A DNA stretch of 64,000 bases from Neisseria sp. GTDB lineage: Bacteria; Pseudomonadota; Gammaproteobacteria; Burkholderiales; Neisseriaceae. Both the position numbers and the translations under genes were made by a program. This document shows positions 1 to 64,000 of this stretch, one piece after another (the stretch's first letter is position 1; each line of letters opens with the position of its first letter). Under the pieces are notes generated by a model. It did not search any database. It was not told the DNA's origin and saw only the letters and a list, made by a program, of their open reading frames with translations. The stretch covers positions 1 through 64,000 of the forward strand of contig NZ_JAUMZU010000008.1 in assembly GCF_030527965.1 (NCBI RefSeq), written 5' to 3'.

Positions 1-27
1 TTAAGTGAACCGGAACGACAGGCAAAC

Positions 28-56
28 GAAAAAAGCCCGATGACAGTCGGGCTTTA
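28..56. terminator. Rho-independent terminator hairpin
   Basis: A 9-bp perfect stem (AAAGCCCGA / TCGGGCTTT) with a 6-nt loop. The A-run on its left becomes a U-run on the minus strand, so it best terminates leftward transcripts. It could also work in the other direction for a gene outside the window. Confidence 0.7.
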
Positions 57-215
57 GTGTTGGGGCCAAAAGACAAAGGGCAGATGCTTATAAAGGAGGG
101 CTCTCCGACTGCAATTTGTCTCAATATGTACTGTTCCGGTGCGGTTATATAAAATTATGTTCAGAAGGAAGGATAATTAAAAATCTTAATTAATAAAGAA
201 TCGCGTACTATTTAG

Positions 216-256
216 AAAAAGCCTGTCTGAAATTATTTTCAGACAGGCTTTTTTTA
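216..256. terminator. Inverted DUS pair acting as terminator
   Basis: Two DUS cores (GCCTGTCTGAA and its complement) face each other across a 4-5 nt loop. The stem is flanked by A5 on the left and T7 on the right, so it can terminate in both directions. It lies downstream of the minus-strand gene that starts at 712. Confidence 0.8.
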
Positions 257-385
257 GGGAAAACCTTATTTAATATTCATTAATAATATCCAATCAAATT
301 TGAATGGCTCAGCTTTGGGATGGCAGATTTTGTGGTTTTTAAACACAAATTAGAAAATGCTTGTGCCATTCAATAAATGATCTGG

Positions 386-712
386 TTAAGGTTGGGGAGG
401 AGTTACCGCGGCATCGTTGCCTTGTTCTGTTGACGTAGCAGCCTCATGGTTTGCGGTTTTTTTCATGGCTTTGTGTTTTTTGTGCGCTCTTTTTTTGTTT
501 TTGGCTTTTTTGGTTTTTTTAGGGGTAACCGCCTGTTCGGCATCAGTAGCCGGAGCGGAAGTTACGCTGCTGCTATCCGGTGTTGTTGTAGTCATCGGAG
601 CAGTCGGTAGGGATGTAGATTGATCTGAAGAAGGTAATGGTGCGCTAGCAGGAGCGGCGATAAGGCTGCCTGAAACCAATAATGATGATGCTAATAGGAT
701 AAGTTTTTTCAT
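386..712 (-). CDS. Small exported lysine/alanine-rich protein, function unknown
   Basis: A protein of about 108 residues that opens with a typical signal peptide (MKKLILLASSLLVSGSLIAA). A Pro/Ser/Thr-rich linker follows, then a strongly basic stretch of KK, KR and HKK runs, and an acidic/Pro tail. I place the start at 712 because an AGAGAG ribosome site lies about 9 nt upstream; an in-frame ATG at 736 would put residues before the signal peptide. The composition fits an exported, disordered, polyanion-binding protein. No conserved domain is recognisable, so function is not assigned. Confidence 0.6.
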   Translation of the reverse strand: MKKLILLASSLLVSGSLIAAPASAPLPSSDQSTSLPTAPMTTTTPDSSSVTSAPATDAEQAVTPKKTKKAKNKKRAHKKHKAMKKTANHEAATSTEQGNDAAVTPPQP

Positions 713-739
713 ATTTAAAGTCTCTCTGTTTTTCAAATT

Positions 740-1062
740 AAGATGTTGCTGTTTACAGCGGTTTTCATGCTATCGGTTTTGGTGTAAGTGGGCGTTAAAG
801 GGCGGATAATTTAGGCGTTTTTGGGTAATTTTCAACAAATAGGGTTAATGGGTGCAATATGGTTTTATTATTTTGATTTTATTGTATATTTGATGATGAA
901 TAACTGGTTATGCAAAGTCAATAAATTTATTAAAGGGTAAAATTAATTTATATTTTTGAACTTTATTAAGAAAGGAATTATTGATAGCCGGTTAAATTTC
1001 TGCAGGCTGGTTAGGGAGCCATCTTTGATATTTAGGTTATTTGATGAGCGCTGGATACAGGC
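740..1062. other. AT-rich intergenic region without a gene
   Basis: No ORF with a ribosome site or family resemblance is visible on either strand. It presumably holds the promoter of the minus-strand gene at 386-712 and the downstream flank of the candidate sRNA. Confidence 0.5.
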
Positions 1063-1166
1063 AAAAAAAAAAACCATTCAAGCTGGGAAGCATGAATGGC
1101 CAATACATATACGGGAAATGTCGTACTTACTTGGGTTGCAGGGAGATATACAACCTTAGTGAGACG
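1063..1166 (-). ncRNA. Candidate Hfq-type small RNA with intrinsic terminator
   Basis: The minus strand has a perfect TATAAT box at 1178-1173. About 100 nt downstream is a strong intrinsic terminator: stem CCATTCA (1074-1080) / TGAATGG (1093-1099) followed by eleven U. The implied RNA begins near 1166. It contains a 5' hairpin GGTTG/CAACC whose loop carries CUCCCU, and further UUCCC patches at about 1115 and in the terminator loop. C-rich single-stranded patches that can pair with Shine-Dalgarno sequences are characteristic of neisserial sRNAs of the NmsR/RcoF type. No convincing ORF overlaps. The promoter, terminator and loops are seen directly; the sRNA function is inferred. Confidence 0.55.
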
Positions 1167-1274
1167 GTTACAATTATAACTAAGTTAATTTTAATAACTG
1201 TTAAGTATTGCAATAAGGATATTAAATTTAGTATTTATTCTATTTGGATATATTTTTGTGACTGTTTGAAAGAT

Positions 1275-2063
1275 TTATTGGTTGGTACGAATCCATTGCA
1301 GCCATGTGTCGAATAATTCTGGTTGTAGGGCTGCGATAACGGTGCGTTTGAAAACATGCTGCCCACTCCAGAAATCGTCACCTTCCAGTGTGGCTAAGAG
1401 GCCGCCGGCCTCTTCGAAAATTAAAGCGCCTGCGGCGTAGTCCCATAGTTTTTGACCGCCGTGCACATAAACGTCATAGCGGCCTGCGGCTAGATAGCAC
1501 CAGTCAAGCGTGCTGCTGCCGAGGCTGCGTATGCTGCCGAAGGGCGATAGCGTGTTCATGCGGCTGGCCAACTTGCCTGAGCGCAGATGCTTGATTTCTA
1601 CGCCGGCGATAGCGTGTTGTAATTTTTTTTCTATGCTGCGTAAAGGCAAAGGCCTGCCGTTGAGGAAGGCACCTTTACCGCTTTCGGCATAAAAGCATTC
1701 GTTGCTTACCGGGTTGTATACGACGCCGAGCTTGGGGCGGCCGTTTTCTATATAGGCCGCGGATAGGGCAAAATGGGGAATGCCATTGATGAAATTATTA
1801 GAACCGTCAATCGGGTCGACCACCCATAAGCCGCTGTCTGAATTTTTCCATAATTCGCGTTGCTGCGTTTCGGTCATTTCTTCACCGAGCATAGGGCAAT
1901 CGATGATTTCGGTCAAGCCGTAGGCAAATGCGGCCTGCGAAGCTAAATCAGCCTCGGAAAACAGGCTGCCGTCTGCCTTGCGGTTGGCGGCGACGTTGAG
2001 GAAAAAAGGCATAACTTCGGCTTGAGCCACTTCGCGTACCAGTGTTTGCAGTTGGTTTAACAC
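1275..2063 (-). CDS. Inositol monophosphatase family protein (SuhB/CysQ-like)
   Basis: A 262-residue protein with the metal-binding signatures of the Mg-dependent IMPase fold: the GEE pair near residue 60, DPIDGSNNF at about residues 82-90 (canonical DPxDGTxNF), and the C-terminal WDYAAGALIFEEAGG block near residue 208 containing the last metal Asp. Family members hydrolyse inositol-1-phosphate, PAP or fructose-1,6-bisphosphate. The exact substrate cannot be read from the motifs. The gene is divergent from rsmE and their 5' ends are only about 75 nt apart, so the promoters must be compact or overlapping. Length is normal for the family. Confidence 0.88.
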   Translation of the reverse strand: MLNQLQTLVREVAQAEVMPFFLNVAANRKADGSLFSEADLASQAAFAYGLTEIIDCPMLGEEMTETQQRELWKNSDSGLWVVDPIDGSNNFINGIPHFALSAAYIENGRPKLGVVYNPVSNECFYAESGKGAFLNGRPLPLRSIEKKLQHAIAGVEIKHLRSGKLASRMNTLSPFGSIRSLGSSTLDWCYLAAGRYDVYVHGGQKLWDYAAGALIFEEAGGLLATLEGDDFWSGQHVFKRTVIAALQPELFDTWLQWIRTNQ

Positions 2064-2137
2064 GGTTTGTCCTTAGAAAGCTTCAGTTTGATGGTTATAA
2101 TAGCAGGCTTATATTAACCTATTTTTCTGTGAAAAAC

Positions 2138-2860
2138 ATGCCTAGATTCTATCTTGAGGCCGGGCTTGCTCCCGGGCTGATACTCGAGCTGCCTTCTGAT
2201 GTTGTGCGTCATATTCATGTGCTGCGCTTGCGTGAAGGAGGCGGCATTGTTTTGTTTAATGGCAATGGTAAAAGTTATCCTGCTGTTTTGCGTCATTTGT
2301 CGAAGAAATCGGTGCAAGCGGAGGTGACGGGAGAGGAAGGCTCCGATAATGAATCCCCTTTGGATATTACTTTGGTGCAGGCTGTGTCAAGCGGCGAACG
2401 TATGGATTTTACGCTGCAAAAAAGCGTGGAACTGGGGGTGAATCGGATTATTCCGGTTACCAGCGCGCGTAGTATTGTGAAGCTCGATGTTGAGCGGGCA
2501 GAAAAACGGGTGGCGCGCTGGCAAGAGATTGTGATTTCGGCTTGCGAGCAGTGCGGGCGTAATGTGGTGCCGCAGGTTATGCCGATTATGGGCTTCCGGC
2601 AAATGCTGCAATGCCTGCCTGAAAAGAGTACGCGTTTTTTATTAGGATTGAATGATGCGCAACTCTTGAATAATCGGGTTGATAAGCCTGAGCGTATTGT
2701 GTTTATGGTGGGGCCGGAAGGCGGATGGGCTCCGGAAGAAGAGCAGCAGGCATTGGCGGCCGGATTTGAGGCGATATTGCTCGGGCCTCGGGTTTTGCGT
2801 ACGGAAACCGCCGCTCTGGCTGCATTGGCAGCGATGCAAACTTTGTGGGGTGATTTTTAA
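2138..2860 (+). CDS. rsmE: 16S rRNA m3U1498 methyltransferase RsmE
   Basis: A 240-residue SPOUT-class methyltransferase that methylates N3 of U1498 in 16S rRNA in assembled 30S subunits. The start is set at MPRFYLEAG, the usual RsmE beginning; the longer reading frame upstream overlaps the divergent gene. Visible features are the N-terminal PUA-like part (HVLRLREGG, FNGNG), the central block QKSVELGVNRIIPVTSARS, and the C-terminal SAM-binding knot GPEGGWAPEEEQ with LGPRVLRTETAALAAL. All family hallmarks are intact. Confidence 0.93.
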   Translation: MPRFYLEAGLAPGLILELPSDVVRHIHVLRLREGGGIVLFNGNGKSYPAVLRHLSKKSVQAEVTGEEGSDNESPLDITLVQAVSSGERMDFTLQKSVELGVNRIIPVTSARSIVKLDVERAEKRVARWQEIVISACEQCGRNVVPQVMPIMGFRQMLQCLPEKSTRFLLGLNDAQLLNNRVDKPERIVFMVGPEGGWAPEEEQQALAAGFEAILLGPRVLRTETAALAALAAMQTLWGDF

Positions 2861-2891
2861 AAGTAAATTGTGATGTTGGGAGCGTGTCGGT

Positions 2892-3416
2892 ATGCGAAGT
2901 TATGCTGATAAAACGGAATTAGTGGCGGCTATTCAAACGAGTTTGGATAAATATCTTGTTGAATTTGCCGATATCCCGGAAGCGTTGAGGCATCAGCGGT
3001 CGGATGACAATGAAAAAACACCTTTCGAACATCTTTCTTATCAATTGGGTTGGGTTAATCTGTTGTTACAATGGGAAAAGGATGAGCAGGCAGGCAAGAC
3101 GGTGCATATGCCTGCATCGGGTTATCAGTGGAATTAACTGGGAAAATTGTATCAGCATTTTTATGCTTGCTACGGCAGCTATAGTTTGTGCGAGCAACAG
3201 AAAATGTTGCGAGACTCGGTAGCAGCGTTATGCGATTGGGTGGCAACGTTGCCGGAGCCGCAATTATTCGAACCCGGGCAGTGCCGATGGGCAACCACGT
3301 CGGCTGAATGGCCTTTATGGAAGTAGATTCACATGAATACTGTGGCGCCGTTTACGAATTTCCGGGGGAAGATTCGTCGTTGGAAAAAGCAAGAATTGAG
3401 TGGTAAGGCGGATTGA
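2892..3416 (+). pseudogene. ClbS/DfsB-like four-helix protein, inactivated by two in-frame stops
   Basis: One continuous frame of 175 codons is interrupted only by TAA at 3135-3137 and TAG at 3324-3326. Before the first stop it reads a ClbS/DfsB-type N-terminus (YADKTELV, FADIPEALR, LSYQLGWVNLLLQWEKDE, GYQWN). After it, the family pattern continues in the same frame (LYQHFYACYGSYS, LFEPGQCRWATT, EWPLWK-stop-IHMNTVAPFTNFR, KIRRWKK). The TAG falls where relatives have Trp (TGG to TAG). Family members are DinB/four-helix proteins, including the colibactin-resistance cyclopropane hydrolase ClbS. With no frameshift, decay looks recent. Alternatives are readthrough or sequencing error. Confidence 0.8.
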
Positions 3417-3443
3417 CGGTTTGTGTTGATGGCGTAGCGATGC

Positions 3444-3480
3444 CTGGCCTGTCTGAAAAACAGTTTCAGACAGGCATTTG
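3444..3480. terminator. Inverted DUS hairpin
   Basis: GCCTGTCTGAAA and its complement are separated by a short loop, between the convergent pseudogene and rmuC. It probably terminates rmuC. Confidence 0.7.
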
Positions 3481-4950
3481 TTATGAGGATATATCCGATT
3501 GGTTTGGCGCTATGGCAACGGTCGGTTCGTTGGCCGCATGTTCGGCCAGCTGTTTGTCGAGCTGTTTGCTGGCTTTGATGCCGAGCTTGCGTAGTTTTTC
3601 GGCCCGGTTGACAAGGTTGCCGCGGCCTTCGTAGAGTTGTTTGTATGCCGCTTGATATTGGCTTTGCGCCTGATCGATGTTTTTGCCGACGCTTTCAAGC
3701 GTTTGCACGAAACCGACGAATTTGTCATACAGCCTGCCGCCTTCTTCTGCGATGGTCAGGGCATTTTGGTTTTGCTGCTCGTTACGCCATAAATGGGCAA
3801 CGGTGCGCAAGGTGGCGAGCAGGGTGCTGGGGCCGGTAAGCATGATGCGTTTGTCGAAGCACTCTTGGAAGAGGGCTTGATCATGTTGCAGGGCGAGTAG
3901 GTAGGCCGGCTCGACGGGGATGAACATAAACACAAAGTCGAGCGTCTGTAAGCCGTCGATTTCGTTGTATTGTTTCAGCGAGAGGGTTTTTATGTGGTGG
4001 CGGATGCTGGCGATGTGGGCCGCCAGCTCGCGTTCGGCTTCATCGGCGGTTGATGCCTGCGTGTAGCGGACATAAGCGGTCAGCGACACTTTGGCATCGA
4101 TGATGATTTGCTTGCCGTCGGGCAGGTTGACCAATACGTCGGGCTGAAGGCGGCGGGTGCTGCCGTCTTCTTCTCGGCGGGTCGATGCGGCCTGCACGAT
4201 ATATTCGCGGTCTTTTGCTAAGCCTGAGTGCGTCAATACGCTTTCCAGAATCATTTCGCCCCAGTTGCCTTGCGTTTTGTTTTGCGTGCCGACTAAGGCC
4301 TCGGTAAGGGCTTTGGCATCGGTGTGAAGTTGGGTATTAAGGCTTTGCAGGCGTTTCAGTTCGTTTTCTAGTGTAAGGCGTTCTTTGGTTTCTTTTTCGT
4401 AGGTGTTTTGCACCAGTTGGCTGAAGCCGCTGATGCGCTCGTTTAAAGGATGGAGCAGACGGTTGAGATTTTCTTGGTTTTGCTCGGTAAACCGCTTGGT
4501 TTTTTCTTCGAGAATTTCGTTGGCCAGTATTTGGAATTGATGACTTAAACCGGCGCGGGCGTCTTGCAGGAGCGCGATTTTTTCTTCTTGGATTTGGCGC
4601 TCTTGCTCGATTTGTGTGTTTAAGCGCTCGTTGGCCAGCCGCAGATGCTCATAATCTTGTTTCAGACAGGCATAGTCGCTCTGGCGTGCTTGCAGATCTT
4701 CGATGTGTTGATTGGCTGCGGCAAGTTGGTTTTGTGCCGATTGATGCGATTGGCGCAAGGCGGATAGCTCGGTTTCGGCTTCGCTTAGAGCCTGATTGGC
4801 AAAACGGTATTGCTCGGAGCGGCCGGCTAGCTCTGTTTGCAAAGCTTGCTTCTGGGCTTGAAAGCGATGGCGGAGCAGCGCCCAAATCAGAAGGCAAAAC
4901 AACAAACAGAAAGCGGCGGCAATAGCCAGATGCAAAGTGGAGTCGGTCAT
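3481..4950 (-). CDS. rmuC: DNA recombination protein RmuC
   Basis: A 489-residue protein with one N-terminal transmembrane helix (LAIAAAFCLLFCLLIWALL), a long Gln/Glu-rich coiled coil (about residues 35-210), and the conserved RmuC nuclease-like core: NKTQGNWGEMILESVL, then DGSTRRLQPDVLVNLPDGKQIIIDAKVSL, IDGLQTLDFVFMFIPVEPAYLLAL and MLTGPSTLLATLRTVAHLWRNEQQNQNA. RmuC limits inversion at short inverted repeats in E. coli and has a PD-(D/E)xK-like fold. That may matter here because the genome is full of inverted DUS pairs, which is an inference. Length and motifs are normal. Confidence 0.93.
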   Translation of the reverse strand: MTDSTLHLAIAAAFCLLFCLLIWALLRHRFQAQKQALQTELAGRSEQYRFANQALSEAETELSALRQSHQSAQNQLAAANQHIEDLQARQSDYACLKQDYEHLRLANERLNTQIEQERQIQEEKIALLQDARAGLSHQFQILANEILEEKTKRFTEQNQENLNRLLHPLNERISGFSQLVQNTYEKETKERLTLENELKRLQSLNTQLHTDAKALTEALVGTQNKTQGNWGEMILESVLTHSGLAKDREYIVQAASTRREEDGSTRRLQPDVLVNLPDGKQIIIDAKVSLTAYVRYTQASTADEAERELAAHIASIRHHIKTLSLKQYNEIDGLQTLDFVFMFIPVEPAYLLALQHDQALFQECFDKRIMLTGPSTLLATLRTVAHLWRNEQQNQNALTIAEEGGRLYDKFVGFVQTLESVGKNIDQAQSQYQAAYKQLYEGRGNLVNRAEKLRKLGIKASKQLDKQLAEHAANEPTVAIAPNQSDISS

Positions 4951-5183
4951 GATTGTGCGGGTGGAGTATCGAGTAAAGCAGCATGTTAGCAGATTTTACT
5001 TGCCGCTTGTGCCGTCGATATGCCTGATATTTTTACGCATTCGGAAATCTTTGTTTCGGCATGGGCGGGCTGATTTTTAATTTCAGACAGGCATGTAAAA
5101 ATAACGAGAGTGGCTTGGCGGAAGCTGCCTAAGAATTGTACAATCTACCCTTATAAAAATTCTATCGAACATAACACCGCACC

Positions 5184-6176
5184 ATGTTTATCGGCCCCTA
5201 TCCAACCGACACGCCTATCGCGCTGGCGCCTATGGCCGGTATCACAGACAAACCATTCCGCAACCTCGCCCGTTCTTTTTGCGCAGGTTGGGCCGTAAGC
5301 GAAATGCTGACCAGCGACCCTTCGCTCAGAAACACTCAAAAGACCTTGCGCCGCAGCGATCACCGTGGAGAAAACGGCGTGATTGCCGTGCAGATTGCCG
5401 GCAGCGATCCCCTACAGATGGCCGAAGCCGCTCGTTATAATGTGGCGCAAGGCGCGCAAGTGATTGATATCAATATGGGCTGCCCTGCCAAGAAAGTATG
5501 CAATGTGCTTGCCGGCAGCGCCCTATTGCAAAACGAACCGTTAGTTGAGGCCATTTTGCAGGCCGTGGTTAAGGCCGTGAACGTGCCGGTTACGCTGAAA
5601 ACCCGTTTGGGCTGGAGCGACGAGCATAAGAATATCCTTACGGTGGCTCGTATGGCCGAAGATTCGGGCATCGCTGCATTGGCCGTGCACGGCAGAACGC
5701 GCACGCAAATGTATAAAGGCGAAGCAGAATACGAGCTGATTGCCGAAGTCAAAACACAAATAGGCATTCCGCTGTGGGTAAACGGCGATATTACCAGCCC
5801 GCAGAAAGCCGCCGCCGTGCTTCGACAGACTGGTGCCGACGGCGTGATGATCGGGCGGGGTGCGCAGGGTTGCCCTTGGTTGTTTGCCGACATCAAGCAT
5901 TATTTTGAGACTGGCGTTCTGCCGGCCGAGCGGCCGTTTAACGAGGCGGCGGAGACGATGCTGGCGCATTTACAGGCCATGTATGATTTTTACGGTGAAA
6001 TAGCCGGCGTTAGAATCGCCCGTAAACACATCGGCTGGTATACCGCGCTTTTCCCCGATGGCGATGCTTTCCGTCGAGCAGCCAACCGTTTGGAAAGCGC
6101 TGCGGCGCAATATGATGCGGTGGCCGGTTATCTGGCCGGGCAGGAAGCCGAACATTGGCCTTCGGCCTATCGGTAG
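5184..6176 (+). CDS. dusB: tRNA-dihydrouridine synthase B
   Basis: A 330-residue FMN-dependent enzyme that reduces uridine in the tRNA D-loop. The sequence shows the flavin-barrel start IALAPMAGITDKPFR, the DUS signature with catalytic Cys in DINMGCPAKKVCN, TLKTRLGWSDEHKN, VHGRTRTQMYKGEA, and the phosphate-binding GDITSPQKA and DGVMIGRGAQGCPWLF segments. It lies upstream of fis, the same dusB-fis arrangement as in gamma-proteobacteria. No strong ribosome site precedes the ATG. Confidence 0.93.
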   Translation: MFIGPYPTDTPIALAPMAGITDKPFRNLARSFCAGWAVSEMLTSDPSLRNTQKTLRRSDHRGENGVIAVQIAGSDPLQMAEAARYNVAQGAQVIDINMGCPAKKVCNVLAGSALLQNEPLVEAILQAVVKAVNVPVTLKTRLGWSDEHKNILTVARMAEDSGIAALAVHGRTRTQMYKGEAEYELIAEVKTQIGIPLWVNGDITSPQKAAAVLRQTGADGVMIGRGAQGCPWLFADIKHYFETGVLPAERPFNEAAETMLAHLQAMYDFYGEIAGVRIARKHIGWYTALFPDGDAFRRAANRLESAAAQYDAVAGYLAGQEAEHWPSAYR

Positions 6177-6266
6177 CCAAACTTATTCTGCTTGCCTGAA
6201 GCGTATGTTCAGACAGGCATTCTGTCAGACAATGTTTATAACCATTCTATAAAAAAGGAAAACGAT

Positions 6267-6515
6267 ATGCCCGGACGAGTACCTGATATCGCCCACACCA
6301 TTGAACAAAATCTCAACCAGTATTTTCGCATGCTCGATGGCGAGCCGGCGCAAGGTGTTTATGATATGGTCGTCAAACAAGTAGAAAAGCCCATGTTGCG
6401 TTGCGTGATGATGCAATGCGGCGGCAATCAGTCGAAAGCGGCGGCTGTTTTGGGGCTGAACCGAAACACCCTGCGCAAGAAATTGGTCGAACACGGAATG
6501 CTGGGTATCGAATAA
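6267..6515 (+). CDS. fis: DNA-binding protein Fis
   Basis: An 82-residue protein with the C-terminal Fis/NtrC-type helix-turn-helix (GGNQSKAAAVLGLNRNTLRKKL, residues about 53-76) preceded by a helical dimerisation half. It bends DNA and influences rRNA and recombination loci in proteobacteria. The start at 6267 is chosen because an AAAAAAGGAA ribosome site lies 6-10 nt upstream; an earlier in-frame ATG at 6192 would read through a DUS-like repeat. It sits 90 nt downstream of dusB and probably shares its transcript. Confidence 0.92.
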   Translation: MPGRVPDIAHTIEQNLNQYFRMLDGEPAQGVYDMVVKQVEKPMLRCVMMQCGGNQSKAAAVLGLNRNTLRKKLVEHGMLGIE

Positions 6516-6625
6516 GCGTAGCGAGCCGTCTGGAACAATGATGTTCCGGACGGTTTTGTTTTTTGAATGCTCAGATTCACTATTTATCCCTCTGTTTTTA
6601 ACCCCAATCCCCATAAGGAACCAAC

Positions 6626-8203
6626 ATGGCAACTGTAAAGCGTGCCCTTATCAGCCTGTCGGACAAAGCAGGCGTTGTCGAATTTGCCCAAGCCCTGAGC
6701 CGGCTCGGCGTAGAGATTCTTTCCACCGGCGGTACGGCCAAGCTGCTGGCCGACGCCGGCTTGCCGGTTATCGAAGTGGCGGACTACACCGGTTTTCCAG
6801 AAATGCTGGACGGCCGTGTGAAAACGCTGCACCCGAAAATTCACGGCGGTATTCTCGGCCGTCGCGATTTAGACGAACACGTTGCCAAGATGCAGGAGCA
6901 CGGCATCGGCAATATCGATTTAGTGTGCGTCAACCTTTATCCTTTTGCCTCTACCATTGCCAAGCCCGGCTGCACACTGGAAGATGCCATTGAAAATATC
7001 GACATCGGTGGGCCGACTATGGTGCGTTCCGCTGCGAAAAACTGGAAACACGTTGCCATTGTTACCGATAATGCCGACTTTGCATCGGTTGCTGAAGAAT
7101 TACAGAATCACGGCGGTGCATTGAGCGATACAACCCGCTTTAATCTTGCCCGCAAAGCGTTCAGCCACACCGCACAGTATGACGGCATGATTTCCAATTA
7201 CCTGACCAGTTTGTCTGATGAAAAATTAAGCGGCGAGCCGCAAGTCGGCACGTTTCCACAGCAGTTTAATCAAAGCTGGCTGAAGGTACAGGAAATGCGC
7301 TATGGCGAGAATCCTCATCAACAAGCCGCGTTTTATCGGGATATTTACCCCGCCGCCGGCAGCTTGAGCGCTTATCATCAATTACAAGGCAAAGAATTGT
7401 CATATAACAACATCGCGGATGCCGATGCTGCTTGGGAAGCGGTTAAATCGTTTGATGCGCCTGCCTGCGTGATTGTGAAACATGCCAATCCTTGCGGCGT
7501 AGCCACGGCCGATACCCCGCTGAATGCCTATAAATTGGCCTTTGCAACGGATACCACCAGCGCATTCGGCGGCATCATCGCGTTTAATAGAGAAGTGGAT
7601 GCCGATACGGTGGAAGCGGTAACTGGGCAGTTTCTTGAGGTTTTGATGGCACCGAAGTTTACCGACAAAGCCAAAGAGATTATCGCCGCCAAGAAAAACG
7701 TGCGCGTTTTGGAAGTGCCGTTGCAGGCGGGTGCCAATCGCTTTGAATTGAAGCGCGTCGGTGGCGGCCTGTTGGTACAAACGCCCGATGTTCACCGCAT
7801 CCGTCGTGAAGATTTGAAGGTGGTTTCACAACGGCAGCCAACCGAGCAGGAGTGGAGTGATTTACTGTTTGTTTGGAATGTAGCCAAATTTGTTAAATCC
7901 AATGCCATTGTGTTTGGCAAAGGCGGGCAGACTTATGGCATCGGTGCCGGCCAAATGAGCCGTGTTGACTCAACCCGTATCGCTGCGCGTAAAGCCCAAG
8001 AAGGCGGCTTTGATTTAAACGGAGCCTGTGCCGCTTCCGATGCGTTTTTCCCTTTCCGCGACGGCATAGATGTGATTGCAGAGCAGGGCATTAAAGCCAT
8101 TATTCATCCGGGTGGATCGGTGCGCGATGAAGAAGTGTTCGCCGCAGCAGACGAACATGGCATCGCAATGGTGCTGACGGGTGTGCGTCATTTTAGGCAC
8201 TGA
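6626..8203 (+). CDS. purH: Bifunctional AICAR transformylase / IMP cyclohydrolase
   Basis: A 525-residue cytoplasmic enzyme for the last two steps of de novo IMP synthesis: formylation of AICAR with 10-formyl-THF, then cyclisation. The N-terminal MGS-like cyclohydrolase domain shows [29 protein letters not shown] and [16 protein letters not shown]. The transformylase part has the conserved K-H pair in [21 protein letters not shown] and the C-terminal [12 protein letters not shown] and [20 protein letters not shown] precedes the ATG. It is followed by a DUS terminator. Confidence 0.97.
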
Positions 8204-8222
8204 TTCAATACGGCCGGTTAAA

Positions 8223-8258
8223 GAATGCCTGTCTGAAAATATTCAGACAGGCATTTTG
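8223..8258. terminator. Inverted DUS hairpin after purH
   Basis: AATGCCTGTCTGAA and its complement face each other with a short AT loop, followed by a T-rich run on the plus strand. This is a good terminator for purH. Confidence 0.8.
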
Positions 8259-8266
8259 TTTTTATA

Positions 8267-8356
8267 ATGAAAACCGCGGCGCTGAAAAATCGAATGGATC
8301 ATGCTAAGGCTTGGAAACAGACAACAAGCCGCATGATTGAAATAAGTATTTACTAA
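8267..8356 (+). pseudogene. Possible toxin 3'-end remnant in front of immunity gene
   Basis: A 29-codon frame begins 9 nt after the DUS hairpin and ends 16 nt before the next ORF. It contains HAKAWKQTTSRM, which resembles the extreme C-terminus of some polymorphic-toxin domains. No upstream toxin body exists; purH and its terminator are directly upstream. The idea that it is the tail of a deleted toxin rests mainly on the immunity-like gene next to it and is weak. Confidence 0.25.
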
Positions 8357-8372
8357 AAGTAAAGGCACTGAA

Positions 8373-8843
8373 ATGATTATTGGCGATAATATGGAGTTTT
8401 TTATTCAATATGATGTTCTTTTTGATGACCCATTCTTCCCACTTGGTCCATTAAATTTATGGATCAACGGAAAAGCCTATCCTGGGAAAGGTCCTAATAT
8501 AACGTTGAGTTCGGACATGCCTGATTTGATAGCAGGTTTTAAAGGTGCACTCAAATATAACTTTAAACAAACCAATCTTCCGCTGGATAAGATTGATTTT
8601 CTAGATGAAGAATATAATCAGACTAACTTGCTTGTACTAACAGGAGGCGAACTTTGGGACAATGGGTTATCTACATTATGTGAAATCGTGGGCGAGACAT
8701 TCAGATTATTTTATTCGTATCAAGAAGGGTCATATGAATTGATAGAATTACCTTTAGCCTATTGTAAACGATTGACAGAAGAGCTGGAAAAAGAATTAGA
8801 TAGAATATGCCCACCAAGAAATTATGATGATGAGCCTGAGTGA
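8373..8843 (+). CDS. Imm42-like orphan immunity protein
   Basis: A 156-residue acidic cytoplasmic protein with no signal or membrane segment. Its opening (MIIGDNMEFFIQYDV, then LGPLNLWINGKAYPG and a TLSSDMPDLI-like stretch) follows the pattern I associate with the Imm42 immunity family of contact-dependent and polymorphic toxin systems; the C-terminal half is less similar. The gene is markedly more AT-rich than purH and its other neighbours, which suggests transfer. It has an AAAGG ribosome site. No toxin gene is adjacent, so it would be an orphan. Family assignment is moderate; it is otherwise a hypothetical protein. Confidence 0.6.
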   Translation: MIIGDNMEFFIQYDVLFDDPFFPLGPLNLWINGKAYPGKGPNITLSSDMPDLIAGFKGALKYNFKQTNLPLDKIDFLDEEYNQTNLLVLTGGELWDNGLSTLCEIVGETFRLFYSYQEGSYELIELPLAYCKRLTEELEKELDRICPPRNYDDEPE

Positions 8844-8868
8844 TTAGACTTCAGCAAAAATGATTAAG

Positions 8869-8906
8869 CTTAATGCCTGCCTGAAAATTTTCAGACAGGC
8901 ATTCTT
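8869..8906. terminator. Inverted DUS hairpin (one variant copy)
   Basis: AATGCCTGCCTGAAAATTTT pairs with a canonical DUS complement. The left copy has C in place of T (GCCTGCCTGAA), and the hairpin pairs through a wobble. It lies between two convergent genes. Confidence 0.7.
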
Positions 8907-8930
8907 TATGGGTTTGGGAAAATAGCCGTT

Positions 8931-9770
8931 TTATACCTTGCGAATAAAATGATGGCCGGTGATATCGAAGCCGTGGCGGAAATAGAGGCGCCGGGCGTCG
9001 TTGCGGTCGGAGCCTACATTGGAATTGATTTGGATTTGCGTGATGCCGGCTTGGCGGGCAATTTCCACCACTTCTGACAGCAAACGGGCGGCATGCCCGC
9101 GGCCGCGGCTTTGTGGAATGGTAACCACATCATCAATATGAATGTATACGCCGCTGACCAGATTAACTGCGACGCGGAAACCGCATACGGCCACGGCGTT
9201 GTTTTTGCCTTCTTCAAAAATACCCAGCAGACGGTAGCCTTGCGGACGTTGCTGGGCATTGACTTGCTCGACGAAACGGTTTACGTCGGTCAGTGTCGGG
9301 CGCAAAATGCTCAGTGCGGCAAAAGCGGAAGCGGTTTCTTCCGCTTCAATTTCGCGTAACTGGCCTTCTTCGGTGTTGCGAGCATGGCTATGAGCCGAGG
9401 CGCTTTGGGTTGCGTGTTTTTCTGTGGAAAGGTTTGTTTCATCGGTTTGTTGCGCTTCTTGTGCCTGTTGCGTTTCTTGTTCGTCTATCAAGGTTTGGCA
9501 ATTGATAACACGCAAGTCATTGTCGGCGGCAAAGTCCATCAGAAAGCGGAACATCGCAGGGTTGATTTCTTGCAGTTTTTTATGTACTGCAACGCAGCGT
9601 ACATTTTCTACTAGCAGAGGGCGCACCCATTCATGATAGGAAAGGCGGTTGCCTTTATCAAAAGACGACAAAATGCCGCATAAACGTTCCGACCAATCGC
9701 TCGGGCGGAAGGTTTTTCCTTTGCTGGTCGTACCGTGGATAATGATTTCATCAACATTGCAGACTAACAT
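8931..9770 (-). CDS. DUF3579-GNAT acetyltransferase fusion
   Basis: A protein of about 279 residues with two parts. Residues 1-90 match DUF3579 (DEIIIHGTTSKGKTFRPSDWSERLCG, FRFLMDFAADNDLRV), normally a stand-alone betaproteobacterial protein. After a Gln/Glu/Thr-rich linker (about 95-150) comes a GNAT acetyltransferase domain with motif A QSRGRGHAARLL and the C-terminal NDARRLYFRHGF. GNAT enzymes move an acetyl group from acetyl-CoA to an amine; the substrate is unknown. The start at 9770 is preceded by GAGGAC at good spacing, whereas the longer frame to 9824 lacks this. Confidence 0.8.
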   Translation of the reverse strand: MLVCNVDEIIIHGTTSKGKTFRPSDWSERLCGILSSFDKGNRLSYHEWVRPLLVENVRCVAVHKKLQEINPAMFRFLMDFAADNDLRVINCQTLIDEQETQQAQEAQQTDETNLSTEKHATQSASAHSHARNTEEGQLREIEAEETASAFAALSILRPTLTDVNRFVEQVNAQQRPQGYRLLGIFEEGKNNAVAVCGFRVAVNLVSGVYIHIDDVVTIPQSRGRGHAARLLSEVVEIARQAGITQIQINSNVGSDRNDARRLYFRHGFDITGHHFIRKV

Positions 9771-9993
9771 AATGTCCTCTTCAAAATATAGGTGGTATTT
9801 GCGCCGGCAGGCGGAAGCGACCAAGTGATAACGGCTTTGCTCGACTTGTGCGTGTTTGCCGGTTCGTAAGGATTGCCCATATTATACATAGGTTTGAATA
9901 TCGGAAACATGGTTTGCCTGATTCGGAAGTTGTTTTCTTTCAGGTAAATTTAGAGGATTGGCTGAAATACGGTGTTTTGCAGCAATATATTGG

Positions 9994-10479
9994 TTAAAGC
10001 TGTGTGCGCTTGGATTGGAAACTTAAACGTAAAAAAACGGAGAGGATAAACAGCCCTAAGACGGTAATGGTCATATAAAGCAGACTGGAGAATCCATGCC
10101 AGAAAGCAAATTCGGTCATGCAGCTGGATTCGCAGGAACCTGAGCTGAAGTGGTGGGAAATGCGGCGCAAAGGATGATCTTGGCCATATTTCACAGCTTG
10201 GATGACGGGATGTATCAACAGCTGATTGATACCGATTAAGACGATTTGCAGGGCAATCCAGCGGCGCGGTTTGGCAGATGCCGCTTCCATGCGAGCTACG
10301 ATATACACCAGAAACCAAGCGGCCAGGCCGTAGTAGCCGACTATGGTAAACAGCTTGCCTGCAAGTTCGCCGGCCTGCATTTTTTCTAAGTTTTTAAATA
10401 AAATCGGTGCGGCGACATAACCGGCCAAAACCTGCATGCCCAGCCAACTGCCGGCAATCAGCGCTGTTAAACGGTTCAT
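9994..10479 (-). CDS. DUF4149 integral membrane protein
   Basis: A 161-residue protein with four predicted membrane helices: near residues 3-25 (ALIAGSWLGMQVLAGYVAAPI), 40-62 (IVGYYGLAAWFLVYIVA), 72-92 and 125-150. The N-terminal GSWLGMQVLAGYVAAPILFKNL is typical of DUF4149 (YqhA/CopD-like topology). The segment between helices 3 and 4 carries HPLRRISHHFSS and two Cys. Function is unknown; the gene stands alone. Confidence 0.7.
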   Translation of the reverse strand: MNRLTALIAGSWLGMQVLAGYVAAPILFKNLEKMQAGELAGKLFTIVGYYGLAAWFLVYIVARMEAASAKPRRWIALQIVLIGINQLLIHPVIQAVKYGQDHPLRRISHHFSSGSCESSCMTEFAFWHGFSSLLYMTITVLGLFILSVFLRLSFQSKRTQL

Positions 10480-10599
10480 AGAAAATCTATCTGTAAATTT
10501 GACTTAACATTTAGAAATTAAACAACGCGCCCGCCTCGGTGTCAACCCGGCCAGTATGGGCGCATCGCTAATTTGATGGGAGCATAATGCTTTGTGGTA

Positions 10600-10665
10600 A
10601 AAATGCCTGTCTGAAAACAATCGGCTGCTTTGGCAAAAGCAAATCGGGTTTTCAGACAGGCAATG
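10600..10665. repeat. Inverted DUS pair with long loop
   Basis: AATGCCTGTCTGAAAAC at 10602 and its complement ending at 10664 are separated by about 30 nt that contain their own short inverted repeat (TTTGC.../GCAAA). It lies downstream of greA on its strand and probably acts as the terminator. Confidence 0.6.
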
Positions 10666-10685
10666 AGGAGCCAGTGTATATCGTA

Positions 10686-11162
10686 TCAGATATATTCCAC
10701 GGTTACGATGTCGTATTCGCGAATTCCGCCGGGCGCCTGAACTTCGGCGGTATCGCCTTCTTCCTTACCAATTAAGGCGCGGGCAATCGGGGAGCTGATG
10801 GATATTTTGTTTTCTTTGATATCGGCCTCATCTTCGCCAACGATTTGGTAGCGCACTTCCTCGCCGCTTTCCGAGGCTTCCAGCGTTACGGTAGAACCGA
10901 AAACAATCTTGCCTTCGGCATGGATTTCAGCCGGATTGATGACATGAGCGTGGGATAACTTATGCTCCAGATCGGAAATACGGCCTTCGATGAAGCCTTG
11001 GCGCTCTTTGGCTGCTTCATATTCGGCGTTTTCCGATAAGTCGCCATGCGAACGGGCTTCCGCAATCGCTTCGATAACGGCGGGGCGCGCAACGCTTTTA
11101 AGCTGTTGCAATTCGGCTTTCAATAATTCGGCGCCGCGGATGGTTAACGGGATTTTTTTCAT
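10686..11162 (-). CDS. greA: Transcription elongation factor GreA
   Basis: A 158-residue protein that stimulates transcript cleavage by stalled RNA polymerase. The N-terminal coiled-coil finger shows [43 protein letters not shown] with the acidic tip, and the C-terminal FKBP-like domain shows [30 protein letters not shown]. The start at [10 protein letters not shown] is the usual GreA start; the frame is open further upstream without family similarity. Confidence 0.95.
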
Positions 11163-11357
11163 ATTGGTTTTATGCTCCATTTGGGGCGCCGTAATGGGCG
11201 AGGTGGCGGCCCGTTTCAATCCATAAAAACGCAAGCCGCGCTAAATTGGCGGCTTGCTTAATCATTCGTTTCTGATTGGCATTGTATCAAATCGGCGGGA
11301 AATGGCAAACTTTCTTCAATAATTCGGCCGGCCGGTTTGATGCCTGTCTGAAAGGCA

Positions 11358-11870
11358 TCAGAACGGAATATCGTCGTCGATATCGTCAACCGGCGCGGCA
11401 GGGGTGGCGGCCGGTGCTTGGCGGCGAGGTGCGGCCGGCGGCTCTGCGGCGGCAGGCTGGGATTGGTAGGCTTGCTGGGGTGCGGATTGTTGGTAGCCGC
11501 CTTGGTGAGCGTTGTCATCGTAAGGTGCACCGCCGCCCTCGCGACTGCCGAGCATTTTCATTTCGCTGGCAACAATTTCGTAAGCCGTACGTTCCACGCC
11601 GTTTTTGTCGGTGTATTTGCGGCTTTGGATGCGGCCTTCCAGATAAACCTGGCTACCTTTTTTCAGATATTGGCCGGCAATTTCGGCCAAACGGCGGTAC
11701 ATTGTGATGTTGTGCCATTCGGTACGCTCAACACGCTGGCCGCTCTGGCGGTCGTTCCAAGTTTCGCTGGTGGCTACGGAAAAGTTGGCCACGGCTTCGC
11801 CGTTGGGCATGTAACGCACCTCCGGGTCGCGCCCTAAACGGCCGACGAGAATCACTTTATTAACTGACAT
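11358..11870 (-). CDS. ssb: Single-stranded DNA-binding protein
   Basis: A 170-residue protein. The OB fold spans residues 1-110 ([64 protein letters not shown]). A Gln/Pro/Ala-rich linker follows, then the acidic tail DIDDDIPF, the docking peptide for SSB partner proteins. The ATG overlaps the stop of the upstream MFS gene by one base (TAATG), indicating translational coupling. A DUS copy at 11341 forms a small GATGCC/GGCATC hairpin just past the stop. Confidence 0.97.
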
Positions 11871-13252
11871 TAATCTACTCCTGAAATAATTTTTTTCGCG
11901 CCGGCTTCGTCAAAGCCTTTCTGCAGCGCTTTGATGAATATGGTTTCGCCATCTTTGCTGAAGCTGATACGTTCGATTCCGGCTACTTGCTGTAATGCGG
12001 CTTGCAAATCTTCGTGCCGATTGTACCAAGATTTGCCGATGGGCTGGGTTATATTCTTGACCGGTTTGGGCGGGGGAGCCAACCAAGCGATAACCAGCCA
12101 TAACAGCATTAATGCCGTGCAAAAAAGGAAAACGCCATTGTGACCGAAGTGCTGGAAGATCCAGCCGCCGAGCGTGCCGCCTACAAACAGGGCCATGGAT
12201 TGCAGTGTGTTGTAAACACCCATTGCGGTGCCTTTCAGCTCGCCCGGTGCGATTTTGGAAACCAGAGAAGGCAGGCTGGCTTCGAGAATGTTGAAGCCGA
12301 TAAAGTAGACCACCAGCCAAGTACCGATGAGCCAGAGAGAATTCAGGCCGAACATCAGGCCGACTTGGGCGGCGGCAATGAGGCCTATACCCAACAGAAA
12401 AACGTGTTTGAGTTTATTGCGCGTTTCGCCGATGATAATGGCCGGCACCATGAGAATCAGGCCGATAACGGTGGCCGGAAGATACACTTTCCAATGTTGG
12501 ATTTTATCGAGCCCTAGTCGGGTTAGCGCGAAAGGTAGGGTGGTGAATAAGGCCATCAGGCCGGTTTGCAGTGCGAAAATGCCGAAGTTTAACCGCAGCA
12601 ACTGGCGGTCTTTTAAAACTTCGGAAATTCTGGCCGGTTGGGTTTCCGCGTCTTCATGCAGCTTGGAGCGGTTTGGATCGGGTGTCATCCAGGCAACGAT
12701 GCCGATGCTTGATAGGGTGAGCACGCCCATCAAAATAAACAAGCCGGGTACGCCGATATAACGAGTTAATACGGGAGAAAGAACCATGCTGAATGAAAAA
12801 GTCAGCCCGATGCTCAGGCCGATCATGGCCATGGCGCGGGTGCGGACTTCTTCTCGCGTTAAGTCTGCCACCAGCGCGGTTACGGCAGCGCTGACTGCGC
12901 CTGCGCCTTGCAGAGCACGGGCGGCTATCAATACGGGCAGGCTGTGGGCATAAGCGGCCAGGAAGCTGCCGGAAGCAAACAGTATCAATCCGAAATAAAT
13001 GACTTTTTTGCGCCCGAAACGGTCTGAAGCGATGCCTAGCGGCAGCTGCCATAGAGCCTGCGTGAGGCCGTAGATACCCATGGCAAGCCCGACTTGAACC
13101 TTGTTCCCTCCGCCCGGGAGGTCGTAAGCGTAAAGCGCCAATACGGGAAGCACCAGAAACATACCGAGCATCCGCAGGGCATAAACCCATGCCATAGAGG
13201 TGCTGGCACGCCATTCTTCTGGATACATGCGGGTTTGTTGTGTTCTTGCCAT
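11870..13252 (-). CDS. MFS transporter with C-terminal YAM-like domain (YajR type)
   Basis: A 460-residue protein with 12 membrane helices. The MFS motif A in the 2-3 loop reads SDRFGRKKV, and [13 protein letters not shown] lies in helix 4. After the last helix a soluble tail (about residues 395-460, with [28 protein letters not shown]) looks like the ferredoxin-like YAM domain of E. coli YajR. Export of a drug or metabolite is likely, but the substrate is unknown. It is coupled to ssb by a one-base overlap. Confidence 0.85.
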
Positions 13253-13317
13253 AATGATGTGCAGGCCGGATGCCTGTCTGAAAAATGAACTACTGAATTA
13301 TACAGACTTTTGGGTGC

Positions 13318-13950
13318 TCAGTTCCATTGCCAGCGGTTGCGCCATGCGCCGATAACGGCATTGGGATATTTGTTGCTGCCCAAACTGCCATTAAAACGGG
13401 CAAGTGCGCGCACGATATCGCCGTTTTCACGGTTGCGGTAGTAACGCAGGATGGTGCAACCGTAGCGCAAGTTGGTGCGGATGTCGAACAGGTTGTGTGA
13501 TGCCTGACCGATATGGTTTTTCCAGAAAGGCATCACCTGCATCAGGCCGCGTGCGCCGACATTGCTGATGGCGTATTGGTGGAAACGGCTTTCTACTTCG
13601 ATAAGCCCGAGGATAAGCTGGGTGTCGAGACCTGCGCGGCTGCTTTCGTATTGTATGTTGACTAATAAGCGGTTGCGTTGGGTGCTATCGGGTACGAAAC
13701 GCGCAAGCCGGGCCGACATGTCGCGCATCCAGCGCTCGCCGTCGCGGCTGTTTGAGAAGACGAGGTGTGCGGGATTAACGTTGTTGATAGAACCGCGCAT
13801 GACCGAAGCAACATCGTCGGACAGCGTTTCTTCCCGCTGCATGCCTGCCAACACGGCTTTCGGCGCCAATAGTACAGCTCCGCCGGCGGCCAACAGCAGA
13901 CGGCGATTGTGCATGACGGCGGTTAACGTGGGTGTCGTGTGTTTTTCCAT
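13318..13950 (-). CDS. Exported lytic transglycosylase (SLT domain)
   Basis: A protein of about 210 residues. The N-terminus has MHNRRLLLAAGGAVLLAPKAVLA, an RR-containing export signal that might be Tat-type. The SLT domain follows with the catalytic Glu in GLIEVESRFHQYAISNVGARGLMQVMPFW, then NLFDIRTNLRYGCTILRYY and ALARFNGSLGSNKYPNAV. The enzyme cleaves peptidoglycan between MurNAc and GlcNAc to form 1,6-anhydro ends. Start codon is uncertain: ATGs at 13950 and 13914 both lack a clear ribosome site. No lipobox. Confidence 0.85.
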   Translation of the reverse strand: MEKHTTPTLTAVMHNRRLLLAAGGAVLLAPKAVLAGMQREETLSDDVASVMRGSINNVNPAHLVFSNSRDGERWMRDMSARLARFVPDSTQRNRLLVNIQYESSRAGLDTQLILGLIEVESRFHQYAISNVGARGLMQVMPFWKNHIGQASHNLFDIRTNLRYGCTILRYYRNRENGDIVRALARFNGSLGSNKYPNAVIGAWRNRWQWN

Positions 13951-13971
13951 GTGTTTGTATGTTGTTATGGT

Positions 13972-14007
13972 TAATGCCTGTCTGAAATAGGTTTTCAGGC
14001 AGGCATA
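13972..14007. repeat. Inverted DUS pair upstream of transglycosylase
   Basis: TAATGCCTGTCTGAAA pairs with TTTTCAGGCAGGCATAA, where one arm carries a variant base. Here the hairpin lies at the 5' end of the gene, unlike most of the others. Confidence 0.6.
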
Positions 14008-14482
14008 AATTATAAAGCTACCAGTAAAAAAGCGCCAAATCGGATTTGATTCTGGATAAATCAAGGAGGAAAAAGAAAAGTTGTATGTCATCGTTTTAAT
14101 GAGCACCTTAATATTGTCAAATAGTTGGCAGTCTCTATTTTTTCAATAATTCCTATTGATTGTAAGGTTTAGATTATGAAAGCAGAAAAATCAACGTTTT
14201 TGTTTGTTCTGCCAACTTAAATATTTTTGCGTCGGATATGATTTGAATTTGCTCTGATAATTTTTAGACTATAAAGTCTTTTCCTTAATTTAGTTGATTG
14301 TCTTAGTTTTTGAATCTGAGCCAATGATAAGGGATGTTGAGGAGCAGAATATGTTTTCTACCTCTTGGCTGGTGTTTTGCCACCGTTCTAAACAGGTTAT
14401 TACTTTTTCTAAGCTTGGTGATTATTCTATCTGTAATGAAATTTAACCCTGTGAGGATGTTGGTTCTATTCTCAATGGCGAT
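14008..14482. other. AT-rich intergenic region without a gene
   Basis: Short open frames on both strands near 14300-14530 have no ribosome sites, family resemblance or codon bias. I see only AT-rich sequence and a small GACT/AGTC palindrome near 14270. Confidence 0.45.
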
Positions 14483-14513
14483 AAAAAAGAGCGTGCTCAA
14501 AAGAGGCACGCTT
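14483..14513 (-). terminator. Strong intrinsic terminator on the minus strand
   Basis: On the minus strand the stem AAGCGTGCCTC / GAGCACGCT(C)TT, with a UUUU loop, is followed by six U. It lies 210 nt past the stop of the TonB-domain gene, so it ends either a long 3' UTR or a separate small transcript from 14520-14720. Confidence 0.75.
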
Positions 14514-14722
14514 AAACTTAGAGAGAGTGTATAAACGGAATTAAATGCTATATGGAGTGTTTTCCATGAAATGCATAAGGCTAAAGCGATTAATTAGAAC
14601 AGACTTTACTTATTCAGTTAGAAGTAACGTACTCTTTGCATCATAAATAATCGGCTTATTCCAAACTTTTCAGTAGAACAAAGGGATTAGCTTTAATTCT
14701 CTCTGTTCAGATGCCTACAGGG

Positions 14723-15079
14723 TTATTTCTTTAGACCCAGTTGCATTTCACCATTTTGGCTGAATTTGATTTCTTTAACTACGCTGAATTCTTGGGCTTG
14801 GCCGTTAACGAAGGCAGGGCGTAAAGTTTGGGTGCCCATCCATGCAACGGCTTGGTTGTCGATGGCAGTATTGCCGCTGGTGCGGGTAACGCGTACGTCT
14901 TTTACCGAACCGTCGGTGTTGATGGTTAGGCGAACAGCTAATTTGCCATCAATACTTGCTTGGGCCGCGTTAATTTCATTGCTTTTGTGGAAAAATTGAA
15001 TGCTTTGTGCGACGGCTATTTGGCTGGCAAATACAGCTGCAGATACGATAATGGAAGAAGCAAGAGAGCGGATAGACAT
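14723..15079 (-). CDS. Small periplasmic TonB C-terminal-domain protein
   Basis: A 118-residue protein. It has a signal peptide (about residues 1-24, ending AVAQS) followed only by a TonB C-terminal-like fold (KLAVRLTINTDGSVKDVRVTRTSGNTAIDNQAVAWMGTQTLRPAFVNGQ). It has no membrane anchor and no Pro-rich periplasmic spacer, so it is not a normal energy-coupling TonB. The repeat-like GSVKDVRVTRTSG followed by a conserved acidic/Ala helix is typical of TonB_C (PF03544). It may be a free periplasmic modulator. Its 3' UTR runs to the terminator at 14483. Confidence 0.7.
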   Translation of the reverse strand: MSIRSLASSIIVSAAVFASQIAVAQSIQFFHKSNEINAAQASIDGKLAVRLTINTDGSVKDVRVTRTSGNTAIDNQAVAWMGTQTLRPAFVNGQAQEFSVVKEIKFSQNGEMQLGLKK

Positions 15080-15839
15080 GATAAAAACCCTTATGTAATG
15101 TGTTTAATTATTTTGGCATAAAATACCAAGTTTTATTTAACTGTATTTAAATAGCCGGGTTGATTCTCGGTTTTAGTTTTTATGTTGATGGTTGTATTCT
15201 GCCAAAATAAAATGATTTAAGCAATAAAGAAAATGTCAAAAATATTTATTTATCGCTCAAAAATTATGATAAGCGGTATTTTATTTTTTAAATTGCTTCT
15301 TGCTTTGCGATACGGTTTAAATGATAAATAGATTTATATTTTTTATTTTGAAAAATATATTTCAAAATCAAATATTAATTTTAAGTTTTAAATACTATTC
15401 AATTAGAAGTTATGCGCGCCTTATTTGAATGACAATCTGTTTTTAAACCGATTGTCTATTTAATAATCCGATTATCTTTAATTTTTTATGTTGTATTTTT
15501 GCATTTTAAATTTTATTAAGGCTCTGAGAGAAGCTAGAGAAATTTTCTTTTAAAAATATATAAGCGAGTTGGATTTTTGGGTTTAAACCATTTTATGGAA
15601 TGGGCTATGGATTGGGATGAGATTTCTTTTTGGTATAAAATGCCATTTTGATTTTTAATGTTCAATATGTATTGGAAAATAAAAATGTGTAGTTAAGTGT
15701 AATAAAACTAAATGCTTGTCTGAAAAATATGTAATTAAATATTTTCAGGCAGGCTATTTATTCTTGCTGGAATCAATGTTATTTTTCTTCTCGCATGTTT
15801 GTAAATGCACTATGAGAAAAACAATTTCAGGAGAACCAA
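15080..15839. other. Long AT-rich intergenic region upstream of glcB
   Basis: About 760 bp, extremely AT-rich, with no credible gene on either strand. It contains an imperfect DUS inverted pair at about 15713-15756 (left copy ATGCTTGTCTGAA, right copy with CAGGCAGG). The promoters of glcB and of the divergent TonB-domain gene must lie here, but no single -35/-10 pair stands out. Confidence 0.5.
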
Positions 15840-18014
15840 ATGGCTTATCAATATACACAAGCCGCAGGCTTGCAAGTCGACAATCATTTATATCAATTTG
15901 TTAATGAAGAGATTTTGCCCAAACATAACCAGCATACAGTGCAAAGTTTTTGGCAGGGGTTCGCTGATTTGGTGCACCAATATGCGTCGCGTAATCGTGA
16001 GCTTCTGGCTAAACGCGATGCTATTCAATTGAAACTTGACGGGTGGCATAAAGCGTACCCGGGGCCGGTGCGGGATGAGGCTGCTTATCAAGCGTTTTTG
16101 CGTGAAATCGGTTATTTGGCGGATGCGCCTGCTTCTTTTCAGATTGAAACTCAAAATGTAGATCGTGAAATCGCTGAGCAAGCCGGTCCTCAGCTGGTGG
16201 TGCCGATTAATAATGCGCGCTATGCTTTGAATGCGGCTAATGCTCGTTGGGGCAGTTTATATGATGCCTTATATGGTACGAACGCAATTTCTTTGGATGG
16301 TGAGTTGGCACCTGTCGGGGCGTATAACCCGAAGCGCGGCGACGCGGTCATTGCGTTTGCTCGTGATATTTTAGACGGCAGTTTGCCGCTATCTGAAGGC
16401 AGCCATAGGGATGTGTCGGCTTATCTGGTGGCTGACGGGGCATTACGGGTGAAGTTTCAAAATGGGCGAGAGTGTGGACTTAAGCAGCCTGATTTGTTTA
16501 AAGGTTATAACGGCAGCCCGGATGCACCGACTTCTTTATTGTTTTTACATAACGGCTTGCATATTGATATTCTGATTGATAAAAATAGTCCCATCGGCAG
16601 CCAAGATCCTGCGGGCATTAAAGACATTGTAATGGAAGCGGCGTTGTCGACCATTATGGATTGCGAAGATTCTGTAGCGGCAGTAGACGGAGAGGATAAA
16701 ACACTGGTTTACCGCAACTGGCTTGGCTTGATGAGCGGCACGCTGGTGGAGGAAGTGGAGAAAAACGGCAAAACCTTTACCCGTAAACTTAATTCAGACA
16801 GGCAATATACTGCACCCGATGGTTCTGCTTTTAAATTGCCCGGTAGATCGATGTTGTTTATCCGCAATGTTGGCCACCTGATGACGACGCCGGCCATTTT
16901 GGATAAGGACGGCAACGAAATACCCGAAGGTATTTTAGATGGTGTGATGACTGCGATGATTGCGCCTTTTGATTTGCAGCGTTCAGAAAATACCAATAGC
17001 CGCTCCGGTTCCGTATATATTGTTAAACCGAAGATGCACGGCCCGGAAGAAGTGGCTTTTGCCAATGAGCTGTTTGGTGCGTTTGAAGATTTGGCCGGAT
17101 TGCCGCGTTATACTTTGAAAATGGGCGTGATGGATGAGGAGCGCCGTACTTCGGCCAATCTGGCTGCCTGCATTGCCGCTGCTAAATCGCGCTTGGTGTT
17201 TATCAACACCGGTTTTCTAGATCGCACGGGAGACGAAATCCACACTTCCATACATGCAGGCGCTGTGGTGCGTAAAGGCGATATGAAGTCGACCGAGTGG
17301 ATTAAAGCCTATGAGCACAATAACGTTCAGCAAGGTTTGGCCTGTGGTCTGCCGGGCAAAGCGCAAATCGGCAAAGGCATGTGGGCGATGCCTGATTTGA
17401 TGGCGGAAATGCTGGAGCAGAAAATTGGGCACCCGAAATCAGGTGCGACAACTGCATGGGTTCCATCGCCAACTGCGGCCACGCTGCATGCGCTGCATTA
17501 TCATCAGGTAAACGTGTTTGATGTGCAAAAGGCTTTCCAACCTTGGGAAGATAAAGAAATACTGGATAAGCTGTTGATGATTCCGGCAGCAGAAAACACT
17601 GCTTGGTCGGATGCGGAGAAACAACAAGAGCTCGACAATAACTGCCAAGGCATTTTAGGCTATGTGGTGCGCTGGGTGGAGCAGGGTGTGGGTTGTTCGA
17701 AAGTGCCCGATATTCATAATGTCGGCCTGATGGAAGACCGCGCCACTTTGCGTATTTCCAGTCAGCATATTGCCAACTGGCTCTTGCATGGTGTTGTTAG
17801 CCAAGCTCAGGTTAGGGAAACGCTGGAGCGCATGGCAGCCGTGGTGGATAAGCAGAACGAGGGTGATAAAGCCTATACGCCGATGGTAGGGCGCTTTGAT
17901 TCTTCTCCTGCGTTTCTCGCCGCTTGCGACTTGATATTTAAAGGCACGGAACAGCCCAACGGCTATACCGAGCCATTGCTGCATCATTGGCGCCGTGTGG
18001 CTAAAGGCGATTAA
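15840..18014 (+). CDS. glcB: Malate synthase G
   Basis: A 724-residue single-chain malate synthase that condenses glyoxylate with acetyl-CoA in the glyoxylate/glycolate route. The length is typical for the G isoform. Visible blocks include [43 protein letters not shown] (metal/glyoxylate site), [53 protein letters not shown], and the late [36 protein letters not shown] with catalytic Asp. CAGGAG precedes the ATG. No aceA is in this window, so a complete glyoxylate shunt cannot be inferred. Confidence 0.96.
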
Positions 18015-18033
18015 TGGGCTAGAGGTTTGTAGA

Positions 18034-18084
18034 AATGCCTGTCTGAAAATTTTCAGACAGGCATTTTGTATTTCAGACAGGCTT
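18034..18084. terminator. Triple DUS cluster with hairpin
   Basis: A perfect inverted pair (AAATGCCTGTCTGAAAATTT and its complement) is followed within 4 nt by a third DUS copy in the reverse orientation. It lies between convergent glcB and the methyltransferase. Confidence 0.8.
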
Positions 18085-19224
18085 TTAGCGGTTGCTGCCT
18101 TGAACCATTTCGAGCAGAAACAGGCGGCAGTCGAGATTGCCGTTATAGAGCGGGATTTTGCGTTTGGGTTGCAGGCGCATCAGCTTGGGCATGTCGCGAT
18201 CGCCGGTAAACATGCCAATCAGCCAACCGGCATAATGCAATTTCAACCAAGTGCCGATTTGCGGATAGAGCGCGTGTAATGCCGCAATTTCGGCTAAGCG
18301 AACGCCGTAGGGCGGGTTGGAAATCATGATGCCGTTTTCGCCGTTCGGTCGCGATTCTTGGGCGTCTTGTATTGAAAAAGTGATGCAGTTTTCGATTTCA
18401 GCGGCGCGAGCATTGTTGCGGGCAGTGTGAATCATCTGGCGATCGTTGTCGCTAGCATCGATGGCGGCGGATTGTGTGGTGACGGCCTCGCGGGCTTGTT
18501 GTTTCAATTTTGCCCATAAGGCTTGATCGAAGCCTTTTAATTTTTCAAAACCGAAGCGACGCATCAGGCCGGGGGCTCGGCGGGTTGCAATAAGTGCTGC
18601 TTCGATGGCCAGTGTACCGCTGCCGCAAAACGGGTCTTGAAACGGCTGCGAGCCGTCATATCCGGCCAGCAGCAGCAAGCCGGCTGCCAAGTTTTCACGC
18701 AGGGGCGCTTCGCCCGCATCTTGACGATAGCCGCGTTTAAACAATGCTTCGCCGCTGGTGTCGATGAATATTTGAATGGTTTGATTGTCGATGAAGGCAT
18801 GAATGCGTATGTCAGGGCGTTGTTTTTCCACGCTGGGGCGCGAACCGAGATGCTCGCGGAAGCAGTCGCATACAGCGTCTTTGATTTTCAGGCCGGTAAA
18901 ATCAAGGCTCTTGACGCGAGCGTGCTTGCCTTCTACTTTGACTTTGAAGGTATCACGTACATCGAACCAATCGTACCATTTGAGGTTGCGAGCCAAGGTA
19001 TAGATGTCTTGCTCGTTACGGAAGTTGCCTTTAGTTAGCCTGAGTAAAGCCCGGCTGGCCGTGCGTGCGTGCAGATTGATGCGGTAGACCTGTTCCCAGC
19101 CGCCGCGGCAGGACACACCGCTGTCGGTTGCTTGGATATCGGTGCAGCCTTGAGCAGACAGCTCGGTTTGTAACACGGTTTCCAAACCGCGCGGGCAAGT
19201 GATAAAGAGGGAATAAGTAGTCAT
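18085..19224 (-). CDS. THUMP-domain 23S rRNA methyltransferase (RlmL N-terminal type)
   Basis: A protein of about 379 residues. It has an N-terminal THUMP RNA-binding region ([44 protein letters not shown]), then a SAM methyltransferase with [21 protein letters not shown] and the catalytic NPPY motif ([13 protein letters not shown]). This corresponds to the m2G2445-forming half of E. coli RlmL and lacks the RlmK half. The start at 19224 (MTTYSLF) is favoured over 19254 because the upstream residues are not conserved-looking. Confidence 0.88.
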
Positions 19225-19287
19225 AAATTTCTCAAGAGGAGGAGGGCTGGGCATAGCGCTTGGTTGGCAACGGCTTGGATTATAACC

Positions 19288-19326
19288 GAAATGCCTGTCT
19301 GAAAATTTTCAGACAGGCATTTTTGT
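19288..19326. terminator. Inverted DUS hairpin
   Basis: A perfect AAATGCCTGTCTGAAAATTT palindrome with a T-run at its right end. It lies downstream of secF on the minus strand. Confidence 0.75.
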
Positions 19327-19343
19327 TGGCAGACAGTGAACGT

Positions 19344-20279
19344 TTATACCACTGCTTCTTCTTTTCTTTTCTGCGGCTTGGCAATGTTTTCGCGGCTCAG
19401 GCCAAACATCAAAAGCAGCGGGCTGGCAACCAACACCGAAGAATAAATACCGAATACGATGCCGATGGTCAGCGCCGACGCGAAACCATGTAGTGCGCTG
19501 CCGCCGAAAATCAGCATGGAAAGCACCATTGCTTCGGTTGAACCGTGGGTAATCGCAGTTCGCCCCATCGTTGCAGTAATCGCGTTGTCGATGATTTCGG
19601 GCACGCTCTTATTGCGCATACTGCCTTTTCTGAAGTTTTCGCGAATACGGTCGAATACAACCACAGATTCGTTTACCGAATAACCTAACACAGCCAGAAT
19701 GCCTGCCAAAACCGTTAATGAGAATTCCCACTGGAAAAAGGCGAAGCAGCCCAAAATAATAATAATATCGTGCATGTTGGCGATGATGGCCGATACAGCA
19801 AAGCGCCATTCGAAGCGCATCGAAAGGTAGATAATGATGCCGATAACCACCAAAGACAAGGCAATCAGGCCGTTTTGCACCAACTCATCGCCTACTTGCG
19901 GGCCGATGAATTCCACCTGACGCAAGCTTACCTTCGGGTCATCTTTTTTCAGGATGTTGATCACTTGATTGGAAAGCGCGGCGGAAGTGGTGCCTTCTTT
20001 ATTGGGCAGGCGGATCATGATGTGCTGCGTGCTGCCCAGAGCCTGAACTTGCACCTCGCCCAATTTGAGCGAGCTTAATTCTTCACGTATTTGATTGACT
20101 TCCGCCGATTTGCTGTATTGCACTTCCATAACCGTGCCGCCGGTAAACTCCACCGAAAAATTCAGGCCTCTGGTAAATAAGAAAAATACGGCAAGAATGA
20201 AGGTTAGCAGCGAGATGAATGTCGTTAGCTTCCCATATTTCATAAACGGAATGTCGCGTTTGAAGTGGAACAGTTCCAT
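19344..20279 (-). CDS. secF: Protein translocase subunit SecF
   Basis: A 311-residue inner-membrane protein of the SecDF complex, which uses the proton motive force to help pull proteins through SecYEG. Helix 1 lies at about 20-40, then SVEFTGGTVMEVQYS, a periplasmic domain, and helices 2-6 with the motif VLGYSVNESVVVFDRIREN and GRTAITHGSTEAMVLSM. It begins with MELFHFKRDIPFM, with AAGGAATAAC upstream. It lies directly behind secD with 3 nt between them. Confidence 0.96.
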   Translation of the reverse strand: MELFHFKRDIPFMKYGKLTTFISLLTFILAVFFLFTRGLNFSVEFTGGTVMEVQYSKSAEVNQIREELSSLKLGEVQVQALGSTQHIMIRLPNKEGTTSAALSNQVINILKKDDPKVSLRQVEFIGPQVGDELVQNGLIALSLVVIGIIIYLSMRFEWRFAVSAIIANMHDIIIILGCFAFFQWEFSLTVLAGILAVLGYSVNESVVVFDRIRENFRKGSMRNKSVPEIIDNAITATMGRTAITHGSTEAMVLSMLIFGGSALHGFASALTIGIVFGIYSSVLVASPLLLMFGLSRENIAKPQKRKEEAVV

Positions 20280-20282
20280 GAG

Positions 20283-22133
20283 TTATTCCTTATTGGCATT
20301 GGCGGCGGCAACAGGGTTGGCGATGCCGATGGAGATTTTTTTCAGGCTGCGTTGGCGGCCGTACCACAGATTGGCTAAAGCGCGGGAAACTACAACCGAA
20401 GAATACATCGATGTAAGAATGCCGATACAGTGCACCACGGCAAAGCCGCGTACCGGGCCGGAGCCGAAAATCAGCAGCGCCAAACCGGCGATTAACGATG
20501 TAATGTTGGAGTCAACAATGGTATCCCAAGCATGCCGGTATCCTTCGTTTATCGCGGTCTGCGGTTTCTTTCCTAGCCGCAATTCTTCACGGATGCGCTC
20601 GTTAATCAACACATTAGAGTCGATTGCCATACCCAGCGTCAGCGCAATCGCCGCGATGCCGGGGAGCGTCAACGTTGCTTGTAAGAAAGATAGAATCGCA
20701 ATAAGGAACAATAAGTTGGCGCTCAATGCAATCACGGAGAAAATACCGAACATGCGGTAGTAAATCACCATGAAAACGGCTACGACAACAAAACCCCATA
20801 AAGTGGAATGGAAGCCTTTTTCAATGTTTTCCTTACCCATAGACGGGCCGATTGTACGTTCTTCCACGATTTCCATCGGGGCAGCCAGCGAACCGGAGCG
20901 TAAAAGCAGAGAAATATCCTGAGCTTCGGCGGTTGACATGCTGCCTGAAATGATGGTCCGGCCGCCTGTAATCGGCTCGTTAATGACCGGAGCGGTAACC
21001 ACTTCCGCTTTGCCTTGATCGATTAACACCATCGCCATGCGTTTTTTGACGTTTTCACGAGTGAGATCGGCAAAAATCGCAGAGCCGGAACTGTCGAAAT
21101 TGATGCTGACGCCGGGTTGGTTGTTTTCGTTGAAGCTGGGCTGGGCGTCGTTGATGTTGTCGCCGGTAAGCTCTACTTGGCGGTTGACCAACACGGCTTG
21201 GCGATGTTCACCGGCAGTGTAGAGCAGCTCGTATCCGGCCGGAACATTGCCTGCGGCTGCTTGCTGCAACAGAGTCGGGTCGTCGCTGACCATGCGGACT
21301 TCCAATGTTGCAGTGCGGCCGATGATGTCTTTGGCTTTGGCGGTATCTTGCACGCCGGGCAGTTGCACGACGATGCGGTCGGCTCCTGCCTGTTGGATAA
21401 CAGGCTCGGCCACGCCCAATTCGTTGACACGATTATGCAGTGTCGCGATATTCTGCTTAACCGCATCGGAACGGATACGGTTGATGACTTGTTCGGATAA
21501 AGTCAGAATCAAACGGGAACCGTCGCTGGTTAGCGTGGCTTCGGGGAAGCTTTTCTGCAGTGTCGATAAGGCTTTGGCTAAATCGGCTTCGCTTTGAAAC
21601 GGAACGGCCAGGCTGTTGTCGTTGTGAATGATGTTGCCGGCACGGATTTTCTGGCGGCGCAATTCGCGTCGGATGTCGCCTGCATAGCGCTCGAAGGTTT
21701 TCTGCATCGCTGCCTTCATGTCGACTTGCATGGCAAAGTGTACGCCGCCGCGCAAGTCAAGGCCCAGAAACATCGGATTGGCCTTGATTCGCGCCATCCA
21801 ATCGGGGCTGTTCGGTATCAGGTTTAGCGCGGTGATGTAGCCTTCGCCCAGCATTTTTTCTATAACGTCGCGCGCTTTAAGCTGTGTTTCGGTATCGCGG
21901 AAACGCACGCGCAGCGAGTTATCGGTTACAAACATGCCGTCGGAAGCAATGCCCGCCTGTTTTAAAGCCGCGGCAACGCGTTCTTCGGTTTGATTGTTAA
22001 TGATGATGGATTGCCGGTTGGTTGAAACTTGTACGGCCGGTGTTTCACCGAAGAGGTTGGGTATGGTGTAGAGGAAACCTAAAACAACGGTAGCCAGAAT
22101 CAGCAGGTATTTCCAAAGCGGATAGCGGTTCAT
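20283..22133 (-). CDS. secD: Protein translocase subunit SecD
   Basis: A 616-residue inner-membrane protein with an N-terminal helix (LWKYLLILATVVLGFLYTIPNLF), FLGLDLRGGVHFAMQVD, a large periplasmic P1 domain, LLRSGSLAAPMEIVEERTIGPS, and the C-terminal helix bundle with LTLPGIAAIALTLGMAIDSNVLINERIREE carrying the conserved Asp. It forms an operon with yajC upstream and secF downstream. Confidence 0.96.
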   Translation of the reverse strand: MNRYPLWKYLLILATVVLGFLYTIPNLFGETPAVQVSTNRQSIIINNQTEERVAAALKQAGIASDGMFVTDNSLRVRFRDTETQLKARDVIEKMLGEGYITALNLIPNSPDWMARIKANPMFLGLDLRGGVHFAMQVDMKAAMQKTFERYAGDIRRELRRQKIRAGNIIHNDNSLAVPFQSEADLAKALSTLQKSFPEATLTSDGSRLILTLSEQVINRIRSDAVKQNIATLHNRVNELGVAEPVIQQAGADRIVVQLPGVQDTAKAKDIIGRTATLEVRMVSDDPTLLQQAAAGNVPAGYELLYTAGEHRQAVLVNRQVELTGDNINDAQPSFNENNQPGVSINFDSSGSAIFADLTRENVKKRMAMVLIDQGKAEVVTAPVINEPITGGRTIISGSMSTAEAQDISLLLRSGSLAAPMEIVEERTIGPSMGKENIEKGFHSTLWGFVVVAVFMVIYYRMFGIFSVIALSANLLFLIAILSFLQATLTLPGIAAIALTLGMAIDSNVLINERIREELRLGKKPQTAINEGYRHAWDTIVDSNITSLIAGLALLIFGSGPVRGFAVVHCIGILTSMYSSVVVSRALANLWYGRQRSLKKISIGIANPVAAANANKE

Positions 22134-22213
22134 AGAAAAATCTTCACGGTTTTATCAAGATAAACAACTGCCGCAGGATGGTTTTGCATCGGCTGCGGCT
22201 TTTGCAAAAAGAA

Positions 22214-22516
22214 TCATGCTTCGATTTTGCTGGCAATGGCGTTGCGTTCTACTTGGACTTCCACGTTTTTAGCGATTTCCACCGTAAAGAATTTTTCATC
22301 TACACGGGTAATGCGTCCGGCGAAGCCAGAGGCGAGAATGACACGGTCACCGCTTTTCAATTCGGCCAGCATGGCTTGATGGGCTTTGAATTTTTTCTGT
22401 TGCGGACGCATGATCAGGAAATAGAAAACAACCAGAATCAGAATCAGCGGGCCAAATTGCATTAGCATATTATTGGCTGCAGGGGCGGCATCAGCGGCGT
22501 AGGCAAAATTAATCAT
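22214..22516 (-). CDS. yajC: Preprotein translocase subunit YajC
   Basis: A 100-residue protein with one membrane helix (FGPLILILVVFYFLIMRPQQKKFK), followed by a small cytoplasmic domain (LKSGDRVILASGFAGRITRVDEKFFTVEIA) typical of YajC. It is the first gene of the yajC-secD-secF unit, as in most proteobacteria. Confidence 0.95.
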   Translation of the reverse strand: MINFAYAADAAPAANNMLMQFGPLILILVVFYFLIMRPQQKKFKAHQAMLAELKSGDRVILASGFAGRITRVDEKFFTVEIAKNVEVQVERNAIASKIEA

Positions 22517-22649
22517 AGGGTATCCATATTCTTGTTAAATTTTCAAAAGCGCCCCGCTTGTTGGAAGGGGCGTGCAGAATTAAGGGCAATATTCTAAAGG
22601 CCGGCACGTTTTTTTCCAAGAAATTTCCGTATTTATTATCTTTCATTTA

Positions 22650-22692
22650 CGAATGCCTGCCTGAAACGGCTTGCCGAGTTTCAGACAGGCAT
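22650..22692. repeat. Inverted DUS pair upstream of yajC and grpE
   Basis: GAATGCCTGCCTGAAAC (variant copy) and a canonical complement are separated by about 14 nt. It sits between divergent yajC and grpE, so it is not an obvious terminator for either. Confidence 0.6.
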
Positions 22693-22726
22693 AGATATGG
22701 ATGGATGGGATTTGTTAAAAATACCC

Positions 22727-22756
22727 CTTGAAACTGTTTGGTACAGCCTTAATATT
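22727..22756 (+). promoter_or_regulatory. Heat-shock (sigma-32-like) promoter of grpE
   Basis: CTTGAAA at 22727-22733, preceded by CCC, is followed after 13-14 nt by CCTTAATAT. The -35 matches the RpoH consensus exactly; the -10 only partly. A promoter with nearly the same spacing lies in front of dnaK. Confidence 0.5.
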
Positions 22757-22803
22757 GGAAGCACGATATGAAATTCACTTCTCTATTCCGTAAAGGAAAA
22801 AAC

Positions 22804-23370
22804 ATGACAGAACAAACTCAATATTCTGAAGAAGAAAAAAATAACGACGGTACCGACTCCGTTGAATTGGCAGGCCAGCAGCAGGCCGAAACAGAGCAGG
22901 GCGAACCGACTTACGAAGATTTGCAGACCAAAGTTGCCGAGTTGGAAGGCCGCTTGAAAGATGAGGAACTGCGCGCCTTGGCTAACGAGCAAAATCTACG
23001 CCGTCGCCATCAGGAAGAAATTTTAGCAACCCATAAATTTGCCGGGCAAAAATTTGCGGCGGAAATGCTGCCGGTTAAAGATTATCTGGAAATGGCGCTG
23101 CTTGACCAAAGCGGCAATTTCGATGCTTTGAAAATGGGCGTACAAATGACTTTAAATGAATTGAACAAAGCATTTGAGGCCACCCAGATTAAAGAAATCA
23201 ATCCTCAGCCGGGCGAAAAACTTGACCCGCATCATCATCAGGCGATGCAGGCGGTAGAAAGCGAGCAAGAATCGAATACCGTGGTGGGCGTGATGAAAAA
23301 AGGCTATATGCTGGCTGACCGTGTATTGAGACCTGCAATGGTAACGGTCGCCAAAGGAAATGACGCTTAA
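22804..23370 (+). CDS. grpE: Nucleotide exchange factor GrpE
   Basis: A 188-residue homodimeric cofactor that releases ADP from DnaK. An acidic N-terminal tail leads into the long helix (EDLQTKVAELEGRLKDEELRALANEQNLRRRHQEEI), then KFAGQKFAAEMLPVKDYLEMAL and the C-terminal beta domain with NTVVGVMKKGYMLADRVLRPAMVTVAKG. The start at 22804 is preferred because AAAGGAAAAAAC precedes it and it matches the usual neisserial beginning. An ATG at 22768 with GGAAG upstream is possible. Confidence 0.95.
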   Translation: MTEQTQYSEEEKNNDGTDSVELAGQQQAETEQGEPTYEDLQTKVAELEGRLKDEELRALANEQNLRRRHQEEILATHKFAGQKFAAEMLPVKDYLEMALLDQSGNFDALKMGVQMTLNELNKAFEATQIKEINPQPGEKLDPHHHQAMQAVESEQESNTVVGVMKKGYMLADRVLRPAMVTVAKGNDA

Positions 23371-23438
23371 AAAACAAGCGGCCTGTTGATAAGTTTTTAG
23401 ATATTTGATTTTTATAAAAAATAAAATAGTTATCCACA

Positions 23439-23468
23439 CTTGAAAAAGCCGATGGAAAACCTTATTTA
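23439..23468 (+). promoter_or_regulatory. Heat-shock (sigma-32-like) promoter of dnaK
   Basis: CTTGAAA, 14 nt, CCTTATTTA. Compared with the RpoH consensus (CTTGAAA-N13/14-CCCCATNT), the -35 is perfect and the -10 matches 6 of 8. It is located 67 nt upstream of the dnaK start codon. Confidence 0.6.
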
Positions 23469-23534
23469 ACAGACCGACAGGGGCGATAAGCCCGAACATG
23501 ATTCTATAATTTGATTTTCTAGGAGCAATAAATA

Positions 23535-25472
23535 ATGGCAAAAGTAATCGGTATCGATTTAGGTACAACCAACTCATGTGTGGCCATTTCGGAAAGCGGC
23601 CAGACCCGCGTTATTGAAAATGCCGAAGGCGCGCGCACAACCCCTTCCGTAATCGCTTATTTGGACGGCAATGAAGTGTTGGTCGGTGCGCCTGCCAAAC
23701 GTCAGGCCGTAACCAATGCGAAAAATACGATTTATGCGGTTAAACGCTTAATCGGTCATAAATTCGAAGACAAAGAAGTACAAAAAGACATCGATTTGAT
23801 GCCGTTTGAAATCGTTAAAGCCAAAAACGGCGATGCTTGGGTAGAAGCCCAAGGTAAAGAATTGTCTCCGCCTCAGGTTTCCGCTGAAATTTTGCGCAAA
23901 ATGAAAGAAGCGGCTGAAGCTTATCTGGGCGAGAAAGTAACCGAAGCGGTCATTACTGTACCGGCATATTTTAACGACAGCCAACGTCAGGCAACCAAAG
24001 ACGCGGGTCGTATTGCCGGCTTGGATGTGAAACGCATCATCAATGAACCGACCGCTGCTGCACTGGCTTTCGGTATGGATAAAGGCAATAAAGGCGATCG
24101 CAAAGTAGCGGTTTATGACTTGGGCGGTGGTACTTTTGATATTTCCATCATCGAAATCGCCGATATTGACGGTGAAAAACAATTCGAAGTATTGGCAACC
24201 AACGGCGATACATTCCTTGGCGGCGAAGACTTTGACCAACGTTTGATCGACTACATCATTGCCGAATTCAAAAAAGAGCAAGGTATTGATTTGAAAAATG
24301 ATGTAATGGCTTTGCAACGCCTGAAAGAAGCGGCGGAAAAAGCCAAAATCGAATTGTCCAGCGGCCAGCAGACTGAAATCAACCTGCCTTACATCACAAT
24401 GGATGCCAGCGGCCCGAAACACTTGGCGATGAAAATTACCCGCGCCAAATTCGAAAGCTTGGTGGAAGATTTGATTACCCGCACCATCGATCCTTGCCGC
24501 ATTGCCGTGAAGGATGCCGGTTTGAACGTGGGCGACATCAATGATGTGATTTTGGTTGGCGGTCAGAGCCGTATGCCGAAAGTTCAGGAAGCCGTTAAAG
24601 CGTATTTCGGCAAAGAACCGCGTAAAGACGTTAACCCCGATGAAGCGGTGGCTTTGGGTGCTGCGATTCAGGGCGAGGTTCTGGGCGGTGGCCGTAGCGA
24701 CGTATTGCTGCTTGACGTAACTCCGTTGTCATTGGGTATTGAAACAATGGGCGGTGTGATGACCAAACTCATCAATAAAAACACCACTATTCCGACCAAA
24801 GCATCGCAGGTGTTCTCTACTGCCGAAGATAACCAAAGTGCCGTAACCATTCATGTGTTGCAGGGCGAACGTGAAAGAGCGTCTGCCAACAAATCTTTGG
24901 GCCAATTCAATTTGGGCGACATTGCACCCGCTCCGCGCGGTATGCCGCAAATCGAGGTGACTTTCGATATTGATGCCAACGGTATTCTGCATGTTTCTGC
25001 TAAAGACAAAGGTACTGGTAAAGCGGCCAATATTACCATCCAAGGTTCTTCCGGTTTGAGCGAAGAAGAAATCGAACGTATGGTGAAAGATGCCGAAGCA
25101 AATGCGGAAGAAGATAAAAAACTGCATGAGTTGGTGCAAAGCCGCAACCAGGCCGAAGCTCTGATTCATTCTGTGAAAAAATCTTTGGAAGAGCATGGCG
25201 ACAAACTTGATGCGGATGAAAAAGCGAAAATCGAAGAGGCGGTAAAAGCAGCTGAAGAAGCTGTTAAAGGTGAAGACAAAGCCGATATCGATGCGAAAGC
25301 AGAAGCTTTGGGCACTGCCAGCCAGAAATTGGGTGAGATTGTGTATGCCCAAGCTCAGGCTGAATCGGAAGGTGCCGCAGGCGCCGGTCAAGCTGATGCT
25401 TCTGCCTCGGCTAAAAAAGGCGATGATGATGTTGTGGATGCCGATTTTACCGAAGTGAAAGACGATAAATAA
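23535..25472 (+). CDS. dnaK: Chaperone DnaK (Hsp70)
   Basis: A 645-residue ATP-driven chaperone. The N-terminal ATPase domain opens with [15 protein letters not shown], and shows [37 protein letters not shown] and [16 protein letters not shown]. The linker [14 protein letters not shown] leads to the substrate-binding beta domain, and the C-terminal helical lid ends in [15 protein letters not shown]. It is a separate transcription unit from grpE, with its own heat-shock-like promoter. No dnaJ is adjacent. Confidence 0.98.
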
Positions 25473-25489
25473 AAGTTTTTGATTGAAGC

Positions 25490-25522
25490 GAAGCGCTGCA
25501 TTTAACCATGCGGCGCTTTTTT
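25490..25522 (+). terminator. Intrinsic terminator of dnaK
   Basis: A 10-bp stem AGCGCTGCAT / ATGCGGCGCT (one G-U pair), a 6-nt loop, then six T. It is placed 18 nt after the dnaK stop. Confidence 0.9.
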
Positions 25523-25557
25523 AATGCCTGTCTGAACGTTTTCAGACAGGCATTGGT
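25522..25557. repeat. Inverted DUS pair between dnaK and xerC
   Basis: TAATGCCTGTCTGAACG and its complement directly abut the dnaK terminator. They likely serve xerC, which converges from the right. Confidence 0.75.
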
Positions 25558-25574
25558 TTTGGATGATAGCAAGT

Positions 25575-26465
25575 TTATTTTTTGCGCTTGGCGCGGGGAT
25601 GGGCTTGGTCGTAAATTTGGGCCAGATGGTCGAAATCGAGCTTGGTATAGATTTGGGTGGTTGCGAGGTCGCTGTGGCCGAGCAATTCCTGTACGGCCCG
25701 GATATTATGGGAGGATTGGAGAAGATGGCTGGCATAGCTGTGGCGCAGCATATGCGGCGACAAGTGTTGCGGGCTGCCTTGCTTGAGCGCCCATTCGCGC
25801 AATCGGTTTTGAATTTGGCGCGTGCCGAGGCGGCGGCCGAAACGGTTGGTAAAGAGGGCGCTTTCGTTATGCGCTGCATGACGCTGAGGCAGATAGGCTT
25901 GCAGGGCCTCGATGCTTTTGCGGCTTAACGGAACGTTGCGCTCTTTATTACCTTTGCCTAACACATGAACCCATCCGTCTTGCAGCATGATGTCATTCAG
26001 ATTGAGTGTGCACACTTCGCTCAAACGCAGGCCGCTGCCGTATATCAATTCGAATATGGCTTTGTCGCGCAGGCTGAGCGCTTCGTTATCCGTATCATTG
26101 TCGAGCAGACGGTTTAGAGTTTCTTGTTCTACTGCTTTGGGCAAACGCTGCGATGGTTTGGGCGCTTTGAGGTTTTCTATGGGGTTGCCGGTTAGGAAGC
26201 CTTGCTGTGCCAGCCAATCGCAATATTGCCGCCAAACGGAAAGTTTGCGCGCCATGCTGCGGGGATTTTGGTTTTGCTGAGAGAGCTTTTTAAGAGCAGT
26301 AATAAAATGGCTGCGTTGCGGCATGCTTTCCGCCGCTTTTTCGGGCAGCAAACCGGCTAATTGGACGAGGTCCCGGCGGTAGGCTGCCAAGGTATGTGGC
26401 GATTTGCCTGCGTTTTGCAGGGTTTTCAGATAGGCATCTTGGTAATCGAAGAAGCTGTGTGGCAT
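25575..26465 (-). CDS. xerC: Tyrosine recombinase XerC
   Basis: A 296-residue site-specific recombinase that, with XerD, resolves chromosome dimers at dif. The N-terminal SAM-like core-binding part (YLKTLQNAGKSPHTLAAYRRDLVQLA) is followed by the catalytic domain with Arg in YGSGLRLSEVCTLNL, Lys in LGKGNKERNVPL, the HxxR box HMLRHSYASHLL, the second His in LGHSDLATTQIYT and nucleophile Tyr in that last motif or the following segment. Family-typical length. I call it XerC over XerD by overall resemblance and less surely. Confidence 0.85.
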   Translation of the reverse strand: MPHSFFDYQDAYLKTLQNAGKSPHTLAAYRRDLVQLAGLLPEKAAESMPQRSHFITALKKLSQQNQNPRSMARKLSVWRQYCDWLAQQGFLTGNPIENLKAPKPSQRLPKAVEQETLNRLLDNDTDNEALSLRDKAIFELIYGSGLRLSEVCTLNLNDIMLQDGWVHVLGKGNKERNVPLSRKSIEALQAYLPQRHAAHNESALFTNRFGRRLGTRQIQNRLREWALKQGSPQHLSPHMLRHSYASHLLQSSHNIRAVQELLGHSDLATTQIYTKLDFDHLAQIYDQAHPRAKRKK

Positions 26466-26494
26466 GTTGTAAAAGCCTGTCTGAATGGGAAGCG

Positions 26495-26905
26495 TTATGC
26501 GAGGCTGACTTCGATTTCGAGGTCGGTCAGGTCAAGCTGCCAGTGTTGCATGATGTGGTGAAACAATACGAGCTCGGCGTTGTTGAGTGCGTTGTCGCTT
26601 TTGCAAATGCAAAGGGCTGTGGCCAGTGTGTTGATGCGGGCTTCGCGTTCGGTTACTTCGCTTAAAAGGGTGTTGACTCTGTCGGGTTGTAACAGATTAA
26701 TGTGGCCATCGGGCGCATCGTCAACAATGTCTTCCAGATAATGCGCCAGCACGGTCATGAACTCGCGTTGACTCAGGCCGATGGCTTCGTATAGTCGGGG
26801 TTGTAATTCGGCAAATTCGCTAGCGTCTATATCGCTGTCGGCCATGATGCACATGCACACGATACGGGCCATTGCTTCCGGGCTGTTGACGGGGTAAGTT
26901 CTCAT
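26495..26905 (-). CDS. TerB-like alpha-helical protein
   Basis: A 136-residue, all-helical, acidic cytoplasmic protein. The MARIVCMCIMADSDIDASEFAELQPRLYEAIGLSQREF pattern resembles the TerB/DjlA-N family, whose acidic helices bind metal. Function is unknown. The start at 26905 is chosen because AAGGA lies 8 nt upstream. It lies 31 nt downstream of the thioesterase on the same strand and 29 nt upstream of xerC, so the three may be cotranscribed. Confidence 0.6.
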   Translation of the reverse strand: MRTYPVNSPEAMARIVCMCIMADSDIDASEFAELQPRLYEAIGLSQREFMTVLAHYLEDIVDDAPDGHINLLQPDRVNTLLSEVTEREARINTLATALCICKSDNALNNAELVLFHHIMQHWQLDLTDLEIEVSLA

Positions 26906-26936
26906 TTTACGTTTCCTTCTCAAAGGTTTGGTATTT

Positions 26937-27365
26937 TCAGACAGGCATTAAGATGGAGTGTAATGCCTGCGGTAATCGGGTGACTTTCTGTTTGCCATAA
27001 TCGAAGCAAACCATGCCTGTGCGCACGGTTGCTATGGTTTGGCTGTCGGCTGGGCGCGTGATGCGGTAGAACAGGGCAAAGCCGGAGCGGTTTGTTTCGG
27101 CTGCGGCAAGGCTGATCAGGAGCCGGTCGCCGTGCCGTGCCTGAGCGGTGTAACGGAGGGCGGCATCGACCATAATCAAGCCGCAGCCGCCGGCATCCAA
27201 TTCGGTAAAGTGGTGTGAGGCCAACCAACGGATGCGGGCTTCGTGGCACAGCCGTAGCACGGCATCGTTGGCAAGATGGTTGCCGTAGTTGATGTCGCCG
27301 ATTTGGACGGTCATTTCCGTTTCGAAGAGAAACGTGTCTGGCATGATGATGGCAGGTGAAGGCAT
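26937..27365 (-). CDS. Acyl-CoA thioesterase (hotdog fold)
   Basis: A 142-residue 4HBT-type thioesterase. Its VQIGDINYGNHLANDAVLRLCHEARIRWL segment carries the Asp and the Gly-Asn-His pattern of YbgC/FadM-like enzymes. A second half contains LIMVDAALRYTAQARHGDRLLISL and MVCFDYGKQKVTRLP. It hydrolyses acyl-CoA thioesters; chain length is unknown. An alternative start at 27344 (MPDTF) is possible, and neither has a strong ribosome site. Confidence 0.75.
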   Translation of the reverse strand: MPSPAIIMPDTFLFETEMTVQIGDINYGNHLANDAVLRLCHEARIRWLASHHFTELDAGGCGLIMVDAALRYTAQARHGDRLLISLAAAETNRSGFALFYRITRPADSQTIATVRTGMVCFDYGKQKVTRLPQALHSILMPV

Positions 27366-27533
27366 ATCGGTTTCACTTTGTTTTTTGATGGTATCTTAGC
27401 ATTGATTTGGTTTAAATGGGTGGCAGTGGGGTTGTTTTATGTTAAGCTGAATCTGAAAAAAGCTGCGTATGATCGGGCTGTTTGAGGGTTGTATGCGGCT
27501 GACTTAACTGTGGTAAATAAAAGGAGATTCGAT

Positions 27534-27980
27534 ATGTATCGCAAAATTTGTGCATTGGTAGACGGTAGCGCCGCATCGATAAATGCTTTGGAGGAGGCGG
27601 TAAAGCTGGCCAAAATGAGCGGAGCAACTATTCTGGCGCTGCACGTGGTTGATTTGCTGAGGATGGAGCGGGAGAATGTATTGATATGGGAAGGCGACGA
27701 ATTAGACCGAAAGGTTAAGGAAGCGGCGCAAGAAGTTTTATCGACGGCAGAGCGTGTAGTAGCCGGCTCGGGCGTGCCTTTTGCAAGCAAAGTGGTAACC
27801 AGCCAAGGCGAAAAAATGACGGATTTGCTGTTGGAAGAGGCCGAAGACGAGGGATGCGATTTGATTGCGATGGGTACGCACGGTTATTCGGGTGTAACGC
27901 ATTTGCTATTGGGCTCGGTAGCGGAAGGGGTGTTGCGTAAAGCTGAGGTGCCGGTGCTTTTGGTACGTAAACCTGATTGA
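27534..27980 (+). CDS. Universal stress protein (UspA family)
   Basis: A 148-residue protein with the Usp alpha/beta fold: [25 protein letters not shown] at the N-terminus and the ATP-binding glycine loop [33 protein letters not shown] at the C-terminus. The G-2x-G-9x-G-S/T motif is present, so it is probably an ATP-binding type. A strong AAGGAG lies 7 nt before the ATG. Single gene ended by a DUS hairpin. Confidence 0.9.
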
Positions 27981-28013
27981 TGTTTTTGCTTGCAGTGTAT
28001 CCGAAGTTTTAAA

Positions 28014-28049
28014 CAATGCCTGTCTGAATGTTTCAGACAGGCATTTTGT
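28014..28049. terminator. Inverted DUS hairpin between usp and mtrR
   Basis: AATGCCTGTCTGAA and its complement, with a T-rich right flank, between convergent genes. Confidence 0.8.
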
Positions 28050-28050
28050 T

Positions 28051-28680
28051 TTATTTGCGCAGCACAGTGCTTTCTTGAAGGTTGTTGAGGCTGATGTCAA
28101 TGATAATCGGCGCGATTTTGCTGATTTGAAATTGTTCCGAATTTATCAGCCATTGATGCAGCAGGCCGCTGATGGTGGATTGAAGGTAAATTACAGTCAA
28201 TTCGATATCCAGATTTTGCGGCAGGGATTTTTGTTTCAGGCAGGCTTTGAGCGTTTCGGTTAGCTGGTTGTGCCACATATTCTGATAGTTTTGCATCAAA
28301 TTGATGATAGATTCGTTTTGCTCGGTATGCTCGCATTTCAGATGCAGGATATTGCAAAATTTACGATGCATCTCGTTGTTTTCCAAACGGTCGAACGTAT
28401 TAAGCAAGGCTTTGCGAAAGCTGATCCAGATGTTAGCCGATTCATTTTTGATGTCGTGTTCCAGCTCTGAGTTTATATCGCAGAAGATTCGTTGAAACAG
28501 CGCATCGAATAAATCGTCTTTATTTTTGAAATGCCAGTATAAAGCGCCTCGAGTCACACCCGCATTCTGAGCGATTTCGTTGAGAGAGGATCGTGAAATT
28601 CCTTTTACATAAAATGTATCGAGTGCGGATTGCAGCAGATATTCGCGTGTTTTTAAAGCTTCTTCTTTGATTTTTCTCAT
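28051..28680 (-). CDS. mtrR: TetR-family repressor MtrR
   Basis: A 209-residue repressor of the adjacent efflux operon. The N-terminal helix-turn-helix reads LNEIAQNAGVTRGALYWHFKNKDDLFDALFQRI (residues about 33-65), nearly identical in layout to gonococcal MtrR. The C-terminal ligand domain is more divergent but keeps CEHTEQN and the LRK end. It is divergent from mtrC; the 220-bp gap holds both promoters and an AcrR-like palindrome. Length matches the family (about 210). Confidence 0.93.
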   Translation of the reverse strand: MRKIKEEALKTREYLLQSALDTFYVKGISRSSLNEIAQNAGVTRGALYWHFKNKDDLFDALFQRIFCDINSELEHDIKNESANIWISFRKALLNTFDRLENNEMHRKFCNILHLKCEHTEQNESIINLMQNYQNMWHNQLTETLKACLKQKSLPQNLDIELTVIYLQSTISGLLHQWLINSEQFQISKIAPIIIDISLNNLQESTVLRK

Positions 28681-28725
28681 AAAAAATTTCTTAATGTTGT
28701 GTAAGGGCTGGTTTGTGATGACATG

Positions 28726-28769
28726 ATTATAAAAAATAATTTTGTTACATGCAATTGTGTATGTATAAT
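28726..28769. promoter_or_regulatory. Divergent mtrR/mtrCDE promoters and AcrR/MtrR-like operator
   Basis: For mtrC: -35 TTGTTA (28742-28747), 16 nt, -10 TATAAT (28764-28769). For mtrR on the minus strand: -10 TATAAT at 28731-28726. A dyad TACAT...ATGTA at 28746-28766 overlaps the mtrC -10. Aligned without gaps to the 24-bp E. coli AcrR operator as I recall it, the segment 28746-28769 agrees at 18 positions. The position suggests steric repression of mtrC. Confidence 0.6.
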
Positions 28770-28812
28770 GCTGTTTATTGTTATTGCTGGGGTGTGCACG
28801 TTATTTTATTTC

Positions 28813-28848
28813 AAGGCCTGGTCTGAGAATCTTGTTCAGACAGGCCTG
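28813..28848 (+). promoter_or_regulatory. DUS-derived hairpin in the mtrC leader
   Basis: AGGCCTG-G-TCTGA-G-AA pairs with TTCAGACAGGCCT. The left arm carries two single-base differences from the DUS. It lies between the promoter at 28764 and the mtrC ribosome site, with no U-run after it, so it is not a simple terminator. Confidence 0.5.
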
Positions 28849-28900
28849 AAACTCATTTCACGCATACTTCAGTTGGTTTATTTCAAGACAGGATATACAT

Positions 28901-30181
28901 ATGACTCACATCAATGCCTCCAAAAAAGCTTGGCGCATAGCAACGCTGGCGGCGGCCATCGTTTTGGCCGTGTCAGCCTGTGGACAAAAAGAAGACGCGG
29001 CGCAGGGCGCGTCAAAAGGCGGAGCGGAGCAAAGTCAGAGCAATCAGGCGCCGGCACCTGTTGTCGGAGTGGTAACCGTGCAGCCGCAACAGGTAACGGT
29101 TAGTACGGATTTGCCGGGCCGGCTGGAATCGCGCCGTTCCGCCGATATTCTGCCGCAAGTCAGTGGCATCATTAAAAAACGCTTGTTTCAAGAAGGCAGT
29201 TATGTTCATGCCGGGCAGCCGCTCTTCCAATTGGATGATGCGACTTATGCGGCCGCGCTGGAGAGTGCCCGCGCCCAATTGGCTTCCGCTCAGGCAACCT
29301 TAGCCAAAGCAAACGCCGACGTTACGCGTTACAAACCGTTGGTTCAGGCCGATGCCATCAGCAAACAAGAATATGACGCAGCCGTAGCCGCCAAGCGCTC
29401 AGGTGAAGCTAGTGTGAAATCCGCCAACGCGGCGATTAAATCGGCTCAAATCAATGTGAACTATTCGCGCATCACGGCGCCAATTTCCGGTTATATTGGT
29501 CAATCTTATGTTTCGGAAGGTACTTTGGTTAGCACGGGCAGCACCACGAAACTGGCCACCATCCAGCAAACCAATCCTATGTACGTTAATTTAACCCAGT
29601 CTGCCACCGATGTGATGAGGCTGCGTCAGGATATTGCCGACGGCAAGATGAAAGCGGTAAACGGCGGGGTGGAAGTAGACATCAAGCTGGAAAATGGCAA
29701 AACCTATGCGCATAAAGGTCGATTGTTATTTGCCGATCCTACGGTCAACGAAACGACCGGCCAAGTTACGCTGCGTGCCGAAGTGCCAAATCCCGATAAT
29801 GTATTGCTGCCGGGATTGTACGTTCGCGTAAGCCTGCCGCAGGCGGATATGGAGCATGTATTTGTTGTGCCGCAACAAGCGGTAACGCGCGGCAAACAGG
29901 ATACGGTGATGATTGTGAATGCGCAGAACGGCATGGAACCACGTGTGGTGACCGTTGCTCAGCAGCAAGGCAGCAACTGGATTATTTCAGACGGCCTGAA
30001 AGCGGGTGATAAAGTTATTGTAGACGGCACGATGATTGCCGGTATCACGGGGGCGAAAAAAGTAACACCGAAAGAATGGACGCCCGCAACTGATGCATCG
30101 ATGCAGCAACAATCTTCCGCTGCCAAAGCGGCTTCCGCTCCTGCCGACAATGCACAGACCGCATCCGCTGAAAAGAAATAA
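28901..30181 (+). CDS. mtrC: Efflux periplasmic adaptor lipoprotein MtrC
   Basis: A 426-residue RND membrane fusion protein. The signal peptide has lipobox VSAC (Cys about residue 27). The lipoyl/hairpin region includes LPGRLESRRSADILPQVSGIIKKRLFQEGSYVHAGQPLFQLDD, the alpha-hairpin, SRITAPISGYIGQSYVSEGTLV, and a beta-barrel with NETTGQVTLRAEVPNPDNVLLPGLYVRV. It links MtrD in the inner membrane to MtrE. First gene of mtrCDE, with 11 nt to mtrD. Confidence 0.96.
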   Translation: MTHINASKKAWRIATLAAAIVLAVSACGQKEDAAQGASKGGAEQSQSNQAPAPVVGVVTVQPQQVTVSTDLPGRLESRRSADILPQVSGIIKKRLFQEGSYVHAGQPLFQLDDATYAAALESARAQLASAQATLAKANADVTRYKPLVQADAISKQEYDAAVAAKRSGEASVKSANAAIKSAQINVNYSRITAPISGYIGQSYVSEGTLVSTGSTTKLATIQQTNPMYVNLTQSATDVMRLRQDIADGKMKAVNGGVEVDIKLENGKTYAHKGRLLFADPTVNETTGQVTLRAEVPNPDNVLLPGLYVRVSLPQADMEHVFVVPQQAVTRGKQDTVMIVNAQNGMEPRVVTVAQQQGSNWIISDGLKAGDKVIVDGTMIAGITGAKKVTPKEWTPATDASMQQQSSAAKAASAPADNAQTASAEKK

Positions 30182-30192
30182 GGATACGTTAA

Positions 30193-33100
30193 ATGGCTAA
30201 GTTTTTTATCGACCGTCCCATCTTTGCATGGGTGATTGCGATATTCGTTATCGCAGCAGGGATTATCGGCATTACCAATCTGCCGATTTCCCAATATCCT
30301 TCCGTAGCAGCGCCGACCATCACGCTGACGGCACAATATCCCGGTGCCTCGGCTAAAGTGATGGAAGACAGCGTACTCTCCGTTATCGAACGCAATATGT
30401 ATGGCGTGGAAGGGTTGGACTACATGACCACGTCTGCGGATTCCAGCGGACAAGGTACGGTCAGTCTGACCTTTACTCCCGAAACCAATGAAGATTTGGC
30501 ACAAGTGGATGTGCAGAACAAGCTGTCGGAGGTAACCGCAAGTTTGCCTGCAACCGTGCAACAATACGGTGTAACCGTATCCAAATCGCGCTCCAATTTC
30601 TTAATGGTGGTCATGCTGTCTTCCAATACGCAGAGTACGGAAGACATGAACGATTACGCCCAGCGTAACGTTGTACCTGAGTTGCAACGTATCGAGGGCG
30701 TCGGTCAAGTCCGCCTGTTTGGTGCGCAGCGAGCCATGCGGGTTTGGGTAGATCCGAAAAAACTGCAGAATTACAATTTGTCTTTTGCAGACGTTTCTTC
30801 CGCCATCAGCGCTCAGAATGCCCAGATTTCCGCCGGCTCTTTGGGTGCATTGCCTTCCGTCAGCGGTCAGACCATTTCGGCCACCATCACTTCTCAAGGC
30901 CAATTAAGCACGCCTGAAGAGTTTGGCAATATTGTTTTGCGATCAACCACTACCGGTGCCAATGTTTATCTGAAAGATGTGGCGACTGTGAGTTTGGGTA
31001 GTGAAAGTTATTCAACTTCCACTAAGCTTAACGGCGTCAATACAACCGGTATGGCCGTGATGCTGTCTAACAGCGGCAACGCAATGGCAACCGCTTCTGC
31101 GATTCGTACCAAATTGGATACTTTGCAGAAGTATTTTCCCAGCGGCATGACATGGAGTGCACCTTACGATACTTCCAAATTCGTTCAGCTTTCGATTGAA
31201 AAAGTCGTACATACGCTGATTGAAGCGATTGTGTTGGTATTCCTGGTGATGTTCCTGTTCTTGCAGAACTTCCGCTATACCTTGATTCCTACGATTGTTG
31301 TGCCGATTTCTTTGTTGGGTGCGTTTGCCGTTATTTCCTATTTTGGGATGTCGATTAATGTGCTCACCATGTTTGCGATGGTCTTAGTTATCGGTATTGT
31401 GGTCGACGATGCGATTGTCGTGGTGGAAAACGTTGAGCGGATTATGGCAAGCGAAGGTTTGCCGCCGAAGGAAGCCACGAAAAAGGCAATGGGGCAGATT
31501 TCCGGTGCGGTTATCGGTATTACCGCCGTGTTGATTTCCGTGTTTGTACCTTTGGCCATGTTTAGCGGCGCAACAGGTAATATTTACCGTCAGTTTGCCG
31601 TTACGATGGCCGTGGCTATCGGCTTTTCCGCTTTCTTTGCCTTAACGCTAACACCGGCCTTGTGCGGCTCTTTGCTGAAGCCGATTCAGAAAGGGCATCA
31701 TGAAGAGAAAAAAGGCTTTTTCGGTTGGTTCAACCGTAAATTCACCAGCAGCACCCACAGTTATGAAGGTTGGGTTGCCAAAGTATTGCGCAAATCTTTC
31801 CGGATGATGGTGGTTTACGTCGTATTGGCCGGGGTGGGCGTGTTTATGTTGATGCGTTTGCCGACTTCTTTCCTGCCGACGGAAGACCAAGGTTATTTGA
31901 TGATGAGTATCCAGCTGCCAGCCGGTGCTACCAAAGAGCGCACGGATGCGACTTTGGAAGGCATTACCAAACTGGCCAAAGGCATGCCTGAAGTGGAAAA
32001 TGTAATCGGTGTTTCCGGCTTCAGTTTTTCAGGTTCGGGTCAGAATATGGCTATGGGCTTTATCATGTTGAAAGATTGGTCGGAGCGTACCGGAGGTGCC
32101 AGTTCCGCTTCTGCTTTGGCCGGAAAACTGACCGGTGCGGCAATGGGAACGGTAAAAGACGGTTTTGCTTTGGCCATCGTGCCGCCTTCTATTAACGAAT
32201 TGGGTAATAGTTCGGGGTTGAGTCTGTATCTGCAAGACCGCAATAATAGTGGCCATGCAACATTATTGGCAAAGCGTAATGAGTTGTTGAATAAGATGCG
32301 CCAAAGTCCGGTATTTGATGCCAGTACCGTGCGATCTACCGGTTTGGAAGATGCGCCGCAGTTGAAAATCGACATCAACCGTCAGGCTGCCGCTGCGCAA
32401 GGGATTAATTTCTCAAGCATCAGCAGCGCGTTGGGTGCAGCATTGGGCTCTTCGTATGTGAACGACTTCCCGAATAATGGCCGTTTGCAGCGCGTTATGG
32501 TGCAAGCCGATGCCGCCAGTCGTATGCAGCCTTCCGAGATATTAAACATCACGGTGCCTAATAGCCAAGGTGTGGCAGTGCCTTTGTCGACCATTGCAAC
32601 GGTATCATGGGAAAACGGTACGGAGCAAAGCGAGCGTTTTAACGGCTATCCTGCAATGCAAGTAACCGGTTCTCCGGCCTCCGGCTATTCTACGGGTGAG
32701 GCAATGGCCGAAGTACAACGTATGGTGAATGAGTTGGGTAATGGTTATAGCTTGGAATGGGGAGGTCAATCCCGTGAAGAAGCTAAGGGCGGTTCTCAAA
32801 CCATTATCTTGTATGGATTCGCCATTGCAGCCGTATTCTTGGCGCTTGCCGCTTTATATGAGAGCTGGTCGATTCCGTTGGCCGTGATTCTGGTGGTGCC
32901 GTTGGGCTTACTTGGCGCTGCGTTGGGAGCGACTGGCCGTAATCTGTTTGGTGGGCTATTTGGTGCTGAACCGGCTTATTTGAACGACATTTATTTCCAA
33001 GTCGGTTTCATTACGGTGATGGGTTTGAGTGCCAAAAATGCGATTCTGATTATTGAATTTGCCAAAGACTTGCAGGCGCAAGGCAAAACCGCGATTGAGG

Positions 33101-33438
33101 CCGCGCTGGCTGCGGCACACTTGCGATTCCGCCCGATTATCATGACTTCGTTTGCCTTTATCTTGGGCGTGGTGCCTTTGTATATTGCTTCGGGCGCCAG
33201 CTCGGCCAGCCAACGTGCCATCGGTACTACGGTATTGTGGGGTATGTTGATCGGCACGATATTGTCGGTGTTTTTGGTTCCCCTGTTTTATTTGGTGGTA
33301 CGCAAGCTGTTTAAAGAAAGCGCGCATGAGCACGAAATGGCCGCCAAACATGCCCTTGAACATGGCGTGTCCGTCGACAGTTCGGAGCTTCACTTTGATG
33401 CTGCCGAAGATGATGACAAACCGTCTGGCAAGCATTGA
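30193..33438 (+). CDS. mtrD: RND multidrug efflux pump MtrD
   Basis: A 1081-residue HAE1-family proton/drug antiporter of the inner membrane. It begins MAKFFIDRPIFAWVIAIFV. Helix 4 carries the proton-relay Asp pair in VLVIGIVVDDAIVVVENVERI, and the repeat half shows GFITVMGLSAKNAILIIEFAKD with the relay Lys. The C-terminal tail beyond helix 12 (about residues 1045-1081) is long and His/Glu/Asp-rich. In gonococci the pump exports hydrophobic agents, bile salts and cationic peptides. mtrE starts 14 nt later. Confidence 0.97.
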   Translation: MAKFFIDRPIFAWVIAIFVIAAGIIGITNLPISQYPSVAAPTITLTAQYPGASAKVMEDSVLSVIERNMYGVEGLDYMTTSADSSGQGTVSLTFTPETNEDLAQVDVQNKLSEVTASLPATVQQYGVTVSKSRSNFLMVVMLSSNTQSTEDMNDYAQRNVVPELQRIEGVGQVRLFGAQRAMRVWVDPKKLQNYNLSFADVSSAISAQNAQISAGSLGALPSVSGQTISATITSQGQLSTPEEFGNIVLRSTTTGANVYLKDVATVSLGSESYSTSTKLNGVNTTGMAVMLSNSGNAMATASAIRTKLDTLQKYFPSGMTWSAPYDTSKFVQLSIEKVVHTLIEAIVLVFLVMFLFLQNFRYTLIPTIVVPISLLGAFAVISYFGMSINVLTMFAMVLVIGIVVDDAIVVVENVERIMASEGLPPKEATKKAMGQISGAVIGITAVLISVFVPLAMFSGATGNIYRQFAVTMAVAIGFSAFFALTLTPALCGSLLKPIQKGHHEEKKGFFGWFNRKFTSSTHSYEGWVAKVLRKSFRMMVVYVVLAGVGVFMLMRLPTSFLPTEDQGYLMMSIQLPAGATKERTDATLEGITKLAKGMPEVENVIGVSGFSFSGSGQNMAMGFIMLKDWSERTGGASSASALAGKLTGAAMGTVKDGFALAIVPPSINELGNSSGLSLYLQDRNNSGHATLLAKRNELLNKMRQSPVFDASTVRSTGLEDAPQLKIDINRQAAAAQGINFSSISSALGAALGSSYVNDFPNNGRLQRVMVQADAASRMQPSEILNITVPNSQGVAVPLSTIATVSWENGTEQSERFNGYPAMQVTGSPASGYSTGEAMAEVQRMVNELGNGYSLEWGGQSREEAKGGSQTIILYGFAIAAVFLALAALYESWSIPLAVILVVPLGLLGAALGATGRNLFGGLFGAEPAYLNDIYFQVGFITVMGLSAKNAILIIEFAKDLQAQGKTAIEAALAAAHLRFRPIIMTSFAFILGVVPLYIASGASSASQRAIGTTVLWGMLIGTILSVFLVPLFYLVVRKLFKESAHEHEMAAKHALEHGVSVDSSELHFDAAEDDDKPSGKH

Positions 33439-33452
33439 AAGAAGGATGCAAT

Positions 33453-34889
33453 ATGGAAAAAATGAATTTCAAACCGGCGTTGAGCGTCTTGGCCGTTGTG
33501 CTTGCACTATCAGGCTGCACGATGATTCCCAAGTACGAGCAGCCTCAAGTGAATGTGCCGGAAACGTTTAAATACGATAAACAGCCCGAGACGGGCATCC
33601 AGGCGGCCGCGGTGGGGTGGCAGGATTATTTTGCAGACCCGCGCTTGCACAGTTTGATTGAAATTGCGCTACAGCGTAATACTGATTTGCGTACGGCAAC
33701 ACTTAATGCTGAAGCCATTCGCAAGCAATATATGATTCAAAGGGCTAATCTGTTGCCCGGAATCAATGCCACTGCTACGGGTTCTCGCGGTCGTTCGGCT
33801 AAAGATTTGAGCCAAACCGGTCAGTCAACCGTTTCTTCGTCTTACACCGTTGGTTTGGGTGTGACTTCTTATGAGCTTGATTTGTTCGGTAAGGTTCGTA
33901 GCAACACGCAAGCTGCACTGCAAAGTTATTTCAGTAGTTTGGCTAATCGTGATGCGGCGCAGCTGACTTTGGTGGCTTCGGTGGCCAAAGCTTATTTTAA
34001 TGAGCGTTATGCTGAAGCAACGATGAAACTGGCACAAGATGTGTTGAAAACCCGTGAGCAGACATACAAATTGGCCCAGCTCAGACACAAGGCGGGTGTG
34101 ATTTCCGCTATTGATTTGCGCCAGCAGGAGGCGTTGATTGAATCGGCTAAAGCGGATTACGCCAGTGCCGTGCAGGGTAGGGAGCAAGCATTAAATGCAT
34201 TGGCATTATTGCTGAATCAGCCGCTTCCGGAAAATCTGCCTGCAGGATTGCCGTTAAGCCAGCAGTTTAAAATCAATAAACTGCCGGCCGGCTTGAGTTC
34301 TGACGTTTTGCTTAACCGCCCTGACATTCGTGCCGCCGAATTTTCGCTGAAACAGGCGAATGCCAATATCGGTGCGGCACGAGCGGCCTTCTTTCCCAGC
34401 ATCAGCCTGACTAGCACCATCGGCACAGGCTCTACTGAGTTAAGCAGGTTGTTTAAAGGTGGCAACCAAACATGGGCGTTTGCTCCCACCATCAATCTGC
34501 CGATTTTCAACTGGGGCAGTAATAAAGCCAATCTCGACTACGCTAAGATTCAAAAGCAAGTTCAGGTGGTTGCTTATGAAGCTGCAGTGCAGTCGGCGTT
34601 TAGGGATGTTGCTAATGCCTTGGTTGCCCGCGAGCAATTGGATAAAACGTACGAGGCGAACCTGAAGCAAAGTAAAGCCTACACTGATGCGTTGCGTCTT
34701 GTTCGCTTGCGTTACAAACACGGTGTATCGAGTGCTTTGGATTTGCTGGATGCTGAACGCAGCAGTTATGGAGCGGATACGACGTTGCTTGCCAATCAGC
34801 TTACGCGTTTGGAAAATCTTGCCGATTTGTACAAAGTGCTTGGCGGCGGTTTGAAACGCTACACACAGGATGTTCCCGACCCGAAATAA
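33453..34889 (+). CDS. mtrE: Outer membrane efflux channel MtrE
   Basis: A 478-residue TolC-type outer-membrane lipoprotein with lipobox ALSGC (Cys about residue 20). It has two OEP repeats, each with a long helical hairpin: SYELDLFGKVRSNTQAAL in the first and LNRPDIRAAEFSLKQANANIGAARAAFFPSISL, then INLPIFNWGSNKANLDYA in the second. The start at 33453 is set by GAAGGA upstream; the frame is open to 33435, which would overlap mtrD. Last gene of the operon, followed by a DUS terminator. Confidence 0.96.
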   Translation: MEKMNFKPALSVLAVVLALSGCTMIPKYEQPQVNVPETFKYDKQPETGIQAAAVGWQDYFADPRLHSLIEIALQRNTDLRTATLNAEAIRKQYMIQRANLLPGINATATGSRGRSAKDLSQTGQSTVSSSYTVGLGVTSYELDLFGKVRSNTQAALQSYFSSLANRDAAQLTLVASVAKAYFNERYAEATMKLAQDVLKTREQTYKLAQLRHKAGVISAIDLRQQEALIESAKADYASAVQGREQALNALALLLNQPLPENLPAGLPLSQQFKINKLPAGLSSDVLLNRPDIRAAEFSLKQANANIGAARAAFFPSISLTSTIGTGSTELSRLFKGGNQTWAFAPTINLPIFNWGSNKANLDYAKIQKQVQVVAYEAAVQSAFRDVANALVAREQLDKTYEANLKQSKAYTDALRLVRLRYKHGVSSALDLLDAERSSYGADTTLLANQLTRLENLADLYKVLGGGLKRYTQDVPDPK

Positions 34890-34902
34890 GCGGTATTTTT
34901 TG

Positions 34903-34944
34903 CATGAAAAAAGCCTGTCTGAAAAATTCAGACAGGCTTTTTTA
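34903..34944 (+). terminator. DUS terminator of mtrCDE
   Basis: AAAAAAGCCTGTCTGAA and its complement are followed by a T-run (GCTTTTTTA). It is a symmetric hairpin 17 nt after mtrE. Confidence 0.85.
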
Positions 34945-34995
34945 TTTTGTTTTTCAATGATTTATGAATTATTTGAAAAAAATATCAAAAAAAAT

Positions 34996-35020
34996 GTAAG
35001 ATGCTGTAGCTTTTGGCGTC
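34996..35020 (+). promoter_or_regulatory. Candidate ECF-sigma promoter of the bufferin cluster
   Basis: GTAAG at 34996 (TGTAAG with one more base) and CGTCTA at 35017 are 16-17 nt apart, the usual -35 GTAAC / -10 CGTC layout of ECF promoters. It ends 37-40 nt before the doxX ATG. The same operon encodes an ECF sigma factor, so autoregulation is likely but inferred. Confidence 0.45.
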
Positions 35021-35059
35021 TACTCCTGCATGAACAACTTATTTTAGAAAGCACATATC

Positions 35060-35521
35060 ATGGGTCGCATGGCTTGCTTGAACCGCTTTTCCGATACATG
35101 GGGTAAAGATTTTGCGATGTTGGGATTGCGTTTGTTTACTGCTTACGAATTCTGGGAATCGGGCGTTGAAAAATGGAAGGGTGAAAACTGGTTTGCCGAT
35201 ATTCAAGATTCATTCCCGTTTCCGATTAACTTGCTTCCGGTCAATGTGAGCTGGACGATGGCAATGGGTGCCGAATTAATCGTACCGGTGTTGTTGGTAA
35301 TCGGTTTGTTCGGGCGTATAGGCGCTTTATCTTTAATGGTGGTAACGGCAGTGGCATGGGTGGCTGTGCATGGTGGCAACGGTTATAACGTATGCGACAA
35401 CGGCTACAAAATGGCTTTGATTTACATATTGGTGTTATTGCCACAAGCATTGCAAGGTATGGGTCGCTTTTCTTTAGATTATCTGTTTTTTGGTCGCCGT
35501 GCAGTAAAAAAATGCTGCTAG
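35060..35521 (+). CDS. DoxX-family membrane protein of the bufferin cluster (HvfX-like)
   Basis: A 153-residue protein with four predicted membrane helices. DoxX pattern: DFAMLGLRLFTAYEFWESGVEKWKG, SWTMAMGAELIVPVLLVIGLFGRIGALSLMVVTAVAWVAVHGG, and LIYILVLLPQALQGMGRFSLDYLFFGRR. Such proteins (HvfX, TQO-small-subunit-like) recur in MNIO/bufferin operons, where they may support redox chemistry or export; the exact role is unknown. The C-terminus ends in KKCC. First gene after the ECF-like promoter, with 67 nt to the first peptide gene. Confidence 0.8.
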   Translation: MGRMACLNRFSDTWGKDFAMLGLRLFTAYEFWESGVEKWKGENWFADIQDSFPFPINLLPVNVSWTMAMGAELIVPVLLVIGLFGRIGALSLMVVTAVAWVAVHGGNGYNVCDNGYKMALIYILVLLPQALQGMGRFSLDYLFFGRRAVKKCC

Positions 35522-35588
35522 GCTGGTTTGAAATCGAGTACGACTGAAAAGTCAATTTTGTATGTATTAATAATTAGGAGCATGAAAC

Positions 35589-35936
35589 ATGAAAAAAACT
35601 TCTTTAATCGCGTTGGCCGGTGCCATTGCTTTGGCTGGTTGTCAGGCTGGTTCCCAACATACTGCACCCGAATCAGGTGTGGCTGCACATCAGAAAGCCG
35701 GTGAAGCTAATTGTGGCGCTTCAAAAGCGGGCGAAGCCAATTGCGGTGCGGCTAAAGCTAAGGCTGGCGAAGCTAACTGCGGCGCTTCAAAAGCAGGTGA
35801 AGCCAATTGTGGTGCGGCTAAAGCTAAGGCTGGTGAAGCTAACTGTGGTGCATCTAAAGCAGGTGAAGCCAATTGCGGTGCTTCTAAAGCCAAAAAAACT
35901 GGCTATATCAATTCAAGAAGCAAAAAAATGCGTTAG
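35589..35936 (+). CDS. Lipoprotein with six EANCG repeats, candidate second bufferin-type precursor
   Basis: A 115-residue protein. The signal peptide ends in the lipobox LAGC (Cys18). A short spacer is followed by six copies of AGEANCGA(S/A)K, arranged as three 22-residue units, with Cys at 42, 52, 64, 74, 86 and 96. The tail is basic. EANCG looks like a variant of EGKCG, the motif that MNIO/DUF692 enzymes modify in bufferins, and the gene sits in a DUF692 operon with its own AGGAG ribosome site. Inference: a lipid-anchored, metal-binding peptide, perhaps cysteine-modified by BufB. It may also be an unmodified Cys-rich chelator. Confidence 0.75.
   Translation: MKKTSLIALAGAIALAGCQAGSQHTAPESGVAAHQKAGEANCGASKAGEANCGAAKAKAGEANCGASKAGEANCGAAKAKAGEANCGASKAGEANCGASKAKKTGYINSRSKKMR
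35697..35894 (+). repeat. Three tandem 66-bp coding repeats
   Basis: Units at 35697-35762, 35763-35828 and 35829-35894, each encoding two EANCG motifs. Unit length is 22 codons, so gain or loss of units keeps the frame. Copies differ mostly at third positions; the last unit encodes ASK where the others encode AAK. Confidence 0.9.
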
Positions 35937-36040
35937 AATTATTTTTGCAGTAGTAAATAAAGGCGTAATGCCTATCTGAAACAATGGTGTTATCAGGCAA
36001 CTTAAGTAATCTAAATTTAATTAATCATAAAGGAAATATC

Positions 36041-36346
36041 ATGAAAAAATCTTCTTCTTTGATCGCTTTGGCTGGTGCTTTGGCTCTTTTGGGCGGACAA
36101 AGTGCTATGGCTGCTCAAACCAAGCACACTGTTGCTGCTAAAACAGTGAAACCGGCTGCGAAAAAAGCCAAAGAAGGCACTTGCGGCGAAGGTAAATGCG
36201 GTGCTTCTAAAGCCGGCGCGCAAAAAGCCAAAGAAGGCAGCTGCGGCGAAGGCAAATGCGGCGCGTCTAAAGCTGCTGCCAAAACAGGAACCAAAGCTGC
36301 TGAAGGCAAATGCGGCGAAGGTAAATGCGGCAACAAAAGCAAATAA
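36041..36346 (+). CDS. Bufferin-type Cys-rich peptide precursor (EGKCG motifs)
   Basis: A 101-residue protein with a cleavable signal peptide (about residues 1-24, ending SAMAA), then a Lys/Ala-rich chain with three doublets EGTCGEGKCG, EGSCGEGKCG and EGKCGEGKCG (Cys 48, 53, 68, 73, 91, 96). The EGKCG motif is the hallmark of BufA2/HvfA-class RiPP precursors, whose cysteines are converted by BufB-BufC to thio-oxazole-type groups that bind copper in the periplasm. AAAGGAAA lies about 7 nt before the ATG at 36041; the open frame further upstream is not used. The bufB and bufC genes follow. Confidence 0.88.
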   Translation: MKKSSSLIALAGALALLGGQSAMAAQTKHTVAAKTVKPAAKKAKEGTCGEGKCGASKAGAQKAKEGSCGEGKCGASKAAAKTGTKAAEGKCGEGKCGNKSK

Positions 36347-36358
36347 TTGATGCTGTAA

Positions 36359-36380
36359 GGCCGCCTGTATTCGGGCGGCC
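36359..36380 (+). promoter_or_regulatory. Hairpin between precursor and modification genes
   Basis: GGCCGCC (36359-36365) pairs with GGCGGCC (36374-36380) across an 8-nt loop, and is followed directly by a DUS and an A-run without a U-run. It may stabilise the upstream mRNA or partly attenuate transcription so that precursor exceeds enzyme. Function is inferred from position. Confidence 0.45.
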
Positions 36381-36466
36381 TGTCTGAAAAATACAGGTAT
36401 CATTCTATCAATATGTTGGATGACGGCAGCTTATTGATACGGTTATACCTCTGAATAAGGATCAGG

Positions 36467-37321
36467 ATGATGAGTGTGTTAAACGGTGCAGGCTTAGGTT
36501 ACAAACGCAGTATGGCTGATGATTTCTTGCATTTAGATCGACAGACAAGCCCGATTCAATTTATCGAAATCGCTCCCGAAAACTGGCTGCGTATGGGTGG
36601 TGCCGCGCGGAAAAAATTTGATTCTGTTGCCGAGCGCTTTCCTATTGCGTGTCACGGCCTTTCCCTATCCTTGGGTGGCCAAGATCCGCTGCAAGTTGAT
36701 TTTTTAAAACAAGTCAAAACGTTTTTGAAGCAATACAAGATTGACTTTTTCTCTGAGCATTTAAGCTATTGTAGCGACCACGGCCATGTTTATGATCTGC
36801 TGCCGTTGCCGTTTACATGGGAATCAGTTCGCCATACTGCCGCGCGAATCCGCATGGTGCAGGATATCCTTGAACAACGGATTGCCGTTGAAAACACATC
36901 GTATTACGCCCATAACCCCATTGCAGAAATGAATGAAGCAGAATTTCTCAATGCGGTGGTGCACGAAGCGGATTGCGATATCCATTTGGATGTGAACAAT
37001 ATTTATGTGAACGCGATTAACCATGGCATCGTGGCATCAAAAGATTATGTCAGAGGTGTAGACTTGGCTCGGGTAACATATATGCATATGGCGGGCCATG
37101 ATGAAGAGGCCGAAGACTTGTTAATCGATACTCATGGCCAACCGGTGTGTGAAGACGTATGGGATTTGTTTGCCTACACTTGCCGCCGTTTACCGCACAG
37201 CGTGCCGACTTTACTGGAACGTGATAGTAATTTCCCCCCGTTTGCAGAACTTGAAGCCGAAGTCGGTCGTATTGCTGCGATTCAGCAACAAGTGGAGAAA
37301 GAACGTCATGCAGCGGCATAA
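36467..37321 (+). CDS. bufB: MNIO (DUF692) bufferin-modifying enzyme BufB
   Basis: A 284-residue TIM-barrel, multinuclear non-heme iron oxidative enzyme. Likely ligands visible in order: His63 ([10 protein letters not shown]), Glu97/His98 (FSEHLSY), Glu142 (VENTSYY), His173-Asp175-Asn177 ([10 protein letters not shown]), His207/His211 (MHMAGH), Asp221-His223 (DTHG) and Glu251/Asp253 ([10 protein letters not shown]). Family members convert Cys in RiPP precursors to thio-oxazole-like groups. Adjacent ATGs at 36467 and 36470 are both possible; AAGGA lies 5 or 8 nt upstream. The last 14 nt overlap bufC. Confidence 0.92.
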
Positions 37322-38036
37322 ACTTTCGTCTGCCAAGGCGCAAGCTATGTTGGCCGATCATGTTCGCGACCCATCATTGCCTGCGCCAACGGGGATTGCA
37401 CCGGAACGGTTGGCTGTTTATACAAGGCTGGTTCGTAATAATCTGCAGAGCTTTCTTGATTTATGTTTTAGCGACAGCAGTGCATTTATAGATAGCATGC
37501 AGTGGCAGGATTGGCAAAACCGTTTCCTTATTGAAGCTCGCCCCGAATCTCCGTTTTTCAACGATATTCCGGCACAATTTCTTGAGTATTTGAAATCGTT
37601 GCCTGAAGAGGAAAGGCCGTCTGAAAATATTTTGTCGATGATGGATTTCGAAACGGCATTGCTGCATGCCGAAACGGCCATCCAATCTGAATCGAGCAGC
37701 ATTTGGAATGATGAAACGGTGTTGGGCTGGTCTCCTGCGGCGCGGCTACAGGCCTATCCATGTGATTTTGTGAGCAGCGGTCTGGAGGAAATTGATGATA
37801 CGCCTTGCCATGTGCTGACATGGCGCACTCGAGACAATCAAGTATATTACCGGATTGTAGATGGTACGGATTTGTTTTTATTAGAGCATTTTCAATCTCA
37901 GAATGATACTTTTTCGTCGCTTTTAAGTGGTTTGCAAGCCTTGTTACAAGGACAGGATATTGAGAATTTGATTAGAGAAACGGTCAGCAAATGGGTTGAC
38001 GCAGGCGTTCTACTGGTTGTCTCCGAGAAGACTTAA
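37308..38036 (+). CDS. bufC: DUF2063 partner protein BufC
   Basis: A 242-residue protein with the DUF2063 N-terminal helical domain ([64 protein letters not shown]) and a C-terminal alpha/beta region thought to bind the precursor leader in BufB-BufC complexes. The start at 37308 lies inside the end of bufB (14-nt overlap). Its stop overlaps the sigma-factor ATG by one base (TAATG), so bufB, bufC and the sigma factor are translationally coupled. Confidence 0.88.
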
Positions 38037-38617
38037 TGGAGCAATTTGCGGAAAGGCTCGCCGCGTTGCATACCGATATCTTGCGTTTCGCCAAAATTCA
38101 ATTGCGCGACGATGATCTGGCTGAAGACATCGTGCAAGATACTTTAGCAACAGCTATCGACAAACAAGACCAATTCCGTGGCGACGCGGGGTTGAAGACT
38201 TGGGTGTTGAGTATACTCAAAAATAAAATCACTGATTATTTTCGCAATACAAATACAAAATATACGGTTAGTCTGGATGGCATGCAGGAAGAAAACGATG
38301 CCATTGATTGGGCATACGATCACTGCTTTGATGAGAGCGGGCACTGGCAGGCAGTATCCAGCCCGCAAAGCTGGCAGGAAGCGCCGGAAGATACGGTTAA
38401 CCGACAGGATTTTTTCCATGCTTTAGAAAATTGCATGCAAGGATTGCCTCAAGACACGGCTCGTATTTTTTATCTTCGAGAAATTATGGGCTGGGAAGTG
38501 GAGGAGATTTGTGAGCAATTTTCCATCAGTAAGGAGAATTGTTACGTTATTCTGCATCGCGCCCGTAACGGTTTGCGTGACTGCTTGCAACACCGCTGGT
38601 TTGATTTGACTAAATAA
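38036..38617 (+). CDS. ECF sigma factor (RpoE-like) of the bufferin cluster
   Basis: A 193-residue sigma-70 family protein. Region 2 is DILRFAKIQLRDDDLAEDIVQDTLATAI and FRGDAGLKTWVLSILKNKITDYFR, and region 4 is LPQDTARIFYLREIMGWEVEEICEQFSISKENCYVILHRARNGLRDCL. The linker is acidic and longer than usual. This fits the meningococcal sigma-E type that lies beside DUF692/DUF2063 genes and responds to oxidative or metal stress through a zinc anti-sigma. The following 58-residue ORF is the matching anti-sigma. Confidence 0.88.
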   Translation: MEQFAERLAALHTDILRFAKIQLRDDDLAEDIVQDTLATAIDKQDQFRGDAGLKTWVLSILKNKITDYFRNTNTKYTVSLDGMQEENDAIDWAYDHCFDESGHWQAVSSPQSWQEAPEDTVNRQDFFHALENCMQGLPQDTARIFYLREIMGWEVEEICEQFSISKENCYVILHRARNGLRDCLQHRWFDLTK

Positions 38618-38644
38618 TGACGATAGATACGGAGGAAAAAAATT

Positions 38645-38821
38645 GTGAATTGTAAAAAAGCCTGCGTACTGTTATCTGAAAGCCAAGATCGTCGGTTGAC
38701 CGCAACCGAGCGGATGTTGTTACTGTTGCATCTGGCTATTTGCCCTCATTGTCGCCGGTATCGAAAGCAATTAAAATTTATTCGGCAGAATATGCGATCG
38801 TGGCAAGGAAAGGATAAGTAG
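38645..38821 (+). CDS. Zinc-type anti-sigma factor, GTG start (MseR-like)
   Basis: A 58-residue protein beginning at GTG, with a perfect GGAGG 9 nt upstream. Residues Cys3 and Cys7, then H29-x3-C33-x2-C36 (HLAICPHC), form the ZAS zinc-binding pattern of redox-sensitive anti-sigma factors. It lies 27 nt after the sigma gene. Oxidation or metal exchange at the cysteines would release the sigma factor, by analogy with RsrA/ChrR and the meningococcal sigma-E regulator. Small size and non-ATG start make it easy to miss. I see no membrane segment. Confidence 0.8.
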   Translation: MNCKKACVLLSESQDRRLTATERMLLLLHLAICPHCRRYRKQLKFIRQNMRSWQGKDK

Positions 38822-38863
38822 GGAAGTAGTTTAACAGTCTGCATTAAAATGAATGGCAATAGA

Positions 38864-38904
38864 TTAAAAAGCCTGTCTGAATATGTTTCAGACAGGCTTT
38901 TGAT
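38864..38904. terminator. DUS terminator between bufferin operon and trxA
   Basis: AAAAAGCCTGTCTGAA and its complement with GCTTTT after it, shared by convergent transcription units. Confidence 0.8.
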
Positions 38905-38917
38905 TCATTCAACAGAA

Positions 38918-39247
38918 TCAGATGGAGGCATTTACAAAGGCAACCAATTGGCCTTTGGCCAGCGCGCCTACTTTGGTAGCGACGTTTTGGCCGTCTTTAA
39001 ATACCATCAGGGTCGGAATGCCGCGCACGCCGAATTGGGCAGGCGTTTGCTGGTTGTCATCGATATTGATTTTAACCACTTTCAATTTGCCTGCGAATTC
39101 AGATGCTACTTCATCCAGAAGCGGGGCAATCATTTTGCAAGGGCCGCACCATGGTGCCCAGAAATCCAGCAATACGGGTACGTTTGATTTTAAAACGTCT
39201 TGTTCGAACGAAGCATCGGTGGCGTGTACGATTAAATCGCTGCTCAT
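38918..39247 (-). CDS. trxA: Thioredoxin
   Basis: A 109-residue thioredoxin with the active site WCGPC in [25 protein letters not shown], the cis-Pro loop [15 protein letters not shown], and typical length. It reduces cytoplasmic disulfides with NADPH through thioredoxin reductase. The start at 39247 (MSSDLIVH) is preceded by an A/G-rich stretch with AAGGAAAA. The frame continues upstream without similarity. Confidence 0.97.
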
Positions 39248-39318
39248 TGTTTTTCCTTTTTTTGTATGGAATGTCAAAAAATTTCTAGTTTGCAGAATAA
39301 AGGTAGTTAATCGAAATT

Positions 39319-40860
39319 TCAAGTCTTATTATGGGCCAATAGTTTCTTTGTATAGTCGTTATCAGGTTTGTCAAACACGGCCGTGCAATCGCCTGTTTCG
39401 ACCAGCGCGCCGTCTTTGAACACGATAACCCGATGCGAAAGGGCATTGATAACGGCTAAGTCGTGACTGATCAGAATCAGGCTTAGGCCGTATTGCTGCT
39501 GTAATCCGCGAAGCAGTTTCAAGATTTGCTGCTGCCATTGCACGTCGAGCGCGCTGGTTGGTTCGTCAAGCACCAGAATTTTCGGTCGTACGATAATGGC
39601 TCGCGCAATGGCCAGACGCTGGCGTTGGCCGCCGGAAAATTCATGCGGATAGCGGTTAAGAATCTCCGCATCCAAGCCCACAGCCTGTAAAACCTCGGCT
39701 ACCTTTTTTTCTTTATCTTGTTGGCTTAATTGAGGCTCGTATACGTTCAGCGCTTCGGAAACGATGTCGAACACATTCATCCGCGGATTGAACGCGCCGA
39801 ACGGGTCTTGGAACACCATTTGAATTTCGCGGCGCAGTTTGGGTTGCCAAGTTTCGCCGTTGATTTTGATATGGCCGTTTGCTTCTATCAGCCTGACCAA
39901 CGCTTTAGCCAAAGTGGTTTTCCCGCTGCCGCTTTCACCGATAATCCCCATGGTTTCGCCGCTTTTTAATTCAAACGACAAAGGTTGCAGCAACACTTTC
40001 TCTCGCTTGCCAAACCAGCCTGCCCGTTGGCTGACCGACACGCTGAGCTTGTCTGCCGATAATATCGTCGGAGCCTTTTCAGACAGGCATGATACTTGGC
40101 GCTCGGGTGCGGCATTCAGCAGCATTCGGGTGTATTCGTGTTGCGGACGGCTGAATACGGCGTTTACATCGCCTTGTTCGACTATTCTGCCGTGGCGCAT
40201 GATGACGACACGGTCTGCAAAACGGCGTACTAAATTCAAGTCGTGGCTGATGTAAAGCAAAGTCATCTGTTTGGTTTGCTGCAGGCGGCTGAGCAAATCC
40301 AAGATTTGCGCTTGTACCGCAACGTCAAGCGCGGTGGTGGGCTCGTCTGCGATGAGCAATTTGGGTTCAACCGCAATCGCCATGGCAATCATCACGCGCT
40401 GGCGCTGGCCGCCGGAAAGTTGGAAAGGATAGGCCGATGCTTTTTCTTCTGGGGCTTGGATGCCGGTTTCGGCCAGTAAATCTACTGCCCGTGCCCATGC
40501 CTGTTTTTTATCGAGCCCCAAATGTAAGGTCAGCACTTCGGCGATTTGCGCGCCAACCCGCATAACCGGATTGAGCGCGGTCATCGGCTCCTGAAAAACC
40601 ATGCCGATTTCCCGCCCGCGCAGGCGGCGCAGTTGTTTTTCGGAGTAAGCCAGCAGATTTTCGCCGTTAAATTTCAGACTGCCGCTGAACGACACATCAG
40701 GGTTTAATCTCATAATGCCTTGCGCCAGCACGGTTTTGCCGCTGCCGCTCTCGCCTACAATGGCGGTTTTAAGGCCTGCCGGAATGTTGAGGTTAATATC
40801 GTGCAGTACCGGTTTGCCGGGGAATGACGCATTGAGGTTTTCGATTTGTAGAATAGCCAT
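39319..40860 (-). CDS. yejF: Duplicated ABC ATPase of oligopeptide/microcin C importer (YejF)
   Basis: A 513-residue protein with two complete ABC modules. Each has Walker A GESGSGKT (near residues 36 and 309), signature LSGGQRQR or FSGGQRQR, and Walker B LLIADEPT or ILVLDEPT. The fused double ATPase with YejE and YejB permeases is the Yej (microcin C/short peptide) type. It overlaps yejE by one base. A DUS copy lies inside the coding region at about 40077-40091, in the linker between modules. Confidence 0.88.
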
Positions 40861-41882
40861 CAGCTGCGCGCCCTTACGTCAAATGCCTGTCTTAAGCCTT
40901 CTCCTATCATGACCAGAAGCAGCAGCATCACGGTCAGGGTGCCGAAGGCGGATAGGCCTATCCACCATGCGTCGAGATTGTCTTTGCCTTGCGCCAGTAA
41001 TTCGCCTAGGCTGGCTTGCGAGGCGGGTACGCCCAAGCCGAGAAAATCAAGGCTGGTTAGCGCCAATACGCCGCCGGAAATGCGGAATGGTAAAAATGCC
41101 AGCACGGGGGTCAGGCTGTTGGGCAGGATGTGGCGCCACATGATGGCGCGGTTGGAAACGCCCATGCTTTGGGCGGCCAAAACGTAATCGGCTTGGCGGT
41201 TTTTCAGAAATTCTGCGCGGACGTAATCGGAAAGCCCCATCCAGCCGAACAGGGAAAGCAGCAGAAGCAGAATGAGCAGGCTGGGGTTGAAGAACGAGGA
41301 AAGGATAATCAGTAGGTAAAGCTCGGGCAGGCCGCCCCAAATTTCGAGGAAACGCTGCATCAGCATATCGGTTTTGCCACCGAAATAGCCTTGTATGGCA
41401 CCGGCCAGCATGCCGATGAAGGTGGTTACGGCGGTGAGCGCCAGTGCGAACAACAGTGAATCGCGAAAGCCGTAAACCAGCCGCGCTAAGATGTCGCGCC
41501 CTTTGTCGTCGGTGCCGAGCAGGTGATTGGCGGAAGGCGGTGCTGGGTCGGGCTGAGTATCGAAGTCGTTTAATGTGTTGGCAGCATAGGGATTGAGCGG
41601 GTAAACGGCACGATTGCCGTCACCGGTGATGTTTTTACGGATTAATGGGTCGAGATAATCGGCAGGAGTATCAAAATCGCCGCCGAAGGTTTTGTCGTAA
41701 TAGGTTTTGAATAATGGAAAATAATGCTGACCCTGATATTGCACCCATAAGGGTTTGTCGTTGCTCCATAAGGGCGCCATGAGGGCAAGGGCGAACAGCA
41801 ATGCCAGAATTTTCAGGCTGGCGCTGCCGCGTTTGTGTTGTTTGAATGACCGCCATGCTCTTGCGGCTAAGGTATTCTGCAT
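40860..41882 (-). CDS. yejE: ABC permease YejE
   Basis: A 340-residue inner-membrane permease. An N-terminal helix (LKILALLFALALMAPLW) precedes a YejE-type periplasmic insertion (YPLNPYAAN, PDPAPPSANHLLGTDDKGRDILARLVYGFRDSLLFA). The core helices carry the EAA loop (RAEFLKNRQADYVLAAQSMGVSNRAIMWRHILPN). It works with YejB and YejF for peptide import. It lies 66 nt after yejB. Confidence 0.88.
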   Translation of the reverse strand: MQNTLAARAWRSFKQHKRGSASLKILALLFALALMAPLWSNDKPLWVQYQGQHYFPLFKTYYDKTFGGDFDTPADYLDPLIRKNITGDGNRAVYPLNPYAANTLNDFDTQPDPAPPSANHLLGTDDKGRDILARLVYGFRDSLLFALALTAVTTFIGMLAGAIQGYFGGKTDMLMQRFLEIWGGLPELYLLIILSSFFNPSLLILLLLLSLFGWMGLSDYVRAEFLKNRQADYVLAAQSMGVSNRAIMWRHILPNSLTPVLAFLPFRISGGVLALTSLDFLGLGVPASQASLGELLAQGKDNLDAWWIGLSAFGTLTVMLLLLVMIGEGLRQAFDVRARS

Positions 41883-41948
41883 AAATCTCCGTTGGTATCA
41901 ATGCCTGTCTGAACAAGCAAAATGCTGTGTTTGGCTGTTTGCGGCGGA

Positions 41949-43001
41949 TTATTTTCGTGCGCCGAAATGAATCCGCGGATCGACCCATGAGTAGGAAAGG
42001 TCGGATAATAATTTGGCTGCCAGCCCCATCAGGGTAAAAACGTAAAGCGTGCCCATTACGACGGGATAATCGCGTTTGATGACGGATTCGTAAGAGAGCA
42101 AGCCGAGGCCGTCGAGCGAAAACAGGGTTTCGATAAGCAGGCTGCCGGTAAAGAAGGCGCCGATAAAGGCGGCGGGAAAGCCGGTAATCAGCGGTATCAT
42201 GGCATTGCGGAAAATGTGGCGGGTGAGAATACGTTTTTCAGACAGGCCTTTGGCGCGTGCGGTGTAAACGTATTGGCGGCGGATTTCTTCGAGAAATACG
42301 TTTTTGGTGAGTATCGTCACCACGGCCAGATTGCCAATGACCGAGGCCGTAATCGGCAGGGCGATATGCCACAGGTAATCTTTGATTTTGCCGATAGTGT
42401 TGAGGTTTTCCCAATTGTCGCCGGTCAGTCCGCCTTGTGGAAACCATGCGAAAAAGCTGCCGCCGCCGAAGAAAACCAGTAGCACCAGCCCCAATACGAA
42501 TGCGGGCACGGTATAGCCGATTAAGATGATGATGCCGCTTAGGGCATCGAAGCGGGAGCCGTCTTTAACCGCTTTCATGATGCCGAGCGGCAGTGAAATC
42601 AGATAGGTCAGGAAAAATGTCCATAACCCGAGGCTCATGGATACGGGCAGCTTTTCTTTGACCAGCTCGAATACGGTTTGGTGGTGGAAGAAACTTTCGC
42701 CCAAATCAAAGCGGGCGAAATTGGCCAGCATTTCGGTAAAGCGTTGCAGGGGCGGTTTGTTGAAGCCGTAGAGTGCGTTGAGTTTGGCCATGTCGTCGGC
42801 GCTCAGGCGGCCGCCGCTATGATTCGTGTTGTGGCTGCTTCCTTGGGCCGCTTCACTGGTGACGCTCGTGTTGTTCAACCGGTCGACCATTTGGTCTACC
42901 GGGCCGCCGGGCACGAATTGGATGATGGCGAAGGTCAGCGCCAGAATGCCCAATAGCGTGGGAATAAGCAATAACAGACGCTGAATCGTGTAGCGTAACA
43001 T
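41949..43001 (-). CDS. yejB: ABC permease YejB
   Basis: A 350-residue permease beginning MLRYTIQRLLLLIPTLLGILALTFAI. It has a periplasmic loop with Ser/His/Asn-rich insertion, ADDMAKLNALYGFNKPPLQRFTEML, and the EAA loop IRRQYVYTARAKGLSEKRILTRHIFRNAMIPL. It is the first gene of yejB-yejE-yejF. The usual binding protein YejA is not encoded next to it. Confidence 0.88.
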   Translation of the reverse strand: MLRYTIQRLLLLIPTLLGILALTFAIIQFVPGGPVDQMVDRLNNTSVTSEAAQGSSHNTNHSGGRLSADDMAKLNALYGFNKPPLQRFTEMLANFARFDLGESFFHHQTVFELVKEKLPVSMSLGLWTFFLTYLISLPLGIMKAVKDGSRFDALSGIIILIGYTVPAFVLGLVLLVFFGGGSFFAWFPQGGLTGDNWENLNTIGKIKDYLWHIALPITASVIGNLAVVTILTKNVFLEEIRRQYVYTARAKGLSEKRILTRHIFRNAMIPLITGFPAAFIGAFFTGSLLIETLFSLDGLGLLSYESVIKRDYPVVMGTLYVFTLMGLAAKLLSDLSYSWVDPRIHFGARK

Positions 43002-43011
43002 GGGAAAGCCT

Positions 43012-43056
43012 TTGAATGCCTGTCTGAAAACGGCTTGACGCTTTCAGACAGGCATA
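43012..43056. terminator. Inverted DUS pair upstream of yejB
   Basis: GAATGCCTGTCTGAAAACGGC...GCTTTCAGACAGGCATAA. It separates the DUF2788 gene from the yej genes on the same strand and may end the upstream unit. Confidence 0.65.
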
Positions 43057-43059
43057 ACG

Positions 43060-43266
43060 TTATTTATGCATTAAAAACCATTCGACCAGCACGTTTTTCA
43101 AAACGAAGCCCAATACGCCTAAGCCGAGCACTAAAAAAAGCATAAACATGCCGAATTTGCCCGCATTGGATTTTTTACCCAAATCCCACACGATAAAGCC
43201 CAGAAAAAGCACCAATATGGTTAGGCAGATTCTGAGCGACCAGGTTGTAAATTCTTCTTCAGTCAT
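43060..43266 (-). CDS. DUF2788 small membrane protein
   Basis: A 68-residue protein with two membrane helices separated by the conserved FIVWDLGKKSNAGKFG loop, then FMLFLVLGLGVLGFVLKNVL. This is the characteristic DUF2788 pattern. Function is unknown. Its start overlaps the end of the upstream MFS gene by 8 nt, so the two are probably coupled. Confidence 0.8.
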   Translation of the reverse strand: MTEEEFTTWSLRICLTILVLFLGFIVWDLGKKSNAGKFGMFMLFLVLGLGVLGFVLKNVLVEWFLMHK

Positions 43267-44473
43267 CTTCCGGTTTATCCTTTTTATTCATTCCCGCCGC
43301 TTCGCGCAAGCTGATCGGGCGCGCACAATACCAGCCGCAGCCGCATTTTACCAGCATCAAAAGCGTCATAATAGCCAGACCGGCATCCCACGATTGGGTT
43401 TGGGCAAACAGCCAGCCGGCGCCGACCGGCCCCGTTGCCGCGATTAAATAGCCCACGGTTTGCGCCATGCCCGAGAGTGTTGCTGCTTCCGCTATCGAGT
43501 CGGTGCGTCTGATAAACAGCAGCAGGCATAAAGTAAAGGTGCCCGACACGCCGGCGCCAACGCAAAATACCCATAGTGCGATTGCGTAGGGCAGCAGCCA
43601 GATACCGGCTATGCCGATAAAGCTCAGCAACGTTACCGACAGAGCTAGAAAACGCGGATTTTCCAAACGGGCGGAAAAGGTTGTAACGCAAAATATGGCC
43701 GGGATAGCGGCAATCTGCAGCAGCATTGCGTAATAGCCTGCTTCATCAGCTCCGATGCCTCGGTCGGATAAAATGGTTGGCAACCAAGCGGAAAACGTAT
43801 AGTAGAGTAACGACTGCAACCCCATCATCACGCTGATGGCCCATGCCAGCTTGTTGCGCCACACCGATACCGCCTGTTCTTTGTGCGATAAAACCGTTAC
43901 CGGCTGATGCCCCAGCTTGCGGCGTAAGGTTATCCAAACAACCAGCGCCAATATAACCGGTATCAACCACATATTCAGCGAGGCCTGCCAACCTATGCGC
44001 TGCGCCAAAGGCACGGCTGCCGCGGCAGACAAAGCCGCAGTACAGCTCATGGTAATGCTGTATAGAGCGGTAAACCTTGCCACATGCAGGGGCAGGCTGC
44101 GTTTGATAACGCCGGAAACCAACACATTCCCCATTGCAATGCCGATTGAAAGTAAAAACGTTCCCATCAGCAGCCAAGCGGCAGAAAGACCCGCGGTACG
44201 CAGCAAAATACCGAAACCCAGCGCCAAGAGGGCGCCGATTAACACTTCCTCAAAACCAAACCGCCGTGCCAGCGGTGCGGCAAACGGCGAACAGGCGGCA
44301 AACACCAATACCGGTATCGTGCCGATAACGCCCATAATCGTCGTATCGGCATGCAAGCTGTTTTGAACCATGCTCATAAGCGGACCCAGCGAAACAATGG
44401 GCGCGCGCAAGCAACAGGCAATCAGGAAAATCGCCGTGATGGTCAGCAAAATAGGGGATTTTTTATCAGACAT
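43259..44473 (-). CDS. CynX/NimT-family MFS transporter
   Basis: A 404-residue, 12-helix transporter. The opening ITAIFLIACCLRAPIVSLGPLMSMVQ and the loop SPFAAPLARRFGFEEVLIGAL are typical of the CynX/NimT group (cyanate or 2-nitroimidazole transporters in E. coli). Substrate cannot be assigned. It overlaps the following DUF2788 gene. Confidence 0.8.
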   Translation of the reverse strand: MSDKKSPILLTITAIFLIACCLRAPIVSLGPLMSMVQNSLHADTTIMGVIGTIPVLVFAACSPFAAPLARRFGFEEVLIGALLALGFGILLRTAGLSAAWLLMGTFLLSIGIAMGNVLVSGVIKRSLPLHVARFTALYSITMSCTAALSAAAAVPLAQRIGWQASLNMWLIPVILALVVWITLRRKLGHQPVTVLSHKEQAVSVWRNKLAWAISVMMGLQSLLYYTFSAWLPTILSDRGIGADEAGYYAMLLQIAAIPAIFCVTTFSARLENPRFLALSVTLLSFIGIAGIWLLPYAIALWVFCVGAGVSGTFTLCLLLFIRRTDSIAEAATLSGMAQTVGYLIAATGPVGAGWLFAQTQSWDAGLAIMTLLMLVKCGCGWYCARPISLREAAGMNKKDKPEDD

Positions 44474-44497
44474 TTTGTTTTGTAATGCCGGAAATGC

Positions 44498-44536
44498 TTT
44501 CAGACAGGCATATTAGTCTCTCAATGCCTGTCTGAA
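44498..44536. repeat. Outward-ordered DUS pair
   Basis: TTTCAGACAGGCAT, 10-12 nt, ATGCCTGTCTGAAA. The order is reversed relative to the usual hairpin pairs (complement first), but the arms still pair. It lies between metZ and the MFS gene on the same strand. Confidence 0.7.
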
Positions 44537-44542
44537 AACCGG

Positions 44543-45709
44543 TTAAGCCAATGCTTGTGTCAAATCGTTAATCAAATCGTCAACGTATTCCAAACCGACC
44601 GACAAACGAATCAGCCCCGGGCGGATGCCTGCTTCGAGTTTGGCCTCGGATGCCATTTTGCCGTGAGTGGTTGTCCACGGATGGCATATGGTGGAGCGCA
44701 CATCACCCAGATTGGCCGTGCGGGAAAATACTTTGGTCGCATCGATAACCTTCCATGCCGCTTCCTGCCCGCCTGCAACCTCAAATCCAATAACGATACC
44801 GCCGGCCGTTTGCTGTTTTTTAACCAACTCGGCCTGAGGATGATCGGAGAAACCCGAGTAATACACTTTTTCCACTTGAGATTGGCCGCGCAGCCATTCG
44901 GCGATTTTTGCAGCGCTGCGGCATTGTTCTTGCACACGCACCGCCATGGTTTCCAAACCGCTGAGCAAAACCCACGCGTGAAAAGGCGAAAGCGAAATGC
45001 CCGAAGCGTTCATATAAAGCTGCACTTGCTTCATCAATTCCGCACGGCCAATCACCACGCCGCCTTGCACTCTGCCTTGCCCGTCTATGCCTTTGGTGGC
45101 CGATTCTACCGATAAATCAACGCCGAAACGCAAGGGCTGCTGCACAATCGGCGTAGACAAAGTATTGTCGACTGCTAATAACGCGCCCGCATCATGGGCG
45201 ATTTTGGCCAGTGCTTCCAAATCTGCCACTTCGCCCAGCGGGTTGGAAGGCGTTTCCAAAAACAGCATTTTGGTATTCGGCTTGAGCGCAGCCTGCCATT
45301 CGGCGGTTTGGGTTGACGACACCAGCGTTACCTCGATGCCGAAGCGCGTAACATGGTTCATGATGAAGCCCATCGTCGTGCCGAACAGGCCGCGGCTGGC
45401 GATTAGATGGTCGCCGGCGCTTAGAAAGGTGAGCAATGCCGCCTGAATTGCTGCCATGCCGGTTGCCATGGAAACGGCTTGCTCGCCGCCTTCCAAAATA
45501 GCCATGCGCCGGTTGAAGGCGTTTACCGTGGGGTTGGCGGTGCGGCTGTAGGTGTAGCCGCTTTGCTGGCCGGAAAACAGCGCTTCCGCTTCGGCGGCGT
45601 TTTGCCATGTGAAGCTGCTGGTAAGAAAAAGGGCTTGGTTGTGTTCGTTGAAGTCGGTTTGCTCTTTGGCGCCGCGTATCGCCAGAGTTTGCGGATGGAG
45701 CTCGCTCAT
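44543..45709 (-). CDS. metZ: O-succinylhomoserine sulfhydrylase
   Basis: A 388-residue PLP enzyme of the Cys/Met metabolism family that makes homocysteine from O-succinylhomoserine and sulfide. Visible: YTYSRTANPTVNAFNRRMAILEGGEQAVSMATGMAAI, LFLETPSNPLGEVADL, VDNTLSTPIVQQPLRFGVDLSVESATKGIDGQGRVQGGVV with the PLP Lys in SATK, and the C-terminal SVGLEYVDDLINDL. The pattern fits MetZ better than MetB or MetC, but family boundaries are close. Confidence 0.87.
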   Translation of the reverse strand: MSELHPQTLAIRGAKEQTDFNEHNQALFLTSSFTWQNAAEAEALFSGQQSGYTYSRTANPTVNAFNRRMAILEGGEQAVSMATGMAAIQAALLTFLSAGDHLIASRGLFGTTMGFIMNHVTRFGIEVTLVSSTQTAEWQAALKPNTKMLFLETPSNPLGEVADLEALAKIAHDAGALLAVDNTLSTPIVQQPLRFGVDLSVESATKGIDGQGRVQGGVVIGRAELMKQVQLYMNASGISLSPFHAWVLLSGLETMAVRVQEQCRSAAKIAEWLRGQSQVEKVYYSGFSDHPQAELVKKQQTAGGIVIGFEVAGGQEAAWKVIDATKVFSRTANLGDVRSTICHPWTTTHGKMASEAKLEAGIRPGLIRLSVGLEYVDDLINDLTQALA

Positions 45710-45858
45710 AAAAGATCCTTTAGATTATGATACTTTGGAAACAAAAAGGCTTAGGCGCTGATTTTGCGCTTATTTACAGGCAATTTCAAGGCATTGCGGC
45801 TGCTTAATCCGTAAATCCGATTGTCGCGGAGGTTTTATAATATTTCTTTATTAATAAT

Positions 45859-45902
45859 ATCAAATGCCTGTCTGAAAACCGTTCAGACAGGCATTTGATA
45901 AA
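45859..45902. repeat. Perfect DUS palindrome upstream of metZ
   Basis: ATCAAATGCCTGTCTGAA-AACCG-TTCAGACAGGCATTTGAT, with extra flanking symmetry. It lies between purF (3' end) and metZ (5' end) on the minus strand and probably terminates purF only if transcription passes it from the right. Confidence 0.75.
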
Positions 45903-45972
45903 AATAGAATAGGCTTGCCAAGCAAGTGAAGCGAAACGGTGATTATCAATCCGTTGAATTGCTTAATCCGAT

Positions 45973-47517
45973 TCAGGCTTCGTCATTGCTGTCGTCCACA
46001 CGTACGCTGTGATCAATCAGGCTTGGCTGAACGAAAGCGGCGGCCGACGAAGATTTAACTTCAGACAAGCGTTGCAGGTAGGCCTCATCAATATCGCCGG
46101 TCAGATAGCAGCCGCTGAAGCAGGAATCGTCGAAGCCGACAATTTCCGGATTCAGCTCGCGCACAACATTTTCGAGTGCGTCCAAATCTTGGAATACGCA
46201 GGCATCGGCGCTGATTTCGCGGGCGATTTCGTCGGCGTTGCGGCCATTGGCAATCAATTCTTCGCGGGTCGGCATATCGATACCGTACACATTCGGAAAG
46301 CGAACTTCCGGCGCCGCCGAGGCGAAATAGACTTTACGCGCGCCGGAAGCGCGTACCATTTCGACGATTTCGCGGCTGGTGGTGCCGCGGACGATGGAAT
46401 CGTCGACCAACAACACGTTTTTGCCTTCAAACTCTGATTCAATCGGGCTGAGTTTCTGGCGCACCGATTTTTTACGCGTCGCTTGCCCCGGCATGATGAA
46501 GGTGCGGCCGATATAGCGGTTTTTAATCAAACCTTCGCGGTAAGGCTTGTTCAAGTGATGTGCTAACTCCATCGCGCTCGGGCGGCTGGTGTCGGGAATC
46601 GGCATGACCACGTCGATGTCGTCAACCGGCAGATACCGCTTCACTTTCTCGGCCAGCGCGACGCCCATGTTGACCCGCGCTTGATAAACGGATACTTCGT
46701 CGATAACCGAATCGGGGCGGGCGAAATAAACATATTCAAACAGGCAGGGGGTGAGCTTGCTCTGCTCGGCGCATTGTCGGGAATAAAACTTGCCGTCCAG
46801 CGTGATGAACACGGCCTCGCCCGGGACGATGTCGCGCTCTCGATCAAAGGCCAAACTGTTGAAAGCAACGGATTCCGAAGCAACGGCATAAGCGGTTTTG
46901 CCGCTTTTCTCATCGGTTTGTGCACCCAAAACTAAAGGACGGATGCCGTGCGGATCGCGGAAGGCCACCAATCCGTAGCCGGCAATCAACGCCACCACGC
47001 CGTAAGCGCCGCGCACCTGCCGATGCACATGGGCGACGGCATTGAAGATGTTGTCGACGCTTAAATGGCTGTCGTCGGAGGAAGTCACTTCCCGGCGCAG
47101 TTCGTGGGCAAACACGTTGAGCAGCACCTCTGAATCAGAGCGGGTATTGATATGGCGAAGATGCTTGTTGCACACGTTTTCATATAGTTTGTCGGTATTG
47201 GTCAAATTGCCGTTATGCGCCAGCACGATACCGAAGGGCGAGCTAACGTAAAAAGGCTGTGCTTCCGCACTACTGCCCGCGTTGCCCGCAGTCGGATAAC
47301 GCACGTGGGCAATGCCGGCATTGCCGAGCAAATCGCGCATATTGCGGGTGCGAAACACATCCCGAACCATGCCTTTGCCTTTGTGCATATGAAAAACACT
47401 ATCTTGCACGGTAACAATCCCGGCTGCATCCTGCCCACGGTGTTGTAGCATTTGCAAGCCATCGTATAGCAACTGGTTTACAGGTTCGTTTGCCACCAAG
47501 CCAAATACGCCACACAT
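45973..47517 (-). CDS. purF: Amidophosphoribosyltransferase
   Basis: A 514-residue enzyme that converts PRPP plus glutamine to phosphoribosylamine, the first committed purine step. It starts MCGVFGLVA, so Cys2 becomes the N-terminal nucleophile of the glutaminase domain; LQMLQHRGQDAAGI and HNGNLTNT follow. The PRTase domain has the PRPP loop VLLVDDSIVRGTTSREIV. It follows cvpA by 2 nt, giving the folC-dedD-cvpA-purF order known from enterobacteria. Confidence 0.97.
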   Translation of the reverse strand: MCGVFGLVANEPVNQLLYDGLQMLQHRGQDAAGIVTVQDSVFHMHKGKGMVRDVFRTRNMRDLLGNAGIAHVRYPTAGNAGSSAEAQPFYVSSPFGIVLAHNGNLTNTDKLYENVCNKHLRHINTRSDSEVLLNVFAHELRREVTSSDDSHLSVDNIFNAVAHVHRQVRGAYGVVALIAGYGLVAFRDPHGIRPLVLGAQTDEKSGKTAYAVASESVAFNSLAFDRERDIVPGEAVFITLDGKFYSRQCAEQSKLTPCLFEYVYFARPDSVIDEVSVYQARVNMGVALAEKVKRYLPVDDIDVVMPIPDTSRPSAMELAHHLNKPYREGLIKNRYIGRTFIMPGQATRKKSVRQKLSPIESEFEGKNVLLVDDSIVRGTTSREIVEMVRASGARKVYFASAAPEVRFPNVYGIDMPTREELIANGRNADEIAREISADACVFQDLDALENVVRELNPEIVGFDDSCFSGCYLTGDIDEAYLQRLSEVKSSSAAAFVQPSLIDHSVRVDDSNDEA

Positions 47518-47519
47518 TT

Positions 47520-48035
47520 CTATTTTTCTCCAAGAAGGTTAATCGTCGGATCTTTCAGCTTTTCCGTCATGTAGTCGGACAGCGCCGGCAGGGCAGTAGC
47601 CGCCAGTGATTCAAAATAAGGCGCGCTGACGGATTGCTTCCAGTCCGCGGTTTTCGGCAGGTCGGTAAACGAGCATACCAATACAATGAAGGTAACCACC
47701 AATATCCCTTTAATTGCACCGAACATGCCGCCCAACAGCCGGTTGATGCCGCCCAGGCCGAAAGAGCCGACGATGGCGGTCAATATCGAGCGTAACAAAT
47801 ATTGCACCAGCCAAGCCGCGGCGAATACCAAAATAAAACCAACCGCTACGCTGAAAACATAGGGTTGGATTGAAGTGAGAAAGGCATCGGCGAAGGAGCG
47901 GCCAAACATTCGAGCGGCAATAAACGAAACAATCCACGAAAACAAGGCCGCCATTTCTGTAATGATGCCCCGCATCATCGAAATCATCATACATAAAGCA
48001 ATTACCGTTGCCGCCAAAATATCAAATGTCGACAT
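47520..48035 (-). CDS. cvpA: CvpA family membrane protein
   Basis: A 171-residue protein with four membrane helices and the N-terminal CvpA pattern (FDILAATVIALCMMISMMRGIITEMAALFSWIVSFIAAR) and the Gly-rich FGLGGINRLLGGMFGAIKGILVV. CvpA is needed for colicin V production and envelope stress or bile tolerance in other bacteria. It is coupled to purF (2-nt gap) and lies 1 nt after the SPOR gene. Confidence 0.92.
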   Translation of the reverse strand: MSTFDILAATVIALCMMISMMRGIITEMAALFSWIVSFIAARMFGRSFADAFLTSIQPYVFSVAVGFILVFAAAWLVQYLLRSILTAIVGSFGLGGINRLLGGMFGAIKGILVVTFIVLVCSFTDLPKTADWKQSVSAPYFESLAATALPALSDYMTEKLKDPTINLLGEK

Positions 48036-48036
48036 A

Positions 48037-49665
48037 TCACTTTTCCTGACTCATCACCGAACCGCCAATGCCTTTGCCTCTCAGGCGCGACAAAGCGGTA
48101 TCGGCAGCTTCTTTGTTAGGATAAGAACCGGTGCGTACCCGATAAACGGTTCCCTTATTGGTTTCCACTTTGCTGATCGATGCGTTTACACCTGATTGGC
48201 GCAAAGTTTGCAAGGTTTTGCGGGCGGCTTCTTCATCTCTGAAGGCGCCGGCCTGAATAATGGCTTTGCCCGAGCTTTTTGATGTGTCGGTGGTTTTCTT
48301 CGCAGCCTCGGCTTTTTTACGCTCGGCTTCTTTTTTCTCTTCGGCGGTTTTCTTGAGTTCTGCTTCTTTCTTCAGTTGGGCTGCGGCCTTGCGTTCTTGC
48401 TCGGCTTGTTTGTCGGCGGCGTCTTTCTTAGCCTGCGCCTCCTTTTTGGCTTCGGCCAGTTTCATTTGAGCGGCTTTTTTCTCTTCTGCGGCTTTTTTGA
48501 GTTCTGCTTCTTTCTTCAGTTGGGCTGAGGCTTTGCGTTCTTGCTCAGCTTGTTTGTCGGCAGCATCTTTCTTAGCTTGTGCCTCTTTTTTGGCCGCGGC
48601 CAGTTTCATCTGAGTGGCCTTTTTCTCTTCGGCGGTTTTTTTGAGTTCTGCTTCTTTTTTCAGTTGAGCTAGGGCTTTACGTTCTTGCTCGGCTTGCTTC
48701 TCGGCAGCGTCTTTCTTAGCCTGAGCCTCTTTTTTGGCTTCGGCCAGTTTCATTTGTGCGGCCTTTTTCTCTTTGGCAGCTTTTTTGAGTTCGGCTTCTT
48801 TCTTCTGCTGTGCCGCCACTTTGCGTTCTTGTGCTGCTTTTTTGGCTTCGGCCTGTTTTAATTGAGCGGCTTTTTTCTCTTCTTCCGCTTGTTGTTCGGC
48901 CGCTCTAAGCTGTTCGGCTTCCGCTTCTTTTCTGGCTTGTTCGGCCTTTCTAGCTTCGGCTGCTTTCCGTTCAGATAGGCGTTGTTGGGCTTCGGCTTTT
49001 TCCACCGCTGCTTTTTTTGCTGCCGCTGCGGCTTTGCGTTCGCGCTCTCTGGCAACGGCTTCTTTGTTGGAATTTTCGATGGTTACGGTTGGAACGGGTG
49101 CGAATTCTTCCGGTTTGGGGTCGATGCGTTCGGCCGGAGCGGCTTGTTTGATTACGGTGTGCGCTTGGCCGTTTTCATCGGAAACTTCTACGCTTTCCTG
49201 ATTGTCTGCCAATTCGTAAATCCGATTGTCTTTGTTTTTTGACCGGGTGGCTTCGGTTTCGTTTTTCGGTGGCGGATTGGTGTCGTCGGGGCTCAGAAAA
49301 ACCACTTTTTGTCGGTTTTTCTCAGCAGATTCGGCAGATTCGGGAAGCGGAGAGACGGCCGCTTTGGGCTCAACTAAGGCGGCGGTTTCTTCAACGGTTG
49401 AATCGGGCGGAAGGTTTTTTTCTTCGGACTTGGCCGCTTTGGGTTCGCTCGCTCGTACTGCGGCTTTCGATTTTGCGGTTTGTTTGGCTTCGGCAGGAGC
49501 GGATGTGGCCGCGGCCTGTTTGGGTTCGGTTTCGTCTGAGCCGGATGTTTTGGCAAAGATAAGACCGACTGCCACAATCATGGCTGAGGCGCCGGCTAAC
49601 CGACGGCGGTTTTTGCGCTTGAGATTTTCGTATTCTTCCAATGATTCCAAGTGCTTCGATAGCAT
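48037..49665 (-). CDS. SPOR-domain cell-division protein, expanded DedD-like
   Basis: A 542-residue protein with one N-terminal membrane helix (RRLAGASAMIVAVGLIFA, about residues 22-40), an Ala/Glu/Lys-rich region, and a long charged coiled coil from about 205 to 455 containing three 48-residue repeats. The C-terminal SPOR domain (KAIIQAGAFRDEEAARKTLQTLRQSGVNASISKVETNKGTVYRVRTGSYPN) binds denuded septal peptidoglycan. Its place between folC and cvpA is that of E. coli dedD, but that protein is only about 220 residues. The repeats account for part of the difference. Confidence 0.88.
   Translation of the reverse strand: MLSKHLESLEEYENLKRKNRRRLAGASAMIVAVGLIFAKTSGSDETEPKQAAATSAPAEAKQTAKSKAAVRASEPKAAKSEEKNLPPDSTVEETAALVEPKAAVSPLPESAESAEKNRQKVVFLSPDDTNPPPKNETEATRSKNKDNRIYELADNQESVEVSDENGQAHTVIKQAAPAERIDPKPEEFAPVPTVTIENSNKEAVARERERKAAAAAKKAAVEKAEAQQRLSERKAAEARKAEQARKEAEAEQLRAAEQQAEEEKKAAQLKQAEAKKAAQERKVAAQQKKEAELKKAAKEKKAAQMKLAEAKKEAQAKKDAAEKQAEQERKALAQLKKEAELKKTAEEKKATQMKLAAAKKEAQAKKDAADKQAEQERKASAQLKKEAELKKAAEEKKAAQMKLAEAKKEAQAKKDAADKQAEQERKAAAQLKKEAELKKTAEEKKEAERKKAEAAKKTTDTSKSSGKAIIQAGAFRDEEAARKTLQTLRQSGVNASISKVETNKGTVYRVRTGSYPNKEAADTALSRLRGKGIGGSVMSQEK
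48352..48800 (-). repeat. Three tandem 144-bp coding repeats in the SPOR gene
   Basis: Units of 48 codons (AELKKxAEEKKAxQMKL...AQLKKE) begin near 48352, 48496 and 48640, with a partial copy above. Unit length is a multiple of three, so recombination would change the coiled-coil length in frame. Confidence 0.85.
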
Positions 49666-49678
49666 CGCTCAATCCTGT

Positions 49679-50968
49679 TTATAGTGTGGCCATGACTTCG
49701 GCAACTGTATGAAAGGAGCCGAATACGACAATTCTATCATTTTCCGAAGCCGCCGCAAAAGCCGCATCATAGGCTTTTGCTATATTTTCAAACTGTTTTA
49801 CATTGGCTATGCCGTGTTCGGCGAGCTTGGCTTCGAGCACTTCGGCTGTTGTGCCGCGCGGTAGATGCAGCGGGGCGATGTGCCATTCGTCGAATTGGTC
49901 TTTCACGATATCGAGTACGCTGTCGATGTCTTTATCGGCCAGCATGCTGAATACGGCGGTGCGTTTTTGAGCGAACGGCAAGGCGATAAGGCCTTGTCTT
50001 AGGGCGTGTGCGGCATGGGGATTATGTCCGACGTCTAGCACGGTTAATGGCCGGCCGGGCAAAACTTGGAAACGGGCGGGATGGTTGACCAGTAACAGAC
50101 CGCGTTTGATGGCGCCGAGGTCTATCGGTAGCTTCGGGTTGAGGCATTCGATTGCGGTGAGTGCGCAGGCGGCGTTGTTCAGCTGGTAGGCGCCGCGCAA
50201 GGCGGGAATCGGCAAGGCGTTGCGGTTGCGTGCATGCCTGTCTGAAAATTGGGGGTTGGGGTGAGGGTGGAATCGATACGACCATTGTTGGTTTTCCAGC
50301 TTGGTATAACCGAAATCTTCTCCGATTAGCAATAAATCCGCGCCGATGGTTTGGACGTGGTTTTTGAGGGATTCGGGCGGTGGGTTTTGCCCGCAGACGG
50401 CCGGTTTTCCACTGCGGAATACGCCGGCTTTTTCATAGCCGACGGCTTCAACGGTGTCGCCCAGAAATGACTGGTGGTCTAAATCTACGCTGGTAACGAC
50501 GGCTACGTCGGCATCGAAAATGTTGACGGCGTCGAGCCGTCCGCCGAGGCCGACTTCCAGAATCATGATGTCTACTTGGTTTTGGATGAAGATGTCTACC
50601 GCGGCCAGTGTGTTGAATTCAAAATAGGTAAGGGAAATATTGCCGCGTGCCGCTTCGATGCGTTCGAATGAAGAGATGATGGTGTTGTCGTCAACCGGCT
50701 GGGTGTTGATGGCGATGCGCTCGTTGAATTTCAGAAGGTGCGGGCTGGTAAGCGTGCCGACTTTGAAGCCGGCTTCTTTATAAATTTGTGATAAGAATGC
50801 GCATACGGAGCCTTTTCCGTTGGTGCCGGCCACGACCACGACGGGGCATTGCGGTTCGAGTTGCATGATGTTTTTCACTTCGTTGACGCGTGATAAACCC
50901 ATGTCAATCAGGCCTTGGCTGTGTGCGATTTCCAGATGGGCGAGCCATTGGTTGAGGTTTTTTTTCAT
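49679..50968 (-). CDS. folC: Folylpolyglutamate synthase / dihydrofolate synthase
   Basis: A 429-residue ATP-dependent ligase that joins glutamate to dihydropteroate and folates. Visible: P-loop VVVAGTNGKGSVCAFLSQIYKEAGFKVG, TSPHLLKFNERIAIN, LEVGLGGRLDAVN, VVTSVDLDHQSFLG and the C-terminal VLDVGHNPHAA. A DUS copy lies inside the gene at about 50233-50246, where it encodes HACLSEN-like residues. First gene of the folC-dedD-cvpA-purF unit. Confidence 0.96.
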   Translation of the reverse strand: MKKNLNQWLAHLEIAHSQGLIDMGLSRVNEVKNIMQLEPQCPVVVVAGTNGKGSVCAFLSQIYKEAGFKVGTLTSPHLLKFNERIAINTQPVDDNTIISSFERIEAARGNISLTYFEFNTLAAVDIFIQNQVDIMILEVGLGGRLDAVNIFDADVAVVTSVDLDHQSFLGDTVEAVGYEKAGVFRSGKPAVCGQNPPPESLKNHVQTIGADLLLIGEDFGYTKLENQQWSYRFHPHPNPQFSDRHARNRNALPIPALRGAYQLNNAACALTAIECLNPKLPIDLGAIKRGLLLVNHPARFQVLPGRPLTVLDVGHNPHAAHALRQGLIALPFAQKRTAVFSMLADKDIDSVLDIVKDQFDEWHIAPLHLPRGTTAEVLEAKLAEHGIANVKQFENIAKAYDAAFAAASENDRIVVFGSFHTVAEVMATL

Positions 50969-51046
50969 CGGTTTTCCCGTTGTTTGGGGCGTTGCGGATA
51001 AGTCAGGCCGTTGTTCCTTTCGGGTTTATCGGGCCGGTTTGTCTGT

Positions 51047-51084
51047 CTAAATGCCTGTCTGAAAATTTTCAGACAGGCATTTTA
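51047..51084. terminator. Inverted DUS hairpin
   Basis: AAATGCCTGTCTGAAAATTTTC palindrome with T-run at right. It follows the YgfX-like gene and lies before folC on the minus strand. Confidence 0.75.
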
Positions 51085-51090
51085 TGGTTG

Positions 51091-51531
51091 TCAGGGTTGG
51101 GGCGTGTTTGCCAAAGCCGCTTTGCTGCGGCCGAATTTTGCCCATACCATCAAGCGGCGGTAGCTTTCAGCGTCGGTCATGTCTGGTAATACGGCCTGCC
51201 AGCTGATCTTGCCGTTGATTTGCCATTGTAGAAAACAGGCTCTGCGGTGTATCAGGCTGCTTTCCAATAATACGGCAGCTTCTCTATGCCCGGCTCGCGT
51301 TAGGGTGGCGCGGCCGGAAGTGTCGATATGGATTGTTTTTATACTGTTATGGCATTGAAGGTTTTGCACCCGCCAAGCCCATAGCAGGCTGCCGCACAGG
51401 GCGATGATGCCGAACCACCGCATGGCGCCGTAAAACGAGGTCAGGCAGACCATCAGGGCGTAAAGATGCAGCCCAACAGCCAGCAGGCGGCCGTTTTTCG
51501 ATGGTGTCAGCTCGGCTCGGAACGCTTGCAT
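51091..51531 (-). CDS. YgfX-like membrane protein
   Basis: A 146-residue protein. Two adjacent membrane helices (LAVGLHLYALMVCLTSFYGAM and WFGIIALCGSLLWAWRV, residues about 18-56) are followed by a cytoplasmic beta-rich domain ending ILPDMTDAESYRRLMVWAKFGR. This layout fits YgfX (CptA), which in E. coli is paired with SdhE. Here sdhE is not adjacent; the neighbour four bases upstream is an acidic protein of unknown function. Confidence 0.6.
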   Translation of the reverse strand: MQAFRAELTPSKNGRLLAVGLHLYALMVCLTSFYGAMRWFGIIALCGSLLWAWRVQNLQCHNSIKTIHIDTSGRATLTRAGHREAAVLLESSLIHRRACFLQWQINGKISWQAVLPDMTDAESYRRLMVWAKFGRSKAALANTPQP

Positions 51532-51535
51532 AGGC

Positions 51536-51895
51536 TTACATCATATTGTCGAATACGGGGCTGACGTTGAGTTCGGCCGCTTCCATGTCGAGCACCATAT
51601 CATGAATCTCCACTTCGAAAAATTCCCAGAAGGCCTGTAGGCTCATATCTTGCGGCCATTTGCTTTTTTCGATGTCCCAGCCTGAGAGTTCGGCGGCGAA
51701 GATTTCCTGATAACGGTCGTCGAAATAGGTGATTACGGCTTCGGGTTCGTCGAATTGAGGCACCAGGTAAACCGAGCAGTTGGTGCGGATTTGCGCCAAT
51801 GTTAAATCGGGCATGTCGGAATCGCAGGATTTGAGCCATGCGAGAAATTTTTCGGTCGGCTTCAATACGGTGGCGGTGCGGTCTACAAAATACAT
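51536..51895 (-). CDS. Conserved acidic hypothetical protein
   Basis: A 119-residue cytoplasmic protein beginning MYFVDRTATVLKPTEKFLAWL, with NCSVYLVPQFDEPEAVITYFDDRYQEIFAAELSGW and a Trp/Phe/Glu-rich end (LQAFWEFFEVEIHDMVLDMEA). The pattern recurs in beta- and gammaproteobacteria as a hypothetical protein. I cannot assign a function. The upstream open frame reads through tandem DUS copies, so the start is placed at 51895. It is coupled to the YgfX-like gene by a 4-nt gap. Confidence 0.7.
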   Translation of the reverse strand: MYFVDRTATVLKPTEKFLAWLKSCDSDMPDLTLAQIRTNCSVYLVPQFDEPEAVITYFDDRYQEIFAAELSGWDIEKSKWPQDMSLQAFWEFFEVEIHDMVLDMEAAELNVSPVFDNMM

Positions 51896-51952
51896 TCGGT
51901 CGGCCTTTCTGGTTCGGATTCGTTTTGCTGCGGATTTTACTGTAACCGTGCC

Positions 51953-51997
51953 TGTCTGAAAATGCCTGTCTGAAGATATTTTCAGACAGGCATTAAG
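51953..51997. repeat. Tandem plus inverted DUS cluster
   Basis: Two direct DUS copies (TGCCTGTCTGAA at 51959 area and again 14 nt later) are followed by one inverted copy. The second and third form the hairpin. Three uptake signals lie in about 45 bp. Confidence 0.8.
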
Positions 51998-52001
51998 CAA
52001 T

Positions 52002-52034
52002 AAAAAGACGGTAGGGAGCAGCAACGCCCTACCG
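52002..52034 (-). terminator. Intrinsic terminator of actP
   Basis: GGTAGGG (52010-52016) and CCCTACC (52027-52033) form a stem. On the minus strand it is followed by GTCTTTTTATT. It lies 25 nt past the actP stop. Confidence 0.8.
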
Positions 52035-52058
52035 TGAAACTGCGACTGCAGCGAGAAA

Positions 52059-53747
52059 TCAGTGATCCGAAGCGTCGGCCGCGCCGATGCCGGTCATAGA
52101 ACGTACATATTGTTCTTCAAAGCCTTCTTTGTCTTTTTCACTTTGAGGCGATTTATCCATGATGGAAACCAACCAGCCGACGATAAACGCTGCCGGAATG
52201 CTGAAAAGCGCAGGGTTGCCGTAAGGGAAAATTGCTTCTTTGTGGTGCAACACGCTGACCCATACAGTGGGGCCCAGCACAATCAGCACCAGTGCGAGCA
52301 GCAAACCGGTAAAGCCGCCGGCCACCGCGCCTTTGGTGGTCAGACCTTTCCAAAACATCGAAAGCATCAATACGGGGAAGTTGGCCGAAGCGGCGATGGC
52401 GAAAGCCAAACCCACCATAAACGCCACGTTTTGTTTCTCAAACATCACGCCGAACAAGATGGCCAATACACCCAATGCCAGCGTAGTAATTTTGGAAACG
52501 CGCATTTCTTCTTCCTGCGTAGCCTTGCCCTTGCGGATAACCGAGGCATAAATGTCATGGCTTATCGCAGAGGCACCGGAGAGCGCCAGCCCGGCAACCA
52601 CCGCCAGAATGGTGGCGAAGGCAACGGCGGAAATGAAGCCTAAAAACAGATTGCCGCCCAGTGCTTCCGACAAATGGATGGCAGCCATATTGGAACCGCC
52701 GACCATTTCGTATACGGTTTTGCCTTCTTTCAACACGGCGTTGAAAAAGTGCGGATTTTCTTTGTTGATGAAAATAATCGCGCCGAAACCGATGATGAAG
52801 GTCAGCAGATAAAAGTAGCCGATAAAGCCGGTAGCCACGAAAACCGATTTGCGTGCTTCTTTGGCATCGGGCACGGTAAAGAAACGCATCAGAATATGCG
52901 GCAGACCGGCCGTGCCGAACATTAACGCCAAGCCTAACGACAAGGCGTCAATCGGGTTTTTCACCAAACCGCCCGGGCCTAAGATGGCGGTACCTTTTTC
53001 ATGGATGTCGGTTGCCTGTTTAAACATGGTTTCAAAGCTGAAGCCTGCGTTTTTCAAAATCATGAAAGACATGAAAGTCGCACCGGCCAGCAGCATGACG
53101 GCTTTGATAATCTGCACCCAAGTGGTGGCCAGCATGCCACCGAACAACACGTAGCAAACCATCAGCACGCCCACCAGCAATACGGCGTAGATGTAGTCCA
53201 TACCGAAGAGCAGTTGGATCAGTTTTCCCGCACCCACCATTTGCGCAATCAGGTAAAAAATCACCACCAAAATCGAACCCGAAGCGGCAAACAGGCGGAT
53301 GGGCGTTTGGGAGAGGCGGTATGCCGCAACGTCGGAAAAGGTGAATTTACCGAGATTGCGCAGGCGCTCCGCTACCAGAAACAAGACAATCGGCCAGCCC
53401 ACCAGAAAGCCGGTCGAATAAATCAAACCGTCGTAACCGCTGGTGAACACCATGGCGGAAATGCCCAGAAAAGACGCTGCCGACATAAAGTCGCCCGCAA
53501 TGGCCAGGCCGTTTTGGAAGCCGGAAATACCACCGCCGGCGGTGTAATAATCTTTGGTGGATTTGTTTTTCTTCGATGCCCAAACGGTAATGCCTAGCGT
53601 AAAGCCGACGAAAATAAAAAACATCACGATGGCCGAAACATTCAATGGCTGCTTCTTTACCTCGCCGGTAAAAGCATCGGCCAGCGCCATCGCCGGCACG
53701 AGCAAAGGCAATGCGGCTAGCCCGATTTTTTTGCTGATTTGTCTCAT
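52059..53747 (-). CDS. actP: Cation/acetate symporter ActP
   Basis: A 562-residue sodium:solute symporter with an N-terminal signal-like helix ([17 protein letters not shown]) and 13 or so core helices. Typical segments: [65 protein letters not shown], and [22 protein letters not shown]. It imports acetate or short monocarboxylates with sodium. The start overlaps the stop of the DUF485 gene by one base (TAATG), the usual yjcH-actP arrangement. Confidence 0.94.
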
Positions 53748-54064
53748 TATTTATCCCCCATAACGCGGTCAACAACGTCTTTCGTCATTTTTTCAAATTT
53801 CCCGTTGGCAATCATGACGTAAATGCCGGTGGTGATAAATGAAAACACAATAACGAAAATGCCAACATAAATCCCCCAAGTCGTAATGCCGCCGGAAGAC
53901 ACCGGAGCCTTGAGCAATTCGGGGCTGTCGCCGATTATCCAGATGTAGCTGAGGTACATCAGCAGAATCACGGCTGAAAAACTCCAGCCGAGCAAAGCTT
54001 TCTGACGTGCCATTTTTTGGAACTCAGGATTATCCAATACCCTGCGTGCAGTCTGCTTGTCCAT
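53747..54064 (-). CDS. DUF485 membrane protein (YjcH-like)
   Basis: A 105-residue protein with two membrane helices ([16 protein letters not shown] and [21 protein letters not shown]). It starts with a cytoplasmic [20 protein letters not shown] segment typical of DUF485. It is the standing partner of ActP in an operon and may help assembly. The stop overlaps the actP ATG. Confidence 0.9.
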
Positions 54065-54325
54065 AAAATTATTCTCCTTGTGTTTGATTTACCGTATTTG
54101 TAATACGGTGTAGCCGATTAAACGCTAAACGCAGCGCAATCCGCTAATTTTATTTTCTGATGCCTGCCATCTGTTTTTCTGATAGTGAAAGAGTAAATTT
54201 TTGTTTTTCAAATAATTTAAACACTATCCAGCTGCGCGCAGATATGTTAAAAATAGCTAACAAAAAACGAAAAGGCTACTACAGCCTGACTACAAATCTG
54301 CAAACTGAAGCGAGAAACCTTAAAA
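54065..54325. promoter_or_regulatory. Divergent promoter region between yjcH-actP and LysR gene
   Basis: 261 bp of AT-rich sequence between divergent genes, a usual site for a LysR-type operator. I see several short TTT/AAA dyads but no single clear T-N11-A box. Confidence 0.35.
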
Positions 54326-55225
54326 ATGGACATCAACCACTTGAAATCATTCGTTGCGGTTGCCCACTATGGCAACCTGACGCAGGCCGCCGAGCGGCTG
54401 TTTCTTTCCCAGCCAGCCGTATCGGCGCAAATCAAAGCCATCGAAAGCCATTTGGGCACGCCTTTGTTTAGCCGGGCCAGTAATGGCATGAGCCTGACCC
54501 GTGCCGGAGAAATCTTTTTGCCCGAGGCGGAAGCTTTGTTACAACACAAGCACAAACTGGATGCTTTTGCCAAAACACTGGCCGAGCATTACACGCAAGA
54601 CGTGCAAATCGGCCTGATACACCCGATTAACAGCCGCCGCGTAACCCGGCTTACCCAATTTCTGAACCGTGCCGCACCGGATATCCAGCTGCATATTCAA
54701 TACGGCATGAGCGGGGAAATTCTGGCGCGTATACAGTCCAAGCAGTTGCACGGCGGTTTTTTCCTCGGCCACGCCGGCACCCGCAGCGTGCGCAGCATTT
54801 TTCTGGAAAACATTCAGTATTCGCTTATTTGCCCTACGGCTGATATCGAAGCCATCCGCAGCAATCTGCCTAAAAGTTTGGAAAACCACATCTGGATTGA
54901 AATGTCGGGCGTATCCGCCAGTAACAAACATTTACAGCAATTCTGGCGCGTCAACCGCCTTTCGCCCAAAAGGCAGATTATTTGCGACTACCCGCAAACC
55001 ATTATTGATCTGGTCGGCGATGGTGTTGGCATTGCCATGGTGCCGAGCCATAAAGCGCAAAGCGCCGTTGCGGCAGGCAAGCCGATTACCGTTATTGAAG
55101 AGTTTCGCCAAAGCTTGCCGCTCAATTTCATCTATCTCGACGAATACGAACGCGATCCGGCGCTTTCGTTGATTAAGCAAGGAGTGGAGGCGGTTTGGCA
55201 ACTGCAAGCCCAGCCGGTTGCGTAA
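54326..55225 (+). CDS. LysR-family transcriptional regulator
   Basis: A 299-residue regulator. The N-terminal winged helix-turn-helix is MDINHLKSFVAVAHYGNLTQAAERLFLSQPAVSAQIKAIESHLGTPLF, and the C-terminal half is a periplasmic-binding-like inducer domain (VQIGLIHPINS, GVGIAMVPSHKAQSAVAAG). Being divergent from yjcH-actP suggests control of acetate uptake, but that is inferred only from position. Confidence 0.9.
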   Translation: MDINHLKSFVAVAHYGNLTQAAERLFLSQPAVSAQIKAIESHLGTPLFSRASNGMSLTRAGEIFLPEAEALLQHKHKLDAFAKTLAEHYTQDVQIGLIHPINSRRVTRLTQFLNRAAPDIQLHIQYGMSGEILARIQSKQLHGGFFLGHAGTRSVRSIFLENIQYSLICPTADIEAIRSNLPKSLENHIWIEMSGVSASNKHLQQFWRVNRLSPKRQIICDYPQTIIDLVGDGVGIAMVPSHKAQSAVAAGKPITVIEEFRQSLPLNFIYLDEYERDPALSLIKQGVEAVWQLQAQPVA

Positions 55226-55373
55226 GCGCGGCCTGCAAGCTTGCTATATCTGATAAAATAGCGCGGCATTTTTTTTCAGACAGGCATGGTTTTTACCTAA
55301 GGCTCGGAAAACAAAGCCTGAGCAAAATGCCTGTCTGAAAACATTCCCGCTATCCGTATACGAAATCTAGCTT

Positions 55374-57425
55374 ATGGCCTATCAAGTTCTCGCCAGAAAA
55401 TGGCGCCCGAAAACCTTCGCCGATTTAGTCGGTCAGGAGCATGTTGTCAAAGCTCTGCAAAACGCGCTCGACAAAGGCCGTTTGCACCATGCTTATTTGC
55501 TCACCGGTACGCGCGGCGTCGGCAAAACCACCATCGCCCGCATTTTGGCCAAAAGCCTCAACTGCGAAAACTCGCATCACGGCGAACCTTGCGGCCAATG
55601 CCAAAGCTGCGTGCAAATTGATACCGGCCGTTTCGTCGATTTGCTGGAAATCGACGCCGCTTCCAACACCGGTATCGACAACATCCGCGAAGTGCTTGAA
55701 AACGCTCAATATGCGCCGACAGCGGGTAACTACAAAGTCTATATCATCGACGAAGTGCACATGCTTTCCAAATCGGCTTTCAACGCCATGCTCAAAACGC
55801 TGGAAGAGCCGCCGGAACACGTGAAATTCATTCTCGCCACCACCGACCCGCACAAAGTGCCGGTTACCGTGTTGAGCCGCTGCTTGCAATTTGTGTTGCG
55901 CAATATGACGCCGCAACAAGTTGCAGGCCATCTGGCCCATGTGCTGGACGTCGAACAAATTTCTTACGAAGCGGCTGCATTGCAGCTGTTGGGTCGCGCT
56001 GCTGCAGGGTCGATGCGCGATGCGCTCAGCCTGCTTGACCAAGCCATCGCGATGGGTTCCGGCAGCGTTACCGAAGCCGATGTAAGGCACATGATAGGCG
56101 CGGTCGATAAACGTTATCTTTACGAATTACTGCAAAGTCTGGTCAACCAAGACGGCGAAGCGCTGTTGAAAAAAGCGCAGGAAATGGCGGAACGGGCTAT
56201 CGGATTTGACAGCGCGCTCAGCGAGCTTGCCGTCTTATTGCAACGCATCGCCCTTTACAAAACTGTGCCCGCCGCGTTGGCGCAAGACGACCCTGAGCGG
56301 GAAGTTCTGCATTTACTGGCGCAACATCTGGGCGACGAGCAGATCCAGCTTTACTATCAATGCACCATTCGAGGTAAACACGACCTCAGCCTTGCGCCCG
56401 ACGAATATGCCGGCTTTGTGATGACTTTGCTGCGCATGCTGGCGTTTGCTCCGCTGGCCGCCGCCGAGCACCCTGCAAATGCCCGCATCAGCGGCACCGA
56501 ATTGCAAAGCTTGTCTGAAAAGGAACCCGCAGCAAAAAAGCCGATACGCCTGCCTGAGGTGTCCGATGCACCGCCTCAGCCGGCGATAATGCGGGCCGCC
56601 GAACCTGTTGCGGTTAGCGAACCTGTTGCAGAAACCGCACCTTTGGCAGCCGAGCCGCAAGTGGTGCAGAGTGATGCCGCCGTTGCGCCTGCCGATGAAG
56701 CACCGGCCGAAAAAGTGCCCGCTGAGGCCGAGCTGGTTTCCATTTCAGAGGATGCCGTTGAAACAGTGCAGCAGGGTCAGGCAACAGATGCACCGCCGTG
56801 GGAAGAGACTTCTGCCGGATATACGCCTCCCGACATTGAAGAAAATGACCCTTTCGAGCCGCCGCCCGACTATCCGTTTTTTGCCGATGAAGCATACGAT
56901 ATGCCTGTTGTTTCAGATGCGGTTGCCGAAGAAGAGGGCGATGACGAAAGCGGAAGCGATGGCGTGGAAGAAAGCAAAGAAGAAATCTTTGTTCCCATGC
57001 CGGAATTTAGCGCGGAAAACTGGGCGAAGATTGTTCGCCGTCTCGCCCGAAAACTGGGTGCCGCGCAAATGCTAACTCAGCACGCCGCTTGGGTCGGTTT
57101 TAATCCCGATGCCTGTTTGTTGACGCTTTCGCTCACGGCAGATGCCGCCCGCGAGGCCAAACGCAAAGCCTTTTTCGATAAAATTCGTAATGCGCTGGCC
57201 GAAGCGTATGAGATGCCTGATTTGCAATTGGAAACCTGCCCGTGGCAGGAAAACAGCGGTTGGGAAACGCCCGCCATGCGTCGGGCAAGATTGCAGCAAG
57301 AAGGCCGCCAGCGGGCGCAAGAATTGCTGGAAGCTGATCCGGTGTGTCGCCGGTTGATGGATTTACTCGATTGCCATGAATGGAAACCCGAAACCATCGA
57401 GCTGGCAGAGAATATCGAAGAATAA
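55374..57425 (+). CDS. dnaX: DNA polymerase III subunits gamma/tau
   Basis: A 683-residue clamp-loader subunit. AAA+ domain with Walker A TGTRGVGKTTIARI, zinc motif CENSHHGEPCGQCQSC, Walker B/DEVH in YIIDEVHMLSKSAFN, and sensor LSRCLQF. A long Pro/Ala/Glu-rich linker (about residues 385-545) precedes the tau C-terminal domain (WAKIVRRLARKLGAAQMLTQHAAWVGF) that contacts polymerase and helicase. No clear slippery heptamer at the gamma end was seen. Followed by ybaB. Confidence 0.96.
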   Translation: MAYQVLARKWRPKTFADLVGQEHVVKALQNALDKGRLHHAYLLTGTRGVGKTTIARILAKSLNCENSHHGEPCGQCQSCVQIDTGRFVDLLEIDAASNTGIDNIREVLENAQYAPTAGNYKVYIIDEVHMLSKSAFNAMLKTLEEPPEHVKFILATTDPHKVPVTVLSRCLQFVLRNMTPQQVAGHLAHVLDVEQISYEAAALQLLGRAAAGSMRDALSLLDQAIAMGSGSVTEADVRHMIGAVDKRYLYELLQSLVNQDGEALLKKAQEMAERAIGFDSALSELAVLLQRIALYKTVPAALAQDDPEREVLHLLAQHLGDEQIQLYYQCTIRGKHDLSLAPDEYAGFVMTLLRMLAFAPLAAAEHPANARISGTELQSLSEKEPAAKKPIRLPEVSDAPPQPAIMRAAEPVAVSEPVAETAPLAAEPQVVQSDAAVAPADEAPAEKVPAEAELVSISEDAVETVQQGQATDAPPWEETSAGYTPPDIEENDPFEPPPDYPFFADEAYDMPVVSDAVAEEEGDDESGSDGVEESKEEIFVPMPEFSAENWAKIVRRLARKLGAAQMLTQHAAWVGFNPDACLLTLSLTADAAREAKRKAFFDKIRNALAEAYEMPDLQLETCPWQENSGWETPAMRRARLQQEGRQRAQELLEADPVCRRLMDLLDCHEWKPETIELAENIEE

Positions 57426-57491
57426 ATGCCTGTCTGAAAACAGTGCGCTTTTACCAACCCACATGATTTTATCCAATAGGAGTAACCCGAA

Positions 57492-57827
57492 ATGTTCGGA
57501 AAAGCAGGTCTGGGCGGCCTAATGCAGCAAGCCCAAAAAATGCAGGAAAATATGAAGAAAGCCCAAGAAAAGCTGGCCGTTACCGAAGTGAGCGGCGAGG
57601 CGGGCAACGGCTTGGTCAAAGTCGTGATGACATGCAACCATGTGGTTAAGAGCATAGACATCAGCCCCGATTTGATTACTGAAGCGGCCGATGATAAAGA
57701 AATGCTGGAAGATTTGGTGTTGGCCGCCGTCAATGCCGCCTGCGAACAAGCCGAAGCGCAAACCAACCAAACCATGGGTGCTTTCACGCAAGGGCTTCCT
57801 CCAGGCTTTGGCAATTTCTTCAAATAA
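57492..57827 (+). CDS. Nucleoid-associated protein, YbaB/EbfC family
   Basis: A 111-residue DNA-binding protein: [56 protein letters not shown], then [23 protein letters not shown]. It forms dimers with a tweezers shape. The dnaX-ybaB order is widely conserved. AGGAGTAACCC precedes the ATG. Confidence 0.95.
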
Positions 57828-57835
57828 GCATCACA

Positions 57836-57879
57836 CACAATGCCTGTCTGAAAAATAGGTTTCAGACAGGCATTTTTGA
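57836..57879 (+). terminator. DUS terminator after ybaB
   Basis: CAATGCCTGTCTGAAAA...TTTCAGACAGGCATTTTTG, followed by a T-run on the plus strand. Confidence 0.8.
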
Positions 57880-58094
57880 TTCTGAAAATCTTCCACTATG
57901 GCAGGCTAAACAAGGTTTAATCCATTGTCGTATCGCAGCAAGCAAAGCAAGCGCAGTTAACATGAAGCGGGAATATCCACGGCAGCCAATCAGTTTTTTC
58001 AGACAGGCTTCAGCCCAAACGCTTGATTTTTCACCTTCACACCCTTATAAAACAACTATAAAACCCTATTAACCAGAAAAGACATTGCCCCTGT

Positions 58095-59078
58095 ATGAGC
58101 CATACCGTACATCTCCGATTCGAAAGCATCGACAACACGGTGCTGCAACGCCTGACCGGCGCCTTAGATGCCAATCTTCACACCCTTGCCAAAGCACTGG
58201 ATATTCAAGTTAGCCGCCGTTTTTCCGATTTTACCTTTATCGGCGACATGGCTCATACAGGCCGGCGCGCCTTACTCGCCTTGGCCGAAATTGCAGAAAA
58301 CCGCGATTTGGAAGACAGCGACATCCAGCTTGCCTCCGTCGAAGCCAAAACCGCTGATGCCGAGCATATCGAGCAAAAGCAAGACAAACAATATTATTTG
58401 CAAACCAAACGGGGCAGCATCGGCGGTCGTACTCCGCGCCAAAACGGCTACATCCGCGCATTATTAAATCACGATATCGTATTCGGCCTCGGCCCTGCCG
58501 GAACCGGCAAAACCTATCTGGCCGTAGCCGCTGCCGCCGATGCCATGGAAAAACGCCAAATCGAGCGCATCGTGCTGGTGCGCCCCGCTGTGGAAGCAGG
58601 CGAGAAACTCGGTTTTTTGCCGGGCGATTTAGCGCAAAAAGTCGATCCTTATCTGCGCCCGCTATATGATGCCTTATACGATCTGATCGGTTTCGACCGC
58701 GTTACCAAGCTGCTGGAAAAAGGCTTGATTGAAATCGCCCCGCTTGCCTATATGCGCGGCCGTACGCTAAACGGCGCCTATGTGATTCTCGATGAAGCCC
58801 AAAATACCACGCCGGAGCAGATGAAAATGTTCCTTACCCGTATCGGATTCGGTGCCAAGGCCGTAATTACCGGCGATTTAAGCCAGATAGACTTGCCGAA
58901 AAGCATCAAATCGGGCTTGAAAGATGCCAAAGAAAAACTACGCGATATCGAAGGCATTTATTTCCATACCTTTACCAGCGAAGACGTAGTGCGCCATCCC
59001 TTGGTGCAGAAAATCGTCGAAGCCTACGATGCGGCCGATACCAGCGAAAAACATCGCGATACAGAGCCAAACCATTGA
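58095..59078 (+). CDS. PhoH family protein (YbeZ-like ATPase)
   Basis: A 327-residue ATPase. Residues 1-110 form the YbeZ N-terminal part; then [45 protein letters not shown] with Walker [36 protein letters not shown], and Walker [40 protein letters not shown]. YbeZ works with the endoribonuclease YbeY in rRNA processing elsewhere; ybeY is not the next gene here. Confidence 0.93.
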
Positions 59079-59106
59079 GCAACACAACCTAAATGAGAAA
59101 CTAACG

Positions 59107-59706
59107 ATGCAAAACCTGCACTATCCGCTGCATTTTCTGTTCAAAATTTTTACCCCTTCCAATGATTTCATCGTATCCGATGCCGACGGGCGCGAAATTG
59201 CCTATACACGGCAAAAAATCTTCCGCATCAAAGAGGCGGTAGACGTTTATGAAAACAGCCGTCGTGAAAAAATCCGCTACACCTTCAAAGCAGACCGCAT
59301 TATCGATTTCAACGCCGAATACACGCTGCGCGACGAGCAAAATGGCCACATCATCGGTAAACTCAAGCGCGAAGGCCTTCGCTCGTTTTGGCGTACCAGT
59401 TACATTTTGAAAAATGCGGAAGGAGAGGCAGTGTTGACAATCAGAGAAAAAAATCCGTGGATTGCCTTTCTCGATGCGATTATCGCCGACGTGCCGGTTA
59501 TCAATCTTTTTAGCGGCTTGTTTCTCAATCCTTCCTATGGCGTGGCCGATAGGCAAGGGCGCGAAATTTTTTGTTTGAAAAAAACACCGTCATGGATGGA
59601 GCGTAAATTCCAGTTGGAGAAGCATGCAGAAACTACGCCTGAAGAAGAAACACTGGTGGTGCTGGGATTGATGATGCTGATGCTGCAAGCACGTAAAAAC
59701 GGATGA
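59107..59706 (+). CDS. LURP-one/tubby-like (scramblase-fold) protein
   Basis: A 199-residue protein with the tubby C-terminal-like fold pattern: LHFLFKIFTPSNDFIVSDADGREIAYTRQKIFRIKEAVDVYE, ADRIIDFNAEYTL, IIGKLKREGLRSFWRTSYIL, IREKNPWIAFLDAIIADVPVINLFSGLFLNPSYGV. Plant LURP1-related and phospholipid scramblase proteins share this fold; the bacterial role is unknown. The start at 59107 lies 28 nt after the phoH stop, and the open frame reaching back into phoH is not used. Confidence 0.7.
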   Translation: MQNLHYPLHFLFKIFTPSNDFIVSDADGREIAYTRQKIFRIKEAVDVYENSRREKIRYTFKADRIIDFNAEYTLRDEQNGHIIGKLKREGLRSFWRTSYILKNAEGEAVLTIREKNPWIAFLDAIIADVPVINLFSGLFLNPSYGVADRQGREIFCLKKTPSWMERKFQLEKHAETTPEEETLVVLGLMMLMLQARKNG

Positions 59707-60025
59707 TAGGGCATCAGAACGCTAGTGGATATGTGCGTCATAAATAAGAATTTAAGGCCGCTTAAAATAAGCGGTCTTTTTTGTTGTAGTTTGAACAGCA
59801 AGTGATGATTCAGTTTATCACTCTATGAAGGCATTAGAGCAAGTCGTAGTCAGTGATAAAGTGGTTTATCCAGCAAGATTTATGATGAGTGTTTTTGAAA
59901 TTGATTTCTAACTATATAAATGTAAAGATTGATTTATTGGATGAGCAATTCGTCTAAATCGCTTAAAATTCCCAGCATAGTCAAATTTACCCATCTTGGG
60001 TGTATTTCAGCATAAAGAACATAAA
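59707..60025. other. Intergenic region before ltgA
   Basis: Contains the terminator at 59754-59782 and then about 240 nt of AT-rich sequence with the ltgA promoter. No gene is visible. Confidence 0.5.
59754..59782 (+). terminator. Intrinsic terminator
   Basis: AGGCCGCTTA and TAAGCGGTCT form a 10-bp stem (one G-U pair) with a 3-nt loop, followed by TTTTTT. Confidence 0.9.
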
Positions 60026-61885
60026 ATGATCCGAAACCGTACTTTAAAACTCACCCTTTCCGCCCTTACTATTGCTGTGCTGGCGGCTTGCTCGTCTTCG
60101 GAGCAGCCAGTGGAGCCGATTAACCGAGCCGCAGATGTTTCCGGCGGCGTGCATTTGCCCGTGGTTCGTGCGATTGAGTCGCCCTCTAAAACCTTGTCTG
60201 ATTACCGTATGTATCAAAGTGTTTTGGATGCGATTAAGCAAGATGACGATATTTTGCCCGCGCAGTTCGTTGCGCAGGCGGGCGACAGTGCAATGGTGGA
60301 AACGGTGCGTAACGAGTGGCTGAAAAGTTTGGCTCGGCGCGGGCAGTGGGCGCAATTTGACATGCAATATGCTAAATTGGATGCGGCAGGGCGCGCTCAA
60401 GAAGTAACCTGCTATGCGGAATACAGGGCACTGAGCCAAGGAAAATCGAGCAGTTTGTCTGCCAAGCTGGTTAAAGAGCTGGGTAAACAGCCTAAGGGTT
60501 GCACTCTGTTGCTGGAAGAAGCGGCCAGATATGGGAAGCTGGATAATCAAAGTGCATGGCGTCGGGTACGCGGTTTAATCAGCAACAATCAGGTAACAGA
60601 CGCCCGCAATCTCGCCATCGCGCTTGGAAGCCCGTTGGATAGTGGTGCAGGGCAGGGTGCGCAGGAAAAATTGTTGATCGACGTGATTGGCCCTGCCGCG
60701 CAGAAAAGCGGTGATGCGGCAGGCAGATTGACTGCTTTGGAAAATGTGTTGACTCGCGAACAGAGTGCTTTTGCGTGGGGCGTATTGGGTTATGCCGAAG
60801 CGAAAAAGCAGAATTTTTCAACGGCGTTAAGCTATTACGGCCGTGCGGATAGAAAACAGCTTTCCGACGAACAGCTTGAATGGTATGCCCGTTCGGCTTT
60901 GCGTTTTTCCCGTTGGAATGATTTGGCGGGCATTATCGAAAGCATGCCTGAGCAGCTGAAGAAAAAGCCTGATTGGCAATATTGGCTGGCGCGTAGCTAT
61001 GCTGCACAAGGTAACGATGCGCGTGCGAAAGCCTTATACGAGGCAGCTGCACAGTCGGGTCGTAATTTCTATGCGGCTTTATCGTTGGAAGAATTGGGGC
61101 AACGGGTAAGTGTGAAAAACAATGTTGCGGATGCATCTAAAAGAGACGTTGATAAATTGGCGTCAGACGGTGCGGTTGATCGTGCGCTCAATTTATTCCA
61201 GGCCAGCCAGGCTTCCGGCGATTGGAAGATGCGTCGGCAAGCGCAGGCAGAATGGCGCTATGCAACTCGGGGTTTAAACGAAGAAACTCTGTTGGCGGCG
61301 GCTCAGCTGGCGTTTGACAAAGGCTTTTATGAAATGGCGGTTAATACGGCCGACGGCACTTCAAATAAATTGAATTATAAACTGCGCTATATTTCGCCGT
61401 TTAAAGATATTACCGTGCGTTATGCCGAGCAGGCCGGTATTGATCCGGCTTGGGTTTACGGCTTGATTCGTCAGGAAAGCCGCTTCATGATGGGCGCGCA
61501 ATCCAGCGTTGGAGCACAGGGTTTGATGCAAGTAATGCCTGCCACGGCTCGCGAAATCGCCAATAAAATCGGTATGGACGACAGCGAATTGTATACGATG
61601 GACGGCAATATCCGCATGGGTACTTGGTATATGGCCGATGCCAAGCGCCGTTTGCAGGATAACGAAGTGATGGCAACAGCAGGATACAATGCCGGCCCGG
61701 GGCGTGCGCGCGGTTGGCAGGCTGCAACGCCGTTGGAAGGTGCGATTTATGCCGAAACGATTCCGTTTAATGAAACGCGCGATTATGTGAAAAAGGTTAT
61801 GACCAACGCAACTTATTACGCCACTTTATTCAATGAGCCGAAAACCTCTCTGAAACAGCGTATGGGTACTGTGCCGGGGCGTTGA
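60026..61885 (+). CDS. ltgA: Soluble-lytic-transglycosylase-type lipoprotein (LtgA/Slt70)
   Basis: A 619-residue outer-membrane lipoprotein with lipobox VLAAC (Cys about residue 22). A long superhelical domain of alpha-helical repeats (about residues 60-450) precedes the catalytic SLT domain: GLIRQESRFMMGAQSSVGAQGLMQVMPATAREIA with catalytic Glu, MDGNIRMGTWYMAD, and TAGYNAGPGRARGW. It cleaves peptidoglycan and makes anhydro-muropeptides. In gonococci LtgA helps release cytotoxic monomers. The start at 60026 places the signal peptide correctly. Confidence 0.92.
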   Translation: MIRNRTLKLTLSALTIAVLAACSSSEQPVEPINRAADVSGGVHLPVVRAIESPSKTLSDYRMYQSVLDAIKQDDDILPAQFVAQAGDSAMVETVRNEWLKSLARRGQWAQFDMQYAKLDAAGRAQEVTCYAEYRALSQGKSSSLSAKLVKELGKQPKGCTLLLEEAARYGKLDNQSAWRRVRGLISNNQVTDARNLAIALGSPLDSGAGQGAQEKLLIDVIGPAAQKSGDAAGRLTALENVLTREQSAFAWGVLGYAEAKKQNFSTALSYYGRADRKQLSDEQLEWYARSALRFSRWNDLAGIIESMPEQLKKKPDWQYWLARSYAAQGNDARAKALYEAAAQSGRNFYAALSLEELGQRVSVKNNVADASKRDVDKLASDGAVDRALNLFQASQASGDWKMRRQAQAEWRYATRGLNEETLLAAAQLAFDKGFYEMAVNTADGTSNKLNYKLRYISPFKDITVRYAEQAGIDPAWVYGLIRQESRFMMGAQSSVGAQGLMQVMPATAREIANKIGMDDSELYTMDGNIRMGTWYMADAKRRLQDNEVMATAGYNAGPGRARGWQAATPLEGAIYAETIPFNETRDYVKKVMTNATYYATLFNEPKTSLKQRMGTVPGR

Positions 61886-61927
61886 TGGTTTTCAGACAGG
61901 CATTGCTATTAAAAAAGACGGTAGTTT

Positions 61928-61955
61928 TTGCTTCGTAAGAAGATTGTGTTAGAAT
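61928..61955 (+). promoter_or_regulatory. Promoter of the tRNA gene
   Basis: TTGCTT, 16 nt, TAGAAT, ending 17 nt before the first tRNA base. A GC-rich start region (GCGGCC) follows the -10. Confidence 0.6.
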
Positions 61956-61971
61956 AGCGGCCTTTCTAGCC

Positions 61972-63098
<1,127 letters not shown>

Positions 63099-63311
63099 TT
63101 TTGTTCACTCCTGTGTTCGAGTGATGCCTGCACAGCATCATTTTCAAGATGGTTCAAAAATACGTCAAGGGCAGATTGGGTAATGCAATATTTCCGTCCC
63201 GGCTTAGATGCAACCAATAACCCTTGCCGAATATATTGCCGGATGGTTTCAGGGTGGCATTGGCAATGTTTGTCAACGGCATTCACGTCATAGGTTTTCA
63301 TCAGGTTTTCC

Positions 63312-63566
63312 TTATGATACGTTTTCATAAACAGGGAATGGTGCCGTTTCCATATCAAGCGCCAGTCGCTGAACTGCCTGATAGCGCTTAATTTTCGGTG
63401 ACAATACCAGATAGGCCGTTTCGGATACATAAAAAAGCAGAAAATAATCATTGCCTGCTTCGGTATGTATCGGCTTTAACCGGTAATGCGGATACCGTTC
63501 ATCGGGTGGCATAAAGGTCAGTCCAACCTTTATCGTACTAAACGGATTACGCGCTTCAATCAACAT
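63312..63566 (-). CDS. Small hypothetical protein of the integrative element
   Basis: An 84-residue protein, MLIEARNPFSTIKVGLTFMPPDERYPHYRLKP..., with no recognised family. It has an excellent ribosome site (AAGGAG, 8 nt upstream) and lies 10 nt upstream of the helix-turn-helix gene, so it belongs to the same unit. Its start overlaps the end of a 40-codon ORF. No signal or membrane segment. Confidence 0.65.
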   Translation of the reverse strand: MLIEARNPFSTIKVGLTFMPPDERYPHYRLKPIHTEAGNDYFLLFYVSETAYLVLSPKIKRYQAVQRLALDMETAPFPVYENVS

Positions 63567-63678
63567 GACTTATCTCCTTCCCACCATAATAAAAACCAAC
63601 CTGACAGGCTGCATGATAAAAAGCCGTACTTTTATCAGGATTTTTTAATACAGTCGTATAAACACACCACGATGACAT
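63556..63678 (-). CDS. Possible 40-residue protein coupled to the next gene
   Basis: Reads MSSWCVYTTVLKNPDKSTAFYH and ends KEISHVD. The TGA overlaps the ATG of the 84-residue gene by 11 nt, the type of overlap seen in coupled phage genes. No family. The ribosome site is weak, so support rests on the overlap. Confidence 0.4.
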   Translation of the reverse strand: MSSWCVYTTVLKNPDKSTAFYHAACQVGFYYGGKEISHVD

Positions 63679-63724
63679 TGAGTAGAGGACTTACCAACCC
63701 CGCCCTTACCCTGAGAATAATCAT
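63635..63724 (-). CDS. Possible 29-residue hydrophobic peptide
   Basis: MIILRVRAGLVSPLLNVIVV... ends CIKKS. AAGGAAG lies 5-6 nt before the ATG. It overlaps the 40-residue ORF in another frame, so at most one of the two may be expressed strongly. It could be a small membrane peptide. Unproven. Confidence 0.3.
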   Translation of the reverse strand: MIILRVRAGLVSPLLNVIVVCLYDCIKKS

Positions 63725-64000
63725 ATGAGCTTCCTTCATAAACATCCTTTCTTGAAAAACGCTTTTCGCATAAGAAAGCCCGATTGTTTTTCAGACAAGC
63801 TTTTATTCAAAATAAAAATAAGGGATGGCAAGTAGCTTGCACAAATTCTATTTTCTAAGCTCTATTAAATTACTGGAATTAGAAGATGGGGAGTATATTT
63901 GTCTGTTTTGTTCTTTTTTATGTCTGTTTTGTACATTTAAAATAAACAAATAAAATATAATATTCGTCTTTCATAAAAAATAAACTTGTTATTCTATTGT
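63725..64000. other. AT-rich control region of the integrative element
   Basis: Very AT-rich, with a DUS-like fragment (TTTTTCAGACAAGC) near 63788 and repeated CTGTTTTG words near 63900-63930. It probably holds the promoter for the minus-strand integrase operon and divergent element genes beyond the window. No gene is seen. Confidence 0.4.

Follow-up and report, generated by a model that had tools for sequence, protein, structure and literature searches.

Seven genes lie on the plus strand between positions 34990 and 38821 of the window, by which we mean the whole 64-kb stretch of Neisseria DNA that was analysed (Table 1). The doxX gene is followed by two genes for Cys-rich precursors, one of which carries a lipobox, by genes for an MNIO enzyme (DUF692) and its DUF2063 partner, and by an ECF sigma and a zinc-type anti-sigma gene. 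Pfam matches were strong for the MNIO enzyme, DUF2063 and DoxX, and clear for the anti-sigma; the enzyme and partner genes overlap by 14 bases, and the partner and sigma genes by a single base. The gene calls thus agree with the first-pass annotation on gene content, strand and both overlaps, on the presence of two different Cys-rich precursors in one MNIO/partner operon, and on the operon having its own ECF sigma/anti-sigma pair (TIGR02943, zf-HC2, NF052368). The gap between precursor and enzyme genes holds a predicted hairpin, and a strong fold was also found in this gap in most of the relatives tested.

Table 1 Features of the two-precursor operon, with positions in the window.
Feature	Position	Strand	Evidence and remarks
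SigmaE-type promoter, GTAAG-N16-CGTCTA	34996..35022	+	pattern after PMC2893595
doxX/hvfX, membrane protein	35060..35521	+	PF07681 4.4e-21; NF050144 (HvfX) 133.5 bits, cut-off 80
Lipoprotein precursor, 115 aa	35589..35936	+	lipobox LAGC followed by Gln; six EANCG; NF050137 32.9 bits, cut-off 19.5
Six GEANCG units	35700..35879	+	within-unit differences all at third codon positions
Soluble HvfA-like precursor, 101 aa	36041..36346	+	six ExxCG in three tandem doublets; NF050137 65.7 bits, cut-off 19.5
RNA hairpin, 10 bp, in the gap between precursor and enzyme genes	36358..36381	+	z -4.5 (36330-36466)
hvfB, MNIO enzyme (DUF692)	36467..37321	+	PF05114 (MbnB_TglH_ChrH) 2.2e-99; NF003818 386.6 bits, cut-off 360
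hvfC, DUF2063 + NGO1945_C partner	37308..38036	+	PF09836 5e-17; PF22106 1.2e-14; NF050145 168.1 bits, cut-off 142
ECF sigma (sigmaE of Neisseria)	38036..38617	+	TIGR02943 209.1 bits, cut-off 162.2
Zinc-type anti-sigma, MseR-like, 58 aa, GTG start	38645..38821	+	PF13490 (zf-HC2) 1.3e-6; NF052368 72 bits, cut-off 50

By curated models, the operon is assigned to the HvfA/HvfB/HvfC/HvfX class (oxazolin, captophorin) and not to the bufferins proper, because the enzyme scored above the cut-off of the HvfB model NF003818 and below that of the BufB model (NF050167, 268 bits, cut-off 310) and the Pfam search gave no DUF2282 match; membership of Buf2 was judged from the enzyme model, without the published 6/12-Cys precursor model. 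The earlier label 'bufferin-type' was therefore dropped. The partner protein, combining DUF2063 with an RRE-type domain, exceeded the cut-offs of NF050145, PF09836 and PF22106. Both precursors passed the repeated-ExKCG model NF050137 (NCBIfam KCGExKCG_twice), the lipoprotein doing so although it lacks Lys at motif position 3, and both fell below the full-length precursor model NF050188 (68.5 bits for the soluble peptide and 18.4 for the lipoprotein, cut-off 95). A lipobox precursor within an MNIO cluster, with LAGC read by pattern, also makes the operon a candidate RiPP-lipoprotein hybrid (DAG-RiPP). The ECF sigma, the ZAS anti-sigma and a promoter common to msrAB (MsrA domain alone used as query) place it with the neisserial sigmaE/MseR operons.

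The two precursors differ in their motifs. The soluble one has four EGKCG, one EGTCG and one EGSCG, arranged as three tandem doublets, whereas the six EANCG of the lipoprotein are all unpaired and none carries Lys. Its lipobox occupies residues 15-18, where the Pfam lipid-attachment models stayed below cut-off, and its C-terminus is a basic tail of 14 residues. A frameshift at the 3' end hiding an EGKCG end was considered and rejected, as none was seen by eye in the other two frames. Pairwise comparison of the six units gave 53 synonymous and 0 non-synonymous base differences, confined to six variable columns at third positions (simple null, p about 5e-4), a pattern that could partly stem from recent repeat duplication and codon usage. 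Since the copies vary only at third positions and similar motifs adjoin MNIO genes elsewhere (see below), EANCG looks maintained. A text search of the literature for EANCG returned no title on this subject, although the motif may occur in data set S2 of PMC13097082.

Across 83 Neisseriaceae genomes, which yielded 38 MNIO loci, a lipobox precursor adjoined a soluble one in 12. Absence of the lipoprotein from related loci, which would have spoken against the first-pass reading, was thus not what was found. In G033 the contig breaks off within the lipoprotein gene. Within these 12 pairs, the lipoprotein described here is the only one that is all-EANCG, unpaired and Lys-free, and the only one without any Lys at position 3. 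Elsewhere it is the soluble member that lacks Lys (genomes G047 and G065/G066). In G049, from another Neisseriaceae genus, the sole precursor found carries five unpaired motifs, four of them EAACG and one DAACG, and in a Nevskiales MAG an HvfB gene (435.6 bits) is preceded, at a distance of about 100 bases, by a precursor with two EANCG and two DANCG. In a wider sample of the class, NF050137 matched in 98 of 369 genomes, and 30 loci were fetched, the window included; of the other 29, L096 and L104 each have two distinct precursors, and L089 and L112 are ambiguous. Inspection by eye showed no lipobox in those whose precursor N-terminus was visible; L087 has none visible. The EANCG of an actinobacterial MAG (L069), which lies in a short ORF where VLGEANCGL-like repeats are dispersed, was set aside as unrelated; tblastn of its 8-kb locus with HvfB, HvfC and DoxX from the window found nothing.

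On the HvfB tree, the pair label needs three changes, at least two of them forced by starred branches, and in the clade with most pairs, a single precursor is seen at 7 of 17 loci. A second precursor may therefore be easily lost, and the lipoprotein could be a decaying duplicate nearing loss, with no separate role; its tail, unlike that of its relatives, fits this. We consider such decay highly improbable, given that the frame is open, the lipobox intact and the six motifs identical, with synonymous differences only. In HvfB, the position that follows the presumed catalytic Asp (ERD-x-N) was equated with Phe250 of FonB by motif and without alignment to the latter. Phe stands there in 21 of the 38 loci and Ser, Asn or Thr in the other 17, and 10 of the 12 pairs fall in the non-Phe group. 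Co-evolution of HvfB with the motif was nevertheless rejected as a rule, because G065/G066, with their Lys-free soluble peptide, and G049, with EAACG and DAACG only, keep Phe, and because the non-Phe loci form one side of a single tree branch.

Taken together, these observations make it probable that this is an HvfABCX-type operon with two diverged precursors, which HvfBC modifies and which retain copper on a membrane face as well as in the periplasm. This explanation is preferred because the HvfB, HvfC and HvfX models and the precursor-domain match of the lipoprotein all exceed their cut-offs, the pair recurs and EANCG is kept, Lys-free motifs adjoin MNIO genes in the Nevskiales MAG and G049, the lipoprotein NedA of N. 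dentiae was acylated and modified, and sigmaE matches precede doxX and an MsrA-domain gene. A single HvfBC pair likely serves both precursors. Active sigmaE would transcribe the operon from 34996-35022, and msrAB elsewhere from a similar promoter; without stress, the anti-sigma would keep sigmaE off, as inferred from N. meningitidis. Both precursors would be bound by HvfC, and HvfB would oxidise the Cys of ExxCG, most likely to 5-thiooxazoles, with a loss of 4 Da each. Sec would then export both peptides, the EGKCG peptide being set free in the periplasm and the EANCG peptide acylated on Cys18 and retained in a membrane, and the two together would buffer copper in the periplasm and at the membrane face.

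Alternatively, the EANCG lipoprotein may have escaped HvfBC, its Cys residues remaining free thiols that act as a plain thiol trap for metal or oxidant at the membrane. This agrees with its being the one lipoprotein of the 12 pairs without a position-3 Lys and with its motifs being unpaired, as FonBC left a one-motif FonA peptide unmodified according to the available text of PMC13097082. The same text reports that FonBC accepted Ala, Arg or Thr for Lys in vitro, so that position-3 Ala and Thr are tolerated; the substrate was paired, with Ala at position 2 of its first motif. The pairing of these tolerated variants and the failure of the one-motif peptide count against modification of the unpaired EANCG motifs. 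Asn at position 3 is absent among the substrate variants named in the available literature text, except for NVCGG, which is in another register and was modified once. Against escape, Glu, Cys and Gly are kept in 6/6 units with synonymous variation only, EAACG predominates in the G049 precursor and EANCG adjoins the HvfB gene of the Nevskiales MAG. In addition, NedA lost 12 Da (PMC12636315, available text). The lipoprotein of G011 carries two paired EGKCG and a third that is unpaired; should this protein be NedA, its modification included the unpaired motif. We regard escape as quite unlikely and infer that the EANCG motifs are modified.

The regulatory part of the explanation draws on the meningococcal system. 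The sigmaE-type pattern matched once in the window against 0.04 expected; genome-wide it matched five times, below the seven matches of a reversed control pattern, so that support for the genome matches comes from their position. Of the five, one immediately precedes doxX and another the MsrA-domain gene, taken here as msrAB, and these genes are the two known meningococcal targets in the available text of PMC2893595. The same source describes the sigma/anti-sigma pair of this operon in N. meningitidis, with a ZAS motif in NMB2145 (Cys4, His30-x3-Cys34-x2-Cys37) to which Cys3 and H29-x3-C33-x2-C36 of the 58-aa anti-sigma correspond. The promoter common to the msrAB-type gene, and the link of a DoxX homologue to oxidative or sulphur stress (PMC12452194, in part), could also mean that the operon serves such stress and that copper binding is incidental. 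That is unlikely, since characterised clusters of this kind generally yield Cu-binding products (PMC13097082, available text), and it is compatible with HvfBC modification of both precursors.

A more specific version, which we put forward tentatively and regard as unlikely, is that two chemically different copper sites arise from a single HvfBC pair: Lys-flanked, paired thiooxazoles on the periplasmic peptide and isolated, Asn-flanked ones on the lipid-anchored peptide. As the residue before Cys would be borne by the ring carbon of the heterocycle formed, Asn there could supply a ligand or alter the preference for metals. If true, copper would be handed from a mobile buffer to a sink fixed in the membrane (or to vesicles), and the Lys-free pair members of several lineages (this operon, G047, G065/G066) would represent a division of labour. 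With paired Lys-flanked and unpaired Lys-free motifs in the same operon and one enzyme pair, the locus offers a natural test of MNIO acceptance. It points to lipid-anchored and soluble copper peptides under a single stress switch, and the role of anchoring is therefore testable by single-gene removal.

Soluble and anchored kinds of precursor are already published in Neisseria; what is unusual here is the altered Cys motif of the apparently anchored one. In the available text of PMC12636315, NedABC of N. dentiae likewise joins an MNIO enzyme and its partner from Neisseria with a lipobox substrate: NedA, an EGKCG lipoprotein, acquired three acyl chains in E. coli and became 12 Da lighter with NedBC. 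The first-pass claim that such a lipoprotein precursor was not described thus fails for the class, though not for the EANCG version in that text, as NedA has three EGKCG and no EANCG; a second, soluble precursor is not mentioned in that text. The ngo cluster of N. gonorrhoeae (PMC13097082), likewise of HvfABC type, yields gonophorin, a 5-thiooxazole product, and the solved structure 3DEE is that of its partner protein, NgoC; the text available names a single precursor, NgoA, and 'lipoprotein' is absent from the main text. The oxazolin hvf operon of Haemophilus influenzae (PMC13419390) shares HvfA, HvfB, HvfC and HvfX, with AEGKCGEGKCG motifs and 5-thiooxazole, and a single precursor, HvfA, is named in the accessible part. 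Bufferin clusters (PMC12452194, in part) share precursor genes in tandem, and about 16% of Buf2 have predicted lipoprotein signals, but their precursors belong to other families (DUF2282 and 6/12-Cys). Similar in layout is NMB2140-NMB2145 of N. meningitidis, which the available texts of PMC2893595 and PMC3240639 describe as doxX, three then-unassigned genes, rpoE and the zinc anti-sigma gene for MseR, autoregulated and sharing its sigmaE control with msrA/msrB; its promoter elements resemble those found here, and it has six genes against seven here, and the extra gene is the lipoprotein.

The seven genes proposed by the first-pass annotation were confirmed at their places on the plus strand, with overlaps as described, and Pfam and NCBIfam scans recovered the families DoxX/HvfX, MNIO/HvfB, DUF2063/HvfC, ECF sigma and zinc anti-sigma. 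Both Cys-rich precursors exceeded the cut-off of the KCGExKCG_twice domain and fell short with the full-length model of HvfA, scoring 68.5 and 18.4 bits (cut-off, 95 bits). By curated models, the operon is classed as HvfABCX. The label "bufferin-type" given to it earlier holds only in the wide sense of an MNIO with a DUF2063 partner and not as a family name, because the MNIO scored 268 bits with the bufferin enzyme model (cut-off, 310) and the family scan found no DUF2282 in the operon proteins. The genes of an RND-type efflux pump and an outer membrane factor run up to a terminator built from inverted uptake sequences, right in front of the operon, and a thioredoxin-like gene lies behind the anti-sigma gene on the other strand (both recognised by eye). 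The window carries 43 copies (both strands) of TGCCTGTCTGAA, which we take to be the wadDUS 12-mer, versus two of AG-DUS. This dialect is tied to N. wadsworthii (PMC3630211), which makes N. wadsworthii or a closely related species the probable source.

Coordinates of the operon, its neighbours and a related gene
Feature	Sequence	Position	Strand
Efflux pump and outer membrane factor genes	window	30193-34889	
Operon, doxX to anti-sigma	window	35060-38821	+
EANCG lipoprotein precursor	window	35589-35936	+
Soluble EGKCG precursor	window	36041-36346	+
RNA fold before hvfB	window	36330-36466	
Thioredoxin-like gene	window	38918-39322	-
Lipoprotein gene of G033	locus L061	12066-12230	

A survey with the HvfB model NF003818 (E up to 0.001) covered 83 genomes of the family, 46 of them from the genus. 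HvfB was present in 38 of the 83 (37 above cut-off) and in 34 of the 46. Lipobox precursors adjoined a soluble precursor at 12 of the 38 HvfB loci. Nine of these pairs fall in the genus (genomes G000, G002, G008, G011, G012, G021, G028, G044 and G045), one in a second genus (G047) and two in a third (G065 and G066, with the soluble precursor gene first). Among single precursors, that of G043 fits the lipobox pattern, and those of G041, G040, G006 and G026 have a Cys near the cleavage site without matching it. The EGKCG precursor at the G023 locus (L023) is apparently split over two frames. Explaining the pair label on the HvfB tree takes three changes, of which well-supported branches force at least two. 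The pairs would therefore have been gained independently, or be ancient and have been lost in places.

The lipoproteins of ten pairs carry only EGKCG motifs and that of G066 carries EGKCG in 4/6, while the window lipoprotein has six EANCG motifs, with Lys at position 3 in none. Base differences among its six units occupy six variable columns, every one a third codon position, amounting pairwise to 53 synonymous and 0 non-synonymous differences (p about 5e-4 under a simple null that ignores codon bias and the shared descent of repeats). In 4/12 pairs, Lys motifs are few or absent in one member, which also lacks tandem ExxCG doublets. As this member is the lipoprotein in the window and the soluble peptide in G047 (Lys in 1/5), G065 (0/5) and G066 (0/5), within-pair divergence spans three genera and affects either member. 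The G021 lipoprotein also lacks doublets and keeps Lys in 4/4 motifs. A possible intermediate is the lipoprotein of G033 (81% complete, no HvfB match, outside the 38), which has EGKCG and EAKCG as its first motifs, is 73% identical to the window lipoprotein over its first 57 residues, and is cut by a contig end.

Two nearby EANCG codings, with the first Glu codon fixed, were sought in genome_contigs (84,980 species by its description; the scan may omit records very close to the genome of the window), which returned two records. One, an actinobacterial MAG, looks unrelated. The other, a Nevskiales MAG (L114/L068), has an HvfB gene with an HvfC-like match behind it (29% identity, E 1.8e-7). About 100 bases 5' of this HvfB gene it encodes a peptide whose motifs are EANCG (two), DANCG (two), EAKCG (one) and others with Lys, EGKCG among them; Asn before Cys is apparently convergent here. 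Within the family, the only precursor found beside hvfB in G049 (L073) has just four EAACG and one DAACG, all unpaired motifs, placed after a His-rich stretch.

Modification of EANCG is most likely, by analogy with the assayed MNIO/partner pair FonBC, since that pair still accepted a paired substrate with Ala, Arg or Thr replacing Lys in each motif (PMC13097082), and EANCG retains the Glu and Gly of ExxCG. FonBC was badly impaired by Phe or Glu in the Lys place, worked only with Gly or Ala after Cys in the panel assayed, and left a one-motif peptide unmodified; modification of other motifs, e.g. NVCGG, occurred once; no report of Asn at position 3 appears among the substrate variants in the available text (PMC13097082).

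The gap between the last precursor gene and hvfB contains a strong RNA fold (z -4.5 in the window). The fold had z < -2 in 37 of the 38 loci tested (exception G021, -1.4) and, in a separate measurement of the 12 pairs, ranged from -1.6 to -8.5; its sequences vary, and several are, by eye, inverted uptake sequences or terminator-like. Gaps between doxX and the first precursor gave z -1.1 to +0.7 (six pairs measured), and those between the two precursors were mixed (+1.4 to -4.7). We infer two possible roles for the hairpin, limiting read-through to the enzyme genes or shielding the precursor mRNA.

The meningococcal sigmaE promoter has been described as -35 GTMAGBWTT and -10 CGTCTAAH with 12-13 bases between (PMC2893595). 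The pattern GTMAG-N15..18-CGTCTA matches the window once, before doxX (0.04 expected); genome-wide there are five matches, and more (seven) for a reversed control pattern. One of the four other matches lies directly 5' of a gene with an MsrA domain (530-aa frame, searched for that domain only), which we take as msrAB; both known sigmaE targets therefore carry the pattern. A slightly looser expression, counted anywhere in the locus, occurred in 24/30 loci (L001-L030), two of the six misses matched in longer-flank loci (L042, L043), and none was present in L032-L034, L065-L067 or L073-L075.

The operon parts are mostly known already. With its sigma and anti-sigma genes, it corresponds to the N. 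meningitidis sigmaE operon NMB2140-NMB2145, which is autoregulated and shares regulation with msrA/msrB (PMC2893595); the product of the N. gonorrhoeae relative is gonophorin, with 5-thiooxazole groups (PMC13097082); and work on bufferin clusters mentions tandem precursors as well as lipoprotein bufferins (PMC12452194). The lipoprotein precursor had been considered undescribed, but a lipidated EGKCG precursor has already been published for Neisseria, namely N. dentiae NedA, triacylated when purified from E. coli, with a change of -12 Da (PMC12636315). The G011 lipoprotein, with exactly three EGKCG, matches the description of NedA and is only likely to be NedA. What stands as new is the EANCG form, as far as sequence can tell an unpaired, Lys-free motif maintained by selection in an apparently lipid-anchored pair member.
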